Below, in pieces: positions 1-59,434 of a stretch of DNA of 59,434 nt. Each line of letters starts with the position of its first letter. The first letter of the stretch is position 1. The position numbers and the translations under genes are program-made. Origin of the DNA: Lutibacter sp. (lineage in GTDB: Bacteria > Bacteroidota > Bacteroidia > Flavobacteriales > Flavobacteriaceae); the NCBI GenBank assembly GCA_030694935.1, contig JAUYUA010000074.1, forward strand, positions 1 to 59,434, in the 5' to 3' direction. Below the pieces are notes generated by a model. The model worked only from the letters and a program-made list of their open reading frames with translations. It ran no database searches and had not been told where the DNA came from.

Positions 1-981
1 GTTTCTCTGCTAAGTAATATTAGTTTAAGTGGAAGTCTAGATTTTGGAGAAAAATTTTTAAAATCGTCAACTAAAAAAAGTTTAACAATTTCTAATAAAT
101 TAAATGTTCCTGTTACAATAACTTCAATTGTTTTGCCTAGCGGGTTTGAAAGTAATTGGTCGGGAGGAAGTATTCCGGCTTCAGGTTCAAGGGAAGTTGA
201 AATTACTTTTAACCCAGTTGACCCAAAAGATTATTCGGGAACTATTGTTGTAAAAAATAATATTGATGAGTCAATCGCAACTATTAATGTAACAGCAATT
301 GGCATAGGTGGTATCTCGTTACTTGGAGATTTAGATTTTGGTAAAGTAGAAATAGGAAAAACAGTTGAAAAATTTTTTATAATAAAAAACGAATCATCTA
401 GTATAATGGAAATTTCATTTATAACAATGCCTATTGGTTACACTTCAAATTGGAGAGCCAACGGAAATATTATACTAAACCCTAATACTGGAACTACTAT
501 TTCTATTGTGTTTAAGCCAACTGAAGCTTTGGTCTATAATGGATTTATTGATGTAATTAATAGTGTCGATAATTCAAGTAATAGTAGAACTAGTATTAAA
601 GGTGAAGGAATTAGTGGTATTGATTTAGTTATAGGAATATGGAAACTAGTTAAAAGTTATGTATTTGACCAAGGGGCTTGGGAAGAAATTGTATATGAAT
701 CTTGTAAACTATTAGATAGATCCATATTTGAAGAAAATGGAGTTTGGAAATATACAGAATTTAGTAATATAGATGGAGTTTGCATTCAAGATATGGATAA
801 TGGCTTTATAAATGGATCTTGGAAGAAAAATTCTGATGGCAGCTATCAAATTAAGTTGAAATATATTGAAGAAGGAGAATTTACTGAAACATGGATCATT
901 TCGTTTCCAACATCAAACACTATGAAAGTTATTTACAATGTGAATAATTCGGATTATACATTGTTTTCGAGAGTTGAATAG
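1..981 (+). CDS. Secreted ASH-repeat protein with C-terminal lipocalin-like domain (5' truncated)
   Basis: The frame is open from base 1, so the start lies upstream of the window. What is visible is two or more beta-rich repeats of the ASH / choice-of-anchor-D type, each with an LDFG motif near its beginning and a closing VTAIGI or IKGEGI segment. A C-terminal domain of about 115 residues follows, beginning IGIWKLV and ending SFPTSNTMKVIY...SRVE. This last domain is clearly paralogous to the next gene and resembles lipocalin-like domains of Bacteroidota lipoproteins. Extracytoplasmic location is inferred from the repeat type. No catalytic motif is visible. The next gene starts 53 bases downstream with no terminator between, so the two are probably cotranscribed. 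Ligand unknown. Confidence 0.75.
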   Translation, partial: VSLLSNISLSGSLDFGEKFLKSSTKKSLTISNKLNVPVTITSIVLPSGFESNWSGGSIPASGSREVEITFNPVDPKDYSGTIVVKNNIDESIATINVTAIGIGGISLLGDLDFGKVEIGKTVEKFFIIKNESSSIMEISFITMPIGYTSNWRANGNIILNPNTGTTISIVFKPTEALVYNGFIDVINSVDNSSNSRTSIKGEGISGIDLVIGIWKLVKSYVFDQGAWEEIVYESCKLLDRSIFEENGVWKYTEFSNIDGVCIQDMDNGFINGSWKKNSDGSYQIKLKYIEEGEFTETWIISFPTSNTMKVIYNVNNSDYTLFSRVE

Positions 982-1034
982 CTTTGAAATAAAAATTCAC
1001 AAACAATAACGTTAACAACAAAAACCAAAAAATT

Positions 1035-1502
1035 ATGAAAAAATTAAATTTATTTATGTGCGTAGTACTTGCATTACTTATTGTTTCATGCTCAAAAGAT
1101 AGCGATGATAACAACGATGTAGCAGGAGATGATTTAATAATAGGTGTATGGAAACCTGTAAAAGATGTTTGGACTTATGATGGTGTTAGTGAAGAGTATG
1201 CCTATAACACTTGCGAACAAAAAAGCAGGTTAACTTTTGAAGGAAATGGAAATATAAAAATCTTAAGTTTCTATGATGATGAAGACAATGGAAACTGCAT
1301 TGAAGATAACTTTGGTTTTGTAAGTGGTTCATGGGGAAAAATTTCTGAAGGCAAGTATAAAGTTACAACGACATACTATAATGAAGATACAAAAAAGAAT
1401 GAAACGGAAACAGAGACAATTAGCATTTCATTTCCTACATCAAATACTATGAGAGTATTATATGATGCTACTGATTATTCGGAATATTCAAGAGTACAAT
1501 AA
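1035..1502 (+). CDS. Lipocalin-like lipoprotein
   Basis: A 155-residue protein with a lipoprotein signal peptide: Met-Lys-Lys, a hydrophobic stretch and the lipobox IVSC. An acidic Ser/Asp/Asn spacer follows. The mature part is one lipocalin-like beta domain that starts IIGVWKPVKD and ends SFPTSNTMRVLYD...YSRVQ. The same domain closes the preceding ASH-repeat protein, with matching SFPTSNTM, G-S-W and S-R-V signatures, so the pair arose by domain duplication. It is probably anchored to the periplasmic face of a membrane or to the cell surface. Function and ligand are not known. The ATG is the only sensible start because it directly precedes the signal peptide. Confidence 0.8.
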   Translation: MKKLNLFMCVVLALLIVSCSKDSDDNNDVAGDDLIIGVWKPVKDVWTYDGVSEEYAYNTCEQKSRLTFEGNGNIKILSFYDDEDNGNCIEDNFGFVSGSWGKISEGKYKVTTTYYNEDTKKNETETETISISFPTSNTMRVLYDATDYSEYSRVQ

Positions 1503-1697
1503 CATTGTTTATAGATTTTATTGTAATACTCATTAATAATCTGATTAAATATGTAAAAAATTAATTTATTATAATTTTTACGATCTAGGTTTCAATTTAA
1601 AATTTGACAAGTTTAACAGCCAATATTTTAGTTACAAAATTGGCTTATAAAATGACTTTAATTAAAAGAATTTCTCGAGGCTCTTCCTCGGGTTTGA

Positions 1698-1780
1698 GAT
1701 CAATAAAAATATAAAGTGAATGCCAGAAATCACTATAAAAACGGGGCGTACCCGAAAAGCCTTACGAGTAGGAAAATTAA
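1698..1780 (+). promoter_or_regulatory. Candidate structured leader, copy 1
   Basis: About 80 bases ending 15 bases before the ATG at 1796 match the leader of the gene at 4300. Shared blocks, in order, are ATCAATAAAAA, a small hairpin, CAGAAA in its loop, AACGGGGCG, ACC, AAAAGCC and TAGGAAAATTAA. The hairpin is AGTGA (1715-1719) with TCACT (1730-1734). In the other copy the stem reads GTGG/CCAC, so one base pair has changed on both sides. I do not recognise a known riboswitch. A regulatory RNA or promoter element is inferred. Confidence 0.45.
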
Positions 1781-1795
1781 CTATTAATTGTATTT

Positions 1796-2434
1796 ATGAA
1801 AAAACTAACCAAACTAAGTATTGTAGTATTGCTTCTTACGCTGGCAACAGAATCTTTCGCTCAACAATTTGGCATCAAAGCAGGCTTGAATTTATCCAAT
1901 ATGCTTATGAAGGATGATGATGACACCTATAGTGATGATTTCAAAATGAATCCTGGGTTTCATATTGGGCCAACAATGGAATTACCAATAAATGAAACGG
2001 TTTCATTTGAAACGGGATTGTTGCTTTCTACCAAAGGTTACAAAGAAACATTTGACGGTGATACGGACAAGTATAACCTGCTTTATCTTGACATTCCATT
2101 AACTGCTAAGGCAACCATTGATATTGGCGGTTCAAAGATTTATGGAATTTTTGGACCTTATATTGGAATAGGATTAAGCGGAAAAGCTAAATATGAAGAG
2201 GATGGAGAGTCTTTTGAAGAAGATATCAAGTTTGGTTCAGATGAAGATGAAGACGATTTGAAGAGATTAGATTATGGCTTAACTATAGGGGCAGGAATGG
2301 AATTTAATGCTATTCAAATTGGCTTAAGCTATGGATTGGGTTTGGCTAATATTTCAACTTATACTGATGGAGGAGCAAAGATTAGCAATCGTGTTTTAGG
2401 CATTTCATTAGGGTATAAGTTTGGGAAGAAATAG
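1796..2434 (+). CDS. Outer-membrane beta-barrel protein (porin/PorT-like family)
   Basis: A 212-residue protein with a Sec signal peptide ending in ESFAQQ. It continues as a small beta-barrel of the OmpW/PorT-like outer-membrane type: the mature chain opens FGIKAGLNLSNM, has alternating hydrophobic strands, and ends in LGYKFGKK. Loops are very acidic (DEDEDD near residue 150), which may mark an exposed ion-binding loop. Proteins of this broad family are common in Bacteroidota and mostly of unknown function. The gene follows a conserved leader shared with the gene at 4300. The ATG was chosen because it begins the signal peptide; longer overlapping frames starting in the leader look non-coding. 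Confidence 0.75.
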   Translation: MKKLTKLSIVVLLLTLATESFAQQFGIKAGLNLSNMLMKDDDDTYSDDFKMNPGFHIGPTMELPINETVSFETGLLLSTKGYKETFDGDTDKYNLLYLDIPLTAKATIDIGGSKIYGIFGPYIGIGLSGKAKYEEDGESFEEDIKFGSDEDEDDLKRLDYGLTIGAGMEFNAIQIGLSYGLGLANISTYTDGGAKISNRVLGISLGYKFGKK

Positions 2435-2574
2435 ATATAGCCTAAAATAAATCAAAAACAATAGAGGGTGTGGTTTGTTTTTTCAATTTTCTAAATCACA
2501 TCTTCTTTTGTACCAATAAAAAAGGTTTGTTTCAAAGACTTTTATGGTTCTAATAAATTGTCTAATGATATTGA

Positions 2575-2607
2575 TATATCACTTCAGAATATTTAAGAGT
2601 ACAATAG
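2575..2607 (+). pseudogene. 3' relic of a lipocalin-like paralogue
   Basis: The last codons here read Ser-Glu-Tyr-Leu-Arg-Val-Gln-stop, nearly the C-terminus of the gene ending at 1502 (SEYSRVQ-stop). The DNA matches closely around GAATATT.AAGAGTACAATA. Upstream the frame is closed after a few codons. It is best explained as the tail of a decayed third copy, but the match is short. Confidence 0.35.
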
Positions 2608-2650
2608 CAGAGAATATAAATATTTTTTAACACATACTAAAAAAATTACA

Positions 2651-4006
2651 ATGAAAAAATTACCACATTTATGTATAACACTATTTATATGTTGTTTTAA
2701 TATTGCAACCTATGCTCAAAGTTATTTTGGGTATACGTTGGACAATTATTCAGGAATTCACGGGGTAACTATTAATCCTGCCAATATTGTTGATTCGCCC
2801 TTTAAAGCAGATATAAATTTGGTTTCTGCAAGTTTTTTTGGTGGAAGTGATTATTTAAGTATAAATATACAAGATATTTTAAAGGCTGAAGAGGGATTTT
2901 CCTTTGATGATAATGTTAAAAAATTCCCTAAAGACGACAATAATTTCTTTTTAAATGCAGATATTTTAGGACCTTCTTTTATGTTTAATATCAACAAAAA
3001 AAGCAGCATTGGTTTTACTTCAAGAGTGCGAACTGTTTTAAATATTAATAATATAAATGGAGAATTATATGAAAGTCTTGCTGATGGATTTGATGAAACT
3101 AATGACTTTGATCTCAACATTAAAGATTTTAATGGAACAATACATGCTTGGGCAGAAGTGGGTTTAACTTATGGCAGAATACTTATAAAAAATGAACAAT
3201 ACTTATTAAAAGGAGGAATTACGCTAAAGTATTTACAAGGAGCTGGAGCTGCCTTTTTTAATGCGCCATCTATTTCAGGGCAATATGACGCTTCTGCTAA
3301 TTCTCTTAACACTATGGGTAGTTTAAACTATGGCTTAAGCCAAGAGGAATTTAAGCCAGAAGATTTAGATTTTAAAAACCTCACGGCAGGGCTAGGGGCA
3401 GATATTGGCTTAGCATATCAATGGCAAAATAAATCTTTAAACCAAGCAGATGAGTCTAAACTAACAAATTACAGTAAGTATAAACTAAAACTTGGATTGT
3501 CTGTAACTGACATTGGATCAGTAAATTACAAAGAAAGCAAATCAACGAAATACGATTTAAATCAAAATGTTGATGTAGATAGTTTTGATGAAGACGATAC
3601 AGAACAAGTTCTTGAAGATCTATATGATGGGGTAACAACGTATGGAAGCACTAAAATTAAATTGCCAACTGCGTTCAACTTACTTATTGATTATCAAATT
3701 AAAAGAGCATTGTATTTATCTTTGGCAAGTTCAATTTCATTGGTAGATAATAAAACAGCAATTGCAAATAGCGTAATTAATACTTTAACTATTGCACCTC
3801 GTTTAGAAACAAAGTGGTTTAGTATTTATAGTCCGATTAGTTTTAGGCAGTATGGTGATTTTGCTTGGGGAGCAGGTTTACGATTTGGACCAATAACTAT
3901 CGGATCCGGGTCATTATTAACAAATTTGTTTTCTGATACAAAATCAGCAGATTTCTATTTTGGACTTAAAATGCCAATTTATAGAAAATTGCTTAAGAAA
4001 GTTTAA
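2651..4006 (+). CDS. DUF5723-family outer-membrane protein
   Basis: A 451-residue protein with a signal peptide ending in ATYAQS. The mature N-terminus (YTLDNYSGIHGVTINPANI) carries the asparagine-proline motif typical of the DUF5723 family, which Bacteroidota share with PorV/FadL-like outer-membrane barrels. Repeated glycine/aromatic beta strands run to the C-terminus (YFGLKMPIYRKL). It is expected to form a barrel in the outer membrane; substrate and partners are unknown. It follows the smaller barrel gene by 216 bases and may be transcribed separately, as the spacer holds a gene relic. The family call rests on overall pattern rather than on a catalytic motif. Confidence 0.7.
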   Translation: MKKLPHLCITLFICCFNIATYAQSYFGYTLDNYSGIHGVTINPANIVDSPFKADINLVSASFFGGSDYLSINIQDILKAEEGFSFDDNVKKFPKDDNNFFLNADILGPSFMFNINKKSSIGFTSRVRTVLNINNINGELYESLADGFDETNDFDLNIKDFNGTIHAWAEVGLTYGRILIKNEQYLLKGGITLKYLQGAGAAFFNAPSISGQYDASANSLNTMGSLNYGLSQEEFKPEDLDFKNLTAGLGADIGLAYQWQNKSLNQADESKLTNYSKYKLKLGLSVTDIGSVNYKESKSTKYDLNQNVDVDSFDEDDTEQVLEDLYDGVTTYGSTKIKLPTAFNLLIDYQIKRALYLSLASSISLVDNKTAIANSVINTLTIAPRLETKWFSIYSPISFRQYGDFAWGAGLRFGPITIGSGSLLTNLFSDTKSADFYFGLKMPIYRKLLKKV

Positions 4007-4208
4007 TATAAGAATTAATTGAAAGGAATAGAAAAAATTTCTATTTAAATTATTTAAGGTTTTTTACTTTATACAAGAGTAGGTATTTGCTAAAGTTATT
4101 GAGGTTAGAAACAAGTTAAAGGCAAGTTTTTGACATCACAGCCTGCAAATACACTTTCCGAACTAGAATGGTTGATAGTTCTTAATATTTTATTGCTTGG
4201 ATAAACTT

Positions 4209-4287
4209 AAATCAATAAAAAAAGTGGAGTCAGAAACCACATAACAAACGGGGCGATACCTAAAAGCCAAATAATTAGGAAAATTAA
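4209..4287 (+). promoter_or_regulatory. Candidate structured leader, copy 2
   Basis: Second copy of the leader seen before the gene at 1796, ending 12 bases before the ATG at 4300. It has the hairpin GTGG (4224-4227) / CCAC (4237-4240) with CAGAAA in the loop, then AACGGGGCG, ATACC, AAAAGCC and TTAGGAAAATTAA. A second stem, CCTAA with TTAGG, is possible here. The downstream genes are not homologous, so shared regulation is more likely than simple gene duplication. No known RNA family was recognised. Confidence 0.45.
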
Positions 4288-4299
4288 TAGATAAATAAA

Positions 4300-4851
4300 A
4301 TGAAAAAAATACTTTTGCTCCTGGCAACTCTTTTTATATATGTGGCTTCTTGGTGTCAGACACCAATTGGTACAATGAATAATGAATATAGCAATTGGCT
4401 TTTCGTTAATAGCGACAAAGCCCTTCAAGTTAGATATAAGCAAGTTAAACTAGAAAACGAAATAGGCTATTTTGAAGTGCAATTCAAGATTAATTTTGAT
4501 GACCAAATTTTCTGTTCTCATCCAACATGCCTTGGATATCTATTCGTATTTAGTTATCCTACCTTAGATAATATGAAAAGTATAGAAAAAAGTTATAAGT
4601 TTTATAACAGTTTTAAGGGAATTTATACATTATCAGATACTATTCCTATAAAGTTATTTTTTCCTGACGGCTCTAAGAGAATTCTAAGGGAAGAAGGATT
4701 CTTTTACACAACGGACAATAACAATACAGAAATGTCAGCTAACTTTTTTTCAAATTGCGTAGATGATATATTATCTAATAATCCGAATTACCATAGGTGT
4801 AAACCATATAAATCAAATTTCATAGAATCGGAAGCTATAATGATTAAGTAA
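4300..4851 (+). CDS. Secreted protein of unknown function
   Basis: A 183-residue protein with a signal peptide (MKKILLLLATLFIYVASWCQ). The mature chain has four cysteines (FCSHPTC near residue 70, then NCV and RCK near the C-terminus) that could form two disulfides, and a mixed alpha/beta pattern. I recognise no family. The cysteine before Gln at the end of the signal peptide could be a weak lipobox (ASWC), so lipoprotein attachment is possible. It is preceded by the same conserved leader as the barrel gene at 1796. A 9-bp inverted repeat lies just downstream. Confidence 0.65.
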   Translation: MKKILLLLATLFIYVASWCQTPIGTMNNEYSNWLFVNSDKALQVRYKQVKLENEIGYFEVQFKINFDDQIFCSHPTCLGYLFVFSYPTLDNMKSIEKSYKFYNSFKGIYTLSDTIPIKLFFPDGSKRILREEGFFYTTDNNNTEMSANFFSNCVDDILSNNPNYHRCKPYKSNFIESEAIMIK

Positions 4852-4872
4852 GTATGAATTTTCTTAAAAATG

Positions 4873-5005
4873 TCCATAACATCTTATTAACAATATGCAG
4901 TATGATGAGCTTCGATTGAGTGAAGTGAAAAATTCAGTTCTTATACTTTAATTAAATTTAAGTACTATAAATTTTGCCCAACGCCAATACGTGAACTGTT
5001 ATGGA
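4873..5005. repeat. Imperfect inverted-repeat region after the 4300 gene
   Basis: TCCATAACA at 4873-4881 is exactly complementary to TGTTATGGA at 4997-5005, with 115 bases between. It spans most of the 253-base gap between two convergent genes. It might be a long hairpin or a cassette boundary; the integron attC core consensus does not fit. Nothing else was seen in this gap. Confidence 0.35.
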
Positions 5006-5104
5006 TAAATTTCTGAAAATACAAACGAAACTATGCCAACAATTTAACCAAAGGCAACTGCTTAATATTGATTTTATCTTTGTTTTTTAAAAAAGTACCG
5101 TTGT

Positions 5105-6463
5105 TCAATCCAAATAATACGCATTATTCAGTTTTGCAACGGTACAATTCCAATTTAAAACCGTATTAATTTTGGTTTTAAAGGCCTGGCTTTGGTGTGG
5201 TTCTCCGTGATTGATGAGGGTGAGGGTTGGTGGCTGTTTAAAATGTTTGAGCCAATCCATGAGTTCACTTTGATCTGCGTGTCCGGAAAATTCATTGATC
5301 TTAAAAATTTCAGCTTTTACTTGATGGTATTCGCCAAAAAACTTGATTTCTGTGTCATCGGCAAGCAACGCCCTTCCGCGGGTTCCTTCAGCCTGATAGC
5401 CCACAATTAACACGCTGTTTTTTTGGTCAGAAATAAGTTTGTCCAAATAATGTAGCACACGTCCGCCGGTAATCATACCGCTTCCGGCCAATACAATTTT
5501 AGGGTCTTTATTGTTGACAATCATTTTAGACGCATTAATTTCCGTAATCAAATGAACGGTTGACAACATACTTTTAATATCTGCATCCGATAATTTATGC
5601 CGATCCCGGTATTTAAAATACACTTCCGTGGCATTTACGCCCATCGGACTGTCTAGAAATATTGGAATATTTGGCAATTTATGCTCGCGTTTCAACAAGC
5701 TCAACAAATAAATAATTTCCTGAGCCCTTTCCACAGAAAAAGTAGGGATGATTAAAATGCCGCCTTTATTGAAAGTGTGATTTATATATTTCAGCAACAA
5801 TTCGGTAACTGAAAAATTGGTGTGGTTTCTGTTCCCGTAGGTAGATTCAACCACAAGGTAATCGGCTTTTTCAAGATATTCAAAAGGATGTAAAAGGAGC
5901 GGTTCTTTTCTTCCGATATCGCCCGAGAAAACAATTATTTTTCCGTTAACATCAAGTATTACAAAGGCGCTTCCCAAAATATGGCCGCTGTTCACAAATT
6001 TGAATTTTATATGGTCGTCTATCACATTCCAGGTATCCAATTCAAAAGTTTCAAACTTGGTCATCGTAAGTTTGGCATCATCTACTTCATACAAAGGTTT
6101 GGCGGGATTGTGTTTGGTATAATGGTGCTCATTGGCCCTGCGTGCATCTTCCTCCTGTATTTTGGCGCTGTCCAGCAAAATGATTTCTGTTAAATCTTTG
6201 GTGGGTTTGGTGCAATAAATTTTACCTGAATATCCGTTTTTAACCAAAATAGGAAGATATCCGGTATGATCCAAATGCGCGTGGGTGAGAATCACCAAAT
6301 CCAGTTCCTTAAATTCTGGCGGGATCGGTTCCCAGTTTTTTACGCGCAATTCTTTCAATCCCTGAAACAAGCCGCAATCAATCAATATTTTTTTGTAATT
6401 AACTTCCAATAAAATTTTAGAGCCGGTTACGGTTCCTGCTCCACCAAAAAATGTAAGTTTCAT
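5105..6463 (-). CDS. Metallo-beta-lactamase-fold / beta-CASP RNA-processing-like nuclease
   Basis: About 452 residues. The N-terminus MKLTFFGGAGTVTGS and the motif THAHLDHTGYLP (HxHxDH metal site) place it in the metallo-beta-lactamase fold. SGDIG, STYGNR and the C-terminal SGHADQSEL and NHGEP segments are those of the beta-CASP / RMMBL group related to CPSF-73 and the YsiF-type exonucleases. A cytoplasmic Zn-dependent RNA or nucleic-acid hydrolase is expected. The start at 6463 was chosen because the family begins at MKLTFFGG; an upstream in-frame ATG at 6505 would add 14 unconserved residues. It stands alone, divergent from the next gene. Confidence 0.88.
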   Translation of the reverse strand: MKLTFFGGAGTVTGSKILLEVNYKKILIDCGLFQGLKELRVKNWEPIPPEFKELDLVILTHAHLDHTGYLPILVKNGYSGKIYCTKPTKDLTEIILLDSAKIQEEDARRANEHHYTKHNPAKPLYEVDDAKLTMTKFETFELDTWNVIDDHIKFKFVNSGHILGSAFVILDVNGKIIVFSGDIGRKEPLLLHPFEYLEKADYLVVESTYGNRNHTNFSVTELLLKYINHTFNKGGILIIPTFSVERAQEIIYLLSLLKREHKLPNIPIFLDSPMGVNATEVYFKYRDRHKLSDADIKSMLSTVHLITEINASKMIVNNKDPKIVLAGSGMITGGRVLHYLDKLISDQKNSVLIVGYQAEGTRGRALLADDTEIKFFGEYHQVKAEIFKINEFSGHADQSELMDWLKHFKQPPTLTLINHGEPHQSQAFKTKINTVLNWNCTVAKLNNAYYLD

Positions 6464-6711
6464 AACAAGTGGATTTAGGATTACTGAATTAAAATTAGGC
6501 ATCAATTATTAAATGTAAAATGATATGCATCAGTTGTAAGCATTGTTTGCTTAAATGTCTGTCCAAATTAATATTAAGGCAATAAATAGCTTTTTTGCTG
6601 AATTTTTTAAGTAGCTATGAAATATTTTTGTATAATTGTAAAGTTTAGTTTTATTTAATGCGTGCTTAGCCCAATAAATGCCAAAAAAGGGCGTTTAAAA
6701 ATTGGTAATTG

Positions 6712-8187
6712 ATGAATATAATTTTTCATTTAATTAAAAATATGAGAAAGAATCCAAGAGTGAATAAACCCTATCTGATTTACGTTTTGTTAGTTGTGAC
6801 TATGTTTTTTTTCGCAGTTACAAATAGCGCTGACAGAGATCCCAAATTCAATAGTTTTAACAAGTTAGGCGATTCGTATAATTCCAATGATTTATCTTCA
6901 AACCTGAGCTCGCAAAATGAATTGGAGCATTCAATGTTAATGGCAGCTTACAAGGTTCCTTTAGAAAATATCCGTAATTACACCAATCAGCTAAGCCAAC
7001 AGTACGGATTTAACGGCAGTATTTTAGTGGCTAAAAACGGAAAAATATTGTTTGAAGAACATATTGGGCGTAAAGACCTGCGTTTAAAAGATCCTATTGA
7101 CAGCTCAAGCACCTATCAACTTGCCTCAATTTCTAAACAATTTACCGCAGCGGCAATTTTGTTGCTGTACCAAGAAGGCAAACTGGATTTAGATGATTTT
7201 GCCTCAAAATACTTAACTGATTTCCCCTATCAAAACATCAAAATTCGTCATTTGTTAAACCATACATCCGGACTTCCAAATTATATGTATGCGGCTGAAA
7301 AGAACTGGAAAAGTAAAACACCGCCAGACAATGAAGCCATGTTAAACCTAATGGATAAATTAAAAATGCAGCCTTATTTTAAACCGGGCGACCGATTTGA
7401 TTATAGCAATACAGGTTATTTTATTCTGGCTTCCATTGTTTCAAAAGTAAGCAAGCAAAGTTTAAGTGATTTTCTTGGCAACCGTTTCTTTAAGCCATTA
7501 AATTTAACAAATACGTATGTCCATAATCCAAATGAAGCGAGCAAAAAAGAGGAGTTGATTGGTTTTAGGAGATATGGAAGGTCGTATATCGCTATTCCGT
7601 TTACGGTTAATGATGGTGTTGTGGGCGATAAAGGCGTGTATTCAACCGCAAGTGATTTATTTAAGTGGAACCAATCTTTAGAAAAGAATACCATTTTAGA
7701 TAAATCCATTTTAGCACAGGCATATCTTCCGGGAAAAACGAACAGCGGCAAAATTGTGCCTTATGGATTCGGCTTTCGTCTAAAACAGGAAATCGACAGT
7801 GAATTGGTTTATCATAATGGCGTTTGGAATGGATTCAGCACAACTTTAAGAAGTTACAAAGCCGACGAAATTACCATTATTATATTGAGCAACAACAGTT
7901 TTAGTTCAATTACACCAATTTCTGAGAAGCTTCGCGTACTTAGCAAAGACTTTTCAAAATACGACACTTTTGTGTCTTTTTTGGAAAATACCAATATTTA
8001 TAATATCAATAAATTAAAAAATGACTTGGTAAATTTTACGGAGATTCCTAGAGCAGAAGCTGTAGCAATCATAGAAAGAATAGCCAACATTTACAACAAA
8101 CAAAATACACAGTTTGTTTCACATAAATATTCAGAAGTTTCCAACCCTTATCTTGTAAATCAGCAATACCAAACTTTGTTGAATTAA
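6712..8187 (+). CDS. Serine hydrolase, class C beta-lactamase-like
   Basis: About 491 residues. A hydrophobic N-terminal segment (YLIYVLLVVTMFFFAV) acts as signal or membrane anchor. The beta-lactamase-related domain follows, with the catalytic SxxK motif (SISK in ASISKQF), the YSN-type second motif (YSNTGYF) and a late HNG motif (YHNGVWNGF) equivalent to KTG/HxG. Such proteins are periplasmic esterases or D-Ala-D-Ala peptidase relatives; true beta-lactamase activity cannot be assumed. A C-terminal extension of about 80 residues follows the core. An ATG at 6742 is an equally credible start because it sits closer to the anchor. It is convergent with the HigBA pair. Confidence 0.87.
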   Translation: MNIIFHLIKNMRKNPRVNKPYLIYVLLVVTMFFFAVTNSADRDPKFNSFNKLGDSYNSNDLSSNLSSQNELEHSMLMAAYKVPLENIRNYTNQLSQQYGFNGSILVAKNGKILFEEHIGRKDLRLKDPIDSSSTYQLASISKQFTAAAILLLYQEGKLDLDDFASKYLTDFPYQNIKIRHLLNHTSGLPNYMYAAEKNWKSKTPPDNEAMLNLMDKLKMQPYFKPGDRFDYSNTGYFILASIVSKVSKQSLSDFLGNRFFKPLNLTNTYVHNPNEASKKEELIGFRRYGRSYIAIPFTVNDGVVGDKGVYSTASDLFKWNQSLEKNTILDKSILAQAYLPGKTNSGKIVPYGFGFRLKQEIDSELVYHNGVWNGFSTTLRSYKADEITIIILSNNSFSSITPISEKLRVLSKDFSKYDTFVSFLENTNIYNINKLKNDLVNFTEIPRAEAVAIIERIANIYNKQNTQFVSHKYSEVSNPYLVNQQYQTLLN

Positions 8188-8258
8188 TATAGTGTTATAC
8201 AATTGTGTTTCTACTTTTGTATTAGTACATCTGTGACGTTTGCTTCAGCCTTTGCTTT

Positions 8259-8585
8259 TTATACTAATTTAAGGTACTGTTTTTCGAGCGTTACGTTAAA
8301 ATGAATGTCAGCCTTTAAAGCTTTAAAAACTTTTAAAATTGTGTCAATTGTGGCGCTGTTTGCACTACTTTCCAGTTTTGAAATCTGCGATTTTTGAACG
8401 CCTACAAGTTGTCCAAGCTGTTCTTGTGTTAAGTTTCGTTCTTGTCTTGCAGTTTTAATCATTCTTCCTAAAACATCCATACGAAGTTCATACTCGTATT
8501 CATCCCTTTCAATTGTTCCTTCTTTGCCAATGTATTTGTCTTTCATTTCGGCAAGTGAATAAGATTTCATTTCTTTAGTTGCCAT
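8259..8585 (-). CDS. higA: HigA-type antitoxin, XRE helix-turn-helix
   Basis: 108 residues from the ATG at 8585. The C-terminal half is an XRE/Cro helix-turn-helix (IKTARQERNLTQEQLGQLVG, then KSQISKLES). The N-terminal part would contact the toxin. It is encoded 4 bases after the toxin stop in the toxin-first order typical of HigBA. Longer in-frame starts overlap the toxin gene and are unlikely. It should neutralise the toxin and, as its HTH suggests, repress their shared promoter, where an inverted repeat fits an operator. Confidence 0.85.
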   Translation of the reverse strand: MATKEMKSYSLAEMKDKYIGKEGTIERDEYEYELRMDVLGRMIKTARQERNLTQEQLGQLVGVQKSQISKLESSANSATIDTILKVFKALKADIHFNVTLEKQYLKLV

Positions 8586-8589
8586 TGTA

Positions 8590-8931
8590 TTATTTTTTAA
8601 GATTATTTTCAAAATATATAGTTCTAATTCTTTCTGCTTTTTCGATTTCATTTTTGGGAACTTTGTCCACTTTTTTTATAAATCCGTGAGTTGCCAAAAC
8701 CAATGTTTTTTTTCCGTCTGATTTGTCCCAAAATGCCAAAAATCTAATTTGAATGCCGTTGTATTTTGTTCTAAATTCCCAAATTTCATTCGGTATTTTT
8801 TTAAATAATTTGGGATCATTTGTTTGTTCGGCAAGGTCAATGTTATAAAACACTTTCTTTACAGTTTTTATATCGAGTCCGGAAATGAATTTGTCCGCTT
8901 CTTCTAAAAATCTGGTTTGAAAATATTTCAT
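8590..8931 (-). CDS. higB: HigB-type RelE/ParE-superfamily toxin
   Basis: 113 residues of the phage-derived Gp49-like / HigB family. Visible signatures are the N-terminal FLEEADKF helix, LAEQTNDPKLFKKIP, IWEFRTKYNGIQIRFLAFWD and the late TLVLATHGFIKKVDKVP strand-helix. Members are ribosome-dependent mRNA interferases in the cytoplasm. The antitoxin follows 4 bases later. It is preceded by a clear TACCTTTG promoter core and an inverted repeat, with a very short leader. No truncation is visible, so the toxin is probably functional. Confidence 0.85.
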   Translation of the reverse strand: MKYFQTRFLEEADKFISGLDIKTVKKVFYNIDLAEQTNDPKLFKKIPNEIWEFRTKYNGIQIRFLAFWDKSDGKKTLVLATHGFIKKVDKVPKNEIEKAERIRTIYFENNLKK

Positions 8932-8944
8932 TTTCTTTTTTCAA

Positions 8945-8981
8945 CAAAGGTAGTGAAAGTTTCTAAATATTGAAACATTGT
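8945..8981 (-). promoter_or_regulatory. higBA promoter with autoregulatory operator
   Basis: On the minus strand the -7 core TACCTTTG lies at 8952-8945 and fits TAnnTTTG. Upstream, between -7 and -33, lies the perfect inverted repeat GTTTC-N8-GAAAC (8959-8976). A repressor bound there would block RNA polymerase, matching HigA autoregulation. The start site would fall only about 8 bases before the toxin ATG. Confidence 0.55.
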
Positions 8982-9301
8982 ATTGATTTTTTTAGATGTT
9001 GTTTTTTGAAGTTGTTCTGGGGTTTTAGCTTTACTTAGTGTGCACGTTACTTAAATTATTAGTTTAGAGCAAATTAAAATGTTTTGTTCTCTATCGCTAA
9101 ATCTTATTTTACCCAAGTCATTTAAGTTTTTTATTTTGGTATGCCATAAGGTAAATTAGTCAATTTTGATTTTACGGAAATGTACGGAAGCACGGATTAC
9201 AAATCCGCGCCATCGGGACACGAGCGTGACGCAATCGATAGCGGGAGATTAAAAGAAACGGTGGCAAATAAAAAGGCGTCGCAGGTTCTCTAAATTATCC
9301 T
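8982..9301. other. Spacer with Bacteroidota-type dispersed repeat
   Basis: No gene is visible. Bases about 9186-9250 hold a GC-richer block with the small hairpin CGGATT-ACA-AATCCG followed by GCGCCATCGGG and GCGTGACGCAATCG. It looks like the short dispersed sequences common in Bacteroidota spacers. A possible TAAATTTG promoter core for the cupin gene lies at 9302-9309. Confidence 0.4.
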
Positions 9302-9328
9302 TAAATTTGGAAGACATAAAACATTCAA

Positions 9329-9691
9329 ATGAAAAAATACACCATACAAAAAACGCCATTTGTGATTCCGACTACCGATGGCAAATTAATAGAAGAACAT
9401 TTTGGACACACCACCCAGCAAGGGGAATTAAGTTTGGCGCACATGATAGCGCCGCCACATTGGAGCGAGCCTTTTCAAACGCCTCAATTTGATGAATACA
9501 CCTATATTATAAAAGGAAAAAAACAATTTAATATTGATGGAGAACTTGTGGTTTTGGAAGCAGGGCAATCCATTAAAATAAATAAAGGCGTGCGGGTTCA
9601 ATATTCAAATCCGTTTGAAGCCGAATGTGAATATTTAGCGATTTGTTTGCCCGCTTTTTCTGTTGGTTTGGTGAATAGGGAAGGGGATTGA
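9329..9691 (+). CDS. Single-domain cupin protein
   Basis: 120 residues forming one small cupin barrel. The two cupin motifs are seen as PPHWSEPFQTPQFDEYTYIIKG (near residues 43-64) and the later EAGQSIKINKGVRVQYSNP. The usual metal-binding HxH is reduced, with one His and several acidic residues. Cytoplasmic; substrate unknown. It stands alone, preceded by a TAAATTTG promoter core at 9302-9309 about 20 bases before the ATG. A repeat cluster separates it from folD. Confidence 0.75.
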   Translation: MKKYTIQKTPFVIPTTDGKLIEEHFGHTTQQGELSLAHMIAPPHWSEPFQTPQFDEYTYIIKGKKQFNIDGELVVLEAGQSIKINKGVRVQYSNPFEAECEYLAICLPAFSVGLVNREGD

Positions 9692-9720
9692 AATTAATTT
9701 TTCAACGAATAATTCTCTTA

Positions 9721-9760
9721 TTAGTGCCTAAAGTTTGGAGTGCCTAAAATGCCTAAAGTT
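9721..9760 (+). repeat. 40-bp repeat, exact inverse copy at 20869-20908
   Basis: This 40-base stretch contains three spaced GCCTAAA units. Its exact reverse complement, with no mismatch, occurs at 20869-20908, 11 kb away. It lies in a gene-free spacer and codes for nothing. Confidence 0.85.
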
Positions 9761-9774
9761 AAAAAGTTCATATT

Positions 9775-9902
9775 TTTTTAACCGCAAAGTTCGCAAGGCA
9801 AAAATCGCGAAGGGCGCAAAAAATGGGATACAATGTCTTTTATTGTTTAATAAAAACATTTGTGAACTTTGCGTAAACCTTTGCGAAATTAGCGGTTAAA
9901 AA
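9775..9902. repeat. MITE-like inverted repeat
   Basis: Perfect 11-bp terminal inverted repeats, TTTTTAACCGC at 9775-9785 and GCGGTTAAAAA at 9892-9902, enclose about 106 bases with further complementary blocks (CGCAAAG, CGCAAGG against CCTTTGCG, CTTTGCG). A related element lies at 29375-29525. No coding potential. It ends just before the folD stop codon. Confidence 0.6.
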
Positions 9903-9913
9903 GTGCAATAGTT

Positions 9914-10786
9914 CTACTTTCTTTCGCAGGCCAGCAGCGTATTTTTCATCAGCATCGCAATGGTCATTGGCCCAACGCCGCCAGGAACGGGTGTAATAAA
10001 CGACGCTTTTTTGCTTACGCTTTCAAAATGCACATCGCCTGCCAAGCGGTAGCCGCTTTTTTTGGTGGCGTCTTCAACGCGTGTAATTCCCACATCAATA
10101 ATGGTTACGCCGTCTTTAACCATGTCGCCGGTTAAAAACTCTGGAATGCCAAGGGCGGCAACAATAATATCGGCTTGCAAGGTAAAATCTTTTAAATTTT
10201 TGGTGCGGCTGTGCGCAATGGTGACCGTGGCATCGCCAGCTTTGCGTTTTTGGCTCATCAAAATGCTCATTGGGCGGCCAACAATATTACTTCTTCCAAT
10301 AACCACTACATGTTTTCCTGAAGTTTCCACTTGGTATCGTTCCAGCAATTCTAAAATTCCGAAAGGTGTTGCAGGTAAAAAGCAAGGCATATCCAAAGCC
10401 ATCCTTCCCACATTGGTTGGGTGAAATCCGTCCACATCTTTGTCTGGATTCACCGCATTGAGCACTTTTTCTTCGTTGATATGTTTTGGCAACGGCAATT
10501 GAACTATAAATCCGTCAATGTCGTTGTCATTGTTCAACTTTTCAATTTCGTGCAATAAGGTTGCTTCGGTGGTTTCACTTGGAAGCTCAATTAAAGTAGA
10601 ATTAAATCCAACCAAATGGCAGGCTTTTACTTTGTTGGAAACATACGTCATGCTTGCGCCATCGGTCCCCACCAATATGGCAGCCAAGTGTGGTGTTTTC
10701 TTTCCTTGGGCTTTTAATTGTTTTACCGATTCGGCAATTTCAATTTTTAAGTCATCCGATGTTTTTTTTCCGTCGAGCAGTATCAT
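9914..10786 (-). CDS. folD: FolD: methylenetetrahydrofolate dehydrogenase / cyclohydrolase
   Basis: 290 residues, the normal length. FolD interconverts 5,10-methylene-, methenyl- and 10-formyl-tetrahydrofolate in the cytoplasm, using NADP(H). The catalytic Lys lies in [25 protein letters not shown] and the Rossmann segment [12 protein letters not shown] are present, and the family-closing motif [13 protein letters not shown] is complete. It is upstream of nothing obvious; the four-helix gene and ffh lie on the same strand upstream, but with spacers. No anomaly seen. Confidence 0.97.
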
Positions 10787-10932
10787 ATTTAAATTAGTTT
10801 ACAGTATTCAGTTGCAGTATTCAGTATTTATATTTCAAACTTTTACAACTGCGTTACTTTTATTTATTAAATTTTTTCTTGTATTGGACTAAAAGCATAA
10901 TAGATTAAAACATAATTTCTAAAACAACCGGA

Positions 10933-11304
10933 TTATAGCTTTTTAACTCCAAACTTTTCAGGATTGGCAATCATAAAATTAATTAACTTTCCTACTTCAA
11001 GACTTTTGGTTGTTAAATTATCTTGTTGAATTAGATTAATATATTCGCAAGAATAAGAGAATTCAATCCAAACCTGCGTTTCCGAATTTTCACTGTCAGC
11101 ATCAGTAAGTTTACTGATGAAATGTTTTAGGTATTCTCTTTTTCGATAAGCTTCAGCAATATTGGTACAAATAGATCTTGATGATCTCCTGATTTGATCT
11201 GTTAATGAATAAGTTTCTTCTTTTGGAAATGACTTCGTTAAATCAAAGATTTCCATAGATAGTTCAAATGCTTTTTGATAGGCAAGTAACGTTTTGAAAC
11301 TCAT
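10933..11304 (-). CDS. S23-type four-helix bundle protein
   Basis: 123 residues of the four-helix bundle family first found in intervening sequences of 23S rRNA genes. Typical signatures are LLAYQKAFELSMEIF, TKSFPKEETYSLTDQIRRSSRSICTNIAEAYRKR and the long helical C-terminal half. Bacteroidota carry many free-standing copies; their role is unknown, with RNA or DNA contact suspected from their rRNA link. Here it sits between ffh and folD with no rRNA nearby. Short AACTGC-type repeat tracts flank it on both sides (about 10800-10830 and 11330-11360), which may mark mobility. Confidence 0.85.
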   Translation of the reverse strand: MSFKTLLAYQKAFELSMEIFDLTKSFPKEETYSLTDQIRRSSRSICTNIAEAYRKREYLKHFISKLTDADSENSETQVWIEFSYSCEYINLIQQDNLTTKSLEVGKLINFMIANPEKFGVKKL

Positions 11305-11371
11305 ATTTTATAATTTATAAATTAGATTAACTGCCGACTTCAACTGCTAACTGCAACTAAACCCTGCTTAC

Positions 11372-12703
11372 TTATTTCCCCATCCCTTTCATCATCTGCA
11401 TCATTTGTTTACCGCCGCCACCTTGCATCATTTTCATCATTTTGCTCATTTGGGTAAACTGTTTCAACAACTGATTCACTTCTTGGATGGTTGTTCCCGA
11501 TCCTTTTGCAATTCGTTTTTTTCTGATGGCATCAATAATAACAGGTTCGCTTCTTTCTGCCGGAGTCATAGAGTGTATCATGGCTTCAATACCTTTAAAT
11601 GCGTCATCATCTATATCAATATCTTTCATCATTTTTCCGGCTCCTGGAATCATTCCCATCAAATCTTTCATATTTCCCATTTTTTTGATTTGCTGAATTT
11701 GTTTCAGGAAATCATCAAAACCGAACTGATTTTTTGCAATTTTCTTTTGAATTTTGCGGGCTTCTTCTTCATCATATTGTTCCTGGGCACGTTCAACCAA
11801 CGAAACAACATCACCCATTCCCAAAATTCGCTCTGCCATACGGTTTGGATAGAAAACATCAATCGCTTCCATTTTTTCACCCGTACCAACAAATTTTATC
11901 GGTTTATTTACGACCGATTTAATGGACAAAGCCGCACCGCCGCGTGTATCACCATCTAATTTGGTCAATACAACTCCGTCGAAATTTAAAATGTCGTTAA
12001 ATGCTTTTGCCGTATTTACAGCATCCTGTCCGGTCATGGAATCCACCACAAAAAGTGTTTCTTGCGGATTCACAGCCTTGTGGATGTTTGAAATTTCGGA
12101 CATCATCGCTTCATCAACTGCCAAACGACCTGCAGTATCAATAATCACCACATTTTTTCCGGTGGCTTTTGCGTGTTTAATGGCGTTTTTTGAAATTTCT
12201 ACCGGATTGTTGTTTCCTTCTTCCGCATAAACTTCAACGCCAATTTGTTCTCCAACCACTTTTAACTGGTTGATGGCCGCAGGGCGATAAACGTCGCAAC
12301 CCACCAATAAAACCTGTTTGTTCTTTTTGGTTTTTAAATAATTTGCCAGTTTTCCGGAAAACGTTGTTTTACCCGATCCTTGCAAACCCGACATTAAAAT
12401 GACGGTTGGTGTACCTGATAAGTTGATGCCAACGGTTTCGCCGCCCATCAATTCGGTAAGTTCGTCTTTTACGATTTTCACCATCAATTGTCCCGGATTT
12501 AACGTTGTCAAAACGTTTTGTCCCAAGGCTTTTACTTTAACGGTGTCGGTAAAGTTTTTGGCTATTTTAAAGTTCACGTCGGCATCCAAAAGCGCTCTTC
12601 GAACTTCTTTTAATGTTTCCGCAACATTTATTTCTGTAATTTTTCCGTGTCCTTTCAGTGTGTGAAAGGCTTTATCTAATTTATCGCTTAAATTATTGAA
12701 CAT
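11372..12703 (-). CDS. ffh: Ffh, signal recognition particle GTPase
   Basis: 443 residues, the usual length. The N domain is followed by the G domain with GLQGSGKTTFSGKL (P-loop), DTAGRL, and TKLDGDTRGGAALS. The methionine-rich M domain ends KMMKMMQGGGGKQMMQMM and binds SRP RNA and signal sequences. It directs nascent membrane proteins to FtsY and the Sec translocon. The ATG at 12703 starts the conserved MFNNLSDKLDKAF. A good promoter lies just upstream (12731-12763). Essential housekeeping gene; no oddity. Confidence 0.97.
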   Translation of the reverse strand: MFNNLSDKLDKAFHTLKGHGKITEINVAETLKEVRRALLDADVNFKIAKNFTDTVKVKALGQNVLTTLNPGQLMVKIVKDELTELMGGETVGINLSGTPTVILMSGLQGSGKTTFSGKLANYLKTKKNKQVLLVGCDVYRPAAINQLKVVGEQIGVEVYAEEGNNNPVEISKNAIKHAKATGKNVVIIDTAGRLAVDEAMMSEISNIHKAVNPQETLFVVDSMTGQDAVNTAKAFNDILNFDGVVLTKLDGDTRGGAALSIKSVVNKPIKFVGTGEKMEAIDVFYPNRMAERILGMGDVVSLVERAQEQYDEEEARKIQKKIAKNQFGFDDFLKQIQQIKKMGNMKDLMGMIPGAGKMMKDIDIDDDAFKGIEAMIHSMTPAERSEPVIIDAIRKKRIAKGSGTTIQEVNQLLKQFTQMSKMMKMMQGGGGKQMMQMMKGMGK

Positions 12704-12730
12704 AGTCGTTTACCTCGTTTTTTAGAATGG

Positions 12731-12763
12731 CAAAGATACTAAAATCAACTTAAATACGTCAAA
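12731..12763 (-). promoter_or_regulatory. ffh promoter
   Basis: On the minus strand TTTG (12763-12760) is followed after 21 bases by TATCTTTG (12738-12731), fitting the Bacteroidota -33/-7 pattern. An 8-bp hairpin, TTTCAGCA / TGCTGAAA (12768-12790), sits directly upstream of -33 and could be an operator. Confidence 0.55.
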
Positions 12764-12879
12764 TCATTTTCAGCAAATAAAGTGCTGAAAGCGTCATTGT
12801 TTTGTTAAAAAAAGCCAATGAGTGCCTCGGGTTAAAATGAATTAAAAAATACTTCTTGATATTTCTATAATTTCGCAAT

Positions 12880-13040
12880 TATTTATCGAACTCGCGTTAG
12901 GGAAAGCAGCGAAAATCCTTTTTTGGTTTGCCTTTTCGGCGAAGTAAAAAAGATTGAAGCGAATTGCCCGACCCGCCAACTGGCGGGGAACGCCTACCGA
13001 AATGGCAGGCAGGCCCAACGAAAATGCGAAATGGACCAAA
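12880..13040 (-). repeat. Dispersed intergenic repeat, family A
   Basis: Read on the minus strand this block begins GGGCCTGCC, contains CGTTCCCCGCCAGTTGGCGG and ends near CTAACGCGAG. Related blocks occur at 23655-23785 and, more loosely, at 45225-45345. It lies in the 480-base gap between ffh and the CoA-disulfide reductase gene. An open frame across it is an accident of the repeat. Confidence 0.6.
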
Positions 13041-13183
13041 ATATTTTAACAATTAGCATGTTTTTTTTAGCGAATGCCATCAATAGTTAATTTGTAAAAA
13101 CAACGGAAACGTTATCGTAATAATAATTACAAAGCACCTTATAAAATAGGTTGAAATTTGCGTAAAAATTTAAATACATATTA

Positions 13184-14869
13184 ATGGAAAGAATAATAAT
13201 TATAGGCGGTTTATCGGCTGGCCCATCTGCAGCAGCAAAAGCGCGCAGAGAAAATGAAACCGCAGAAATAATACTATTTGAAAAAGGAGAAAATATAAGT
13301 TATGCCACTTGCGGAATGCCTTATGCATTTTCGGGGGTTATAGAAAACAGAAGCGATTTGATTGTTGTGAAGCCCGATTTGATGCGGACGCGTTTTAATA
13401 TTGATGTTAAGGTAAATGAGGAAATTGTATCCATTGACGCCGAAAATAAAATAGTTTATTCAAATAAAGGCGTTTACAGTTACGACAAGCTTGTTTTTGC
13501 CACCGGCGCAAAATCGATAGTTCCTCCCATAAAAAACATAAAAATAGCCACAAACTGGTCAACTTGCCGGTCTATGACCGATTTTGACAAAATCACCAAA
13601 GAAGGTTTAACATCAACCTGTAAACACATTACCGTTATAGGGGCAGGATTGATTGGTGTTGAAGTGGCAGAAAACTTGCGGGAAGCAGGTAAAAATGTTA
13701 CCTTGATTGAAGGCGCTGATCAAATTTTAACCATGTGGAACCCGAAATTCGCAACTTTTGCGGAAACAATTTTGAAAAATAACGGGATAGAAGTGATTAC
13801 TTCCGGCATTGTTTCTGAATTTGAATTGGATGAAAATGGAAAAATTGCGGGGATTGTCATTGAAGGCAGAGAAGTCATTAAAACAGATTTCGTGATTTTA
13901 AGCGTTGGCATTATGCCCAATACAGATTTGTTGGTCAAACTTGGGGCAGATCATATAAAAAATGGCGCATTAAAAGTGAATGAAAGGATGGAAACCTCTT
14001 TAAAAGATGTGTATGCAGCAGGCGATAATGTTTCCATTAAAAACTTACAAACCAACGAATTCGATTATTTTCCTTTGGGAACGCATTCAAATAAAGGCGG
14101 AAGGGCAGCGGGCGCAAATGCTGCAGGAAAAAATATTGTTTTTAAAGGCGCTTATAAAACTGCTATTGTAAAAGTTTTTGATTATACTTTGGCCAGAACA
14201 GGACTGAATCCAAAGGCTTTAACAGAACTCGCAATTCCTTTTGAAACCGTGCTGACCATTGCTGGATCGACGCCAAGTTATTATCCAGGACAAAAAGATT
14301 TGATAACGGAAATTTATTACAGCCCGATTACTGAAGAGATTTTAGGCGGTGAATTTTTTGGTGAAGTTGGCGTGGACAAACGTGTGGATGTTTTGAGCAC
14401 CGCTATTTATGCCAAACTAAAAATCAGCGATTTGTCGCAATTGGATTTGGCTTACGCGCCACCATTTTCGCCGGCAAAAGATCCGGTGGTGGTTACAGGT
14501 TTTGTGGCCGAAAATATGCTTGACGATAAGGCAATTCAAATGTCGGTGGAAGAATTGGATTTGTTTTTATCTAAAACTAACCCGAATGAATTTATGCTGC
14601 TTGATGTACGATCTCAAAAGGAATTTGAAGAGGGCACTATACAAAATGCCGTTAATATTCCGTTGGATGAAATTAGAAATCACATTGATTTTATAAAAAA
14701 TCAAAATAAACCGATTATTCTTTTTTGCAGAAGAGGATTGAGAGGCTATTTGGCGGAATTAATTTTGAAACACCATCACATAAAAAATATGGTGAATTTG
14801 GCCGGAGGTATCACCGTTTGGAAAATGGTTGGCGGGCTCGTTTTAAAACCCAAAGAAGTTGAGGCTTAA
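13184..14869 (+). CDS. CoA-disulfide reductase with rhodanese domain
   Basis: 561 residues. The N-terminal 440 are a pyridine-nucleotide disulfide oxidoreductase of the CoADR type: FAD motif IIIGGLSAGPSAA, single active-site Cys43 in ATCGMPYAF, NAD(P)H motif ITVIGAGLIGVEVAE and the FAD-closing YAAGDNVS. The C-terminal 90 residues are a rhodanese domain with DVRSQKEFEEG and active Cys515 in FCRRGLRG. Cys43 and Cys515 match the spacing known for CoADR-RHD enzymes, which reduce CoA disulfide, CoA persulfide or polysulfide. Cytoplasmic. It is single, followed by its own terminator. A likely role is sulfane-sulfur or redox homeostasis. Confidence 0.92.
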   Translation: MERIIIIGGLSAGPSAAAKARRENETAEIILFEKGENISYATCGMPYAFSGVIENRSDLIVVKPDLMRTRFNIDVKVNEEIVSIDAENKIVYSNKGVYSYDKLVFATGAKSIVPPIKNIKIATNWSTCRSMTDFDKITKEGLTSTCKHITVIGAGLIGVEVAENLREAGKNVTLIEGADQILTMWNPKFATFAETILKNNGIEVITSGIVSEFELDENGKIAGIVIEGREVIKTDFVILSVGIMPNTDLLVKLGADHIKNGALKVNERMETSLKDVYAAGDNVSIKNLQTNEFDYFPLGTHSNKGGRAAGANAAGKNIVFKGAYKTAIVKVFDYTLARTGLNPKALTELAIPFETVLTIAGSTPSYYPGQKDLITEIYYSPITEEILGGEFFGEVGVDKRVDVLSTAIYAKLKISDLSQLDLAYAPPFSPAKDPVVVTGFVAENMLDDKAIQMSVEELDLFLSKTNPNEFMLLDVRSQKEFEEGTIQNAVNIPLDEIRNHIDFIKNQNKPIILFCRRGLRGYLAELILKHHHIKNMVNLAGGITVWKMVGGLVLKPKEVEA

Positions 14870-14889
14870 GTGAGCCAATTTAAAAGTTA

Positions 14890-14927
14890 AAAAAACCATT
14901 TGCTGTTAAAAACAACAAATGGTTTTT
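14890..14927 (+). terminator. Rho-independent terminator of the CoADR gene
   Basis: The stem AAAACCATTTG pairs with CAAATGGTTTT around a loop that itself can pair weakly, followed by a T run. It lies 20 bases after the stop at 14869 and ahead of the convergent msrB. Confidence 0.75.
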
Positions 14928-14945
14928 CAGTTTCAGGTTTCAGGT

Positions 14946-14993
14946 TGCAACCTTTGAACTTCGATCTTCCGTCTTCGGACTTCCGTCTTTACT
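14946..14993 (+). repeat. CTTC-type low-complexity tract
   Basis: Repeated units like CTTCGGACTTCCGTCTTT fill the end of this spacer. Similar tracts lie at 19935-20003, 27255-27298 and, in inverse sense, 52193-52240. Typical spacer filler here; function unknown. Confidence 0.6.
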
Positions 14994-15465
14994 CTTTCAC
15001 AAATTTAATCGAGGTCGTATTCACGCAATACCTTTTTCCGGTGGTGTCTTTTGGTCCGTCATCAAAAAGATGTCCCAAATGTCCGCCGCAAGAAGCGCAA
15101 ACAATTTCGGTGCGAATCATTCCGTGGCTTCTGTCCGAAACATAGTTTACGGTTCCTTCAATGGCATCATCAAAAGAAGGCCATCCACAATGTGATTCAA
15201 ATTTGCTGCCCGATTCAAATAGCTGCAAATCACATGCCGCACAATGGTAAGTTCCTTTTTTAAAATGTGCTGTGTAACCGCCTTCGCTTGGACGGTCGGT
15301 GCCTTTTTGCCTTAAAATTTGATAGGTTTCAGGAGACAGTATTTTTTTCCATTCTGCCTCGGTTTTAATCACTTTTTTAACCATCACTTTTTTATTTTTT
15401 TCTTGAGAATAACCATTACATCCAAAAAGAGTTATCAATATGAATGCGAAAGATAAATTTTTCAT
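14989..15465 (-). CDS. msrB: MsrB, peptide-methionine (R)-S-oxide reductase, lipoprotein
   Basis: 158 residues from the ATG at 15465. A signal peptide with lipobox-like LFGC precedes the MsrB domain. The zinc cysteines are in YHCAACDLQLF and CASCGGHLGH; HCGWPSF and the catalytic Cys in RYCVN are conserved. It reduces methionine-R-sulfoxide in proteins. The signal peptide suggests it repairs envelope proteins rather than cytoplasmic ones. It starts 4 bases after the stop of the upstream alpha/beta hydrolase, so the two form an operon. A start at 15495 would overlap that gene and lack a clean signal peptide. Confidence 0.93.
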   Translation of the reverse strand: MKNLSFAFILITLFGCNGYSQEKNKKVMVKKVIKTEAEWKKILSPETYQILRQKGTDRPSEGGYTAHFKKGTYHCAACDLQLFESGSKFESHCGWPSFDDAIEGTVNYVSDRSHGMIRTEIVCASCGGHLGHLFDDGPKDTTGKRYCVNTTSIKFVKE

Positions 15466-15469
15466 GTTA

Positions 15470-16348
15470 CTAAATTCTGTTAATAAATTCAACAATTCGA
15501 TTGATCACTTTGGAATCTTTTAAAATACGGCTATGTCCCAAGCCATTGGTAATTAAAATTTCACCTTGATCTAAGTTTTGTCGAATATGGTGTGCACAAC
15601 TTACAGGAACTTCAACATCTTCGGTGTCATGAATTACAAATGTTGGAATTTTTACTGATTTTGCAGCAATATATGCAGAATAATTGTCAATGTCTTCTCC
15701 AAATTTTCTATAAAAATGATTTTTAATTTTATCCACTATGATTGGTTTTAGCTCAAGTTTTGCCACAAATTCCTTGATAATATCTGTAATTACATCACCT
15801 GAACCAATGACAACGGCTTTTTTTACGTTTAATCCAAGTTTAACGCTATTTAAAACAGTCATTCCGCCTAATGAATGCCCGATGGCAATTTCAAAAGGGC
15901 CAAATTCTTTTTCTAAAAACAGTGCAGTTTTTACAAATTCATTCATCATTGTTGTTTTTCCTGTCGATTTTCCGTGAGCAGGCGCATCAAAACTTATCGT
16001 CATAAAACCATTTTCCAGCAACTTGTCGGCAATCTTAAAAAGCTGTGTTCCCCGTCCCGACCAGCCGTGAATCAATAAAACTTTTCTTTTTGAATAGCCA
16101 TAGGAGTACACCATTACTTCCTTATTTAAATCAGGAATCATAACCAATTTCTTCTGTGCGCTGTCGGCCATCATATTTTCACGAGCCGGGGTTTTGAAGC
16201 GAATGGGTGTTCTAAAAAGTTTTATGGCATACAAAACAGCCAATGGCGGCGCCAGATATTGCAGTATTTTTCCTGTTGCAATAATTGATGCCGGAATTTT
16301 TGGAACAGTAATTGAAGATGTTGTGATATTATTGGCTTTAGTATCCAT
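15470..16348 (-). CDS. Alpha/beta hydrolase
   Basis: 292 residues. The nucleophile elbow GHSLGG, oxyanion region LIHGWSGRG, acid in HDTEDVEVP and the final histidine in GLGHSRIL form the usual Ser-Asp-His triad. A hydrophobic segment near residues 20-45 may anchor the protein to the inner membrane. Substrate unknown; an esterase or thioesterase-like lipase is plausible. It is cotranscribed with msrB and divergent from the M48 protease gene, with 80 bases of shared promoter region between. Confidence 0.87.
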   Translation of the reverse strand: MDTKANNITTSSITVPKIPASIIATGKILQYLAPPLAVLYAIKLFRTPIRFKTPARENMMADSAQKKLVMIPDLNKEVMVYSYGYSKRKVLLIHGWSGRGTQLFKIADKLLENGFMTISFDAPAHGKSTGKTTMMNEFVKTALFLEKEFGPFEIAIGHSLGGMTVLNSVKLGLNVKKAVVIGSGDVITDIIKEFVAKLELKPIIVDKIKNHFYRKFGEDIDNYSAYIAAKSVKIPTFVIHDTEDVEVPVSCAHHIRQNLDQGEILITNGLGHSRILKDSKVINRIVEFINRI

Positions 16349-16428
16349 ATAAATGGTTTAATTTTGCCGGTAAAGATAGAATTTGTAATTTTATGTATAT
16401 AGGATGTTTTAACTTAAAAACTTTAAAA

Positions 16429-17232
16429 ATGAAAAAATTTATTTCCCTGTCATTGCTTATGTTATTTATGATAAGCTGCAGCACCGTTCCAATTACTGGC
16501 AGACAACGGCTAAATTTAGTGAGTGATGCCGAAATATTGCCAGCCAGTTTTGCCCAATATGAAGGTTTTTTAAAAGAAAATAAACTTTCCAATGATGCAA
16601 AAATGACCAATGAGATACAAACTGTAGGGAAAAACATTTCCCACGCAGTAGACAAATTTATGCGTGCAAACGGAATGGTTTCTGAAGCAAATTCTTACCG
16701 TTGGGAGTTTAATTTAATTGAAGACAAAGCGGTAAATGCTTGGTGTATGCCAGGTGGAAAAGTGGTTTTTTACACGGGTATTTTACCTGTTACAGCTAAC
16801 AAGGATGGTATTGCAGCCGTTATGGGCCATGAGATTGCGCACGCATTTGCAAAACACGGACAAGAACGTATGACAAGCGCTTACGGACAACAATTGGGAG
16901 GCGTTGCAGTTGCAATTAGCACAAACAATAAGGATCCTAAAACGCAAAATTTATGGAATACCATTTATGGTATCGGTTCACAGGTTGGGATGTTATCTTA
17001 TAGCAGAACCCATGAAACAGAAGCTGATAAATTGGGATTGGTTTTTATGACGATGGCAGGATACAATCCGCAAGAAGCCATTAATGTATGGATTCGTATG
17101 GGTCAATTGTCTACTGGAGGAGCGCCACCAGAATTTTTAAGCACACACCCTTCTAACGAAACAAGAATAAAAAACTTGAAAGCCTATATGCCAACAGCCA
17201 TTGCTGAAGCAAAAAAATACAATGCCCAATAG
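16429..17232 (+). CDS. M48-family metalloprotease lipoprotein
   Basis: 267 residues from the ATG at 16429, which starts a lipoprotein signal peptide with lipobox MISC. The protein then shows the family's VPITGRQRL segment. The zinc site is HEIAHAFAKHG, with the third ligand in ETEADKLG. M48 lipoproteins of this LoiP/YcaL-like type degrade misfolded or misassembled envelope proteins in the periplasm. An in-frame upstream ATG at 16393 would disrupt the signal peptide and is rejected. A strong terminator follows 50 bases downstream. Confidence 0.92.
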   Translation: MKKFISLSLLMLFMISCSTVPITGRQRLNLVSDAEILPASFAQYEGFLKENKLSNDAKMTNEIQTVGKNISHAVDKFMRANGMVSEANSYRWEFNLIEDKAVNAWCMPGGKVVFYTGILPVTANKDGIAAVMGHEIAHAFAKHGQERMTSAYGQQLGGVAVAISTNNKDPKTQNLWNTIYGIGSQVGMLSYSRTHETEADKLGLVFMTMAGYNPQEAINVWIRMGQLSTGGAPPEFLSTHPSNETRIKNLKAYMPTAIAEAKKYNAQ

Positions 17233-17281
17233 TTAAATTGGTTTTATTTTAGAATAAAAAAAATATTTATAGTATATTGTC

Positions 17282-17312
17282 AACCGTTCTGAATTTTCAG
17301 AACGGTTTTTTT
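17282..17312 (+). terminator. Terminator hairpin abutting the MFS start codon
   Basis: AACCGTTCTGAA pairs perfectly with TTCAGAACGGTT (12 bp, 2-base loop), followed by a run of seven T. The T run ends one base before the ATG at 17313. It fits a terminator for the M48 gene but also occupies the entire ribosome-loading region of the next gene. Confidence 0.8.
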
Positions 17313-18623
17313 ATGTTAAAAAAAGGAGACAAAAAACTCATCAATGCCTGGGCGTTTTACGATTGGGCAAATTCAGCATATTCATTGGTGATAGCCACCG
17401 CAGTTTTTCCCATATATTACAGCAGTTTAACCGAGTCGTTTGCATCGGTTGAAGGCCAGATAACTTTTTTGGGAACATCTTGGAATCCTACAACACTATA
17501 CGATTATACGTTGGCGTTGTCTTTTTTATTGGTCGCATTTATGTCGCCAATTTTATCGGGAATAGCCGATTATACAGGAAATAAATTGAAATTTTTAAAA
17601 TTCTTTTGTTTTCTGGGATCTTTTTCGGTGATGGGTTTGTTCTTTTTTGAAGGGGAAAAAACACTTTGGGCAGGCTTGGTTTTTACGGTTTTTGCCAGTA
17701 TCGGTTTTTGGGGCAGCATCGTTTTTTACAATGCTTTTCTGCCCGAAATTGCGCATCCGGAACAACAGGATAAAGTGAGCGCAAAAGGATTTATGTTTGG
17801 TTATACAGGTTCTGTTTTGTTGTTGTTATTCAGTTTGGTGATGGTAAATAAACCGGAAATGTTCGGGTTGCCAAATGCCGCTGCAGCTTCTCGCCTCACT
17901 TTTTTATTGGTTGGGATTTGGTGGTTGGGATTTGCCCAAATAACCTATCACTATTTACCGAATAACGTTTACGGAAGAAAACCCAAAAAGGATTTTATAT
18001 GGAAGGGATTAAGAGAATTAAAAGTTGTTTATGATGAAATGAAGCAACATTCTGAATTAAAATTCTTTTTATTGGCTTTTTTTATGTTCAGTGTAGGTGT
18101 GCAAACCATTATTTTAATGGCAGGCATTTTTGGCAGCAAAGAACTGGGATTGCCAACAATGGATTTAATCGCCGTTATTTTGCTGGTGCAAATTGTCGCT
18201 ATTTTTGGTGCGTTTTTATTCTCAAGAATTTCAGAAAAGATTGGCAATATAGCTACCTTAAAAATCACCATTTTTATATGGGCATTGGTTTGTTGCATTG
18301 CCTTTTTATTGGATAAATCGCAACCAAACGTTTCTTATTATTTTTATGGTCTGGGAGCGCTAATTGGAATGGTAATGGGCGCCATACAATCTTTGTCGCG
18401 TTCCACCTATTCCAAACTGTTGCCTGTTACAAAAGACCACGCAACCTATTTTAGTTTTTATGATGTCACAGAAAAGATAGCCATTGTATTTGGCATGATT
18501 GTTTTTGGCTTGTTAATTTCCTTAACGGGTTCTATGCAATTCAGTGTATTGTTTTTGGCAGTTTTCTTTATAATATCCTTTGTTTTGTTGAACTTTGTGG
18601 GAAAAACAAAATATGTCCAATAA
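17313..18623 (+). CDS. MFS transporter, UMF1 / Atg22-like family
   Basis: 436 residues with about 12 membrane segments. The opening INAWAFYDWANSAYSLVIATAVFP is the hallmark of the UMF1 / vacuole-effluxer-like MFS family, and the second-half motif SLSRSTYSKLLP also fits. Inner-membrane secondary carrier; relatives in yeast export amino acids from the vacuole, but substrates in bacteria are unknown. ATG 17313 directly follows the terminator T run. It overlaps the next gene by 11 bases, so the two are translationally linked. Confidence 0.88.
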   Translation: MLKKGDKKLINAWAFYDWANSAYSLVIATAVFPIYYSSLTESFASVEGQITFLGTSWNPTTLYDYTLALSFLLVAFMSPILSGIADYTGNKLKFLKFFCFLGSFSVMGLFFFEGEKTLWAGLVFTVFASIGFWGSIVFYNAFLPEIAHPEQQDKVSAKGFMFGYTGSVLLLLFSLVMVNKPEMFGLPNAAAASRLTFLLVGIWWLGFAQITYHYLPNNVYGRKPKKDFIWKGLRELKVVYDEMKQHSELKFFLLAFFMFSVGVQTIILMAGIFGSKELGLPTMDLIAVILLVQIVAIFGAFLFSRISEKIGNIATLKITIFIWALVCCIAFLLDKSQPNVSYYFYGLGALIGMVMGAIQSLSRSTYSKLLPVTKDHATYFSFYDVTEKIAIVFGMIVFGLLISLTGSMQFSVLFLAVFFIISFVLLNFVGKTKYVQ

Positions 18624-19815
18624 TTCTGATTTTATCGTTGTTGGAGCCGGCATTGTCGGACTCGCCACAGCTTATAAATTACAATTAAAATTTCCCGAAA
18701 AATCAATTCTTATTTTAGAAAAAGAACCCGAAATCGGCTTGCACCAAACCGGCCGCAATTCGGGTGTCATGCACTCCGGAATTTATTACAAACCTGGTTC
18801 TTATAAAGCTAAAAATTGTAAAATAGGAAGTGCTCAACTGATAAAATTTGCCATTGAAAACAACATCAAACACGACGTTTGCGGAAAGGTAATTGTGGCG
18901 GTTTCAGAACGAGAATTACCTGTTTTGTCAGCTATTTACAACCGAGGAATTCAAAATGAAACACCTGGAATCTGCTATTTAAATTCAGAAGAAATAAAAG
19001 AAAAAGAACCTTTTATTGAAGGAATTAAAGGAATTTTTGTGCCAACTGCAGGAATCATCGATTATGTGGCGGTTTGTAAAACTTTTGTGGATTTAGTAAC
19101 AACAATAAATCCCACAAGCATTTTAATAAAATCCTGTGAAGTTGTCGAGGTTATTGCTGATAGTGATTCCACCACCTTAAAAACAAATCAGGGAAATTTT
19201 ATTGCCAATAAAGTGATTTTTTGCACCGGATTGCAATCAGACCGAATCGCCGCAAAAGATGATTTAAAACTCGATTTGCATATTGTGGGTTTTAGGGGAG
19301 ATTATTTTGAGTTAAAACCTGAAGCTGCACATAAAATCAACAATTTGGTATACCCTGTTCCAGACCCGAAATTTCCTTTTTTAGGCGTGCATTTTACACG
19401 AATGATACAAGGCGGCATTGAATGTGGGCCAAATGCCGTTTTTACCTTTAAAAGAGAAGGTTACAACAGAACAAGTTTCGATTTAAAAGATACTTTTGAA
19501 GCGTTAACTTTTAAGGGAACCTGGAAGTTGTTCGGAAAACATTGGCGCAAAGGAATCGGTGAATACAAGCGTGCTTTTTCTAAACGTTTGTTTGTAAAGG
19601 AATTGCAAAAAATGATGCCCACGATTACGGTAAATGATGTGCAACCTGCAAGGGCAGGCGTTAGGGCGCAAGCAATTGATTTTGACGGCAATATGATCGA
19701 CGATTTTAAAATTATGAAACACAACGGCAATATTCACGTGTTAAACGCTCCGTCGCCGGCAGCGACTTCCTGTTTGGCGATTGCCGATGAAATTGTAAAT
19801 GTGGTTTTAAGTTAA
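18613..19815 (+). CDS. lhgO: L-2-hydroxyglutarate oxidase
   Basis: 400 residues of the FAD-dependent DAO family. The N-terminal FAD motif DFIVVGAGIVGLATAYKL is followed by HQTGRNSGVMHSGIYYKPGS, which is diagnostic for LhgO/L2HGDH, and late PARAGVRAQAID and NAPSPAATS. It oxidises L-2-hydroxyglutarate to 2-oxoglutarate and passes electrons to the quinone pool, either as a repair enzyme or in glutarate breakdown. The ATG lies inside the end of the MFS gene (11-base overlap), which suggests the carrier may move a related dicarboxylate or amino acid; this is inference. Confidence 0.92.
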   Translation: MSNNSDFIVVGAGIVGLATAYKLQLKFPEKSILILEKEPEIGLHQTGRNSGVMHSGIYYKPGSYKAKNCKIGSAQLIKFAIENNIKHDVCGKVIVAVSERELPVLSAIYNRGIQNETPGICYLNSEEIKEKEPFIEGIKGIFVPTAGIIDYVAVCKTFVDLVTTINPTSILIKSCEVVEVIADSDSTTLKTNQGNFIANKVIFCTGLQSDRIAAKDDLKLDLHIVGFRGDYFELKPEAAHKINNLVYPVPDPKFPFLGVHFTRMIQGGIECGPNAVFTFKREGYNRTSFDLKDTFEALTFKGTWKLFGKHWRKGIGEYKRAFSKRLFVKELQKMMPTITVNDVQPARAGVRAQAIDFDGNMIDDFKIMKHNGNIHVLNAPSPAATSCLAIADEIVNVVLS

Positions 19816-19934
19816 CTATATAAAATTGTTGATCTGTTTATTCTGTTACACGTTTATACGTTTAATCGTTTATTTGTTGAGGTGTTTTATACTCAATATT
19901 TCATAATTCACGGTTTCGTCTCAATACCAATCCG

Positions 19935-20003
19935 CATCCATCTCCGGTCTTCAGTCTTCGGTATTCTGACTTCCGTCCTCTGTCTTCTGACTTCCGTCTT
20001 TAT
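19935..20003 (+). repeat. CTTC-type low-complexity tract
   Basis: Repeats such as GGTCTTCAGTCTTCGG and CTGACTTCCGTC fill the spacer between lhgO and the DUF5020 gene. Just before, at about 19850-19880, short CGTTTA units are tandemly repeated. No gene or hairpin was seen. Confidence 0.6.
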
Positions 20004-20113
20004 TTATACCAATTATAAATAGTTAATTACCTGTTAATAATTGAATTTCTTCAACTTCTAAAAGCGTTAAGATTAGTGGTATTTTTAAACCTAATTTTAG
20101 AATTTTTAAAACC

Positions 20114-20770
20114 ATGAAAAAAATCATCACAATTGTCGCTTTTTTTATTGCTGTTACAGCGAGTGCACAAAACTTCCAGTTGCACAGAGATTTTGAAAGA
20201 GGCCATTTTACCACAACTTTTGAGCTTTTTAAGCCTGATAAATACGGGAATATCTTCACGTTCGTCGATTTTGATTATAACGCAAGTTCTGGTATAAGCG
20301 GAGGCTATTACGAGATTGCGCGTGTATTGAAAACCAAAAAAATGCCGGTCGGATTGCATGTGGAATACAATGGCGGATTGGGAACTTTTAAAACAGATGA
20401 AGGTATGGGAGGATTTACCATTAATGATGCGTGGATTTTTGGTGCCAATTACTCAAAAGGTAATGCAAAAATGGGATTTTCAACCTATGTCGGCTACAAA
20501 GCAATAAAAAATGCCGGTGAAGCAAACTACCAAATTACAGGAACCTGGTATGTAAACCTGATTGAAAATAAACTAACTTTTACTGGTTTTGCCGATTTAT
20601 GGTCAGAAAACGGATTGACCGATAAAACCGTGTTTTTAGCTGAACCGCAATTGTGGTTTCATTTAAATAAAAGTTTTTCAGTAGGTGGAGAGGTTGAATT
20701 GTCAAATAACTTCGCTTATGTATATGAATTCAAAGTAAGGCCAACTTTGGGAATAAAGTGGAATATTTAG
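20114..20770 (+). CDS. DUF5020 outer-membrane protein, Tsx-like
   Basis: 218 residues with a signal peptide ending in TASAQN. The mature chain is a 10-12-strand barrel pattern closing in the aromatic end LGIKWNI. The opening FQLHRDFERGHFTTTFELFKPDKYG fits DUF5020, a Bacteroidota family similar to the nucleoside channel Tsx. It lies 156 bases upstream of an NCS2 purine-type permease on the same strand. A role as outer-membrane channel for nucleobases or nucleosides is inferred from that context. Confidence 0.75.
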   Translation: MKKIITIVAFFIAVTASAQNFQLHRDFERGHFTTTFELFKPDKYGNIFTFVDFDYNASSGISGGYYEIARVLKTKKMPVGLHVEYNGGLGTFKTDEGMGGFTINDAWIFGANYSKGNAKMGFSTYVGYKAIKNAGEANYQITGTWYVNLIENKLTFTGFADLWSENGLTDKTVFLAEPQLWFHLNKSFSVGGEVELSNNFAYVYEFKVRPTLGIKWNI

Positions 20771-20868
20771 AAGTTAAAAGTTAAAAAAGCTTATCTGATG
20801 ATGGTTGGTTTAACGTTTTTAACTGAAAAACATATGTTTATATTTTTATGTAAAATCGCGGACTAACC

Positions 20869-20908
20869 AACTTTAGGCATTTTAGGCACTCCAAACTTTA
20901 GGCACTAA
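20869..20908 (-). repeat. 40-bp repeat, exact inverse of 9721-9760
   Basis: Exact reverse complement of the 40 bases at 9721-9760. It ends 18 bases before the ATG of the NCS2 permease, so any transcript from the DUF5020 gene reads through it. Confidence 0.85.
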
Positions 20909-20926
20909 TTAATAAAAAAACAAATT

Positions 20927-22222
20927 ATGTTAGACAAGTTTTTTAAAATAACAGAAAATAAATCGACGTTAAGAACGGAGATTATTGCGGGAATCACCAC
21001 TTTTATGACCATGGTTTACATTTTGGCCGTAAATCCGAGCATACTTAGTGCAGCTGGAATGGATAAAGATGCCGTATTTACCGCAACGGCTTTATCGGCC
21101 ATCATTGCAACGTTGGTGATGGCTTTGGTCGCCAAATTGCCGTTTGCATTGGCGCCAGGAATGGGCTTAAATGCATTTTTTGCTTTTACGGTAGTTTTGG
21201 GAATGGGTTATTCCTGGCAGTTTGCGTTAACGGCTGTTTTTTTGGAAGGAATTATTTTTATCATTTTAACGGCATTTAACATCAGGGAACTCATTGTAAA
21301 CTCCATTCCGTTAAACCTGAAACACGCAGTTTCTGTTGGAATTGGCTTGTTCATCGCATTTATCGGTTTAAAAGGAACAGGTTTAATTGTCGACAATCCG
21401 GCAACCTTGGTTGGTTTGGGAGATATGAGAAATCCTGCCGTTTTGGTTGGACTGGCGGGTGTAATCATCATCGGTGTTTTATTCGCTAAAAAAGTAAAAG
21501 GCGCTATTTTAATCGGGATATTAGTTTCTACCATTATAGGAATTTTTGTGGGGATCACGGTAATTCCTGAAAACTTTAGCTTGGTGAGTTTGCCTCCATC
21601 TATCGAACCCATTTTCTTCAAGTTCGATTTTTCTCAAGTGTTTACTTTAGATATGTTAATCGTTTTATTCACCTTTTTGTTTGTGGATATGTTTGATACC
21701 GTGGGAACATTGGTTGGCGTATCTTCAAAAGCGGATATGCTTGACAAAGATGGAAATGTGCCAAGGGTAAAACAAGCCTTGTTTGCCGATGCTATTGGAA
21801 CAACTGTTGGCGCAATCCTGGGAACTTCAACCGTAACCACTTATGTGGAAAGTGCTGCAGGAGTGGCAGAAGGCGGAAAGACGGGGATGACTGCATTAAC
21901 TGTTGCGGGAATGTTTGTTTTGGCGTTGTTTTTTGCCCCAATATTTATGATTATCCCGGCAGCAGCAACGGCTCCGGCATTAATTATAGTCGGGTTGTTT
22001 ATGATATCCCCAATTATGAAAATTGATTTGGATGATTTTACGGAAGCCATTCCGGCTTTTTTCACCATCATTATGATGCCGTTGACTTACAGTATTGCAG
22101 AAGGAATCGTGTTTGGAATGCTTTCTTTTGTGATCTTAAAAATGCTTACCGGCAGGTATAAAGAAATAAAACCGATTATGTATGTTATCGCAATTCTGTT
22201 CTTGATTAAATTTTATGTTTGA
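20927..22222 (+). CDS. NCS2 permease, adenine/guanine/hypoxanthine type
   Basis: 431 residues, about 13 membrane segments. It belongs to the AzgA/PbuG branch of NCS2 carriers: EIIAGITTFMTMVYILAVNPSIL and PFALAPGMGLNAFFAF near the N-terminus, VDMFDTVGTLVG in the centre and the later GTSTVTTYVESAAGVAEGG. It imports purine bases with protons across the inner membrane. The upstream DUF5020 barrel probably supplies substrate from outside. A bidirectional terminator follows. Confidence 0.92.
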   Translation: MLDKFFKITENKSTLRTEIIAGITTFMTMVYILAVNPSILSAAGMDKDAVFTATALSAIIATLVMALVAKLPFALAPGMGLNAFFAFTVVLGMGYSWQFALTAVFLEGIIFIILTAFNIRELIVNSIPLNLKHAVSVGIGLFIAFIGLKGTGLIVDNPATLVGLGDMRNPAVLVGLAGVIIIGVLFAKKVKGAILIGILVSTIIGIFVGITVIPENFSLVSLPPSIEPIFFKFDFSQVFTLDMLIVLFTFLFVDMFDTVGTLVGVSSKADMLDKDGNVPRVKQALFADAIGTTVGAILGTSTVTTYVESAAGVAEGGKTGMTALTVAGMFVLALFFAPIFMIIPAAATAPALIIVGLFMISPIMKIDLDDFTEAIPAFFTIIMMPLTYSIAEGIVFGMLSFVILKMLTGRYKEIKPIMYVIAILFLIKFYV

Positions 22223-22240
22223 TAAATAGCAAATTGACAT

Positions 22241-22278
22241 AAAAAAAGCCTTTCTGAAATTTCAGAAAGGCTTTTTTT
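22241..22278. terminator. Bidirectional terminator between the two NCS2 genes
   Basis: A near-perfect palindrome, AGCCTTTCTGAAA with TTTCAGAAAGGCT, is flanked by an A7 run on the left and a T7 run on the right. It serves the convergent genes ending at 22222 and 22294. Confidence 0.9.
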
Positions 22279-22293
22279 ATGTATGTAGAAAAT

Positions 22294-23538
22294 TTAATCC
22301 AATTCGTCTGGAATTTCTTCAGATTTAATAAGTGTTTTTGGCAAAATTAAGTTTAAAAGAACGCCAATGACCGATGCCAATCCTATTCCAGCCAAGGAAA
22401 AATTACCATAACTCATTTGTGCGCCTCCAATGCCAATAGTTAAAATTACGGAAACAATCACCTGGTTTCTGGTGATGGAAAAATCGGTTTTTGAGTCGAT
22501 CAAAGTTTTAATTCCAATACTTGCAATCATTCCAAAAAGCAGCAACATAATGCCGCCCAACACTGCCGGCGGAATGGTTTTTAAAATGGCACTTATTTTC
22601 CCTACCAACGAAAACACAATAGCGGTAACAGCAGCAATTCTAAGAACTCTGGGATCGGTTATTTTGGTTAAAGCCACAGCGCCGGTAACTTCAGAATACG
22701 TGGTGTTTGGCGGACCGCCTAAAAATCCTGCAAAAGCAGTGGCAATACCATCGCCCAATAAGGTGCGGTGCAATCCGGGATCTTTTACAAATTCTTTATC
22801 GGCAACACCGCTAATGGCGTAAATATCCCCAATATGTTCAATAATGGGTGCAATGGCAACAGGAAGCATATATAAAATAGCCGCCCAGTTGAATTCTGGC
22901 GCTGTAAAATTTGGAAGCGCAAACCAGGCAGCTTCACCAACAGATGAAAAATCGACCAAGCCGGCAATTATGGAGATGATATAACCAACAATAATTCCAA
23001 TAAAAATCGGAATCAATTTAATCATTCCTTTGGTGTAAATCACAATAACAATGGCCGTAATTAAAACCGCAAATGCAATGGGCCAGTTTGATTTTGCCAT
23101 CCCAACGCCAACGCTGGCTAAAGACAATCCAATCACCATAATCACTGGTCCAATCACCACCGAAGGAAATATTTTTTCAATCACTTTTAATCCCCACATT
23201 TTCACAACAAAAGACACAACGCCATACACCAAACCAACGGCAATAAGGCCTCCCAAAGTTCCGGGATACCCATACAATTCAGTGGCGGCCACAATTGGCG
23301 CGATAAAAGCAAAACTGCTCCCCAAAAAAATAGGGACTTTTCCTTTGGTAATTACGTGAAAAATAAGCGTTCCAACGCCCGCGGTAAACAACGCAACCGA
23401 CGGGTCAATGCCAATTAACAAAGGAACCAGCACTGTTGCCCCAAATGCAACAAATAAAAATTGGATACCAACAATTATGCGCTTTGGGGTGTTCGAAATG
23501 ATGGCTAAGTTTTGATTTTTGGAAGATTTTATGGACAT
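22294..23538 (-). CDS. uraA: NCS2 permease, uracil/xanthine type
   Basis: 414 residues with about 14 membrane segments. The signature GGPPNTTYSEVTGAVALTK corresponds to the NCS2 substrate-site motif of UraA-like uracil permeases. VFVAFGATVLVPLL-type opening and PVAIAPIIEHIGDIYAISG also fit. It imports uracil or a related base with protons. It faces the purine-type carrier across a shared terminator, making this a small nucleobase-uptake cluster. Exact base specificity cannot be read from the sequence. Confidence 0.88.
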   Translation of the reverse strand: MSIKSSKNQNLAIISNTPKRIIVGIQFLFVAFGATVLVPLLIGIDPSVALFTAGVGTLIFHVITKGKVPIFLGSSFAFIAPIVAATELYGYPGTLGGLIAVGLVYGVVSFVVKMWGLKVIEKIFPSVVIGPVIMVIGLSLASVGVGMAKSNWPIAFAVLITAIVIVIYTKGMIKLIPIFIGIIVGYIISIIAGLVDFSSVGEAAWFALPNFTAPEFNWAAILYMLPVAIAPIIEHIGDIYAISGVADKEFVKDPGLHRTLLGDGIATAFAGFLGGPPNTTYSEVTGAVALTKITDPRVLRIAAVTAIVFSLVGKISAILKTIPPAVLGGIMLLLFGMIASIGIKTLIDSKTDFSITRNQVIVSVILTIGIGGAQMSYGNFSLAGIGLASVIGVLLNLILPKTLIKSEEIPDELD

Positions 23539-23654
23539 GTTTTAAAATTTTGGTCGCGCTAATTTAAGTATAAAAATAAAACAACCCGAAATTAAAACTT
23601 TAGAATCATTTTAAATTAATGCTATTTTTTAAACAAAAATTTTGATAATATTTT

Positions 23655-23785
23655 GGGCCTACCCGATTTTTTTGTGTGCGTTCCCCGCCAGCTGGCGGGT
23701 CGCGCTTTCCGCTGCAAGTCCGCGTCGCGCCTAAAAGCGCAACTGTGGGCTTTTCGCTTCAATCGCTAACGCGTGTTGTTTTAAA
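23655..23785 (+). repeat. Dispersed intergenic repeat, family A
   Basis: Begins GGGCCTACCCG, contains the perfect palindrome CCCGCCAGCTGGCGGG (23684-23699) and ends near CAATCGCTAACGCG. Same family as 12880-13040. It fills the gap between the uracil permease promoter and the hydrogenase protease gene. Confidence 0.6.
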
Positions 23786-23805
23786 AAATAAGAATTGGAT
23801 ATCAA

Positions 23806-24267
23806 TCAATGGAATTTTTGAATTTCGCTGAGGTTTTCAACAAAATAAGATAAAGCATTTTTTAAGTTTGTTTTTGCCTGTTTCGACAATCCAATGCCAA
23901 TTTCCCAATTACAGCCTTCAATTTTCATCAAATATGCCTTTGGTTTTTTTGTATAAAGAGTTTCACATAGATTCAAAATTTGGTTTGGAGGAACGGAATG
24001 GGTAGAAAAAGAAACTTCTTCTGAAGGATAAATACGTTCGAATGAAAATCCGTCATTTATTTCCGATTTACAGGCATCAATAAAAATTACAGTTTTAAAA
24101 GTTGAAATCAATTCCGCGTCTTCCACCATCAATTGGTATTTATACAGTAAATTATCGGTTTTAAATCCTTCCTTTTCCAAGAGATCCAAAAACACCCAGC
24201 CAAGTCCGTCGTCCTGCCGCGTGTTATTTCCAATCCCAATAACAAGTGTATTATCTAATTTTTTCAT
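23806..24267 (-). CDS. hoxW: [NiFe]-hydrogenase maturation protease, HoxW-type
   Basis: 153 residues from the ATG at 24267. The family motif GIGNNTRQDDGLGW supplies the acidic nickel-sensing residue; the second acidic site is in FIDACKSE, and the histidine in STHSVPPNQIL. Such proteases remove the C-terminal tail of the large subunit after nickel insertion. The gene overlaps hoxH by 17 bases and the substrate's tail is present, so partnership is clear. An ATG at 24303 would add 12 non-family residues. Confidence 0.9.
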   Translation of the reverse strand: MKKLDNTLVIGIGNNTRQDDGLGWVFLDLLEKEGFKTDNLLYKYQLMVEDAELISTFKTVIFIDACKSEINDGFSFERIYPSEEVSFSTHSVPPNQILNLCETLYTKKPKAYLMKIEGCNWEIGIGLSKQAKTNLKNALSYFVENLSEIQKFH

Positions 24268-25702
24268 CGATGATATTTCCAAAACAATCTTCCAATTGCA
24301 CAATTAAAGGCATTTCGCCCAATGCATGTGTAGCACAACTCAAACAAGGATCATAAGCCCTAATCGCTATTTCAATTTGGTTCAACATTGGTTCCGTGAT
24401 TTCCGGTTTGTTATTGAGTATGTTTTTGGCAACTTCCCTAACGCCACGATTCATCGCTTCGTTATTGTGCGTTGTGGAAACAATTAAATTGCATTTGGTG
24501 ATCAAGCCTTTTTCATCGGTATGATATTCGTGAATCAGCGTTCCTCTTGGCGCTTCAATAATACCAATGCCTTTTTGTCTTGGCGTGCCTTTTCGCACCA
24601 AATCGTTATTCATCAACGTGTCATCCAGCAAAAATTCTTTCATCGCTTCCGCACTGTACAGCAACTCAATCAATCGAGCCCAATGGGTATGCATGGTCAT
24701 ATTGTTGGGCTTGTTATTTGTATATTCCTTAAATATTTGTCGTTCTTTTTCGGCAAGCGGCGTTCCCATATAAGCGCAGGTATTCAATCGGGCTAAAGGT
24801 CCAACACGGTTCCATCCATTTTCCCTGCCATATTTAGCCATATACGGGAATTTCAAATAGGACCAGGGTTCAACAGCTTCTTTAAAGTGATCGCGATAAT
24901 CAACATCGGCAATATTTAGCAACTCATTTCCTTCAGAATCTACAGATCTTAACCTGCCGTCATACAATTCAAAAGCACCAGTTCCTTTACGCACCAAACT
25001 TAAATGATTGGACGGATAAGCAGCGAAATTGTCAAGCCACGCCGCGTTTTCAAGATAATAGGTTTTAATAAAATCTACCATTTCTTTGGACCAGGCAATC
25101 ATCGTGTCAACGTTTGGAATCAGCATTCCGTCCAAGAAATAAGCACGTTCTTCCGGTTTAAATGTTTTGTGCACTCCTCCTGGAACCGCTAAAATTCCGT
25201 GAATTTTTTTACCCGCCAAGGCTTTAATGATTTCCTGCCCAAATTTTCGCATCAAAATGCCTTTTTTTGCGAGTTCCCTATTTTCGGCAGCAACGGCAAC
25301 TACATTTCTTTTTTCTGCAGGAGCGTTAATTCCGAATAGAAGATCGGGTGATGCCAAATAAAAAAAATGCAAGGCGTGAGACTGAAAAATTTGTCCGAAA
25401 TGCAATAATTTTCTCAATTTTGTGGCTGTTGGCGATAAATCTTCGGGATCAACTCCAACCAATTGATCAATGGCTTTTGCGGCAGCCAAATGGTGACTTA
25501 CCGGACATATACCGCAAAGGCGCTGCACCAATACCGGCGCCTCCCAATATGGATGTCCCTGAATAAATTTTTCAAATCCCCTAAATTCTACAATGTGTAA
25601 AAATGCATCGCTTACAACGCCGTTTTCGTCAAGTTTTATGGTCACTTTTCCGTGGCCTTCAACACGTGTAACAGGATCTATAATTATTTTTGTTGTTCCC
25701 AT
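24251..25702 (-). CDS. hoxH: HoxH, [NiFe]-hydrogenase large subunit (group 3d-like)
   Basis: 483 residues. The nickel ligands are in the L1 motif RLCGICPVSHH and the L2 motif DPCLSCATH near the C-terminus. After the L2 histidine a 24-residue tail (ALGEMPLIVQLEDC...) remains for proteolytic removal. The opening IIIDPVTRVEGHGKVTI is typical for NAD-linked bidirectional hydrogenases. It carries the Ni-Fe(CN)2CO site that splits or makes H2 in the cytoplasm. It starts 17 bases after the fused small-subunit gene and ends overlapping hoxW. Accessory hyp genes are not in the window. Confidence 0.95.
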   Translation of the reverse strand: MGTTKIIIDPVTRVEGHGKVTIKLDENGVVSDAFLHIVEFRGFEKFIQGHPYWEAPVLVQRLCGICPVSHHLAAAKAIDQLVGVDPEDLSPTATKLRKLLHFGQIFQSHALHFFYLASPDLLFGINAPAEKRNVVAVAAENRELAKKGILMRKFGQEIIKALAGKKIHGILAVPGGVHKTFKPEERAYFLDGMLIPNVDTMIAWSKEMVDFIKTYYLENAAWLDNFAAYPSNHLSLVRKGTGAFELYDGRLRSVDSEGNELLNIADVDYRDHFKEAVEPWSYLKFPYMAKYGRENGWNRVGPLARLNTCAYMGTPLAEKERQIFKEYTNNKPNNMTMHTHWARLIELLYSAEAMKEFLLDDTLMNNDLVRKGTPRQKGIGIIEAPRGTLIHEYHTDEKGLITKCNLIVSTTHNNEAMNRGVREVAKNILNNKPEITEPMLNQIEIAIRAYDPCLSCATHALGEMPLIVQLEDCFGNIIDEKIR

Positions 25703-25719
25703 TTGAAGCTATTTTTGGT

Positions 25720-26982
25720 TTAGTCATATTTGTATTTGGGATGCGCAATGGAATATTCTTCCTGAAATAAAATATTTTTAACCACGTTCCAAATATAATT
25801 TGCATCTGGAGGACATCCCGGAATATGATAGTCTATTTTTACGATTTCGTGGTTTGCATATACGTTGTTTAAAATTTTTGGAATGTCTTCATGATTTGGA
25901 ATAATCATTTCATTTTCTTCGCTCGTCATCGAATCCAGATAAGATTCTCTTAAACATTCTTCCAGCGAAAAAGTGTTTCTCATTGCCGGCAAACCGCCCC
26001 AAATGGCACATTCACCTACGGAAACCAAAATATCGCAATTTTTTCTGAATTCGCGAAGCACTTCAATATTGTGGGTGTTGCAGCAACCGCCTTCGATAAG
26101 TCCGATATCACAATGTTTGCTGAAATTTTTAATGTCGGTTATTGGGCTTTTGTTAAATTCAATCACTTCAAATAAATCAAGAATCCCTAAATCTATGTCG
26201 AGCATAGACATATGGCAACCAAAACAGCCGGCAAGCGAAGTGGTTGCGACAATTTTCTTTTTGGTTTTGGTTCGTTGTTTTTTAACTTGAGTTAAAGCTA
26301 TTATTTTTTCATCTGGAATAGAATCAAATTGCCGATCTCCAAATGGCTTGATGAACGATTTTCCTTTGACTAAAATGGAACCGGTCGGACAAATATGCAT
26401 AGCGCGAACCGCTTGTAATTCGGATAATTTGGCTTCTTGTTCATAATCAATGGACACCAAGGTTTTGTTACCTTTGTTTATGGAATTAAAAACTTTATAA
26501 CCATCAAATGTTTTTACTTCTTCAATACAACGCTTACATTTAATGCACCTGTTTTGGTTAACTACAATGCGTTCGGGACGCGCATCTGTTATTCTGTCTA
26601 TAAATAAATGTGGAAAGCGGGTGAATTTGATTCCTGTTTCATATCCTAAATTTTGCATTGGGCAATCGCCGCTTTTTTCGCAGGACGGGCAGAAGTGGTT
26701 TCCCTCAACAAACATCATTTCTATAATGGCTTTCCGGGTATCCAACAATTCTGGGGTGTTCACTTCTATTTCCATTCCATCAGCTACGCGAACGGTGCAG
26801 CCAGCAACGTCGCGACCGTTTAATTTTACGGTGCAAACCCTGCAGGTTCCTAGCGGATCTAAATGTTTAAAATGGCACAAGGTTGGAATAAAAACACCGT
26901 TTTGTTTAGCGGCTTCTATTAAATTTAATCCTGTTTCGGCCGTGCAAACCCTGCCGTCAATCTTAAAGGAACTATTTTTCAT
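25720..26982 (-). CDS. hoxUY: HoxU-HoxY fusion: diaphorase Fe-S subunit joined to hydrogenase small subunit
   Basis: 420 residues in one uninterrupted frame. Residues 1-210 match HoxU: [2Fe-2S] cysteines C36, C47, C50, C62; the His/Cys cluster site H96, C98, C101, C107; and C146, C149, C152, C198 for a [4Fe-4S] cluster. A lysine-rich linker (about 213-243) leads into HoxY: C253 and C256 (GCFGC), C325 (VGECAIWGG) and C390 (IPGCPPD) bind the proximal cluster beside the NiFe site. In well-known NAD-reducing hydrogenases such as that of Ralstonia eutropha these are two proteins of about 234 and 209 residues. The order U-Y-H is kept. The fusion would tie diaphorase and hydrogenase halves covalently. 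Confidence 0.92.
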   Translation of the reverse strand: MKNSSFKIDGRVCTAETGLNLIEAAKQNGVFIPTLCHFKHLDPLGTCRVCTVKLNGRDVAGCTVRVADGMEIEVNTPELLDTRKAIIEMMFVEGNHFCPSCEKSGDCPMQNLGYETGIKFTRFPHLFIDRITDARPERIVVNQNRCIKCKRCIEEVKTFDGYKVFNSINKGNKTLVSIDYEQEAKLSELQAVRAMHICPTGSILVKGKSFIKPFGDRQFDSIPDEKIIALTQVKKQRTKTKKKIVATTSLAGCFGCHMSMLDIDLGILDLFEVIEFNKSPITDIKNFSKHCDIGLIEGGCCNTHNIEVLREFRKNCDILVSVGECAIWGGLPAMRNTFSLEECLRESYLDSMTSEENEMIIPNHEDIPKILNNVYANHEIVKIDYHIPGCPPDANYIWNVVKNILFQEEYSIAHPKYKYD

Positions 26983-27325
26983 GGGTTTATCTAAATTATC
27001 AATAATTAATTATCAGGTATTTAATATTTTTAATTTTCACAACTTAAAACTCACAACTTGAACTTTTTATCCTATCCCCAGCTATTTCCGAAGGAAAGGG
27101 AGTTTGTTTTTAAAAAACCTGAACTTCCCTGATTAGTGTTTACCGGTTTCTATTAATTTTTTTTCTTTTCTTTTCATGTTTTTCATGCATTCCTAACCCC
27201 TGCTTCGACTATCGCTCAGCACGTGTCTTTAGAGGGGAATTTGATTCGTTTAACATAAGACTTCGGACTTCTGACTTCTGACTTCCGTCTTCCGTCTACA
27301 ACCTTTAACTTTTAACTTTTAACTC
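26983..27325. other. Spacer inside the hox locus with repeat tracts
   Basis: 343 bases between hoxF and hoxUY without a gene. It holds a CTTC-type tract (27255-27298), AACTTTTAAC repeats (27300-27325) and a block with TTCGACTATCGCTCAGC. No convincing terminator or TAnnTTTG core was seen, so readthrough from hoxF is assumed. Confidence 0.5.
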
Positions 27326-29047
27326 TCACTGCGTATCCTTTATCAAAGAATCATAATTATAAACAGCGGCTTCCATATCAAATTCCACGTTTAAATTCTC
27401 ATTGGTTTTTATAATTTTTTGGTTGAAATATCCTTCAAATTTATCGAGTGCCATTACAAGCGTATTTGCCGAAAACTGTCCCAATCCGCATCTGCTGGTG
27501 AGTTTAATGATTTTACCCCATTCCTTAATTTCTTCTAAGTCCTGCGAGGTACAAATCCCTTTTTTAATTTTTTTGATTTTTTCGTGTAAAATCTGATTTC
27601 CGGCTCGGCAAGGGGTGCAAACACCACAAGATTCCTCTTTAAAAAACTTGGTGTAGTTCTCCAAAATTTTTGTGATGCTTCTGAAATTGTTAAAAACCAT
27701 AATAGAACCTGCGCAGATTAAATCTTCCTTGCATATTTTACGATCAAATTCGGTGTTGTTGATACAGATGCCCGACGGACCGCTAATTTGAACAAAATGA
27801 GGTGATGTGGCTTGGCAGAGGTTTAAAATTTCTTTCACGGTCATTCCCCATTCAATTTCATAAATGCCAGGTTTTGCAACATCGCCAGAAATACTCAACA
27901 CTTTTGTTCCTTTGCTTTCTTTGGTGCCGATAGTTGAAATAAAATGGGTTCCCAATTCAATGATGCGGGCAGCCATGGCAAAAGTTTCCACATTGTTTAC
28001 GATGGTAGAGCATCCTAGATAGCCAAATTCTGTTGGGTAATATTTTTTAATTCTTGCTTCGCCTCGGTTTCCTTCCAAAGATTCAATTAAAGCCGATTCT
28101 TCGCCGCAAATATAAGCGCCTGCGCCAACCTGAATTTGTATGTTAAAATTAAATTTTGGAATGCCAAGGATATCGTTCCCCAAAAGGTTATTTTCTTGAA
28201 ATTCACGAAGGGTATTTTCTATTTTTTCAAGCAAATACATGTATTCAGCACGCAAATAAATAAAACCGGTGGTAGCACCGGAAATGTAGGCCGCCACAAT
28301 CATTCCTTCAATTACCAATCCGGACAAATTGTTAAGCAATGATTTGTCTTTAAAAGTTCCAGGCTCACCTTCATCGGCATTGCAGATAATGTATTTTTTT
28401 GAAGTGGAACTTTCTTTGCTGCTTTTCCACTTTTTGGCTGTTGGAAAAAATGCGCCGCCGCGACCTTCGAGATTTACTATTGAAATAAGATTTAAAATCT
28501 CATCAGGTGTATGGTTTTTTAATTTTTTCAGGGCAATTCCCATTTCATATTTTCTATAGAAAATTGTTTTGTTGTCCGCAGGCAGGTATTGGATTTTACT
28601 GGTTGGATTGCTTGAAATAAAGCGCAATGAATTCCCGTTTTTCAGCTGTTGAATAATGGTTTTTACTTTTTCGGGCGTTAAATTGGTAAACGGAAAAAAG
28701 TTGATCAATGCTGCCGGCTCCTGATCGCTTAGTCCAATGCACGAAGTTTGAAACAGCGAAAACAGCGGGTTTTCACCATAACAGCCAAAAGTGCATCCTG
28801 TTTCTTTTTCAAATGCAGCTTTTATTTGTTCAAAACCCTTAAACTCTGAAACAATGCTGTTGTTCAAATAAATAATGTATTTTCCTGTGGGTTGGCGGTG
28901 GAAAAAATGGTAAAAAGAGACGACACCTTCAATTTCTATTTTTGAAACGCTTAATTTTTGGGCAATTTGCACAATCGCATTTTCTGAAATATAACCAAAT
29001 TTATTTTGATACTCCCAAAGCTTGTTTAAAAGACCTGTTCTGTTCAT
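27326..29047 (-). CDS. hoxF: HoxF, NAD(H)-binding diaphorase subunit with NuoE-like N-terminal domain
   Basis: 573 residues, close to the Ralstonia-type HoxF. Residues 1-135 are NuoE-like but lack the usual four cluster cysteines; C103 (TSCIGLSDQEPA) is the main conserved one. Residues 180-573 are NuoF-like with ICNADEGEPGTFKD, GAGAYICGEESALIES and the [4Fe-4S] ligands C474, C477, C480 and C520. It would bind FMN and NAD(H) and exchange electrons with HoxU. Normally strict flavin-site residues deviate: GRGGAFF (195-201) for GRGGAGF, RAEY (266-269) for RGEY and GYLGCST (342-348) for a GKPT-type loop. First gene of the locus. Confidence 0.92.
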   Translation of the reverse strand: MNRTGLLNKLWEYQNKFGYISENAIVQIAQKLSVSKIEIEGVVSFYHFFHRQPTGKYIIYLNNSIVSEFKGFEQIKAAFEKETGCTFGCYGENPLFSLFQTSCIGLSDQEPAALINFFPFTNLTPEKVKTIIQQLKNGNSLRFISSNPTSKIQYLPADNKTIFYRKYEMGIALKKLKNHTPDEILNLISIVNLEGRGGAFFPTAKKWKSSKESSTSKKYIICNADEGEPGTFKDKSLLNNLSGLVIEGMIVAAYISGATTGFIYLRAEYMYLLEKIENTLREFQENNLLGNDILGIPKFNFNIQIQVGAGAYICGEESALIESLEGNRGEARIKKYYPTEFGYLGCSTIVNNVETFAMAARIIELGTHFISTIGTKESKGTKVLSISGDVAKPGIYEIEWGMTVKEILNLCQATSPHFVQISGPSGICINNTEFDRKICKEDLICAGSIMVFNNFRSITKILENYTKFFKEESCGVCTPCRAGNQILHEKIKKIKKGICTSQDLEEIKEWGKIIKLTSRCGLGQFSANTLVMALDKFEGYFNQKIIKTNENLNVEFDMEAAVYNYDSLIKDTQ

Positions 29048-29374
29048 TTGGAAAGAATTTACAGTTTCTAAAGCTAAAGATACGAAAAAAATAAATTTTA
29101 ACGCCTGATTTTTAAATGTTTAAAACGATTTATATTTAATTCAAAGTTTTTAGATGGTTTATTAAAAATCGGTAATCAATAAGATAAATATCACGAATTA
29201 AATAGGAAAAAAAGGTTATTTTACTATTATTTTAATTTACGAATTGTGTAATAAAATGACTAATTTTTGCTTAATAATTTAATGATGTCAAAAAAATCGA
29301 CTAAAAATTAAATTTAATATAATTTAATTATTTTAACGCGTGTTGAATGGTTTTGCTTTTTATAACCATAAAAT
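29048..29374. other. AT-rich region upstream of hoxF
   Basis: No gene seen. A weak promoter core for hoxF, TATCTTTA on the minus strand, lies at 29082-29075 about 30 bases before the start codon. The rest is very AT-rich without clear repeats or operators. Confidence 0.35.
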
Positions 29375-29525
29375 GAGGATGTCTAAAATGGATTCCTTTT
29401 TTAACCGCAAAGGACCTAAGTTTTTCGCAAGGAACGCAAAGCTCTTATTTTAAAAACTTAACATTTTGTGAACATTGCGCTTTTTTTTCGAACATTGAGG
29501 TTAAACCAATTTTTTAGACAGCCTC
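29375..29525. repeat. MITE-like nested inverted repeat
   Basis: Outer arms GAGG (29375-29378) and TGTCTAAAA (29380-29388) pair with TTTTAGACA (29512-29520) and CCTC (29522-29525). Inside lie TTTAACCGCAAAG, CGCAAGG, CGCAAAG and GAGGTTAAA, the same internal motif set as the element at 9775-9902. About 150 bp, no coding potential. It is 25 bases beyond the stop of the TonB receptor gene. Confidence 0.6.
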
Positions 29526-29549
29526 TTTAAAAGATATGTTTTGGGTGGA

Positions 29550-31760
29550 TTACAAATTAAATTTCATCCCAACAATAAAATTTCTTCCTATATTTTGAAT
29601 CCCGTCTGCTTTTAAGCGTGACAGGTGCGCAATGTAACTTTCATCAAATAAATTGTTGGCGTTTATGTTGATGTCAAAATTTGTTTTTCCAAATTTAACA
29701 GTGCCTCCAAAACCAATATTGACCAAAGAATATCCTTTGGATGCAGTTTCAAATCCGCTTACTTTATTTTGTTTGAATGTGCTTGAAACATTTATGGAGG
29801 TGAACCCGTCTGTAAGCCAATTTTTGATGTTAAATTCTGTTCTTAACGTATTGTTCCAATTGTTGGCTGGAATTAGAGGCAAATAATCACCGTCTTGTTT
29901 TTCTCCGGTAACCGTTTCAAAACTGCTTTCAAAATGCAGCCAATCTAAAGGATGCGGATGAAAATGTACGCCAATTTCTCCGCCATACAATTTTGCGTCG
30001 TTTTGGATATACTTAAAAACATCATTGTCTTCGCGTGTTTCGCCAGTTGGTGAGGTGTAAATATAATTGTTCACATGGTTGTAAAAACCATTTACAAAAA
30101 ATTCAAAATGATCTGTGTTGTATTCAATATTTAAATCGGTTTGTATGTTTTGCTCTGTTTTTAAACTGCTGTTTCCAATTTCGTACCTGTTGGTTCCTTC
30201 ATGAACGCCGTTAGAAGTGAGTTCCGCCAAATTGGGTGCCCTAAATCCGGAAGCTGCATTTAAACGTACTATTAAATTGTCGTTTAAATTTGTTTTATAA
30301 CCCAATGAGGCATTAAAACTGTTATATGATTTATCAATGGCTTCAAAAGAACCTTCTTCGCCAATAGTTCCATTGGCTTCCGTTGAAATGTTTCTGTTGT
30401 CAAATCGCAATCCGGCCAATATTACATTGGAATTCCAATCATAATTGGCAGTTCCGAAAAAGCCTAAATCGTTGGTAAGAGCATCTGGAATTAAATATTC
30501 TTCCCCTGAATTTATGTTGTTTTGGTGCATTCCCTGAATACCTAAAATGGTTTCTAAATTGCCGTATTTTGGCAAATGGTATTTTGCATCGTAATTAAAA
30601 GTATTCAGATTCATGTGCAGCACCGCAACATTGCTGTCTTCAAATTCGCTTCTGTCGTTATTGATATAGCTTAAATCAATATCTAATTTCGATTTTGAGA
30701 AAAACAAAATATTGTTGAAGCTCAACAAATGGTTAACAACTCCTTGTTTCGGATACATCGTTTTTTTGTTGGTGGTTTGATCGGCAACACCATCTTCAGG
30801 CATTCCTAAATCCAATTTGTTATAATTGTACCTGAAAACACTGGAGATTTTTGAATCGCTGTAGCCAATCCCTGTTTTAAAATCAGTTTCGCTGTAACGT
30901 GTGTTTGTTATGCGATCTCCGCCAGTAATTTTATAATCGGAATGTGTATTGTAACTTCCTCTTGCCAAGAATTTCCAATTTTCAGAAGAAGTTTTTAAAC
31001 CTATTGATGTATTGCTTCCGGCCGTATTCGAAAATAATTTCTGGTCAAAATTTGCAACAAAAGTGTTTGCCTCCGCAAATTTTTCCGGAATAAAATACAG
31101 GACGCCGCCCAAAGCATCGGAACCGTAAAGCAAAGATGCTGGACCTTTGATCACTTCAACGCTTTCTATTCCCGAATCGTTTAAGCCCAAACCGTGTTCG
31201 TCTCCAAACTGCTGATTTTCAATTCGTACGCCTTGAGAATACACCAAAACGCGATTGCCGCTTAATCCGCGAATCACAGGTTTCCCGATGGAAGTTCCGG
31301 TTGAAACTTGCGAAACTCCAGGGATTGTTGTGAGTCCTTCAATTAAAGTGGAGGTTCCCTTTCGCTGTAAGGTTTTAATGCTTTCATGTTCCACCTTCAT
31401 CACGTTTTGTGATTGCAATTTGTTAAAAACAGTGGATACAATAACTTCATCCATTTTAAAAACAGCTTCTTCCAAAGTGAAATTTAGCGTGGTTTCTTTT
31501 GCTGATAATGCAATGGTTTTTACCTGAGTTTTAAAGCCGATGTAAGCAACAGTCATTTTAATGGCGTTACTGGGAAGATTGGTCAATTCATACATCCCGT
31601 TTTCATTGGTGGATGTTCCTTTTTGAAGTTCTTCAATATAAATTGTAACGCCAAATAAAGGCTCGTTTTGGCTATCGGTAATTTTGCCCGATATTTTGTT
31701 TTGTGAATGCGCAACTAAGGATAATCCTATTAAAAACAGGAAAGTTATATTTAATTTCAT
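29550..31760 (-). CDS. TonB-dependent outer-membrane receptor
   Basis: 736 residues: signal peptide ending SLVAHSQ, a carboxypeptidase-regulatory-like domain (KISGKITDSQNEPLFG, about 22-100), the plug (TLIEGLTTIPGVS, KPVIRGLSGNRV, SVEVIKGPASLLYGSDALGG) and a 22-strand barrel closing in GRNFIVGMKFNL. It imports a ligand through the outer membrane with TonB energy. Short size and plug resemble metal-chelate or cobalamin receptors rather than SusC. It lies downstream of a small His-rich protein and the metal ATPase on the same strand, so metal uptake or sensing is plausible but not proven. Confidence 0.9.
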   Translation of the reverse strand: MKLNITFLFLIGLSLVAHSQNKISGKITDSQNEPLFGVTIYIEELQKGTSTNENGMYELTNLPSNAIKMTVAYIGFKTQVKTIALSAKETTLNFTLEEAVFKMDEVIVSTVFNKLQSQNVMKVEHESIKTLQRKGTSTLIEGLTTIPGVSQVSTGTSIGKPVIRGLSGNRVLVYSQGVRIENQQFGDEHGLGLNDSGIESVEVIKGPASLLYGSDALGGVLYFIPEKFAEANTFVANFDQKLFSNTAGSNTSIGLKTSSENWKFLARGSYNTHSDYKITGGDRITNTRYSETDFKTGIGYSDSKISSVFRYNYNKLDLGMPEDGVADQTTNKKTMYPKQGVVNHLLSFNNILFFSKSKLDIDLSYINNDRSEFEDSNVAVLHMNLNTFNYDAKYHLPKYGNLETILGIQGMHQNNINSGEEYLIPDALTNDLGFFGTANYDWNSNVILAGLRFDNRNISTEANGTIGEEGSFEAIDKSYNSFNASLGYKTNLNDNLIVRLNAASGFRAPNLAELTSNGVHEGTNRYEIGNSSLKTEQNIQTDLNIEYNTDHFEFFVNGFYNHVNNYIYTSPTGETREDNDVFKYIQNDAKLYGGEIGVHFHPHPLDWLHFESSFETVTGEKQDGDYLPLIPANNWNNTLRTEFNIKNWLTDGFTSINVSSTFKQNKVSGFETASKGYSLVNIGFGGTVKFGKTNFDININANNLFDESYIAHLSRLKADGIQNIGRNFIVGMKFNL

Positions 31761-31797
31761 TTATAGTTTTTTTATTGATAAAAATTGTAATTTTTTT

Positions 31798-32132
31798 CTA
31801 TATCAATAAAAATGGAGGTGCTCTGGAGGATTTGTAATGAAATTTTGCAGAAGCTGTTTGTGCTTCCGCAGTCACTATTTTTTCTTCATTTTCAAGTTTT
31901 TCAGCAAAATGAATTTCTGAAGAATAATCAATTTTATGGGTATCTATCCTAAAATGAAAAACTGAACAGTCAATTTCGTGGGCATCAAAATGTGTGATAT
32001 TTTGAGTTTTACAAACTAAATGTTCATGCTTTTTAAATGAGTGATTAAACTGTACTGCAATGGGCAGCAGTACAGTTGCAATCAATACAATGGATATTAT
32101 ATTTTTTAAAAGTTGTTTAATTTTGTGCTCAT
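31798..32132 (-). CDS. Small His/Cys-rich exported protein, probable frameshift at the N-terminus
   Basis: The solid frame runs from about 32130 to 31798 and reads as an N-terminal hydrophobic segment (NIISIVLIATVLLPIAVQF) followed by a metal-ligand-rich stretch (KKHEHLVCKTQNITHFDAHEID, then CSVFHF). No ATG lies in that frame: TTG at 32085 is the first usable codon. The ATG at 32132 opens MSTKLNNF then a stop; adding one T to the TTTTAAAAAA run would join it to LKNIISIV and give a natural signal sequence. Either a sequencing error, a real frameshift or a non-ATG start. It sits 37 bases upstream of the TonB receptor; a metal-binding partner role is inferred. Confidence 0.6.
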
Positions 32133-32154
32133 TTTAGTATGCTAAACTACAAAA

Positions 32155-32226
32155 TTAATCCTTTACCCCCAATTTTTCTAAAATTACTTCCAATAAACAC
32201 CATTTTGTGATGGAAGATTGTATTAA
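32155..32226 (-). pseudogene. C-terminal relic of a DUF2892 membrane protein
   Basis: Twenty-three codons ending SSITKWCLLEVILEKLGVKD-stop equal the C-terminus of the intact gene at 41030-41215 with two differences. The DNA is identical over 44 bases (32165-32208 and 41040-41083). The upstream part of the gene is missing. This is a partial copy or a remnant of a recombination between the two efflux loci. Confidence 0.75.
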
Positions 32227-32284
32227 AACATTTTCAGTAAATGTTTTGACCCATCATTGAATTATCTATATATGTAGCTGATTT

Positions 32285-34231
32285 TTAAGATTTCCACTCC
32301 ATCCTTTGAATGCGCACTGCATTTAAAATAGCCAATAGCGCAACACCAACATCGGCAATAACAGCCTCCCATAAAGTAGCCATTCCAAAAGCGCCTAAAA
32401 TCAATACCAATAATTTTACGCCCAATGCCAAACCAATATTCTGCCATATAATTTGCGTGGTTGAATTGCTTATTTTGATGGCTATCGCAATTTTTGAAGG
32501 CTGATCTGTTTGTATGACAACATCTGCGGTATCAATGGCGGCATCGCTTCCTAAACCACCCATTGCCATCCCTACATCGGCGATTGTAATAACAGGGGCA
32601 TCATTTATTCCATCACCCACAAAAGCAATGGTTCTTCCGGCTGCTTTTAATTTTTCAACTTCTGTAATTTTGTCTTCCGGCAACAGTTCACCGATGGCGA
32701 TGTCTATTCCCAATTGTTTTGCAATTTTATCAACCACTACTTGCTTATCGCCAGAAAGCATTACAACTTTGGTTATATTTTTCAGGGAGTGTAATGCGAC
32801 TATCGCTTTTTTTGCATCTTCTTTAAGGGTATCCGCAATTGTAATATAGCCAGCATACTTTTTATTTATGGCTATAAGGACGATGGTTTCGGAATTTGAA
32901 TTTAGTTCTAAATCATAAGGAATTTCAAACTTTTCCAACAGTTTTGTGTTACCGGCTAAAACTTCATATTCCCCAATTTGTCCTTTCATTCCGTGACCGG
33001 AAATTTCTTCAACATTGGTTGCTTTAAGGGCAGTATTACCAATGTTTGCATACTTTACAATGGCCCCTGCAATTGGATGGGTAGAATTGGCTTCCAAAAC
33101 GGCTGTTAATTCAAGCAATAATTCTTTGCCGAAATTTACGGCAGCTATTTCTTGAACTTCAAAAACACCTTTGGTCAAAGTTCCTGTTTTGTCCATAACA
33201 ACCGTATCAACTTTGGTCATTAAATCGATAAAATTAGCACCTTTAAATAAGATGCCGTGGTGTGAGGCTGCTCCAATTCCTCCAAAATAACCCAACGGAA
33301 TTGAGATTACCAAGGCACAGGGACAAGAAATTACCAAAAAGATTAAGGCACGTTGAAACCAGTTCTGAAAGACATAAGCATCCCCATGAAAGAAATAAGG
33401 AATTACGACCAATCCAATGGCAAGCCAAAAAACGATTGGGGTGTATATTTTTGCCAAGCGGCTTACCAACAATTGTGTTTTTGCTTTTCTGCCAACGGCT
33501 TCCTGCACTAATTTTAATATTTTCGAGAGTTTTGTGTCTTCAAATTTACTGGTTACTTCAATCTCTATAACTTTGTTTAGGTTTACCATACCTGCCAACA
33601 CTTTATCGCCTTTGATTTTTGTGTCTGGTGTTGATTCCCCCGTTAAAGTGGCGGTGTTTAAAACGGCATCGTTTGAAATCAAATCACCATCCAACGCTAT
33701 TTTTTCCCCCGGCTTGGTTTGAATTATTTGTCCGACCTGAACTTCACTTGGATGTTTGATTATAGCATTGCCATTCTCCAGCACGGTAACTTCTTCAACC
33801 TGTACTTTTAACAGGGCTTCAATGGAACGTTTGGCTTTGTTTACTGCGGCTTCCTGAAATAATTCACCAACAACATAAAACAGCATCACGGCAACGCCTT
33901 CTTCATACGAACCAATTAAAAATGCACCAATCGTTGCAACAGTCATTAAGACAAACTCATTATAAATATCGCCCTTCACCAATAGTTTTGCTGCCTTTAA
34001 CATAACAGCGCCACCCACCAGGATATAAATAATGCCAAACCAAATTAAAGGAATGGGGGCTTTAAAAAAAGCAGCTTCAAAAAAATCAAAACCAATTCCA
34101 AGCAACAAAAACAATAAGCTGATTATTGGAATCAGATAGTCTTTATTTATACTGAATGATTTTTTAGACTCTTGGGTTTCTTTTGCAAAATCAATAGCAC
34201 AGGCCGTCCCTTCTTTACACGCTTCGCTCAT
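32285..34231 (-). CDS. Heavy-metal P-type ATPase, Zn/Cd/Co type (CadA/ZntA-like)
   Basis: 648 residues. Membrane metal-site motif SCPCALVISIPLG, phosphorylation motif DKTGTLTKG, TGES, HP motif (STHPIAGAI) and GDGINDAP are intact; an aspartate in the last membrane helix (IADVGVALLAI) fits the Zn/Cd group. The N-terminus lacks an HMA domain and only offers C5 and C10 (EACKEGTAC) as ligands. It exports divalent metal from cytoplasm to periplasm. Upstream lie a TAATTTTG promoter core and a 16-bp operator-like site shared with the czc promoter. The Fur-family gene ends 52 bases upstream. Confidence 0.94.
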   Translation of the reverse strand: MSEACKEGTACAIDFAKETQESKKSFSINKDYLIPIISLLFLLLGIGFDFFEAAFFKAPIPLIWFGIIYILVGGAVMLKAAKLLVKGDIYNEFVLMTVATIGAFLIGSYEEGVAVMLFYVVGELFQEAAVNKAKRSIEALLKVQVEEVTVLENGNAIIKHPSEVQVGQIIQTKPGEKIALDGDLISNDAVLNTATLTGESTPDTKIKGDKVLAGMVNLNKVIEIEVTSKFEDTKLSKILKLVQEAVGRKAKTQLLVSRLAKIYTPIVFWLAIGLVVIPYFFHGDAYVFQNWFQRALIFLVISCPCALVISIPLGYFGGIGAASHHGILFKGANFIDLMTKVDTVVMDKTGTLTKGVFEVQEIAAVNFGKELLLELTAVLEANSTHPIAGAIVKYANIGNTALKATNVEEISGHGMKGQIGEYEVLAGNTKLLEKFEIPYDLELNSNSETIVLIAINKKYAGYITIADTLKEDAKKAIVALHSLKNITKVVMLSGDKQVVVDKIAKQLGIDIAIGELLPEDKITEVEKLKAAGRTIAFVGDGINDAPVITIADVGMAMGGLGSDAAIDTADVVIQTDQPSKIAIAIKISNSTTQIIWQNIGLALGVKLLVLILGAFGMATLWEAVIADVGVALLAILNAVRIQRMEWKS

Positions 34232-34247
34232 AATTCATCTATTTTTT

Positions 34248-34283
34248 CAAAATTAGGTTAATGCCCTATGCAACGGAAGTGCA
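34248..34283 (-). promoter_or_regulatory. P-type ATPase promoter with metal-locus operator
   Basis: On the minus strand the 16-mer TGCACTTCCGTTGCAT (34283-34268) is followed after 12 bases by the -7 core TAATTTTG (34255-34248). The start site would fall about 10 bases before the ATG. The same arrangement occurs at 40805-40839. The operator covers the -33 position and directly follows the Fur-family stop codon. Confidence 0.55.
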
Positions 34284-34757
34284 TTATTTGCTATTGCACT
34301 TATCACAAATGCCTTTAACCACCAAATTAACATTTTCGGCTATATAATCTTTTGGCAAATGTATTGGCGGAATTTTATATTCTGTGATACACACTGTTTC
34401 GCTACATTTTGTACAATGAAAATGCAAGTGCAAATCGGTATCTATTTCGCAACGGCAATTGTCTTCACACAAAGCATATTTGGTGATCCCCGTTCCATCG
34501 TCTATTTTGTGGGAAATCCCTTTTTCGACAAAGGTTTTTAAGGTACGGTACAACGTGGTTCTGTCGGATTTGGCGAAATAATTTTCTACATCCGTTAAAC
34601 TTGTTGCCACATTTTTATTTAAAAGAAATTGTAAAACCAACAGGCGCATTGCCGTTGGTTTTATGTTGTTATTCTCCAATATTTTTTCATATTTATTTGG
34701 AGCTGTTCTAATTTCGTTCATTTCTTCTGATTTTATGTTGGATGGCTTAATGTTCAT
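34284..34757 (-). CDS. Fur-family metal-responsive regulator
   Basis: 157 residues from ATG 34757, which overlaps the adaptor gene by 11 bases; ATG 34721 is a shorter alternative. The winged-helix part has NNIKPTAMRLLVLQFLL and SDRTTLYRTLKTFVEKG. The metal part has a Cys-rich insert (CEDNCRCE), the DLHLHFHCTKC segment and a closing GICDKC, giving structural zinc CxxC pairs and sensor histidines. Encoded between an RND efflux operon and a P-type ATPase, it probably senses excess divalent metal. Fur proteins usually repress uptake genes, so control of efflux is unusual for the family but known for some Zur proteins. Confidence 0.88.
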   Translation of the reverse strand: MNIKPSNIKSEEMNEIRTAPNKYEKILENNNIKPTAMRLLVLQFLLNKNVATSLTDVENYFAKSDRTTLYRTLKTFVEKGISHKIDDGTGITKYALCEDNCRCEIDTDLHLHFHCTKCSETVCITEYKIPPIHLPKDYIAENVNLVVKGICDKCNSK

Positions 34758-35931
34758 CGCCAAACTCACTTTTTTGTAATTCGGCATTTAAGTAATAAGC
34801 ACCTTTTGTGACAATTATCGCCTCTTTCGGCAAGTCTTTGATGAAAAGCACTTCTGTGAAACTTAAATCCGAGACGCCTTTATTGACCTGAATCTTTTCA
34901 AATTCAATGTTATCCCCTGTTTTGCTTTTTTGAACAAAAACATAGTCCAATCCTTTTTCATTGATAAATGCTTCATTTGGTAACGTACGAACTTCTTTAC
35001 TGGAGGTGACTATTCTTGCTTCAACAAACATTCCGGTTAACAAGCCCTCGTGTGTTCCAATTATTTTGGCGTGAACCAGCACTGCCCGTGTATTCATATC
35101 AAACGCTTTGCCTAAGGCAAATATTTCCGCTTCATAAATTTTATCGGGCCTTGTTGTTAATGAAAAAGTGATTTTTTGTCCGATTTTAACTTTATCAATG
35201 TCTTTTTCAAATACTTTAAGTCCTAAATGTAAAAATTCATTGTCAATAATTTCAAACATTTTTTGTTCTGAAGCCACAAATTTTCCAATATTGATATCAA
35301 TGTTTTGAACAACGCCGTTTATGGGAGAAACCACAGGAACAGCAGAAATTATTCTGCCATTTTCTAACCCAGAAACGCTGATGTCCATTAGCTGTAACAT
35401 AGATTTTGCGGCGTTCAATGTTGATTTTCCTTCATTATACGCAGCTTCCGCCTGTTGAAATGATTTTGCGGAAGTAATGCCATCTTTTAAGAGCTCCTTT
35501 TTACGTTGATAGTCTTTTTCCAAAAAAACAATATTGTTTTTTGCAGAAAGATATTCACGCTGTATTGTGATAAATTCGGGATTGTTTAATTGTGCGAGTA
35601 CTTGCCCTTTTTTCACATAATCCCCTTCTATTACCGCAATACTTTGCACCCTTCCACCAATGATGGCGCTAACGCTTGCCCTATTTTGCGGCGGCAATTC
35701 CAATTGACCGTTTACTTTTAAAGCATCCCCTAAATTTATTTGTTTGGCGGTGCCTAATTCTATGTTCATTACCGCCAATTGCTTTTGCTGTAAAACCACT
35801 ATATGACTGCTTTCTTCGTGATGTTCGCTTTCAGTTTCGCTGTGTTCATCCTGTTTTTCAGTTTTATTTTGGCAGCTCCCCAAAACAGCAAGAAATAGTA
35901 AAACGGCGCTTATTTTATATATATTTATCAT
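34747..35931 (-). CDS. czcB: RND periplasmic adaptor lipoprotein, CzcB/CusB-type
   Basis: 394 residues from ATG 35931. Lipobox VLGSC is followed by a His/Glu-rich segment (KQDEHSETESEHHEESSH) that may capture metal. Then come the barrel-sandwich hybrid (ASVSAIIGGRVQSIAVIEGDYV), an alpha-hairpin and the beta-barrel domain of membrane-fusion proteins. It links the inner-membrane pump to the outer-membrane channel. It lies directly downstream of the pump gene; a ~100-bp repeat fills the gap. An ATG at 35997 would add residues that spoil the lipoprotein signal. Confidence 0.9.
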   Translation of the reverse strand: MINIYKISAVLLFLAVLGSCQNKTEKQDEHSETESEHHEESSHIVVLQQKQLAVMNIELGTAKQINLGDALKVNGQLELPPQNRASVSAIIGGRVQSIAVIEGDYVKKGQVLAQLNNPEFITIQREYLSAKNNIVFLEKDYQRKKELLKDGITSAKSFQQAEAAYNEGKSTLNAAKSMLQLMDISVSGLENGRIISAVPVVSPINGVVQNIDINIGKFVASEQKMFEIIDNEFLHLGLKVFEKDIDKVKIGQKITFSLTTRPDKIYEAEIFALGKAFDMNTRAVLVHAKIIGTHEGLLTGMFVEARIVTSSKEVRTLPNEAFINEKGLDYVFVQKSKTGDNIEFEKIQVNKGVSDLSFTEVLFIKDLPKEAIIVTKGAYYLNAELQKSEFGDEH

Positions 35932-36030
35932 CTGTTTATTATTTATTTTTTTATTGGTACAGATGCAGTCGCCATTAATCATTATTTTGTATTTCAAAAT
36001 TTATTATGGCTCGTGTCATCTTTTAATTGT
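35926..36030 (-). repeat. ~100-bp repeat, copy X
   Basis: Covers the end of the CzcA-OMF gene and the spacer up to the czcB start. A homologous copy lies at 52263-52385. Shared blocks on the minus strand are ACGAGCCATAA, AAATTTTGA, AATGATTAAT, GCATCTGTACCAATAAAA and AAACAGATGA. CATCTGT and ACAGATG form an inverted pair inside both. Confidence 0.7.
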
Positions 36031-39000
36031 ATTTTCCTGTTAAATAGTTGATTTTATTTACGGTCTGGTTGTATAGATTGAGTCTGTTTAAATAGCTTTC
36101 TTTAATTTGCACCGCTTGCTCTAAAGTTGTTATGTATTCCACATAATCAACCTCACCTTCCTTATAGGCCTTATTGGCAGATGAAAATAATTTATCGGCC
36201 AATTGCAATCCTTTGGTTTCATAATACACCAACGAGGCCTTATGTTTTTCAAAATCTTGAAGGTTTGATTGAAGCTCAGCATTTAAATTCAATTTGGTTT
36301 GCTCATAATTCAATTGGGCAATCTCACTGTTTTTCTTGGCTGCCTGTGTTTTCCCATTTTGGGACCAAAAGAACACCGGTATTTTTATCCCAACCTGAAA
36401 GCCCGTAAAATTCTTAACGCCATCAATTTGCTGATTGAAATATCCGGCAGATAAATCGGGAAGAAACCGTGCTTTTTCCAATTTATGTTCGCTTTCAGAC
36501 ACATTGACATATTGTTCCTGAAGGCTTAAAATTGGATTTATGTTGTCGTTTTTTTCAACTGTTGAAAAGGGTGTTTTTTCCAAATCCCCATCAATAATTG
36601 TTATTGAACTTTCAGTATTGAGCAACAATTGCAATTGCCTGGTTAAATTTTCAACATCCAGACCTGCCTCAGACTTTAAGAGATTTATTTCCGCTTGTTT
36701 ACCTTCCGCAGACATTTTCTCAATCAAATTGGTTTCACCGGATTCAAATCTTTTTTCGGCAATAAGGGCAAAATTCTGAAAGGCTGACTCTAAGTTTGAA
36801 ATTAGGGAAAACTTGTTTTTTGCAAACCACAACGCCAGATAAGCGGCTCTCACATCGCGCTCTAACCTGTTTCTTTCAAGCGTTAATGAGACCTCACTTA
36901 AAGCAATTTGTGCTGACTGCAATTTTGCTTGCACACCATAAACCGTTGGAAATTTAAAGTCTTGCGTAACGCTGATCTCATAATCGTTTTGCAAGCCATT
37001 TATTTGTCCGTTTTTATACGTTAACGCTGTCTTTTCTAAATCGAAAGCCGATTTTTTCAAGCTTTCCTGTTTTTCGATTTCCAGATTGGCCGCTTTAATG
37101 GTTGGATTATTTTCAAAAGCAATGGCGACTGCTTTTTCAATAGTTATGTTTTGGGTTTTTTCTTGCGCCATTACCGAATTAATGCCAAAACAAGAAATAA
37201 ACCCCAATATTAACCAAATTGGCATTGCCGGATTTCCCTTTATTGTTTTTGCCGCTGTTCTTTTATCAGCATTGCGTTCCACAAAATAATACAAAACCGG
37301 CACCACCAAAAGTGTTAAGAGGGTAGATGAAATCAAGCCTCCAATAACAACAGTAGCTAAAGGCCTTTGCACTTCAGCACCTGCGGATGCGGAAATTGCC
37401 ATAGGCAAAAATCCCATAATTGCTGCGACAGCCGTTAATAATATGGGGCGTAACCGCTCTTCGGTTGCCAGTAAAATACGTTTTTTTAAATCTGTCATTC
37501 CTTCTAATTTTAAGCTGTTAAACCTACTTACCAATACCAATCCATTTAAAACAGCCACACCAAACAGCACCACAAAACCAACTCCCGCCGAAATACTGAA
37601 GGGCATACCACGTAAATACAGGCTAAAAATACCTCCAATGGCTGCCAATGGCACCGCCATATAAATCATTGTTGCCTGCATAACAGAGTTTAAAGCGAAA
37701 TAAAGCAAAATGAAGATTAGAAATAATGCAATGGGCACAACGATGGTCAATCGTTCTTTAGCACGTTTTAAATTTTCAAAAGAACCGCCGTATTCAATAA
37801 AATAGCCGTCAGGCAATTTTAATTGTTCCTCCAATTTTAGCTGAACTTCTTCTACCATAGATTCCACATCGCGTCCCCTTACATTAACACCAACCGACAC
37901 TCGTCTGTACGTATTGTCGCGAGAAATTTGCATAGGGCCGGGTTTGTAACTTATATCAGCCAATTCATTAAGCGTAATTTGTGATCCGTCATTTGGTAAA
38001 TCCACAAAAAGGTTACGTAAATCCTCAATACTTTGCCTGTAATCATCTGAATATCGGACCACCAAATCAAAGCGTTTTTCCCCTTCAAAAATAATTCCCG
38101 CATTTGCCCCTGCAAATGCCGTGCTCACATAACGATTTAATTTATCAATGGTCAGGCCATATTTTGCCAATTTGTCTTTTTGATAAATGACCGTGATTTG
38201 CGGCAAACCTTCCGTAGCTTCAGCACGCACATCTGCGGCACCATCGACTGTTTGAATAATTTTAGCCATTTCTTCCGCTTTAATTGCCAGCACATCCAAA
38301 TCGTTTCCGTATAATTTAATGGCAACATCTTCACGAACACCCGTCAGTAACTCATTAAAACGCAATTCAACCGGTTGCGAAAATAAAAAGTTGACACCCA
38401 CGATCGATTTCAGCTTTTCCTGAATCTTTTCAATTAACTCGGCTTTGGTTGTTGCTGAAGTCCATTTACTCATATCCTTTTCTAAAATGATGAAACAATC
38501 CGTAATATCCATTGGCATTGGATCTGTCGGGATTTCTGAAACGCCAATTCTTCCCACCACTGTTTTAACTTCCGGGAAATTTGCATTGATGATATTTTCA
38601 ACTTCTTCAGAAACTTTGATGGATTCAGATAAAGAACTGCCGGGTTTCATAATAATTTGCATCGCAATATCCCCTTCATCCAACTTAGGGATAAATTCAC
38701 CGCCCATTTTTGTGAACATAAATGCTGCAATCATAAATAAAAGTGTTGCAACGACCAGTACCTGTTTCTTAAATTTTAAGGCTCCATTTATTAAAGGTTT
38801 GTATCCTTTAAAAATATCCTTCATCATTTTATCGCTCATTTTAGTAAGTCCATCTTCCAACCTCGTAAACAAGTTTTGTTTGTTTTGCGGGACAGGCTTT
38901 AAAAACAAAGACACCATCACAGGCACATAAGTAAGGCATAACAATAAGGCGCCCAATACGGCAAATCCAAAGGTAAATGCCATTGGCCGGAACATTTTTC

Positions 39001-40414
39001 CTTCCACGCCGGTTAAAAATAAAATAGGCATAAAAACGATCAAAATAATTAGTTGGCCAAAAAATGCGGCATTCATCATCATACTGCTCGACTTGTAGGT
39101 GAGCTCATCCATTTCTTTCGAAGTAAAATCGGCTTTATTCTTTTTGATTCGTTGTTCAATATGATGCACTGTTCCTTCGACAATAATTACAGCGCCATCC
39201 ACTATAATTCCAAAATCTATGGCACCCAGTGACATTAAGTTTGCCCAAACGCCAGTTGCTTTCATCAAAATAAAAGCAAACAATAAGGAAAGCGGTATTA
39301 TGGATGCGGTCAATAACCCGCCCCTTAAACTTCCCAACAACAAAACCAACACAAATACAACAATTAGGGCACCTTCAATTAGGTTTTTTGAAACAGTGCC
39401 GGTTGTGCGCGCAATTAAATCACTTTGATCTAAAAACGGTTTAATTTGAATTCCTTCAGGCAATGATTTTTGAATATTTGCCATTCGGTTTTGTACATTT
39501 TTAATGACTTCATTGGGATTTTCACCTTTTAACATCAAAATTTGTCCGCCAACAGCTTCGTGACCGTCTTCGGTAAAAGCACCATAACGCACAGCAGTGC
39601 CAAAACGGACAGCATCTGCAACATCTTTGATTAAAATTGGGGTGTTTTCATTGTTTGCCACCACAATATTTTCAATATCGGCTAAAGATCTTGCCAATCC
39701 TTCTCCACGAATAAAGTTTGCCTGGTGATTTTTTTCAATATATGCGCCGCCCGTATTTGAATTGTTGTTTTCCAGTGCTTCAAAAACTTCAGTGATGCTA
39801 ATGCCCATACTGTTCAAGCGGTTGGGATTTAGGGCTATTTCATATTGCTTTACGTTACCACCAAATGAATTTATTTCAACAACGCCCGGCACCAATGCCA
39901 TTTGCCGTTTTACAATCCAATCCTGGATGGTTCTCAGTTCGGTTGAAGAATATTTATTTTCAAATCCATCCTTGGGTACCAATGAGTATTGGTAAATTTC
40001 TCCCAAACCAGTTGCAATAGGGGCCATAAATGGTTTTCCAAAACCTGCCGGAATATCTTCCTGTATTTTGGTCAGTTTTTCCTGAACCAATTGCCTGGGC
40101 AGATAGGTTCCCATTTCATCTTTAAACACAATGGTTACCACTGAAAGTCCGAAACGAGATACTGAACGCAACTCGATAACACTTGGTAAATTGGCGACTG
40201 CCAATTCTATTGGATAGGTCACAAATTGCTCTATATCTTCTGTCCCCAAATTGGGGGCCACCGTAATAATTTGTACTTGATTGTTGGTAATATCGGGAAC
40301 AGAACCCAATTTTAAGGTCATCATTGAATAAATACCGGCACCTATAAGCACCAAAATAAATAAACCAACAATGAATTTATTGCTTATGGAAAAGCGAATG
40401 ATTTTATCGATCAT
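36023..40414 (-). CDS. czcA: CzcA-type heavy-metal RND pump fused to a TolC-like outer-membrane channel
   Basis: 1463 residues. Residues 1-1050 are a HME-RND pump with 12 membrane segments; D400, D406 and E413 in AIDFGIIVDGAVIIVEG match the proton/cation relay of CzcA, which favours divalent Zn/Co/Cd over Cu/Ag. Residues about 1084-1463 are a TolC-type channel (KAVAIAFENNPTIKAANLEI to VNKINYLTGKYN). Between them, residues 1064-1083 (MPIWLILGFISCFGINSVMA, then QE) look like a cleavable signal peptide, so the channel may be released and go to the outer membrane, or be translated separately from Met1064. Similar long CzcA proteins are known in Bacteroidota. Confidence 0.93.
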   Translation of the reverse strand: MIDKIIRFSISNKFIVGLFILVLIGAGIYSMMTLKLGSVPDITNNQVQIITVAPNLGTEDIEQFVTYPIELAVANLPSVIELRSVSRFGLSVVTIVFKDEMGTYLPRQLVQEKLTKIQEDIPAGFGKPFMAPIATGLGEIYQYSLVPKDGFENKYSSTELRTIQDWIVKRQMALVPGVVEINSFGGNVKQYEIALNPNRLNSMGISITEVFEALENNNSNTGGAYIEKNHQANFIRGEGLARSLADIENIVVANNENTPILIKDVADAVRFGTAVRYGAFTEDGHEAVGGQILMLKGENPNEVIKNVQNRMANIQKSLPEGIQIKPFLDQSDLIARTTGTVSKNLIEGALIVVFVLVLLLGSLRGGLLTASIIPLSLLFAFILMKATGVWANLMSLGAIDFGIIVDGAVIIVEGTVHHIEQRIKKNKADFTSKEMDELTYKSSSMMMNAAFFGQLIILIVFMPILFLTGVEGKMFRPMAFTFGFAVLGALLLCLTYVPVMVSLFLKPVPQNKQNLFTRLEDGLTKMSDKMMKDIFKGYKPLINGALKFKKQVLVVATLLFMIAAFMFTKMGGEFIPKLDEGDIAMQIIMKPGSSLSESIKVSEEVENIINANFPEVKTVVGRIGVSEIPTDPMPMDITDCFIILEKDMSKWTSATTKAELIEKIQEKLKSIVGVNFLFSQPVELRFNELLTGVREDVAIKLYGNDLDVLAIKAEEMAKIIQTVDGAADVRAEATEGLPQITVIYQKDKLAKYGLTIDKLNRYVSTAFAGANAGIIFEGEKRFDLVVRYSDDYRQSIEDLRNLFVDLPNDGSQITLNELADISYKPGPMQISRDNTYRRVSVGVNVRGRDVESMVEEVQLKLEEQLKLPDGYFIEYGGSFENLKRAKERLTIVVPIALFLIFILLYFALNSVMQATMIYMAVPLAAIGGIFSLYLRGMPFSISAGVGFVVLFGVAVLNGLVLVSRFNSLKLEGMTDLKKRILLATEERLRPILLTAVAAIMGFLPMAISASAGAEVQRPLATVVIGGLISSTLLTLLVVPVLYYFVERNADKRTAAKTIKGNPAMPIWLILGFISCFGINSVMAQEKTQNITIEKAVAIAFENNPTIKAANLEIEKQESLKKSAFDLEKTALTYKNGQINGLQNDYEISVTQDFKFPTVYGVQAKLQSAQIALSEVSLTLERNRLERDVRAAYLALWFAKNKFSLISNLESAFQNFALIAEKRFESGETNLIEKMSAEGKQAEINLLKSEAGLDVENLTRQLQLLLNTESSITIIDGDLEKTPFSTVEKNDNINPILSLQEQYVNVSESEHKLEKARFLPDLSAGYFNQQIDGVKNFTGFQVGIKIPVFFWSQNGKTQAAKKNSEIAQLNYEQTKLNLNAELQSNLQDFEKHKASLVYYETKGLQLADKLFSSANKAYKEGEVDYVEYITTLEQAVQIKESYLNRLNLYNQTVNKINYLTGKYN

Positions 40415-40485
40415 TTAATGAAAAGTTTAAGTTATAAATGTATAATCACCAACAAAATGCTGGTGCTTAAAAACGTATTTATAAA

Positions 40486-40800
40486 CTAAACCTGGGGTGG
40501 CTGATCTATAGTAGAAAAGTAATTATTGAAGAAAGATACCTCGTAATGGGTGCCCAATTCTTTCACAGGAATTATAGGCGAAATTAGAATTTCTGTCTGA
40601 TTTGTCGGTTCGGAAATGCTGATGGTGCAACAAGCACAAGAACAAAAGGGAGAACATAAATCAATATGAGCATTATTTTCCAAATCAGAACCCTGAGAAA
40701 TTACAGCTGTTTGTTGTGTGCCAATAGCCACTTCATCATCACAGGGCAGTGCTGAAAATGTGATGGTGATAATTGATATGATGATTGCTATAATTTTCAC
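40486..40800 (-). CDS. DUF6660-like Cys-rich exported protein
   Basis: 104 residues starting with GTG at 40800, since the only frame upstream is closed by TGA. A signal peptide (KIIAIIISIITITFSALPC) may end in a lipobox-like Cys. The mature part has a dense cysteine cluster, CSPFCSCACC, and several acidic residues, suited to bind soft metals in the periplasm. Proteins of this kind precede czc operons in many Flavobacteria. It is the first gene of the czc operon; its promoter core ends only 4 bases before the start codon. Confidence 0.72.
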   Translation of the reverse strand: MKIIAIIISIITITFSALPCDDEVAIGTQQTAVISQGSDLENNAHIDLCSPFCSCACCTISISEPTNQTEILISPIIPVKELGTHYEVSFFNNYFSTIDQPPQV

Positions 40801-40804
40801 AGCT

Positions 40805-40839
40805 CAAATATACAAATAAATTGATGCAATGGTGTTGCA
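40805..40839 (-). promoter_or_regulatory. czc operon promoter with metal-locus operator
   Basis: On the minus strand the 16-mer TGCAACACCATTGCAT (40839-40824) is followed after 11 bases by TATATTTG (40812-40805). The 16-mer equals the site at 34268-34283 in 12 of 16 positions (consensus TGCAnnnCCnTTGCAT), and the spacing to -7 differs by one base. Transcription from this core would start at or next to the GTG, giving a leaderless or nearly leaderless mRNA. Confidence 0.55.
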
Positions 40840-41029
40840 AATATTTAATGAAATCAATTAAAAATTCGGATGCACAACTTATGCATCCGAATTTAATGAA
40901 TCATTTTAATGATTAAAAAGCCTTGAAATAATACGATAAAGAAATACTGCCGTTAATTTTTGCAGATTTACAATCTTTGTAATTTTGATTCTTTCAATTT
41001 TTTAGAACCTTGTATAATGAATTAAGACA

Positions 41030-41215
41030 TCAATCTTTCACCCCCAATTTTTCTAAAATTACTTCCAATAAACACCATTTTGTAAATGACGATTGCAATA
41101 AATTGGCTCCAACAAAGGCGGTAAACCACAGCCAGTTAACGTTCAGTTTTATGGCGAGCACTAAGCTAATTAATATAAAAGTGCCGGCAACGGCTCTTAC
41201 GATTCTGTTTTTCAT
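41030..41215 (-). CDS. DUF2892 (YgaP-like) small membrane protein
   Basis: 61 residues with two hydrophobic helices (AVAGTFILISLVLAI and WLWFTAFVGANLL) and a conserved end (CLLEVILEKLGV). This is the YgaP-type inner-membrane domain, here without a rhodanese part. It is the last gene of the second RND operon, 150 bases after the PII-like gene. Part of its sequence is duplicated as a relic at 32155-32226 beside the metal ATPase. Function unknown; two-helix proteins of this sort are often found near efflux or sulfur genes. Confidence 0.8.
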   Translation of the reverse strand: MKNRIVRAVAGTFILISLVLAIKLNVNWLWFTAFVGANLLQSSFTKWCLLEVILEKLGVKD

Positions 41216-41305
41216 TTTAATATTTTTTTATGAGTTGTTTTTTAATATATAGCGTTAATTATCAGTGATTTATGATTTTTCCTATTTTCTTTTCCATTTT
41301 AGAAC

Positions 41306-41325
41306 GGACAGGTCGCGACCTGTCC
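41306..41325. repeat. Perfect 20-bp GC-rich palindrome
   Basis: GGACAGGTCGCGACCTGTCC is fully self-complementary and stands in an AT-rich spacer between the DUF2892 and PII-like genes. No T run follows on either side, so it is not a standard terminator. Confidence 0.8.
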
Positions 41326-41364
41326 CTACTTTTAACTTTTTCTCTATTGCCTATTGCCTTCAAC

Positions 41365-41670
41365 CTAATTCGATTTTTCAATATTTAAGACAATGACATG
41401 AATTTTTGACATTGTTTTTTGTTTCGCATTAAATTCATCTGCTTTGATAAAAAAGGTATCAACATTTTGTTTTTTTACAAAAGCAAAGAAAATGATGGAC
41501 TGGCTTTCGTCCATTTCGCCGGCGAACCAGTTGCTTTCGAAAGATACTTCAGACAAATCCCTAAAACCGAGAACATCTTTATAAGAATAGATGTGAATAT
41601 CTGATTTTTTCAGCATCAATTTTATGTCTTTGGAAAACTCCTGAATGGCGGTTATGACTAGTAATTTCAT
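41365..41670 (-). CDS. PII-like ferredoxin-fold protein linked to RND efflux
   Basis: 101 residues with a beta-alpha-beta-beta-alpha-beta pattern: MKLLVITAIQEFSKDIKLML, IHIYSYKDVLG, an acidic centre (FAGEMDESQSIIFFAFV) and KIHVIVLNIEK. It resembles the PII-like/DUF3240 small proteins encoded next to RND metal pumps, but I cannot confirm the family. A cytoplasmic ligand- or metal-sensing partner of the pump is a possible role. It follows the RND permease gene by 180 bases and is probably cotranscribed. Confidence 0.6.
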   Translation of the reverse strand: MKLLVITAIQEFSKDIKLMLKKSDIHIYSYKDVLGFRDLSEVSFESNWFAGEMDESQSIIFFAFVKKQNVDTFFIKADEFNAKQKTMSKIHVIVLNIEKSN

Positions 41671-41788
41671 AGGTAGATATTTATTGTTTTTTATTTGTCA
41701 TTTGTAATTCGCATAGCTGAATCGGTGTTTAAATATAGTTTCAGTTATGCTCATTTCATCTGTTATATTTTTTATGGTTTTTAATAAT

Positions 41789-41812
41789 CCTGCCTGTCGA
41801 TGAACAGGCAGG
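41789..41812. repeat. GC-rich hairpin repeat
   Basis: CCTGCCTGT pairs with ACAGGCAGG around a six-base loop. It lies 39 bases after the RND permease stop codon (minus strand). A similar CCTGCC/GGCAGG hairpin is inserted in repeat copy Y (about 52303-52320). Confidence 0.65.
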
Positions 41813-41850
41813 TTCATTGGAAATGGCATCACATTTCCGTTATGCTTATT

Positions 41851-44800
41851 TTATGATTCTTCTGATGCTGATTTATCGTTGTTCTCCGAATTATTTTCCC
41901 ACTTCTTTTTTTCGGTCATATAGTAAATCATCGGAACCACAATCAGTGTTAACATCGTTGAAACTATTGCTCCTGCTACCAATGAGATGGCCAATCCTTG
42001 AAAAATTGGATCAAACAAAATAATGGAAGCTCCTATTACCACAGCTCCGGTTGTCAGTAAAATTGGCGTTGTTCGCACGGCACCGGCATCAATAATGGCT
42101 TGTTTTAAAGGAATTCCGTCGTTTAATCGAATTTCAATAAAGTCGATTAGCAATACCGAATTCCGAACCATAACACCTGCCAAAGCAATCATTCCAATAA
42201 ACGATGTTGCAGTAAAGAATGCACCCAATAACCAATGGCCCAGCACAATGCCTATCAATGAAAGCGGTATGGCAAGCATCATAACCAACGGTGTTTTAAA
42301 GTTTTGGAACCAACCCACAATTAACATATAAATGATAATAATAACCACCAAAAATGCGGTTCCTAAATCTTGGAAAACTTCTAAAGTTATTTGCCATTCT
42401 CCATCCCATTTCACTGCAAAGTCGCTTTCGTCTGAAGGTTGTTCCAAATAAAGTTCATTCAATTTGTAGCCTTTTGGCAATTCAATTTTTTGCAATTTTT
42501 CTTTCATTCCCAAGATTGCATACACAGGACTTTCTAATCCGCCAGCCATATCAGCTGTGACATAAACCACTCTTTTTTGGTCTTTTCTGAAAATCGATTT
42601 TTGTATGGTATCTTGTTTTATGCTCACCAAATCACTTATCGGTATCACATTGCCCTGACTTCCTTTAATCTTGATGTTTTGAATGTCCTGCAAACTTGTT
42701 TTATCAGCATCGCTTAAAGCCAAAACAATATCAACCTGGTCAAAAGATGTTTCATCGTACAAATAGGAAATCGGATATTCTTTTAAAAGGTAGGTCAAAT
42801 TCCCAACAATTTGTTGTGGTGCAATGCCGTTAAGCATCGCCTTTTCCCTGTCAATTTCAAGTCGGTATTCCGTTTGTGCATCTTCAACCATCCAGTCAAT
42901 ATCCACAACATCGGTTGTGTTTTGCAAAATTTGCTTCACCTGCTTTGCCACTTTAATTTGCTCACCATAATCTGGTCCGTAAACTTCTGCAACCAAGGTC
43001 GACAATACCGGCGGTCCTGGCGGAACTTCAACCAACTTTACATTCGCGCCATATTTTTTGGCGATTTTAATAATTTCGGGACGCACTTTTTTGGCGATGT
43101 CATGACTTTGGAGATCACGATCTTCTTTAAGCAACAAATTCACTTGAATATCGGCCATATTGCTGCCGCCACGAATATCGTAATGTCGCACCAATCCGTT
43201 AAACGTAATAGGGGCAGAGGTTCCAATATAATTTTGGTAATTGGTGACCTCAGGCGTTGTTGCAATATATTGCGCAATTTCCTGTGTTACCGCAGCAGTT
43301 CTTTCCAGCGTAGTTCCTTCGGGCATATCAATCACCACCTGAAACTCGTTTTTGTTGTCAAAAGGCAACATTTTTACGGCAACAGATTTTGTGAAGAACA
43401 TCAGTACAGATCCTGCCAATAAAACCAAGGTAATCCCAATGGTTACCAAACGTTTTGTCCGGCTTTCTAAAAGTGGCTGCTCTAAATTTTTATAGATTTT
43501 ATAAATCATTCCAGCTTCCAAACCTTGTTCTTTTTTGTGTTCCTGGCTGTCTTTTTCACGCAATAAATGATAACCTAAATAAGGCGTCACCGTTAAAGCG
43601 ACAAAAAGCGACAAAATCATGGCAATGGATGCGCCAATTGGCATCGGACTCATATAAGGTCCCATCATTCCTGATACAAAAGCCATCGGTAAAATGGCTG
43701 CAATCACTGTAAAAGTGGCCAAAATAGTCGGATTTCCTACTTCATTAATCGCATAAATAGCCGCTTGTTTAAATGGCAAGCGCTTCATTTTAAAATGCCT
43801 GTGCATATTTTCGGCGATAATAATACTGTCGTCAACCACAATTCCCACCACAAAAACCAAGGCGAACAACGTGATTCTGTTTAAAGTATAGCCTAATAAA
43901 TAATAACTGAATAAAGTTAAGGCAAATGTAAGCGGCACCGAGAAAAATACCACCAATCCGCCGCGCCAGCCCATTGCAAGCATCACCAAAATGGTAACCG
44001 CCACAATGGCTACACCTAAATGAAGCAACAATTCGCCCACTTTATGCGAAGCGGTTTCTCCATAGTTTCTGGTAACATCAACATGAACATCCGTAGGAAT
44101 TATCGTCTGTTTTAAGTTTTCAACCCGCTCCAAAATTTTATCGGAAATTTTCATCGCATCGGCACCTTTTACCTTTGCTATTGAAAGGGTTACCGCATTG
44201 TATTCACCCGAATTTGACGTGTATTTTTCGTTATTTTTTCCATAACCAAATGACACATAGCTGTTCGGTTTTTCAGGACCGTCTTGTATCGTGGCAACCT
44301 GTTTTAAATAAACCGGCATATTATTGTTAACGCCAACCACCAAATTTTCGACATCTTCTGAGGAGGTTAAAAATTTCCCTGTAGTGATCAAGTATTCCTG
44401 GTCGTTTTGCACAAAACTGCCCGATTGTGAACTGCTGTTATTGGCCTGGATCATTTGCATAATTCCCAAAGCATCAATGCCGTTTTCAGCCATTTTATCT
44501 TTGTCCAACACCACTTTTAGCTGACGGTTTCTGCCGCCAATCACTTTGGTGATCGACACATCTTTCACTTTTTCAATTTCCGAAGTCACTTCTTCGGCGA
44601 TTTGGCGAATTTGAAAATCGTTATAATTCTCGCTCCAAAAAGTCAGTCCCAGCATTGGAACATCGTCAATTGAGCGGGTTTTTACCAAAGGCTGCGTTAC
44701 GCCCGGAGGAAACATTCCCTGATGGCGCATCAGCTCATCGTACAATTTCACATACGAGCGTTCGGTATCTTCGCCCACATAAAACTGCACAATAATCATC

Positions 44801-45081
44801 GATTGTCCGTTCATCGCAATGCTGTGCACGTGTTGCACGCCTTTGATGTCCGATATAATTTTTTCCAACGGTTTAACCACACGGCTTTCAACTTCGGTTG
44901 GACTTGCGCCTGGATAACCAACCAAAACGTCGGCCATAGGAACAATAATTTGCGGCTCTTCCTCTCTTGGAATGAGAAATGAACTGTAGATGCCAATGGC
45001 CATCAACGCCACCATCAACAAAATGGTCAACTTAGAATTGATGAATATATTGGCTATTTTACCTGAAATTCCTTCTTGCAT
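41851..45081 (-). CDS. RND efflux permease
   Basis: 1076 residues with 12 membrane segments and two large periplasmic loops. VVGIVVDDSIIIAEN in TM4 carries the Asp pair of proton-driven AcrB-like pumps rather than the CzcA pattern. The opening SGKIANIFINSKLTILLMVALMAIG and FLIPREEEPQI fit a broad family of Bacteroidota RND pumps of unknown substrate. It works with the upstream adaptor and TolC genes as an envelope-spanning exporter. A 480-base repeat-filled spacer separates it from the adaptor gene, which may lower its expression. Confidence 0.92.
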   Translation of the reverse strand: MQEGISGKIANIFINSKLTILLMVALMAIGIYSSFLIPREEEPQIIVPMADVLVGYPGASPTEVESRVVKPLEKIISDIKGVQHVHSIAMNGQSMIIVQFYVGEDTERSYVKLYDELMRHQGMFPPGVTQPLVKTRSIDDVPMLGLTFWSENYNDFQIRQIAEEVTSEIEKVKDVSITKVIGGRNRQLKVVLDKDKMAENGIDALGIMQMIQANNSSSQSGSFVQNDQEYLITTGKFLTSSEDVENLVVGVNNNMPVYLKQVATIQDGPEKPNSYVSFGYGKNNEKYTSNSGEYNAVTLSIAKVKGADAMKISDKILERVENLKQTIIPTDVHVDVTRNYGETASHKVGELLLHLGVAIVAVTILVMLAMGWRGGLVVFFSVPLTFALTLFSYYLLGYTLNRITLFALVFVVGIVVDDSIIIAENMHRHFKMKRLPFKQAAIYAINEVGNPTILATFTVIAAILPMAFVSGMMGPYMSPMPIGASIAMILSLFVALTVTPYLGYHLLREKDSQEHKKEQGLEAGMIYKIYKNLEQPLLESRTKRLVTIGITLVLLAGSVLMFFTKSVAVKMLPFDNKNEFQVVIDMPEGTTLERTAAVTQEIAQYIATTPEVTNYQNYIGTSAPITFNGLVRHYDIRGGSNMADIQVNLLLKEDRDLQSHDIAKKVRPEIIKIAKKYGANVKLVEVPPGPPVLSTLVAEVYGPDYGEQIKVAKQVKQILQNTTDVVDIDWMVEDAQTEYRLEIDREKAMLNGIAPQQIVGNLTYLLKEYPISYLYDETSFDQVDIVLALSDADKTSLQDIQNIKIKGSQGNVIPISDLVSIKQDTIQKSIFRKDQKRVVYVTADMAGGLESPVYAILGMKEKLQKIELPKGYKLNELYLEQPSDESDFAVKWDGEWQITLEVFQDLGTAFLVVIIIIYMLIVGWFQNFKTPLVMMLAIPLSLIGIVLGHWLLGAFFTATSFIGMIALAGVMVRNSVLLIDFIEIRLNDGIPLKQAIIDAGAVRTTPILLTTGAVVIGASIILFDPIFQGLAISLVAGAIVSTMLTLIVVPMIYYMTEKKKWENNSENNDKSASEES

Positions 45082-45561
45082 TTTTTAAAGTTTAAAGTTT
45101 AAAGTTAATAGTTTAAAGTTTTTTAATGCTGAAAACTGCAACTGCAAACTGATTACTGATTTATTTATTTATTTTACTGAGACTGCAAACTGTGACTAAA
45201 TACTGTTTACTTATTTTACTTATTTGGGCCTGCCCGCCTTTTCGGTGGGCGTGTCCCTTCCAAAAGGTCGGGCCGGGCTTTCGGCTAAATCTTTTGTTCC
45301 GCTGCGCTTCACAAAAGGATACCGCCTCAATCCCTCACGCGGGTATTATATTGAAATTATTTTTCTACAAACAGTTTGCTCCTCCAGAGCTTTTTATACC
45401 CTTCAATTTATCACTTATTCAACTCCCTTCTAACTCCCTTCCCTTGGGGAAGGGCTGGGGATGGGATTTTTTTGTTCCGCTGCGCTTCACAAAAGGATAC
45501 CGCCTCAATCCCTCACGCGGGCCTTAATTATCATTATATTTTAAACTGCGACTGCAACTGT
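45082..45561. repeat. Repeat-filled spacer with a 52-bp direct repeat
   Basis: No real gene. It starts with tandem TTTAAAG units (about 45084-45122) and AACTGC tracts. A family-A-like block begins at 45225. An exact 52-base direct repeat, beginning TTTTGTTCCGCTGCGCTTCA, occurs at 45292-45343 and 45470-45521. Open frames crossing it arise from the repeats. Confidence 0.75.
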
Positions 45562-46632
45562 TTACTGAACACTCACTTTCGCCCCATTAAACAATTTCCC
45601 TTCCGCAGAAACAATAAATTGCTCATCTGCAGCCAATCCCGACAAAACTTCTACGTTGTCGCCAAATGTTTTTCCGGTTCTTAACCATCTTAAAATGGCT
45701 ACATTTTCATTTCCTATGGCATAAATACCGGTTAATTGTCCCTGTTTTACCAAAGCGCTTTCCGGAACTAAAATCAGGTTTGATTTCGTTGTTTTTTCAA
45801 CAGGAAATTGCACGGAAGTAAACATTCCCGATAACAATTTTGCATCGGTTTTGTCTAAAACCACTTTCACCAAATATTGTCCGCCTGTATTTTTTGCCGA
45901 AGAACTTACTTCTGTTACGGTTCCTTTTATAAGTTCATTGGTCGATTTTACAATAACATTGGCGCTTGATCCATCCTTAATTTTCGTAATTTCAGATTCA
46001 GGCACCAAAGCCGTCACTTGAAAACTGCCCGGAGTTTCTATGCTGATCAATGGCATTCCCGGATTTGCCATATCGCCTTTGTTGATAAATTTTCCGGTGA
46101 CAACACCACTAAAAGGCGCTGTAATATTGGAGTAGGAGAGTTGCGCATTTACCTGGTTTTTCATTTGGTTGGCGCCTTCCAGTCTTGCTTTTGCCATGTC
46201 ATAATTGGCGGTGATGTCGTCCATTTCTTTTTGGGAAACGCTGTTTTGTTCGTATAAAGCTTTAAAACGATTGTAATCTTTCTCGGCATTTTTAAAAGCG
46301 GCTTTTGCTTCAGTAATTGAGGCCGAAACTTGTGCGCTTTGGGCCGAAATATCGGCGCTGTTTATGCGCAACAACAATTGTCCTTTTGAAACTTTATCGC
46401 CAACATTTACATACGTTTCAGTAACATAACCCATCATTCGGGTGCTTAGGTTTGCGTTTTGTACCGCTTCAATTTTACCGCTGGCCGATAAATAGGAACC
46501 GCCTTCCGCTGATGGCGTGCTCACTGTTACGGCAATAGCCGGTGTGGTGTCTTTTGTTGCTGTTTTATCTTTGCCGCAACTTACCGTTAAAATTATGGCT
46601 GAAATTGCAAATATTGTTGTGATTTTTTTCAT
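45562..46632 (-). CDS. RND periplasmic adaptor lipoprotein
   Basis: 356 residues from ATG 46632; an ATG at 46653 is a possible alternative. Lipobox LTVSC, then the membrane-fusion protein order: barrel-sandwich half (YLSASGKIEAVQNANLSTRMMG), alpha-hairpin (YNRFKALYEQNSVSQKEMDD), second half (ITAPFSGVVTGKFINKGDM) and beta-barrel. It joins the RND pump and TolC-like channel of this operon. No His-rich metal segment is seen, in contrast to the CzcB protein at 34747. Confidence 0.9.
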   Translation of the reverse strand: MKKITTIFAISAIILTVSCGKDKTATKDTTPAIAVTVSTPSAEGGSYLSASGKIEAVQNANLSTRMMGYVTETYVNVGDKVSKGQLLLRINSADISAQSAQVSASITEAKAAFKNAEKDYNRFKALYEQNSVSQKEMDDITANYDMAKARLEGANQMKNQVNAQLSYSNITAPFSGVVTGKFINKGDMANPGMPLISIETPGSFQVTALVPESEITKIKDGSSANVIVKSTNELIKGTVTEVSSSAKNTGGQYLVKVVLDKTDAKLLSGMFTSVQFPVEKTTKSNLILVPESALVKQGQLTGIYAIGNENVAILRWLRTGKTFGDNVEVLSGLAADEQFIVSAEGKLFNGAKVSVQ

Positions 46633-46697
46633 TGATTTTATGTTTTTAAGCATGGTTTTGTAATTTATTTTTGGGCCGTTTATTTTTTCTTGTCAGC

Positions 46698-48005
46698 TTA
46701 TTTTGTTAAAAATGCCACATAAGCTTTGGTGAAATTGTAATTAAACACCGTTTGTAAGTATTCAAGCTGTTTTTGCATATATTGTGTTTCGGAAATGAGC
46801 AAATCCGATGTTTTTTCCAAACCTTGTTCAAACCTGTTTGTTCTGATTCGCAAAGCTTCTTTTGATTGTTCCGAAGCCAAATTTGTGAGCATCAACTTGT
46901 TTTCAGCATCTTTAAGCTGACGTTTGGCGATGTTATAATCTAAATTGCTCTGATTTTTATATTGTTCCAAACCAATTTCTGCTTTGTCAAGTTCGGCCTT
47001 GCTTTTTTGAATTTTACCGATGCGTTTGTATCCATCGAACACATTCCACGACAATTGGGCGCCAACCAAATAGCCTTTTGCATCGGTGCCAAATAGTTGG
47101 TCGTCGTACATTTCATAACTTCCAAAAGCGTTTAAACTTGGCAAGTAACTCATTTTGTTGGCTTTATGCATATTGTTGTAAGCTTCTGTACTTTGTTGCA
47201 TCGCATCAATATCAGCCCTGTTTGGGGAAAGATTTTCATTATAAATGGCCAAATCCAATTCGGCTTTTAATTCTGTTGAAGGTTTTAAAACCAACTCATT
47301 TTGCTCACCCATTAAAAATTTCAAATTGTCTGAGGCATTTTGCACACTGCTTTTTGCGCTTAACAACTGATTCTCAACTTCGGTCATATGAACTTCCACC
47401 GACAAAATATCGGCTTTTTGCATATAGCCTTGTTTAAAATTATTGTCCGCTATTTTTTTGTTTTCCAGTGCGGCTTCTTTGGCCTTTTCTAAAACTTCCA
47501 CCGCTTTGTACGCCACCTGTAATTGCATATAGGCTTTGGTCACTTCCAGTTTTACGTAATCTTTTGTGCGTTCCGACTGTAATTCAACCGCATTCATTTT
47601 TGCTTTTGCGGCTTTGCGCATAAACAATCCGTCAGCATTAAAAATAGGTTGCTGAATCTCGATTTTTGTGGCAAAATTTTTAATTTCATTTGGATCGTTT
47701 AAGAGTGCCGGATTGAAATCGGCCTGAGTCAATATTTCCTGGTTTAATTTTGAACCAAAAGCCATGAGCGGATTTGTGATTGCCATAGCCGTATGGGAAA
47801 TGGAAATATTTGGTAAAAATATCGAATTTGTCTGATTAAAATCGGCCTTGGCGGCATTGTAATCTTGGTCTGATATTTTAATTGCATAATTATTCTTTTC
47901 AACTTTTCCCAACACTTCTTCAAGAGAAATTATTTCTTGCTGTGCGTTGATGATTATAACGTTGAAAAGAAAAAATACAATGAATACACTTTTTTTTAGT
48001 TGCAT
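46698..48005 (-). CDS. TolC-family outer-membrane channel
   Basis: 435 residues from ATG 48005. A signal peptide ends near INAQQ. Two repeated TolC/OEP halves with long helices follow, beginning EEVLGKVEKNNYAIKI and closing FNYNFTKAYVAFLTK. It is the outer-membrane exit of the tripartite pump and the first gene of the operon. A promoter core (TACTTTTG) lies 22 bases before the ATG, behind a cluster of GTAAC half-sites. An in-frame start at 48029 would lie inside that promoter. Confidence 0.9.
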   Translation of the reverse strand: MQLKKSVFIVFFLFNVIIINAQQEIISLEEVLGKVEKNNYAIKISDQDYNAAKADFNQTNSIFLPNISISHTAMAITNPLMAFGSKLNQEILTQADFNPALLNDPNEIKNFATKIEIQQPIFNADGLFMRKAAKAKMNAVELQSERTKDYVKLEVTKAYMQLQVAYKAVEVLEKAKEAALENKKIADNNFKQGYMQKADILSVEVHMTEVENQLLSAKSSVQNASDNLKFLMGEQNELVLKPSTELKAELDLAIYNENLSPNRADIDAMQQSTEAYNNMHKANKMSYLPSLNAFGSYEMYDDQLFGTDAKGYLVGAQLSWNVFDGYKRIGKIQKSKAELDKAEIGLEQYKNQSNLDYNIAKRQLKDAENKLMLTNLASEQSKEALRIRTNRFEQGLEKTSDLLISETQYMQKQLEYLQTVFNYNFTKAYVAFLTK

Positions 48006-48026
48006 AATTTTTTTTTTTGTTCGACG

Positions 48027-48121
48027 CAAAAGTAGTTGGGGCCGAAACGTAACCCGGTCATAAACGTTACAGAGTTGTGTAACATTTACAACTTATAGTT
48101 AAGTCGTAACTTATTATCGAT
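48027..48121 (-). promoter_or_regulatory. TolC-RND operon promoter with GTAAC half-site cluster
   Basis: The -7 core TACTTTTG (48034-48027, minus strand) fits TAnnTTTG. Upstream, CGTAAC/GTTAC half-sites occur at about 48048, 48066, 48079 and 48115; two of them form the inverted pair GTTAC-N8-GTAAC (48066-48083). A repressor site for an unlinked regulator is possible. No TetR gene is adjacent. Confidence 0.45.
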
Positions 48122-48214
48122 TAAGGTATTGAATTTGTCTTAATAAAAAAAATGATTTTAAAATAAAATGTAAATATTATTAAGAAATAATGTTGTTTGA
48201 TAAAAAATTCATAA

Positions 48215-48430
48215 AAAATAATTTATCTCAATCAAAATGGAACTTGATAAACAGGTCGCCCAGCTGGGGCTTGTATATGAGGAAAATCTATTTTACTACA
48301 AATAGTAAGTCTCGATGGGACTAAACTAGCTCCGTAGGAGCTAAATGTTTGTAGAAAATGAAAGAATTTAGTAATTAAAGCCCCATCGGGGCAACCTGTT
48401 TGTATTAAAAATTTAATCGTACAACAATAA
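48215..48430 (-). repeat. Four-hairpin 3' element, copy 1
   Basis: About 215 bases beginning directly after the stop of the AI-2E-type gene (minus-strand sense). Four GC-rich palindromes: GCCCCATCGGGGC (48380-48392), AGCTCC-GTA-GGAGCT (48329-48343), AGTCTC-GAT-GGGACT (48309-48323) and one with core CCCAGCTGGG (48258-48270). They are set in AT-rich links containing TTTCTACAAA and GTTTATCAAG. Copy 2 lies at 56188-56408 in inverse orientation. No coding potential. Confidence 0.8.
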
Positions 48431-49456
48431 TTATGAAAGGAAACTGGCAATAACCTTTGTCTTTGGAAATTTTTCCAAAATAATTTTGATAAATACCGTT
48501 AAAGGAATGGCCATGATTAAGCCAGCTATGCCCCAAATGTAACCCCAAAACATCAGCATCACCAAAATGGTAATAATGTTGATGGAAAAGGACCTTCCCA
48601 TAAAAATAGGTTCTAAAATACTGCCAAACAATACCTGAACTCCTGTGATTGAAAGTATAAAAAAGAATAAAACACTTGTGGTGTCAAGCTGTACAAAGGC
48701 AAACAGCGATAATGAAATGACACACACAAAAGAACCTACCATTTGCACAAAATTAATGATAAAGGCAAATAATCCCCAAAATATTGGGAAATTGACATCG
48801 AAAATCACACAAGCCAAACCAGTGCCAATGCCTGTGAGAAGGCTGACAAATATTTTTACTTTTATGAATGTGAGTAAATCTTTTTCAATTTTCATGAATG
48901 TCTTTACAGACGCGTACTTTTGTTTGAGGATGGTATTGTTCATTAGTTTTTCAAAATTGATGGACTCGGCAAGCCATAAAATCACGAAGAAAGCTGTCAT
49001 CAATGTCATGGTAAGTGTTTTGCTTACAAAGTCTAAAGTTGACCCAAAGTATTTTGAAACGCTTTCTTTTTGAAATATGTTTGAAAATATATTTTCGCTT
49101 TCATTGAAGTATTCAATGCCAAAAAATTGTTCAATTGAAGTCATTAAATCCAAAACTTTTGTTTCAGCTTTTTTCAGAAAAAGGGTGTCGGTAGCTAAAA
49201 TTTCCCTGCTGGAAAGTTTTACCAATTCTCCGCCAATTTTAAACAATGCGGCAAAAATGAGAATGACTACAAAAATACTGATAAATTTAGGCACTTTTCG
49301 TTTGTTAAACCAACGCATGAGCGGCAAAAACAACAAAGCAATAAACATAGAAGCCACCAACGGAATAAAAATAAAAGACAATATTTTTAGCAAATAAAAT
49401 ATAAACGGAATTACAATAAACAGTAGCAGAATATTTGTTGTTTTTCGATTTTCCAT
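48431..49456 (-). CDS. AI-2E / PerM-family membrane protein
   Basis: 341 residues from ATG 49456 with about 7-8 membrane segments. The family pattern includes an N-terminal pair of helices (LLLFIVIPFIFYLLKIL, PLVASMFIALLFLPLMRWFNKRKVP), a soluble insert, and the closing FWGYIWGIAGLIMAIPLTVFIKIILE with the glycine/proline motif of the family. Members range from autoinducer-2 exporters to Na+/H+ antiporters; substrate cannot be assigned. It follows terC on the same strand with a 47-base gap. The hairpin element directly after its stop could end or stabilise its mRNA. Confidence 0.85.
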   Translation of the reverse strand: MENRKTTNILLLFIVIPFIFYLLKILSFIFIPLVASMFIALLFLPLMRWFNKRKVPKFISIFVVILIFAALFKIGGELVKLSSREILATDTLFLKKAETKVLDLMTSIEQFFGIEYFNESENIFSNIFQKESVSKYFGSTLDFVSKTLTMTLMTAFFVILWLAESINFEKLMNNTILKQKYASVKTFMKIEKDLLTFIKVKIFVSLLTGIGTGLACVIFDVNFPIFWGLFAFIINFVQMVGSFVCVISLSLFAFVQLDTTSVLFFFILSITGVQVLFGSILEPIFMGRSFSINIITILVMLMFWGYIWGIAGLIMAIPLTVFIKIILEKFPKTKVIASFLS

Positions 49457-49503
49457 AGTTTCTAAATAATCAATATGATTTTGCAATTCAGTAAAAAATA
49501 ATT

Positions 49504-50343
49504 TTATTTATCAGTAGTGTTTTCTTCTTTCAATTTTTCGTCAAAAATAGCTGTTTCACTAACATTGATGATGTGTTTCCCTTTTCTTACCCTCATATTT
49601 AATGCTTCAACACCCAAAGAAAATGCGATGGCGAAATACAAATAGCCTTTTGGGATGGCGCCAACTTGCTGACCCAATATTTCTGCATGCGACAAATGCG
49701 CTCCTTCTGTAATTAGCATAAAACCAATTAAAATTAAAAAGGACAACGCCAGCATTTGGATTGTTGGATGCGCATTTACAAATCTGCCTACAGGTGTGGC
49801 GAAAATCATCATAACAATCATTGAAATTATAACGGCGGTCACCATAATGGTTAAAGCGCCTTGTATTCCGTTGGTCATGCCTACAGCCGTTAATACAGAA
49901 TCAAAAGAGAAAACAATGTCAATCATCACAATTTGTATGATAACACCTCTTAATGTCGCAAATTTTATTTTATCCGGAGAGGTTGCGCCGTGCTCAATGC
50001 CTTCCACTTTATCCCTTATTTCGCTAGTGCTTTTGTACAATAAAAAGAGTCCGCCCAAAATTAAAATGATGCTTTGGCCAGTTACCCCAAATTTTAACCA
50101 AGACAGGTTAATGGTGTAAAAAGGGTCTTTCATTGAAATTAAGTAGGAAATACCAAACAACAACGCAATTCTAAAAAGCATCGCCAAAACCAAACCTATT
50201 CTGGTGGCCTTTTTTATTTGGTCTTTTGGCAGTTTTCCTGCAGCAATAGAAATAAAAATAATATTGTCAATCCCTAAAACAATTTCTAAAAAAGTCAGTG
50301 TCAAAAGTGCTACCCAGGCATCAGCGTGTAAAAATATTTCCAT
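49504..50343 (-). CDS. TerC-family integral membrane protein
   Basis: 279 residues with seven or more membrane helices. TerC signatures are LTLTFLEIVLGIDNIIFISI and QIVMIDIVFSFDSVLTAVGM, each carrying the conserved acidic Asp in a membrane helix. Related TerC and Alx proteins act in Mn2+ export and metalation of exported proteins. Near two metal and efflux clusters such a role is plausible, but there is no direct linkage. Starts 6 bases after the stop of a small lipoprotein gene, so cotranscribed. Confidence 0.9.
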   Translation of the reverse strand: MEIFLHADAWVALLTLTFLEIVLGIDNIIFISIAAGKLPKDQIKKATRIGLVLAMLFRIALLFGISYLISMKDPFYTINLSWLKFGVTGQSIILILGGLFLLYKSTSEIRDKVEGIEHGATSPDKIKFATLRGVIIQIVMIDIVFSFDSVLTAVGMTNGIQGALTIMVTAVIISMIVMMIFATPVGRFVNAHPTIQMLALSFLILIGFMLITEGAHLSHAEILGQQVGAIPKGYLYFAIAFSLGVEALNMRVRKGKHIINVSETAIFDEKLKEENTTDK

Positions 50344-50349
50344 AAAATT

Positions 50350-50766
50350 TTAGTTAGATGTTTTTGTTATTTCTCCTTTTTGAACATAATTAGAATGTCC
50401 GATCACCGCTTCAAACTCGTAAGAATTGTCCTTAAGGCTCGTGATTTTGATGTGAATGGGATCTTCATCAATAGCGGTTTTTGGATGCAACATTTTAAGT
50501 GTGTAGTTAAAATTGTTTTTCCAGGAAATTGAAAGTGTGTCAATTCGGTCTTCATATTTTTCAATCTGGATTGAATCTTTCCTGACGATAATGGTTTTTT
50601 CATAACCTTTACCGGCAGGAATTTCAAAAGTTCCCGATTTAAAACGGTCAGAATTTGACCCTTCAATTTCATTCGTTCCCGATTCAGAATTTTCGGGTTT
50701 GCGCGATTCATTTTTACATGAGATCAGCGCTAAAAGCAATAGGGGCAGCAGTATGATTTTTTTCAT
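50350..50766 (-). CDS. Small lipoprotein of unknown function
   Basis: 138 residues. Lipobox ALISC, then a Ser/Asn/Glu-rich spacer and a small beta domain (FEIPAGKGYEKTIIVRKDSIQIEKYEDRID... SYEFEAVIGHSNYVQKGEI). I recognise no family. Its ATG overlaps the purB stop by one base (TAATG), and terC begins 6 bases after its stop, so the three form an operon. Translational coupling to purB is likely. Probably faces the periplasm. Confidence 0.75.
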   Translation of the reverse strand: MKKIILLPLLLLALISCKNESRKPENSESGTNEIEGSNSDRFKSGTFEIPAGKGYEKTIIVRKDSIQIEKYEDRIDTLSISWKNNFNYTLKMLHPKTAIDEDPIHIKITSLKDNSYEFEAVIGHSNYVQKGEITKTSN

Positions 50767-52109
50767 TAGATTCCGGTGTAATTACTTGGGGTGATTGATT
50801 TTAATTCTTTTTTTATGTCGTTTGAAACGTGCAAACCATCTATAAAATCGGCCATCGATTTTTGGGTGATTTTTTCGTTTGTTCTTGTCAGTTCTTTTAA
50901 AGCTTCATAAGGATTTGGATAAGCTTCTCTTCTTAAAATTGTTTGGATGGCTTCTGCAACCACCGCCCAATTATTTTCCAAATCTTCAGCAAATTTTTCT
51001 TTGTTGATGATTAATTTGTTCAATCCCTTTAACGTTGAATTGAAGGCAATAATTGTGTGGGCAAAAGGAACGCCAATATTTCTGAGCACGGTAGAGTCGG
51101 TTAAATCGCGTTGCAATCTTGATAAAGGCAATTTGGCCGACAAATGTTCAAAAATAGCATTCGCAATTCCAAGGTTTCCTTCAGAATTTTCAAAATCGAT
51201 CGGATTTACTTTATGTGGCATAGCCGAGGAACCCACTTCGCCTTCTTTAATTTTTTGTTTGAAATAATCCATGGAAACATAGGTCCAAATGTCTCTGTCA
51301 AAATCAATAAGTATTGTATTTATGCGCTTTAAGGCATCAAAAATACCCGCCAAATGGTCGTAATGTTCAATTTGCGTGGTTGGAAAAGAATGGTGCAAAC
51401 CCAAAACTTGCTCCACAAAACGGGTTCCGAAAACTTTCCAGTCCGTTGCAGGAAAAGCCACTTTGTGCGCATTGTAATTTCCTGTTGCGCCACCAAATTT
51501 TGCGGCGTAGGGTATGTTTTTCAGCTGTTTTAATTGCTGCTCAATACGTTCAACAAAAACCGCAATTTCTTTTCCCAATCGGGTAGGCGATGCCGGTTGA
51601 CCGTGCGTTCTTGCCAACATGGGAATTTCTGCCCAATCGGATGCCAATTGGTTCAGTTTGTCTAAAATCGATTCTAATTCCGGATAATATACAGCATCAA
51701 AAGCATCTTTTAAAGATAATGGAATTGAAGTGTTGTTGATATCCTGCGAGGTCAATCCGAAGTGAATAAACTCCTTATATTTATGAAGCTGTAACGTATC
51801 AAATTTTTCTTTGATAAAATATTCCACAGCTTTCACATCGTGGTTGGTAATTTTTTCAATGTCTTTAATTTTTTGTGCATCATCAGAAGAAAAATCGCTA
51901 TAAATATTTCTTAATTTCGCAAAAAGAGACGTATTTAAATCAGCCAATTGCGGCAATGGAATTTCACATAAAGCAATAAAATATTCAACTTCTACTTTTA
52001 CGCGGTATTTGATGAGCGCTTCTTCAGAAAAAAAGAGCGCTAATGGTTCAACTTTGTTTCGGTATCGGCCGTCAATAGGCGATATGGCATTCAAATTGGA
52101 TAAAGACAT
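50766..52109 (-). CDS. purB: PurB, adenylosuccinate lyase
   Basis: 447 residues. PurB cleaves SAICAR to AICAR and adenylosuccinate to AMP plus fumarate in purine synthesis. The fumarase-superfamily signature SSAMPHKVNPIDFEN with the catalytic Ser loop is intact; ARTHGQPASPTRLGKE and FIHFGLTSQDINNT are also present. Start and length match the E. coli-type enzyme (SNLNAISPIDGRY). First gene of the purB-lipoprotein-terC operon. No oddities. Confidence 0.96.
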   Translation of the reverse strand: MSLSNLNAISPIDGRYRNKVEPLALFFSEEALIKYRVKVEVEYFIALCEIPLPQLADLNTSLFAKLRNIYSDFSSDDAQKIKDIEKITNHDVKAVEYFIKEKFDTLQLHKYKEFIHFGLTSQDINNTSIPLSLKDAFDAVYYPELESILDKLNQLASDWAEIPMLARTHGQPASPTRLGKEIAVFVERIEQQLKQLKNIPYAAKFGGATGNYNAHKVAFPATDWKVFGTRFVEQVLGLHHSFPTTQIEHYDHLAGIFDALKRINTILIDFDRDIWTYVSMDYFKQKIKEGEVGSSAMPHKVNPIDFENSEGNLGIANAIFEHLSAKLPLSRLQRDLTDSTVLRNIGVPFAHTIIAFNSTLKGLNKLIINKEKFAEDLENNWAVVAEAIQTILRREAYPNPYEALKELTRTNEKITQKSMADFIDGLHVSNDIKKELKSITPSNYTGI

Positions 52110-52192
52110 TTTTTAGTTTTATATTGAATTGAAAAGTGTAAAATTAATCAAATAAATATTAGTTTGATTAAAAAGTTATAAAGTTGGAATAA

Positions 52193-52240
52193 GGAAGACC
52201 GAAGGCCGATCCCGATAGCTATCGGGACGGAAGACTTAAG
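52193..52240 (-). repeat. CTTC-type tract interrupted by a perfect palindrome
   Basis: Read on the minus strand, CTTCCG and CCTTCGGTCTTC of the common tract are split by the 18-bp palindrome TCCCGATAGCTATCGGGA (52210-52227). This looks like an insertion of the palindrome into an older tract. Confidence 0.6.
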
Positions 52241-52262
52241 CCAGAATTAAAAAGAATCATTT

Positions 52263-52385
52263 TCATCTGTTTATATTTTATTTTTTATTGGTACAGATGC
52301 TGCCTGCCTGTCCGGCAGGTAAATTCGCTATTAATCATTCCGTTGTGTATCAAAATTTGTTATGGCTCGTTTCATCTATTTTATT
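52263..52385 (-). repeat. ~100-bp repeat, copy Y
   Basis: Homologous to 35926-36030 over its whole length, but interrupted by about 24 bases holding a CCTGCC/GGCAGG hairpin near 52303-52320. Copy Y includes the last codons of the small membrane protein gene at 52350-52499. Confidence 0.7.
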
Positions 52386-52499
52386 GTTCTTTTTATCTTT
52401 TTTTGGTGATAATTTATAAAGCAAATAGGCGAAACCAACAACTACATGCAGAATCACCACAATCATAATGGTGTAAAACCAAAAATTTGAAATTTCCAT
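52350..52499 (-). CDS. 49-residue single-pass membrane protein
   Basis: A short open frame from ATG 52499. It begins MEISNFWFYTIMIVVILHVV, continues through one hydrophobic helix to LLYKL and ends in a very charged tail (SPKKDKKNNK). The positive-inside rule places the tail in the cytoplasm. No family recognised. The layout (short N-terminus, one helix, Lys-rich tail) is convincing for a real small protein. The last codons run into repeat copy Y, so the C-terminal end may be recent. Upstream it faces the DUF1028 gene. Confidence 0.55.
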   Translation of the reverse strand: MEISNFWFYTIMIVVILHVVVGFAYLLYKLSPKKDKKNNKIDETSHNKF

Positions 52500-52566
52500 A
52501 ATTAAAAATTATCCATAAATTTACAAAAATATTAGTATATCTTTAAATTTTTAAAATTTACAAATT

Positions 52567-53553
52567 ATGAGGTATTCAATTTTAGTAATTATGGCACTAT
52601 TATGCAGTATTCCAGTTATTTCCCAACAAGTTTATTCTAAAAAACAGCCTTTTGCGCACACGTATTCCATAGTTGCCAGAGACACTGTTACCGGTGAAAT
52701 GGGCGTTGCTGTGCAATCGCATTGGTTTTCTGTAGGCAGTTTGGTTACTTGGGGACAGGCGGGAGTTGGCGTTGTTGCCACGCAATCGTTTGTGAATCCG
52801 TCTTTTGGGCCAAGAGGTTTAAGTTTGTTGGAAAACGGTTTAACGCCAAAAATGGCGGTGGAAACGTTGTTGAATTTGGATGAAGGCAGGGAAGTACGAC
52901 AATTGGCAATTTTGGATGTTCACGGAAATGTGGAAGCATACACGGGAAAAAATTGCATTGAAGCGGCCGGACATATCATTGGCGATAATTTTTCTGTTCA
53001 GGCAAATTTGATGGACAAAAATACCGTTTGGCCAGCGATGGCTGAGGCTTTTAAAAAATCAACAGGAACTTTGGCCGAACGCATGTTGGCGGCGATGGAA
53101 GCGGCACAAAATGAAGGCGGCGATATTCGAGGCAAACAATCGGCTGCAATTTTGGTTGTTAAAGCTAAAACAACCGGAAACAGCTGGGAAGACAATGTGG
53201 TGGATTTGCGGGTGGAAGACAGTGAAAATCCGCTAAAGGAAATGAGAAGATTGTTAACCATCCATACTGCTTATGATTTTATGAATAAAGGCGATTTGGC
53301 GGTGGAAGTGGGCAACAATACATTGGCGAAAGAACATTATATGAAGGCGCAACAATTAAATCCTGATAATTTGGAAATGAAATATTGGTATGCCGTAACT
53401 TTGGCGAATAATGGTGAGTTAAATGAAGCCAAAGCCATTTTTAAAAATATTTTTAAGCAAAACAGCAAATGGAAAGAATTAACGCCAAGATTGATAAAAC
53501 CTAAATTATTAACCATTTCAGAAGCACAATTACTGGAAATTTTAAAATTATAA
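52567..53553 (+). CDS. DUF1028 protein with TPR-like C-terminus
   Basis: 328 residues with a signal peptide ending VISQQ. Residues 25-230 are the DUF1028 domain, an Ntn-hydrolase-like fold: THTYSIVARD-type opening (HTYSIVARDTVTGEMGVAVQS), WGQAGVGVVATQSFVNPSFGPRGL, and AAILVV. The rest forms two or three TPR-like helices (AKEHYMKAQQLNPDNLEMKYW). Likely periplasmic or exported amidohydrolase; substrate unknown. It is the first of five plus-strand genes with gaps of 3, 9, 17 and -1 bases, probably one operon. Confidence 0.88.
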   Translation: MRYSILVIMALLCSIPVISQQVYSKKQPFAHTYSIVARDTVTGEMGVAVQSHWFSVGSLVTWGQAGVGVVATQSFVNPSFGPRGLSLLENGLTPKMAVETLLNLDEGREVRQLAILDVHGNVEAYTGKNCIEAAGHIIGDNFSVQANLMDKNTVWPAMAEAFKKSTGTLAERMLAAMEAAQNEGGDIRGKQSAAILVVKAKTTGNSWEDNVVDLRVEDSENPLKEMRRLLTIHTAYDFMNKGDLAVEVGNNTLAKEHYMKAQQLNPDNLEMKYWYAVTLANNGELNEAKAIFKNIFKQNSKWKELTPRLIKPKLLTISEAQLLEILKL

Positions 53554-53556
53554 TGT

Positions 53557-53994
53557 ATGAAAAAAGGATTTTTTATAATTTTAGCGTTATTTATTTTAAT
53601 TCAATTTATCAAAATTGAAAAAAATGAATCAAAAAATGAAATGAATTCCATAAGCACCGTAATGGAAATTCCTGTTGAAGCAAATAGCATTATTAAAACC
53701 TCTTGTTTAGACTGTCATTCAAATTCCACAAATTATCCGTGGTACAATAAAATTGCGCCGGCATCTTGGTTTTTGGCGAATCATGTAAATGACGGAAAAG
53801 AACATTTAAATTTTTCTGAATGGACCACTTACAATAAAGACCAGAAACAACATATTATAAAAAACCTAAAAGGAGTGTTGAACGAAAGGCAAATGCCCTT
53901 AAAAACCTACGTATTGGTGCATAAGGAATTGGGTTTGTCTGAAAATCAATACCAAATATTATACGATTGGGTGAATACCATTAAAGTTGAATAA
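53557..53994 (+). CDS. Heme-binding-domain protein (Haem_bd type)
   Basis: 145 residues. An N-terminal hydrophobic helix (GFFIILALFILIQFIKI) anchors the protein. The haem-binding domain has the CLDCHSNSTNYPWYNKIAPASW motif with a CxxCH site, followed by HVNDGKEHLNFSEW, both diagnostic of the small Haem_bd family. It should carry a covalent c-type heme on the periplasmic side. Starts 3 bases after the DUF1028 stop; function unknown, possibly electron transfer or sensing. Confidence 0.88.
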   Translation: MKKGFFIILALFILIQFIKIEKNESKNEMNSISTVMEIPVEANSIIKTSCLDCHSNSTNYPWYNKIAPASWFLANHVNDGKEHLNFSEWTTYNKDQKQHIIKNLKGVLNERQMPLKTYVLVHKELGLSENQYQILYDWVNTIKVE

Positions 53995-54003
53995 ATACGA
54001 AAT

Positions 54004-54690
54004 ATGATGAAAAAGTTATTCTTAAGAAGTTTGTTGGTTTTTTTGGCATTGCTGGTGTCAGGAACTGCAGTTTCACAGGAAACAATAAACCAGCTTGATG
54101 CGCAGGGAAGGCGCACTGGTGTTTGGAAAAAATATTACGACAACAATAATATTCGTTATGAAGGCCAGTTTAAGGCGGGTAAAGAGATTGGGGTTTTTAA
54201 CTTTTACAGCGAACTAAATAGTGCGCATCCAATGATTGTTAAAACTTTTTCTGAAGGCAATGATAACGCCAAAGTCAGTTATTTTTACGGCGACGGAAAG
54301 CTGGAAAGCGAAGGAAGCATGAATGGCGTAAATCGCGTGGGAAAATGGTTGTATTTCAATACCGACGGAAAAACGATTGTTTCAGAAGAAAATTATGAAA
54401 AAGGTTTGCTTAACGGGATCGCAACAACGTATTTTGCACCCGGAAAAATAGCTGAAACGGCAAGCTATAAAAATGGGGTATTGCACGGCAATATGCTTCG
54501 TTATTCTTCGGAAGGAATTTTACTGGACGATTTGCAATACCAAAGCGGAAAATTGCACGGACCGGCGAAATACTATAATGTAGCCGGAAAACTGGTTCGT
54601 AAAGGCAATTATGAAAATGACCTTAAAGTTGGGAATTGGGATTATTTTGAAGATGGAAAACCAATTAACCCCAAAAAAATAAAAGAATAA
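54004..54690 (+). CDS. Exported MORN/YwqK-type repeat protein
   Basis: 228 residues with a signal peptide (SLLVFLALLVSGTAVSQE). It contains at least five degenerate MORN-variant repeats of the form G-x-W-x-Y-(Y/F)...G-x-(Y/F): GVWKKYYDNNNIRYEGQFKAGK, GKWLYFNTDGK, GIATTYFAPGKIAE, HGPAKYYNVAGKLVRKG and GNWDYFEDGK. This is the YwqK-like family, annotated at times as antitoxin-like without proof here. Probably an envelope scaffold. Same operon as its neighbours. Confidence 0.85.
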   Translation: MMKKLFLRSLLVFLALLVSGTAVSQETINQLDAQGRRTGVWKKYYDNNNIRYEGQFKAGKEIGVFNFYSELNSAHPMIVKTFSEGNDNAKVSYFYGDGKLESEGSMNGVNRVGKWLYFNTDGKTIVSEENYEKGLLNGIATTYFAPGKIAETASYKNGVLHGNMLRYSSEGILLDDLQYQSGKLHGPAKYYNVAGKLVRKGNYENDLKVGNWDYFEDGKPINPKKIKE

Positions 54691-54707
54691 TTTAAAAAAT
54701 AAGCAAA

Positions 54708-55334
54708 TTGAACATCGAAAAAATTTTTAGCAACAATAAAAAATGGATTGAAGAAAAGCTTGAAATCGACGAAAATTATTTTAAAAATTTGTCATCGGGC
54801 CAAAAACCAGAAATTCTATATATCGGTTGTTCCGACAGCCGTGTTTCTGCGGAAGAATTGATGGGCGTTGGGCCTGGAGATGTTTTTGTACACAGAAATA
54901 TCGCCAATATGGTTCCAAACACCGACTTAAATGTGATGTCTGTCATCAATTATGCGGTTTCGCACCTAAAAGTTAAACATTTGGTGATTTGCGGACATTA
55001 TTATTGCGGTGGCGTAAAAGCGGCTATGCAATCGGAAGATTTGGGATTGTTAAATCCGTGGTTAAGGAATATTCGCGATGTTTACAGATTGCATAAAAAC
55101 GAACTTAATTTAATTACTTGTGAAGATGAAAAATACAACAGATTGGTGGAATTAAATGTACAGGAACAATGCGTTAATGTGTTAAAAACTGCCGATGTCC
55201 AAATAGCATTGCTTGAAAAACGAATTACGGTTCACGGTTGGGTTTGGGACATTCACAGCGGTAAATTAATCGATTTAAAAATTGATTTTGAAAAAATACT
55301 GGAAGATATCAGGGAAATTTATCGCCTACATTAA
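54708..55334 (+). CDS. can: Beta-class carbonic anhydrase
   Basis: 208 residues starting with TTG at 54708; there is no ATG in frame before the conserved part. Zinc ligands are Cys and Asp in GCSDSRVSAEE, plus His and Cys in ICGHYYCGGVKAA. The catalytic Asp-Arg pair lies in CSDSR. It interconverts CO2 and bicarbonate in the cytoplasm. Its stop overlaps the ATG of the sulfurtransferase by one base (TAATG), so translation is coupled. The weak TTG may tune the amount made. Confidence 0.94.
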   Translation: MNIEKIFSNNKKWIEEKLEIDENYFKNLSSGQKPEILYIGCSDSRVSAEELMGVGPGDVFVHRNIANMVPNTDLNVMSVINYAVSHLKVKHLVICGHYYCGGVKAAMQSEDLGLLNPWLRNIRDVYRLHKNELNLITCEDEKYNRLVELNVQEQCVNVLKTADVQIALLEKRITVHGWVWDIHSGKLIDLKIDFEKILEDIREIYRLH

Positions 55335-56182
55335 TGAGTAATCATTTGAATTTAAATCCGTTAGTTTCCCCAACTTGGCTTTTTGAAAATCTTGAAAACC
55401 CAAATTTGGTTATATTAGACGCCAGCCCTAGGGAAAATAAATCTAATTTGGTTCCCGAATTTACGAATATTCAAATTAAAGGCGCCCGCCAATTTGATAT
55501 GGAAAGGGTGTTTTTGGACAAGGAAAATCCACTTCCAAATATGATGCCCAACGAAAAGGTTTTTGAAGATGAATGCCAAAAACTGGGGATTAACAACGAC
55601 AGCTTCATTGTTGTTTACGATAATTTGGGCGTTTACACGAGTCCGAGAGTTTGGTGGATGTTTAAGGCAATGGGACATCCTGAAATCGCTGTTTTGGATG
55701 GCGGATTGTCGGCCTGGAAAAATGCGAACTTACCAACAGAGCCCATAGGAAATGCCAAAACGGTTTCAGGAAATTTTAAGGCTAAATACCAATCGGATTT
55801 GGTAGTTGATTCCGCTTTCCTATTAGAAAACATTGAATCAAAAAAAATGCTGGTTGTTGATGCGCGTTCCAAAGAAAGGTTTAGCGGATTGATTCCTGAA
55901 CCCAGAGAAAATATGTCTGGCGGCCACATTCCAAACTCCATAAATCTGCCGTTTGAAAAAGTGTTGCATCTTGGAAAAATAAAACCAAAAGAGGAACTAA
56001 AAGAAATTTTTAAGAATTTGACTATTGAAAATAAACCCTTGGCTTTTACATGCGGTTCCGGAATTACGGCCTGCATTATTTTATTGGCAAGTGAATTGAT
56101 TTCTGAAAAAAATAAAAATATTTTATATGATGGCTCCTGGTCCGAATGGGGACAAGAGGGTAAATTTCCGGTGGAAAAATAA
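55334..56182 (+). CDS. sseA: Thiosulfate / 3-mercaptopyruvate sulfurtransferase
   Basis: 282 residues with two rhodanese domains. The first is inactive (VVYDNLGVYTSPRVWW, Asp in place of the Cys loop); the second has the active Cys240 in TCGSGITACI. The CGSG(I/V)TA loop is that of mercaptopyruvate-type enzymes. It moves sulfane sulfur to acceptors in the cytoplasm. Last gene of the DUF1028 operon and translationally coupled to carbonic anhydrase. The four-hairpin element begins right after its stop. Confidence 0.92.
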   Translation: MSNHLNLNPLVSPTWLFENLENPNLVILDASPRENKSNLVPEFTNIQIKGARQFDMERVFLDKENPLPNMMPNEKVFEDECQKLGINNDSFIVVYDNLGVYTSPRVWWMFKAMGHPEIAVLDGGLSAWKNANLPTEPIGNAKTVSGNFKAKYQSDLVVDSAFLLENIESKKMLVVDARSKERFSGLIPEPRENMSGGHIPNSINLPFEKVLHLGKIKPKEELKEIFKNLTIENKPLAFTCGSGITACIILLASELISEKNKNILYDGSWSEWGQEGKFPVEK

Positions 56183-56187
56183 TTTTT

Positions 56188-56408
56188 TTCATTATTGTCC
56201 GATTAAAAATTTTTCAAAACAAACAGGTCGCCCCGATGGGGCTTTAATAACTGAATTTTTGTATTTTTCTACAAACATTTCGCTCCTAACGGAGCTGTTT
56301 AGTCCCATCGGGACTGACTGTTTGCAGAAAAATGGATGTTCCCTGAAAACAAGCCCCATCGGGGCGAACTGTTTATCAAGTCCTATTTAGATTGAGATTA
56401 ATCATTTC
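56188..56408 (+). repeat. Four-hairpin 3' element, copy 2
   Basis: About 220 bases starting 6 bases after the sulfurtransferase stop. Palindromes: GCCCC-GAT-GGGGC (56230-56242), GCTCC-TAAC-GGAGC (56282-56295), AGTCCC-ATC-GGGACT (56301-56315) and GCCCC-ATC-GGGGC (56353-56365). It aligns end to end with the reverse complement of 48215-48430. Both copies follow a stop codon in the same sense orientation. Stems are kept although bases differ. Confidence 0.8.
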
Positions 56409-56602
56409 CAATGAATTTTTACCGGACAACAATGAATTTTTTTTAGATAACCTTTTATAAACACAAAGCGAAAATATCCTTGAAATTCAGCAATGTAATT
56501 GTTGGATTACAACAGAAAAAGAGACCTGTCAAGCAGCAAGTAACAATTTATAAGGCAGGAATTTACAGACTTTTTATTGGTTTAAAAAATTTTTTTAAAA
56601 TA
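56409..56602. other. Gene-free spacer before the cold-shock gene
   Basis: AT-rich, no gene, no clear hairpin. It leads into the cold-shock promoter at 56603. Confidence 0.4.
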
Positions 56603-56633
56603 TTGGGAATTTAAAAATTAATTATTACATTTG
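56603..56633 (+). promoter_or_regulatory. Cold-shock gene promoter
   Basis: TTG at 56603-56605, then 20 bases, then the -7 core TACATTTG (56626-56633), which fits the Bacteroidota consensus. The start site would lie near 56640, about 23 bases before the ATG; no long cold-shock leader is seen. Confidence 0.55.
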
Positions 56634-56662
56634 TTGCTAATATTATTTTAAAATTTTTAAAG

Positions 56663-56854
56663 ATGAGTAAAGGGACAGTAAAATTCTTCAATGAAGCTAA
56701 AGGATTTGGATTCATAAAAGAAGATGGTTCGAACAAAGAACATTTTGTGCACATTTCTGGATTAATCGACGAAGTACGCGAAGGTGACGAAGTTGAATTC
56801 GATTTACAGGAAGGTAAAAAAGGATTAAACGCAATTAACGTAAAAGTTATTTAA
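56663..56854 (+). CDS. cspA: CspA-family cold-shock protein
   Basis: 63 residues, one cold-shock domain. RNP1 is KGFGFIKEDG and RNP2 is EHFVHIS, both intact, so it binds single-stranded RNA and DNA and keeps mRNA open. Length is slightly shorter than E. coli CspA (70). It stands alone between its own promoter and terminator. Whether it is cold-induced cannot be seen. Confidence 0.95.
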   Translation: MSKGTVKFFNEAKGFGFIKEDGSNKEHFVHISGLIDEVREGDEVEFDLQEGKKGLNAINVKVI

Positions 56855-56880
56855 GATATATTTACCTTTTTACAAAGTAG

Positions 56881-56908
56881 AGCCTATCATTCGGATAGGC
56901 TTTTTTTT
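56881..56908 (+). terminator. Terminator of the cold-shock gene
   Basis: AGCCTATC pairs with GATAGGCT around a five-base loop (ATTCG), followed by a run of eight T. It begins 27 bases after the stop codon. Confidence 0.85.
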
Positions 56909-57410
56909 GTGCCTTGTTTTTAATATTTGACTTACAAATACTCATAAAATTGATTAAACTTCTCAAAAAAAGGCTTATCATTCCTGCCTGTTTTATAAGA
57001 ATAAATTCTAAAAATCTTATTTAACATTTTTACCAAAAGAAAATTAATTAATGCCGTTTATTACCAAAACAATGCATTTTGCAAATTATAGTCGTTTTTT
57101 AACTATTGAAAGTGAGTGGGTTATGTTTTTTTTGCTAAATTTGAAATAGAAATTGAACGTCCCGTAATTTTTGCTATGAGACACAATTATTAATAATTTC
57201 GATTATCAATAGTTAAGTAAAGCCAATTTTAAAAAAGCATTAAACCCCCACAAGTGCCCCACATTAAAATCAATGTTTTAATATTGATTTTATAATTTTT
57301 TTTATTACTAATATTTTTTTAATAGTTACTCAGTCTTGGGCTGAAGAACATTTAATATGTATTTGTGCATAATGGTTTTTAATATTTAATAACGCATTAA
57401 TTAATATACT
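56909..57410. other. AT-rich upstream region of the giant surface protein gene
   Basis: About 500 bases with no gene. At about 57267-57296 AAAATCAAT and ATTGATTTT can form an AT-rich hairpin followed by a T-rich stretch; it could be a weak leader terminator. No certain promoter core was identified. Confidence 0.35.
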
Positions 57411-59434
57411 ATGGAATCTAAAACTACCCAATTAAAAGATTTTTTCAACAATTTTAGCGGAAAATTCTACAGCAAACGAACAGGAAATTTTGTGACGCTG
57501 TTCTTAACTATTTGTTTAACCCTGGCTATGAGTTTTAGTGGTTGGGGGCAAGCATCTATCACTACCGACAATGTTGATTATCAACCAGGCGAAACAGTTC
57601 AAATTACTTGCGCTGGTTTTTTACCAGGAGAATCGGTACAATTGTTAGTTGTACATACTAAATATCAATTGGGAGATCCTATTGGTGAGGGACATGAACC
57701 TTGGTTCATAAACGCAGATACAAATGGAAATATATCAACAACTTGGTTTGTAGCCCTAGATGATCATTTAGGAGAGTTGTTAAGGGTGTCAGCCATAGGG
57801 CAAACTTCTGGCGAAAACGTATGGCATGAATTTACCGATGCAACTATTACTTCTACAGCAACAGGCGGAAACTGGAATGCTACAACTACATGGTTTGGAG
57901 GCATTATACCAGCTACTACAGATGATGTAGTAATTGCAGTTGGAGCTACTGTTACTGTTACTGATAACAGAACAGTTAAATCTGTTGCTCTTGCAGGTGG
58001 ATCCTCGAATACAAAACTTCAAATCAATTCAGGAATAACTTTAACCGTAACGGGCGATGTATCTTTAAATGGACCGGGTGTTAATAACTTTACTAATGAA
58101 CTCGCGGTTGGTTCAGGAATACTTAATGTTGGGGGTAATCTTATTGTTGGTGGTGGAGGTGGATCAAATCGAAATGGGATTTTATCAATAACTACTGGTG
58201 CAGTTACAGTAACCGGAAATGTCTCTTTAACAAGTAATTCAAATGCACAAATAAATTTTTCAAGTTCTGGAATTTTGAAAATCGCGGGTACTTTTACATT
58301 AGGAAATGGCACATTTACACCTTCTATAGGTACAATTGAATATAATGGAAATGATCAAGCAATAGAATCCACATCGTATTATAACCTTGAAACTAGCGGT
58401 AGTGGAACTAAGACCATGAAAACTGCCATTACAACCACCAATTCTTTTACTATTGGATTAGGAACAACTGTAGATGCTTCCAGTTATACAACAACAATAT
58501 CTGGAGGTGCTTCATTAAATATTAATGGAACTTTAGATTTTACAAATTCTTCAGGAATATTCAGAACTGGAACCTCTGGTACATCGACACTCGTAATGGG
58601 TTCAAATGGTTTATTAAGAACTTTTGACCAAGATGGAATTGGTCCAGTAAATAATTCTTCATTACAGGTGCAGGGATCGGGTTCATGGCTTACCAGCAGT
58701 ATCTCAACAAATGGCACTATTGAATATTATCGTAATACAAGCGGGCAAACTGTAACAAATAGGGTTTATAATAATCTTATAATCAGAAATGTTGAAACTA
58801 AATCATTTAGTGGAATTACTACTATTAATGGTAACTTTTCAATAAACAGTCCAGCTGTAGTTAATTTAGGAACTTTTACTTCAACGGCTAATTCACTTTC
58901 TTTAAGTGGGGTTGGTCAAGTAAATGGTTCATGGGGAAGCTCTTCAGCTTTTTGTCCTGCCATTAATAAAAATAGTACCTATTTTGGAACAACGGCAGCA
59001 GGTATTTTGAATGTTACAACAAATACAACACCTTGTACACCACCTGCAATTACCTCACAACCTGTAAATTCATCAATAACTTATGGAGCAAATACTAATT
59101 TTACGGTTGTAGCTTCTAATGCTACGGGATATCAGTGGGAAGTTAGTACAAATGGGGGAGGAACTTGGAACCCAATAACTAATGGAGGTGTTTATACAAC
59201 AGTAACAACTGCTGTATTAAATATTACGAAACCAACAGTTTCAATGAGTGGTTATCAATATCGTTGTGTTGTTACAGGAGCTTGTAATCCAGTAGCAACG
59301 AGTAATGGTGCTAGTTTGACTATAAATGCCAAAGCCATCACCGGAAACTTTACAGTTGATGCAACTAAAGTGTATGATGGTGGTACTTTGTCTAATGTAT
59401 TAACACGTACATTGAATGGTGTAATATCGCCAGA
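57411..59434 (+). CDS. Giant secreted surface protein, N-terminal 674 residues (3' truncated by window end)
   Basis: The frame is open from ATG 57411 to the last base, so the protein is longer than 674 residues. A long N-region leads into a signal peptide (VTLFLTICLTLAMSFSGWGQA). Next come a beta domain (TTDNVDYQPGETVQITCAGF), a long Ser/Thr/Gly-rich region of beta-helix type (GTIEYNGNDQAIEST, TNGTIEYYRNTSGQT), an Ig-like domain (PPAITSQPVNSSITYGANTN ... YQYRCVVTGAC) and the start of an MBG/YDG domain (VDATKVYDGGTLSNV). Such proteins in Flavobacteria are large adhesins, usually secreted by the type IX system; the sorting domain would be beyond the window. Confidence 0.88.
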   Translation, partial: MESKTTQLKDFFNNFSGKFYSKRTGNFVTLFLTICLTLAMSFSGWGQASITTDNVDYQPGETVQITCAGFLPGESVQLLVVHTKYQLGDPIGEGHEPWFINADTNGNISTTWFVALDDHLGELLRVSAIGQTSGENVWHEFTDATITSTATGGNWNATTTWFGGIIPATTDDVVIAVGATVTVTDNRTVKSVALAGGSSNTKLQINSGITLTVTGDVSLNGPGVNNFTNELAVGSGILNVGGNLIVGGGGGSNRNGILSITTGAVTVTGNVSLTSNSNAQINFSSSGILKIAGTFTLGNGTFTPSIGTIEYNGNDQAIESTSYYNLETSGSGTKTMKTAITTTNSFTIGLGTTVDASSYTTTISGGASLNINGTLDFTNSSGIFRTGTSGTSTLVMGSNGLLRTFDQDGIGPVNNSSLQVQGSGSWLTSSISTNGTIEYYRNTSGQTVTNRVYNNLIIRNVETKSFSGITTINGNFSINSPAVVNLGTFTSTANSLSLSGVGQVNGSWGSSSAFCPAINKNSTYFGTTAAGILNVTTNTTPCTPPAITSQPVNSSITYGANTNFTVVASNATGYQWEVSTNGGGTWNPITNGGVYTTVTTAVLNITKPTVSMSGYQYRCVVTGACNPVATSNGASLTINAKAITGNFTVDATKVYDGGTLSNVLTRTLNGVISP

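Follow-up and report, generated by a model that had tools for sequence, protein, structure and literature searches.

A HoxU-HoxY fusion protein as the apparent usual form of a predicted group-3d-type [NiFe] hydrogenase in Bacteroidota

The hydrogenase operon of a Lutibacter sp. (contig JAUYUA010000074.1; the window, that is, the whole stretch of DNA that was analysed, comprises 59,434 nucleotides) encodes the diaphorase subunit HoxU and the hydrogenase small subunit HoxY as a single protein of 420 amino acids. The fusion in one open frame is real and clean, and HoxUY is common and differs only modestly in architecture from the known enzyme. With a probability of about 0.85, the operon encodes a predicted soluble, group-3d-type, NAD(P)-linked [NiFe] hydrogenase that consists of three chains (HoxF, HoxUY and HoxH) rather than four or five, with the fusion formed via a lost stop codon and bringing about 1:1 pairing of the two modules. 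The relevant features are as follows.

25720..26982, minus strand: hoxUY fusion gene, 420 aa (open reading frame, Pfam domains, PDB matches, 46-row alignment)
26347..26982, minus strand: HoxU part, residues 1-212 (Pfam, PDB match, 46-row alignment)
26260..26322, minus strand: Lys-rich tether, residues 221-241 (alignment, linker survey, open-frame control)
25723..26259, minus strand: HoxY part, residues 242-420 (Pfam, PDB match, 46-row alignment)
27326..29047, minus strand: hoxF, 573 aa (HoxE-like thioredoxin-fold domain 3-136; FMN/NADH-binding HoxF part 191-542)
24251..25702, minus strand: hoxH, 483 aa, NiFe large subunit (Pfam NiFeSe_Hases; PDB match 5xf9_D, E=1.2e-150)
23806..24303, minus strand: hoxW-type maturation protease, overlapping the hoxH end (TIGR00072, 68.8 bits, cut-off 47.45)

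The hoxUY frame runs from an ATG at 26982 down to 25720 through 420 codons with no internal stop, and the same interval read on the plus strand contains many stops. The completeness of both halves, as claimed in the preliminary description, is borne out by the domain search, which yielded three HoxU/NuoG-type Fe-S domains (Fer2_4, 5-76; NADH-G_4Fe-4S_3, 83-120; Fer4_Nqo3, 139-202) followed by a domain of the NiFe small-subunit/NuoB family (Oxidored_q6, 253-402, 90.8 bits against the Pfam cut-off of 27). The best PDB match of the HoxY half is 5xf9_C (E=2.9e-49), and the HoxU half matches 5xf9_B (E=4.4e-37) as the second-best hit, the top one being HydA of 7t2r. Against the NCBIfam equivalog model NF005745 (bidirectional hydrogenase HoxU), the HoxU half scores 163.6 bits with a cut-off of 333, so that, judging from this score, it is homologous to the HoxU proteins of that model, yet falls outside this narrow family. 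In line with the cluster cysteines reported earlier, all predicted ligands are present: C36/C47/C50/C62, H96/C98/C101/C107 and C146/C149/C152/C198 in the HoxU part, and C253/C256/C325/C390 in the HoxY part, which is of the short HoxY type. By homology, the former are predicted to bind one [2Fe-2S] and two [4Fe-4S] clusters, and the latter, one [4Fe-4S] cluster. All 16 predicted ligands are invariant in the 46 aligned fused proteins, the one from the window included.

All genes of the operon lie on the minus strand, in the order hoxF, a spacer of 343 nt, hoxUY, hoxH and protease gene. Group 3d (Hox) enzymes catalyse H2-dependent NAD(P)+ reduction, with a HoxH of subgroup 3d in the HydDB classification, and are recognized by a HoxH-type large subunit, a short HoxY, a diaphorase (HoxF/HoxU) akin to NuoF and the N-terminal part of NuoG, and a maturation protease. 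Each of these four components is found in the operon: HoxH carries both CxxC nickel-ligand motifs (RLCGICPVSHH and DPCLSCATH, aligned with 5xf9_D) as well as a C-terminal extension, the small subunit is of the HoxY type, HoxF contains the domains 2Fe-2S_thioredx, Complex1_51K and NADH_4Fe-4S (best PDB match 5xf9_A, E=2.2e-98) and completes the HoxF/HoxU diaphorase, and the protease scores above the TIGR00072 cut-off. A likelier start of the protease than the listed TTG at 24303 is an ATG that was noticed by eye near 24267. In the interval 23000-30000, there was no Rfam match at the gathering thresholds, and the repeats around hoxF belong only to short two-copy families.

The closest characterized relative is the NAD-reducing soluble [NiFe] hydrogenase HoxFUYH of Hydrogenophilus thermoluteolus (5xf9), which gives the top PDB hits of HoxF, HoxH and the HoxY half. 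It shares the HoxU motif NHFCPxCEKSGDC and the CxGLSDQxPAALIN motif of the HoxF N-terminal domain but has HoxU and HoxY as separate chains (5xf9_B and 5xf9_C). The soluble hydrogenase of Cupriavidus necator H16 (pHG1) has a like gene order, hoxF-hoxU-hoxY-hoxH-protease, in which, unlike in the window, hoxU and hoxY are separate genes that overlap by 4 nt. In the available excerpt of PMC9849572, HoxU and HoxY of the purified C. necator enzyme appear as separate bands, in agreement with the earlier statement that characterized enzymes make these subunits as two proteins.

Another relative is the electron-bifurcating NiFe-HydABCSL of Acetomicrobium mobile (7t2r), in which HydA, by its N-terminal part, matches the HoxU half and the small subunit matches the HoxY half. 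In HydABCSL, HydB has an extra ferredoxin-type domain at the C-terminus. The HoxU part of HoxUY ends after the Nqo3-like ferredoxin domain and no Pfam domain is found past residue 542 of the 573-aa HoxF, so that assignment to this family was rejected; according to the excerpt of PMC8880783, HydA far exceeds this length and has additional clusters, in an enzyme of five chains. Phaeodactylibacter xiamenensis is given as a holder of a 3d enzyme in the part of the HydDB paper that was available (PMC5037454), and three loci from Phaeodactylibacter MAGs (L070, L073 and L085) fall inside the fused clade of the HoxY tree. Thirteen phage records match HoxUY; in the three listed, the alignment is confined to residues 1-205, with 30-31% identity, and no record spans 80% of the query.

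The activity and direction of the HoxF-HoxUY-HoxH enzyme can be predicted by analogy with known Hox enzymes. The three-chain Hox enzyme would oxidize H2, reversibly, at the NiFe site of HoxH, and the electrons would pass to the [4Fe-4S] cluster of HoxY, then to the HoxU clusters, the [4Fe-4S]/FMN of HoxF and, finally, NAD(P)+, as in the Hydrogenophilus HoxFUYH. In HoxFUYH, the seam between HoxU and HoxY is the contact of the diaphorase and the hydrogenase. Since the ligand sets equal those of unfused Hox and the tether shows little conservation, nothing points to a changed electron path, which is probably unaltered by the tether. The fusion would make the production and pairing of the two modules obligatorily 1:1, and securing this 1:1 assembly is likely to be its main effect.

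A more far-reaching role can be considered in the context of the host genome (an assembly of 3.2 Mb, 97% complete). This genome has a complex I operon (L117, G000:C33:1-9000) that lacks nuoE, nuoF and nuoG, with nuoD followed directly by nuoH (B, D, H and I named by NCBIfam; C, J and L by eye), located downstream of a weak match to the beta subunit of 2-oxoacid:ferredoxin oxidoreductase. The only match in the assembly to the NuoG-type domain PF10588 is HoxUY itself, whereas PF01512 has two, namely, HoxF and a NuoE/NuoF-like protein of 567 aa encoded on another contig. There is also an uptake-type [NiFe] hydrogenase (L116, G000:C45:58000-70000), with small and large subunits and HypB, next to cytochrome-b-like, protease-like and HypF-like proteins identified by eye. 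For cyanobacteria, the idea that HoxEFU serves as the NADH module of complex I is raised in the accessible portion of PMC9414918. If HoxFU could not detach from HoxUY, it could not be the NADH module of the nuoEFG-less complex I, in which case the fusion would permanently commit the diaphorase to the hydrogenase and fix a strictly coupled H2:NAD(P) converter across a Bacteroidota lineage; such a role appears unlikely.

The preliminary description treated the fusion as unusual, a view that gave way in the survey of Bacteroidota, where 40 of the 43 distinct genomes with a close HoxY in the drawn samples have the fused form, two have separate genes and one is cut by a contig end. The query in this survey was HoxY alone (181 residues), so that separate and fused genes competed fairly, and the genome samples were drawn rather than exhaustive. 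Without the sample centres G000 (the genome of the window) and G435, both known beforehand to be fused, the tally becomes 38 fused, two separate and one undecided among 41. In the phylum sample, 98 of the 395 genomes gave some HoxY match, with scores above 220 bits in eight, seven of which are fused and one (G135) separate; one-by-one classification covered these eight, the remaining matches all scoring below 130 bits. The gene is present in 29 of the 38 genomes of the genus sample (28 fused, and G430 cut by a contig end) and in three of the 296 genomes of the Flavobacteriales sample, namely, G000 and G296, both fused and already counted, and G734, with separate genes. In the order of G435, which we take to be Chitinophagales, it was found in six of the 198 genomes, fused in all six, G435 included. 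In two phylum samples from outside Bacteroidota, the fused form was found only in the sample centres themselves: G432, a MAG titled Acidobacteria, among 31 genomes with the gene of the 297 in its phylum sample, and G433, a MAG titled Planctomycetaceae, among nine of 246. Two long frames that suggested independent fusions, of 478 aa in G519 and 446 aa in G1104, were rejected because each of these genomes encodes HoxU separately, in a different frame, and the 236-aa frame of G513 is too short for a fusion. Thus, the fusion looks like the usual form of the enzyme in this clade and in Bacteroidota more widely, rather than an oddity of one genome.

Searches with the whole fusion as the query give a similar picture: the best 120 of the 4992 matches in the protein database are 394-445 aa long and contain both domain sets, and 80 of the 124 confirmed loci on named genome contigs were examined, all 80 with one frame across both parts. 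The contig scan was kept out of the tally because, with the fusion itself as the query, it favours fused forms. In one locus (L063), the contig begins within the HoxU part. The surroundings are largely conserved: among 125 fused loci, hoxF is close upstream and hoxH close downstream in 104, hoxF is close and hoxH farther downstream in six, the best-scoring hoxF lies farther upstream in nine, with a second hoxF in between in those that were opened or scanned for motifs, and six loci end too soon for the neighbours to be read.

With respect to the origin of the fusion, the trees favour a single event, without proving it. The trees were built from 122 of the 191 loci with HoxY, after thinning of high-identity rows to 11 and merging of identical rows; rows at contig ends or without HoxU, and the window's own copies (L003 and L004), were left out. 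Support for repeated joining of the neighbouring genes, or for re-splitting in some lineages, comes from the full HoxY tree (122 rows, 64 fused), which requires two changes of label, because the long-branch HoxY of C. necator (branch length 1.75) falls inside the fused clade; a single change is seen in 12% of the 200 bootstrap trees, the bootstrap not having settled, although monophyly of the fused forms is not rejected by the AU test (p 0.266). When C. necator and Acaryochloris are removed, the HoxY tree (120 rows) shows one change (SH-aLRT 100). A single change is also seen in the HoxU tree with 121 rows (SH-aLRT 98) and with the 119 rows that remain without these two (100), and in the HoxH tree with 117 rows, 61 of them fused (100), and with 116 rows, without C. 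necator (99). The HoxU, HoxH and second HoxY trees come from short searches with support by SH-aLRT only, and the best HoxH tree was obtained with the simpler LG+G4 model and a warning of long branches meeting.

The presence of fused HoxUY in one Acidobacteria MAG (L074) and one Planctomycetaceae MAG (L111) could likewise be taken to suggest more than one origin; however, the former lies within a supported Flavobacteriia-type subclade and the latter among Saprospiraceae-type rows, albeit with weak support, so that these copies are explained by gene transfer or by mis-binning, the latter being possible because both are on MAG contigs. Altogether, repeated origin or re-splitting seems quite improbable compared with a single joining.

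The neighbours of the fused clade in the HoxY and HoxU trees are G734 and a 12-row group with separate genes from the phylum of G432 (L152-L159, L161, L163, L164 and L168), which shows 57-62% identity in HoxY and 44-50% in HoxU and in which, in contrast to the window, hoxU and hoxY are adjacent but separate. The two genes overlap by 4 nt in the separate forms of G135, C. necator and Lichenicola, and are close together in others, so that a small indel or loss of the stop codon would suffice for a fusion. Under the single-origin scenario, adjacent or overlapping hoxU and hoxY would have lost the intervening stop in this manner, the tether would derive from the former C-terminal end of HoxU and the former N-terminal end of HoxY, and subsequent descent with few transfers would be the simplest history.

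The tether itself is consistent with such an origin, as the HoxU tail runs on into the HoxY head without a break in the fused forms, some of which retain a Met at the position of the HoxY start of unfused relatives. Its sequence is poorly conserved: the mean identity to the window over the 46 fused proteins is 0.21 in residues 221-241, compared with 0.71 in residues 1-212 and 0.77 in residues 242-420. The lysine-rich character noted in the preliminary description holds for the window but is not common to every relative (L069 and L077 being exceptions). The span from CPxG to LAGCFGCH, measured in 123 of the 125 fused loci, is 57-66 aa in 122 of these, mostly 60-61, and 87 in the remaining one; in L153, with separate genes, the HoxU tail and HoxY head add up to 53 aa, counted by eye. 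None of the 124 loci has an in-frame stop in the linker, compared with 74% of base-shuffled linkers, a result that is partly circular because the label 'fused' requires an open frame.

A poorly conserved tether would also fit a fused gene whose product is cleaved there, or from which HoxY is additionally started at a relic internal start, so that the working enzyme would be the ordinary four-chain one. A loose pattern detects a Met near the former HoxY start in 18 of the 123 fused loci (e.g. L094, L099, L100, L104 and L065), and for Lutibacter profundi (L131/P0125), the HoxY in public databases, 163 aa long, begins at an internal Met of the fused frame. On the other side, the frame is open in all 124 loci, residues 221-252 of the HoxUY in the window include no Met, and the L. 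profundi start (MSMLD...) would drop the first two HoxY cluster cysteines; given this loss and a DNA frame that is open through both parts, the supposedly separate L. profundi protein seems to result from a wrongly annotated start. A search of the loci examined for eight further database entries of 163 aa found none of them. Cleavage or internal initiation is, accordingly, a doubtful alternative to a single working HoxUY chain. Finally, an assembly or sequencing error (a missed stop or frameshift) that joins two genes is ruled out for practical purposes by the single frame across the 80 named loci examined of the 124 confirmed and in 28 of the 29 genomes of the genus that have the gene, which is cut by a contig end in the remaining one.

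HoxUY is a natural, probably single-origin case in which the two halves of a Hox enzyme, hydrogenase and diaphorase, share one chain, and could be useful to builders of simplified NAD(P)H-regenerating hydrogenases. As far as titles and the beginnings of abstracts show, no description of a natural HoxU-HoxY fusion was found among the open-access papers listed. In the portions available of open-access papers on HoxU and HoxY, 'fused' refers to tags, promoters, PCR pieces, cloning, or an equivalence of HydB plus HydC to HoxF, and in the table of PMC2974642, as far as available, a group 1 enzyme is the only one entered for two flavobacteria. Database names often cover one half of the protein ('diaphorase moiety small subunit' or 'NADH-quinone oxidoreductase subunit B family protein'), so that surveys seeking separate HoxY genes can mislabel HoxUY, and annotators should be wary of such one-half names.

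Several related loci carry extra gene copies. The locus in the window has a single hoxF, with CGEE in the motif GAGAYxCGEE[ST]AL, and seven other Lutibacter loci (L041, L042, L043, L050, L051, L053 and L054, at about 700-4500 in each) have a tandem pair of diverged hoxF genes ahead of hoxUY. The corresponding residues are CGAE in the first gene of the pair; the second has CGAA, and also GLGGA or GCGGA in place of GRGGA. The first Glu of this motif affects the choice between NADH and NADPH in E. coli NuoF, so that, by analogy, altered cofactor use is possible in the loci with tandem hoxF. In Winogradskyella (L057 and L058, 1-7235), the order is hoxF-hoxUY-hoxF2-hoxUY-hoxH, with two diverged HoxUY copies, each retaining all 16 ligands, and one hoxH within the stretch examined.
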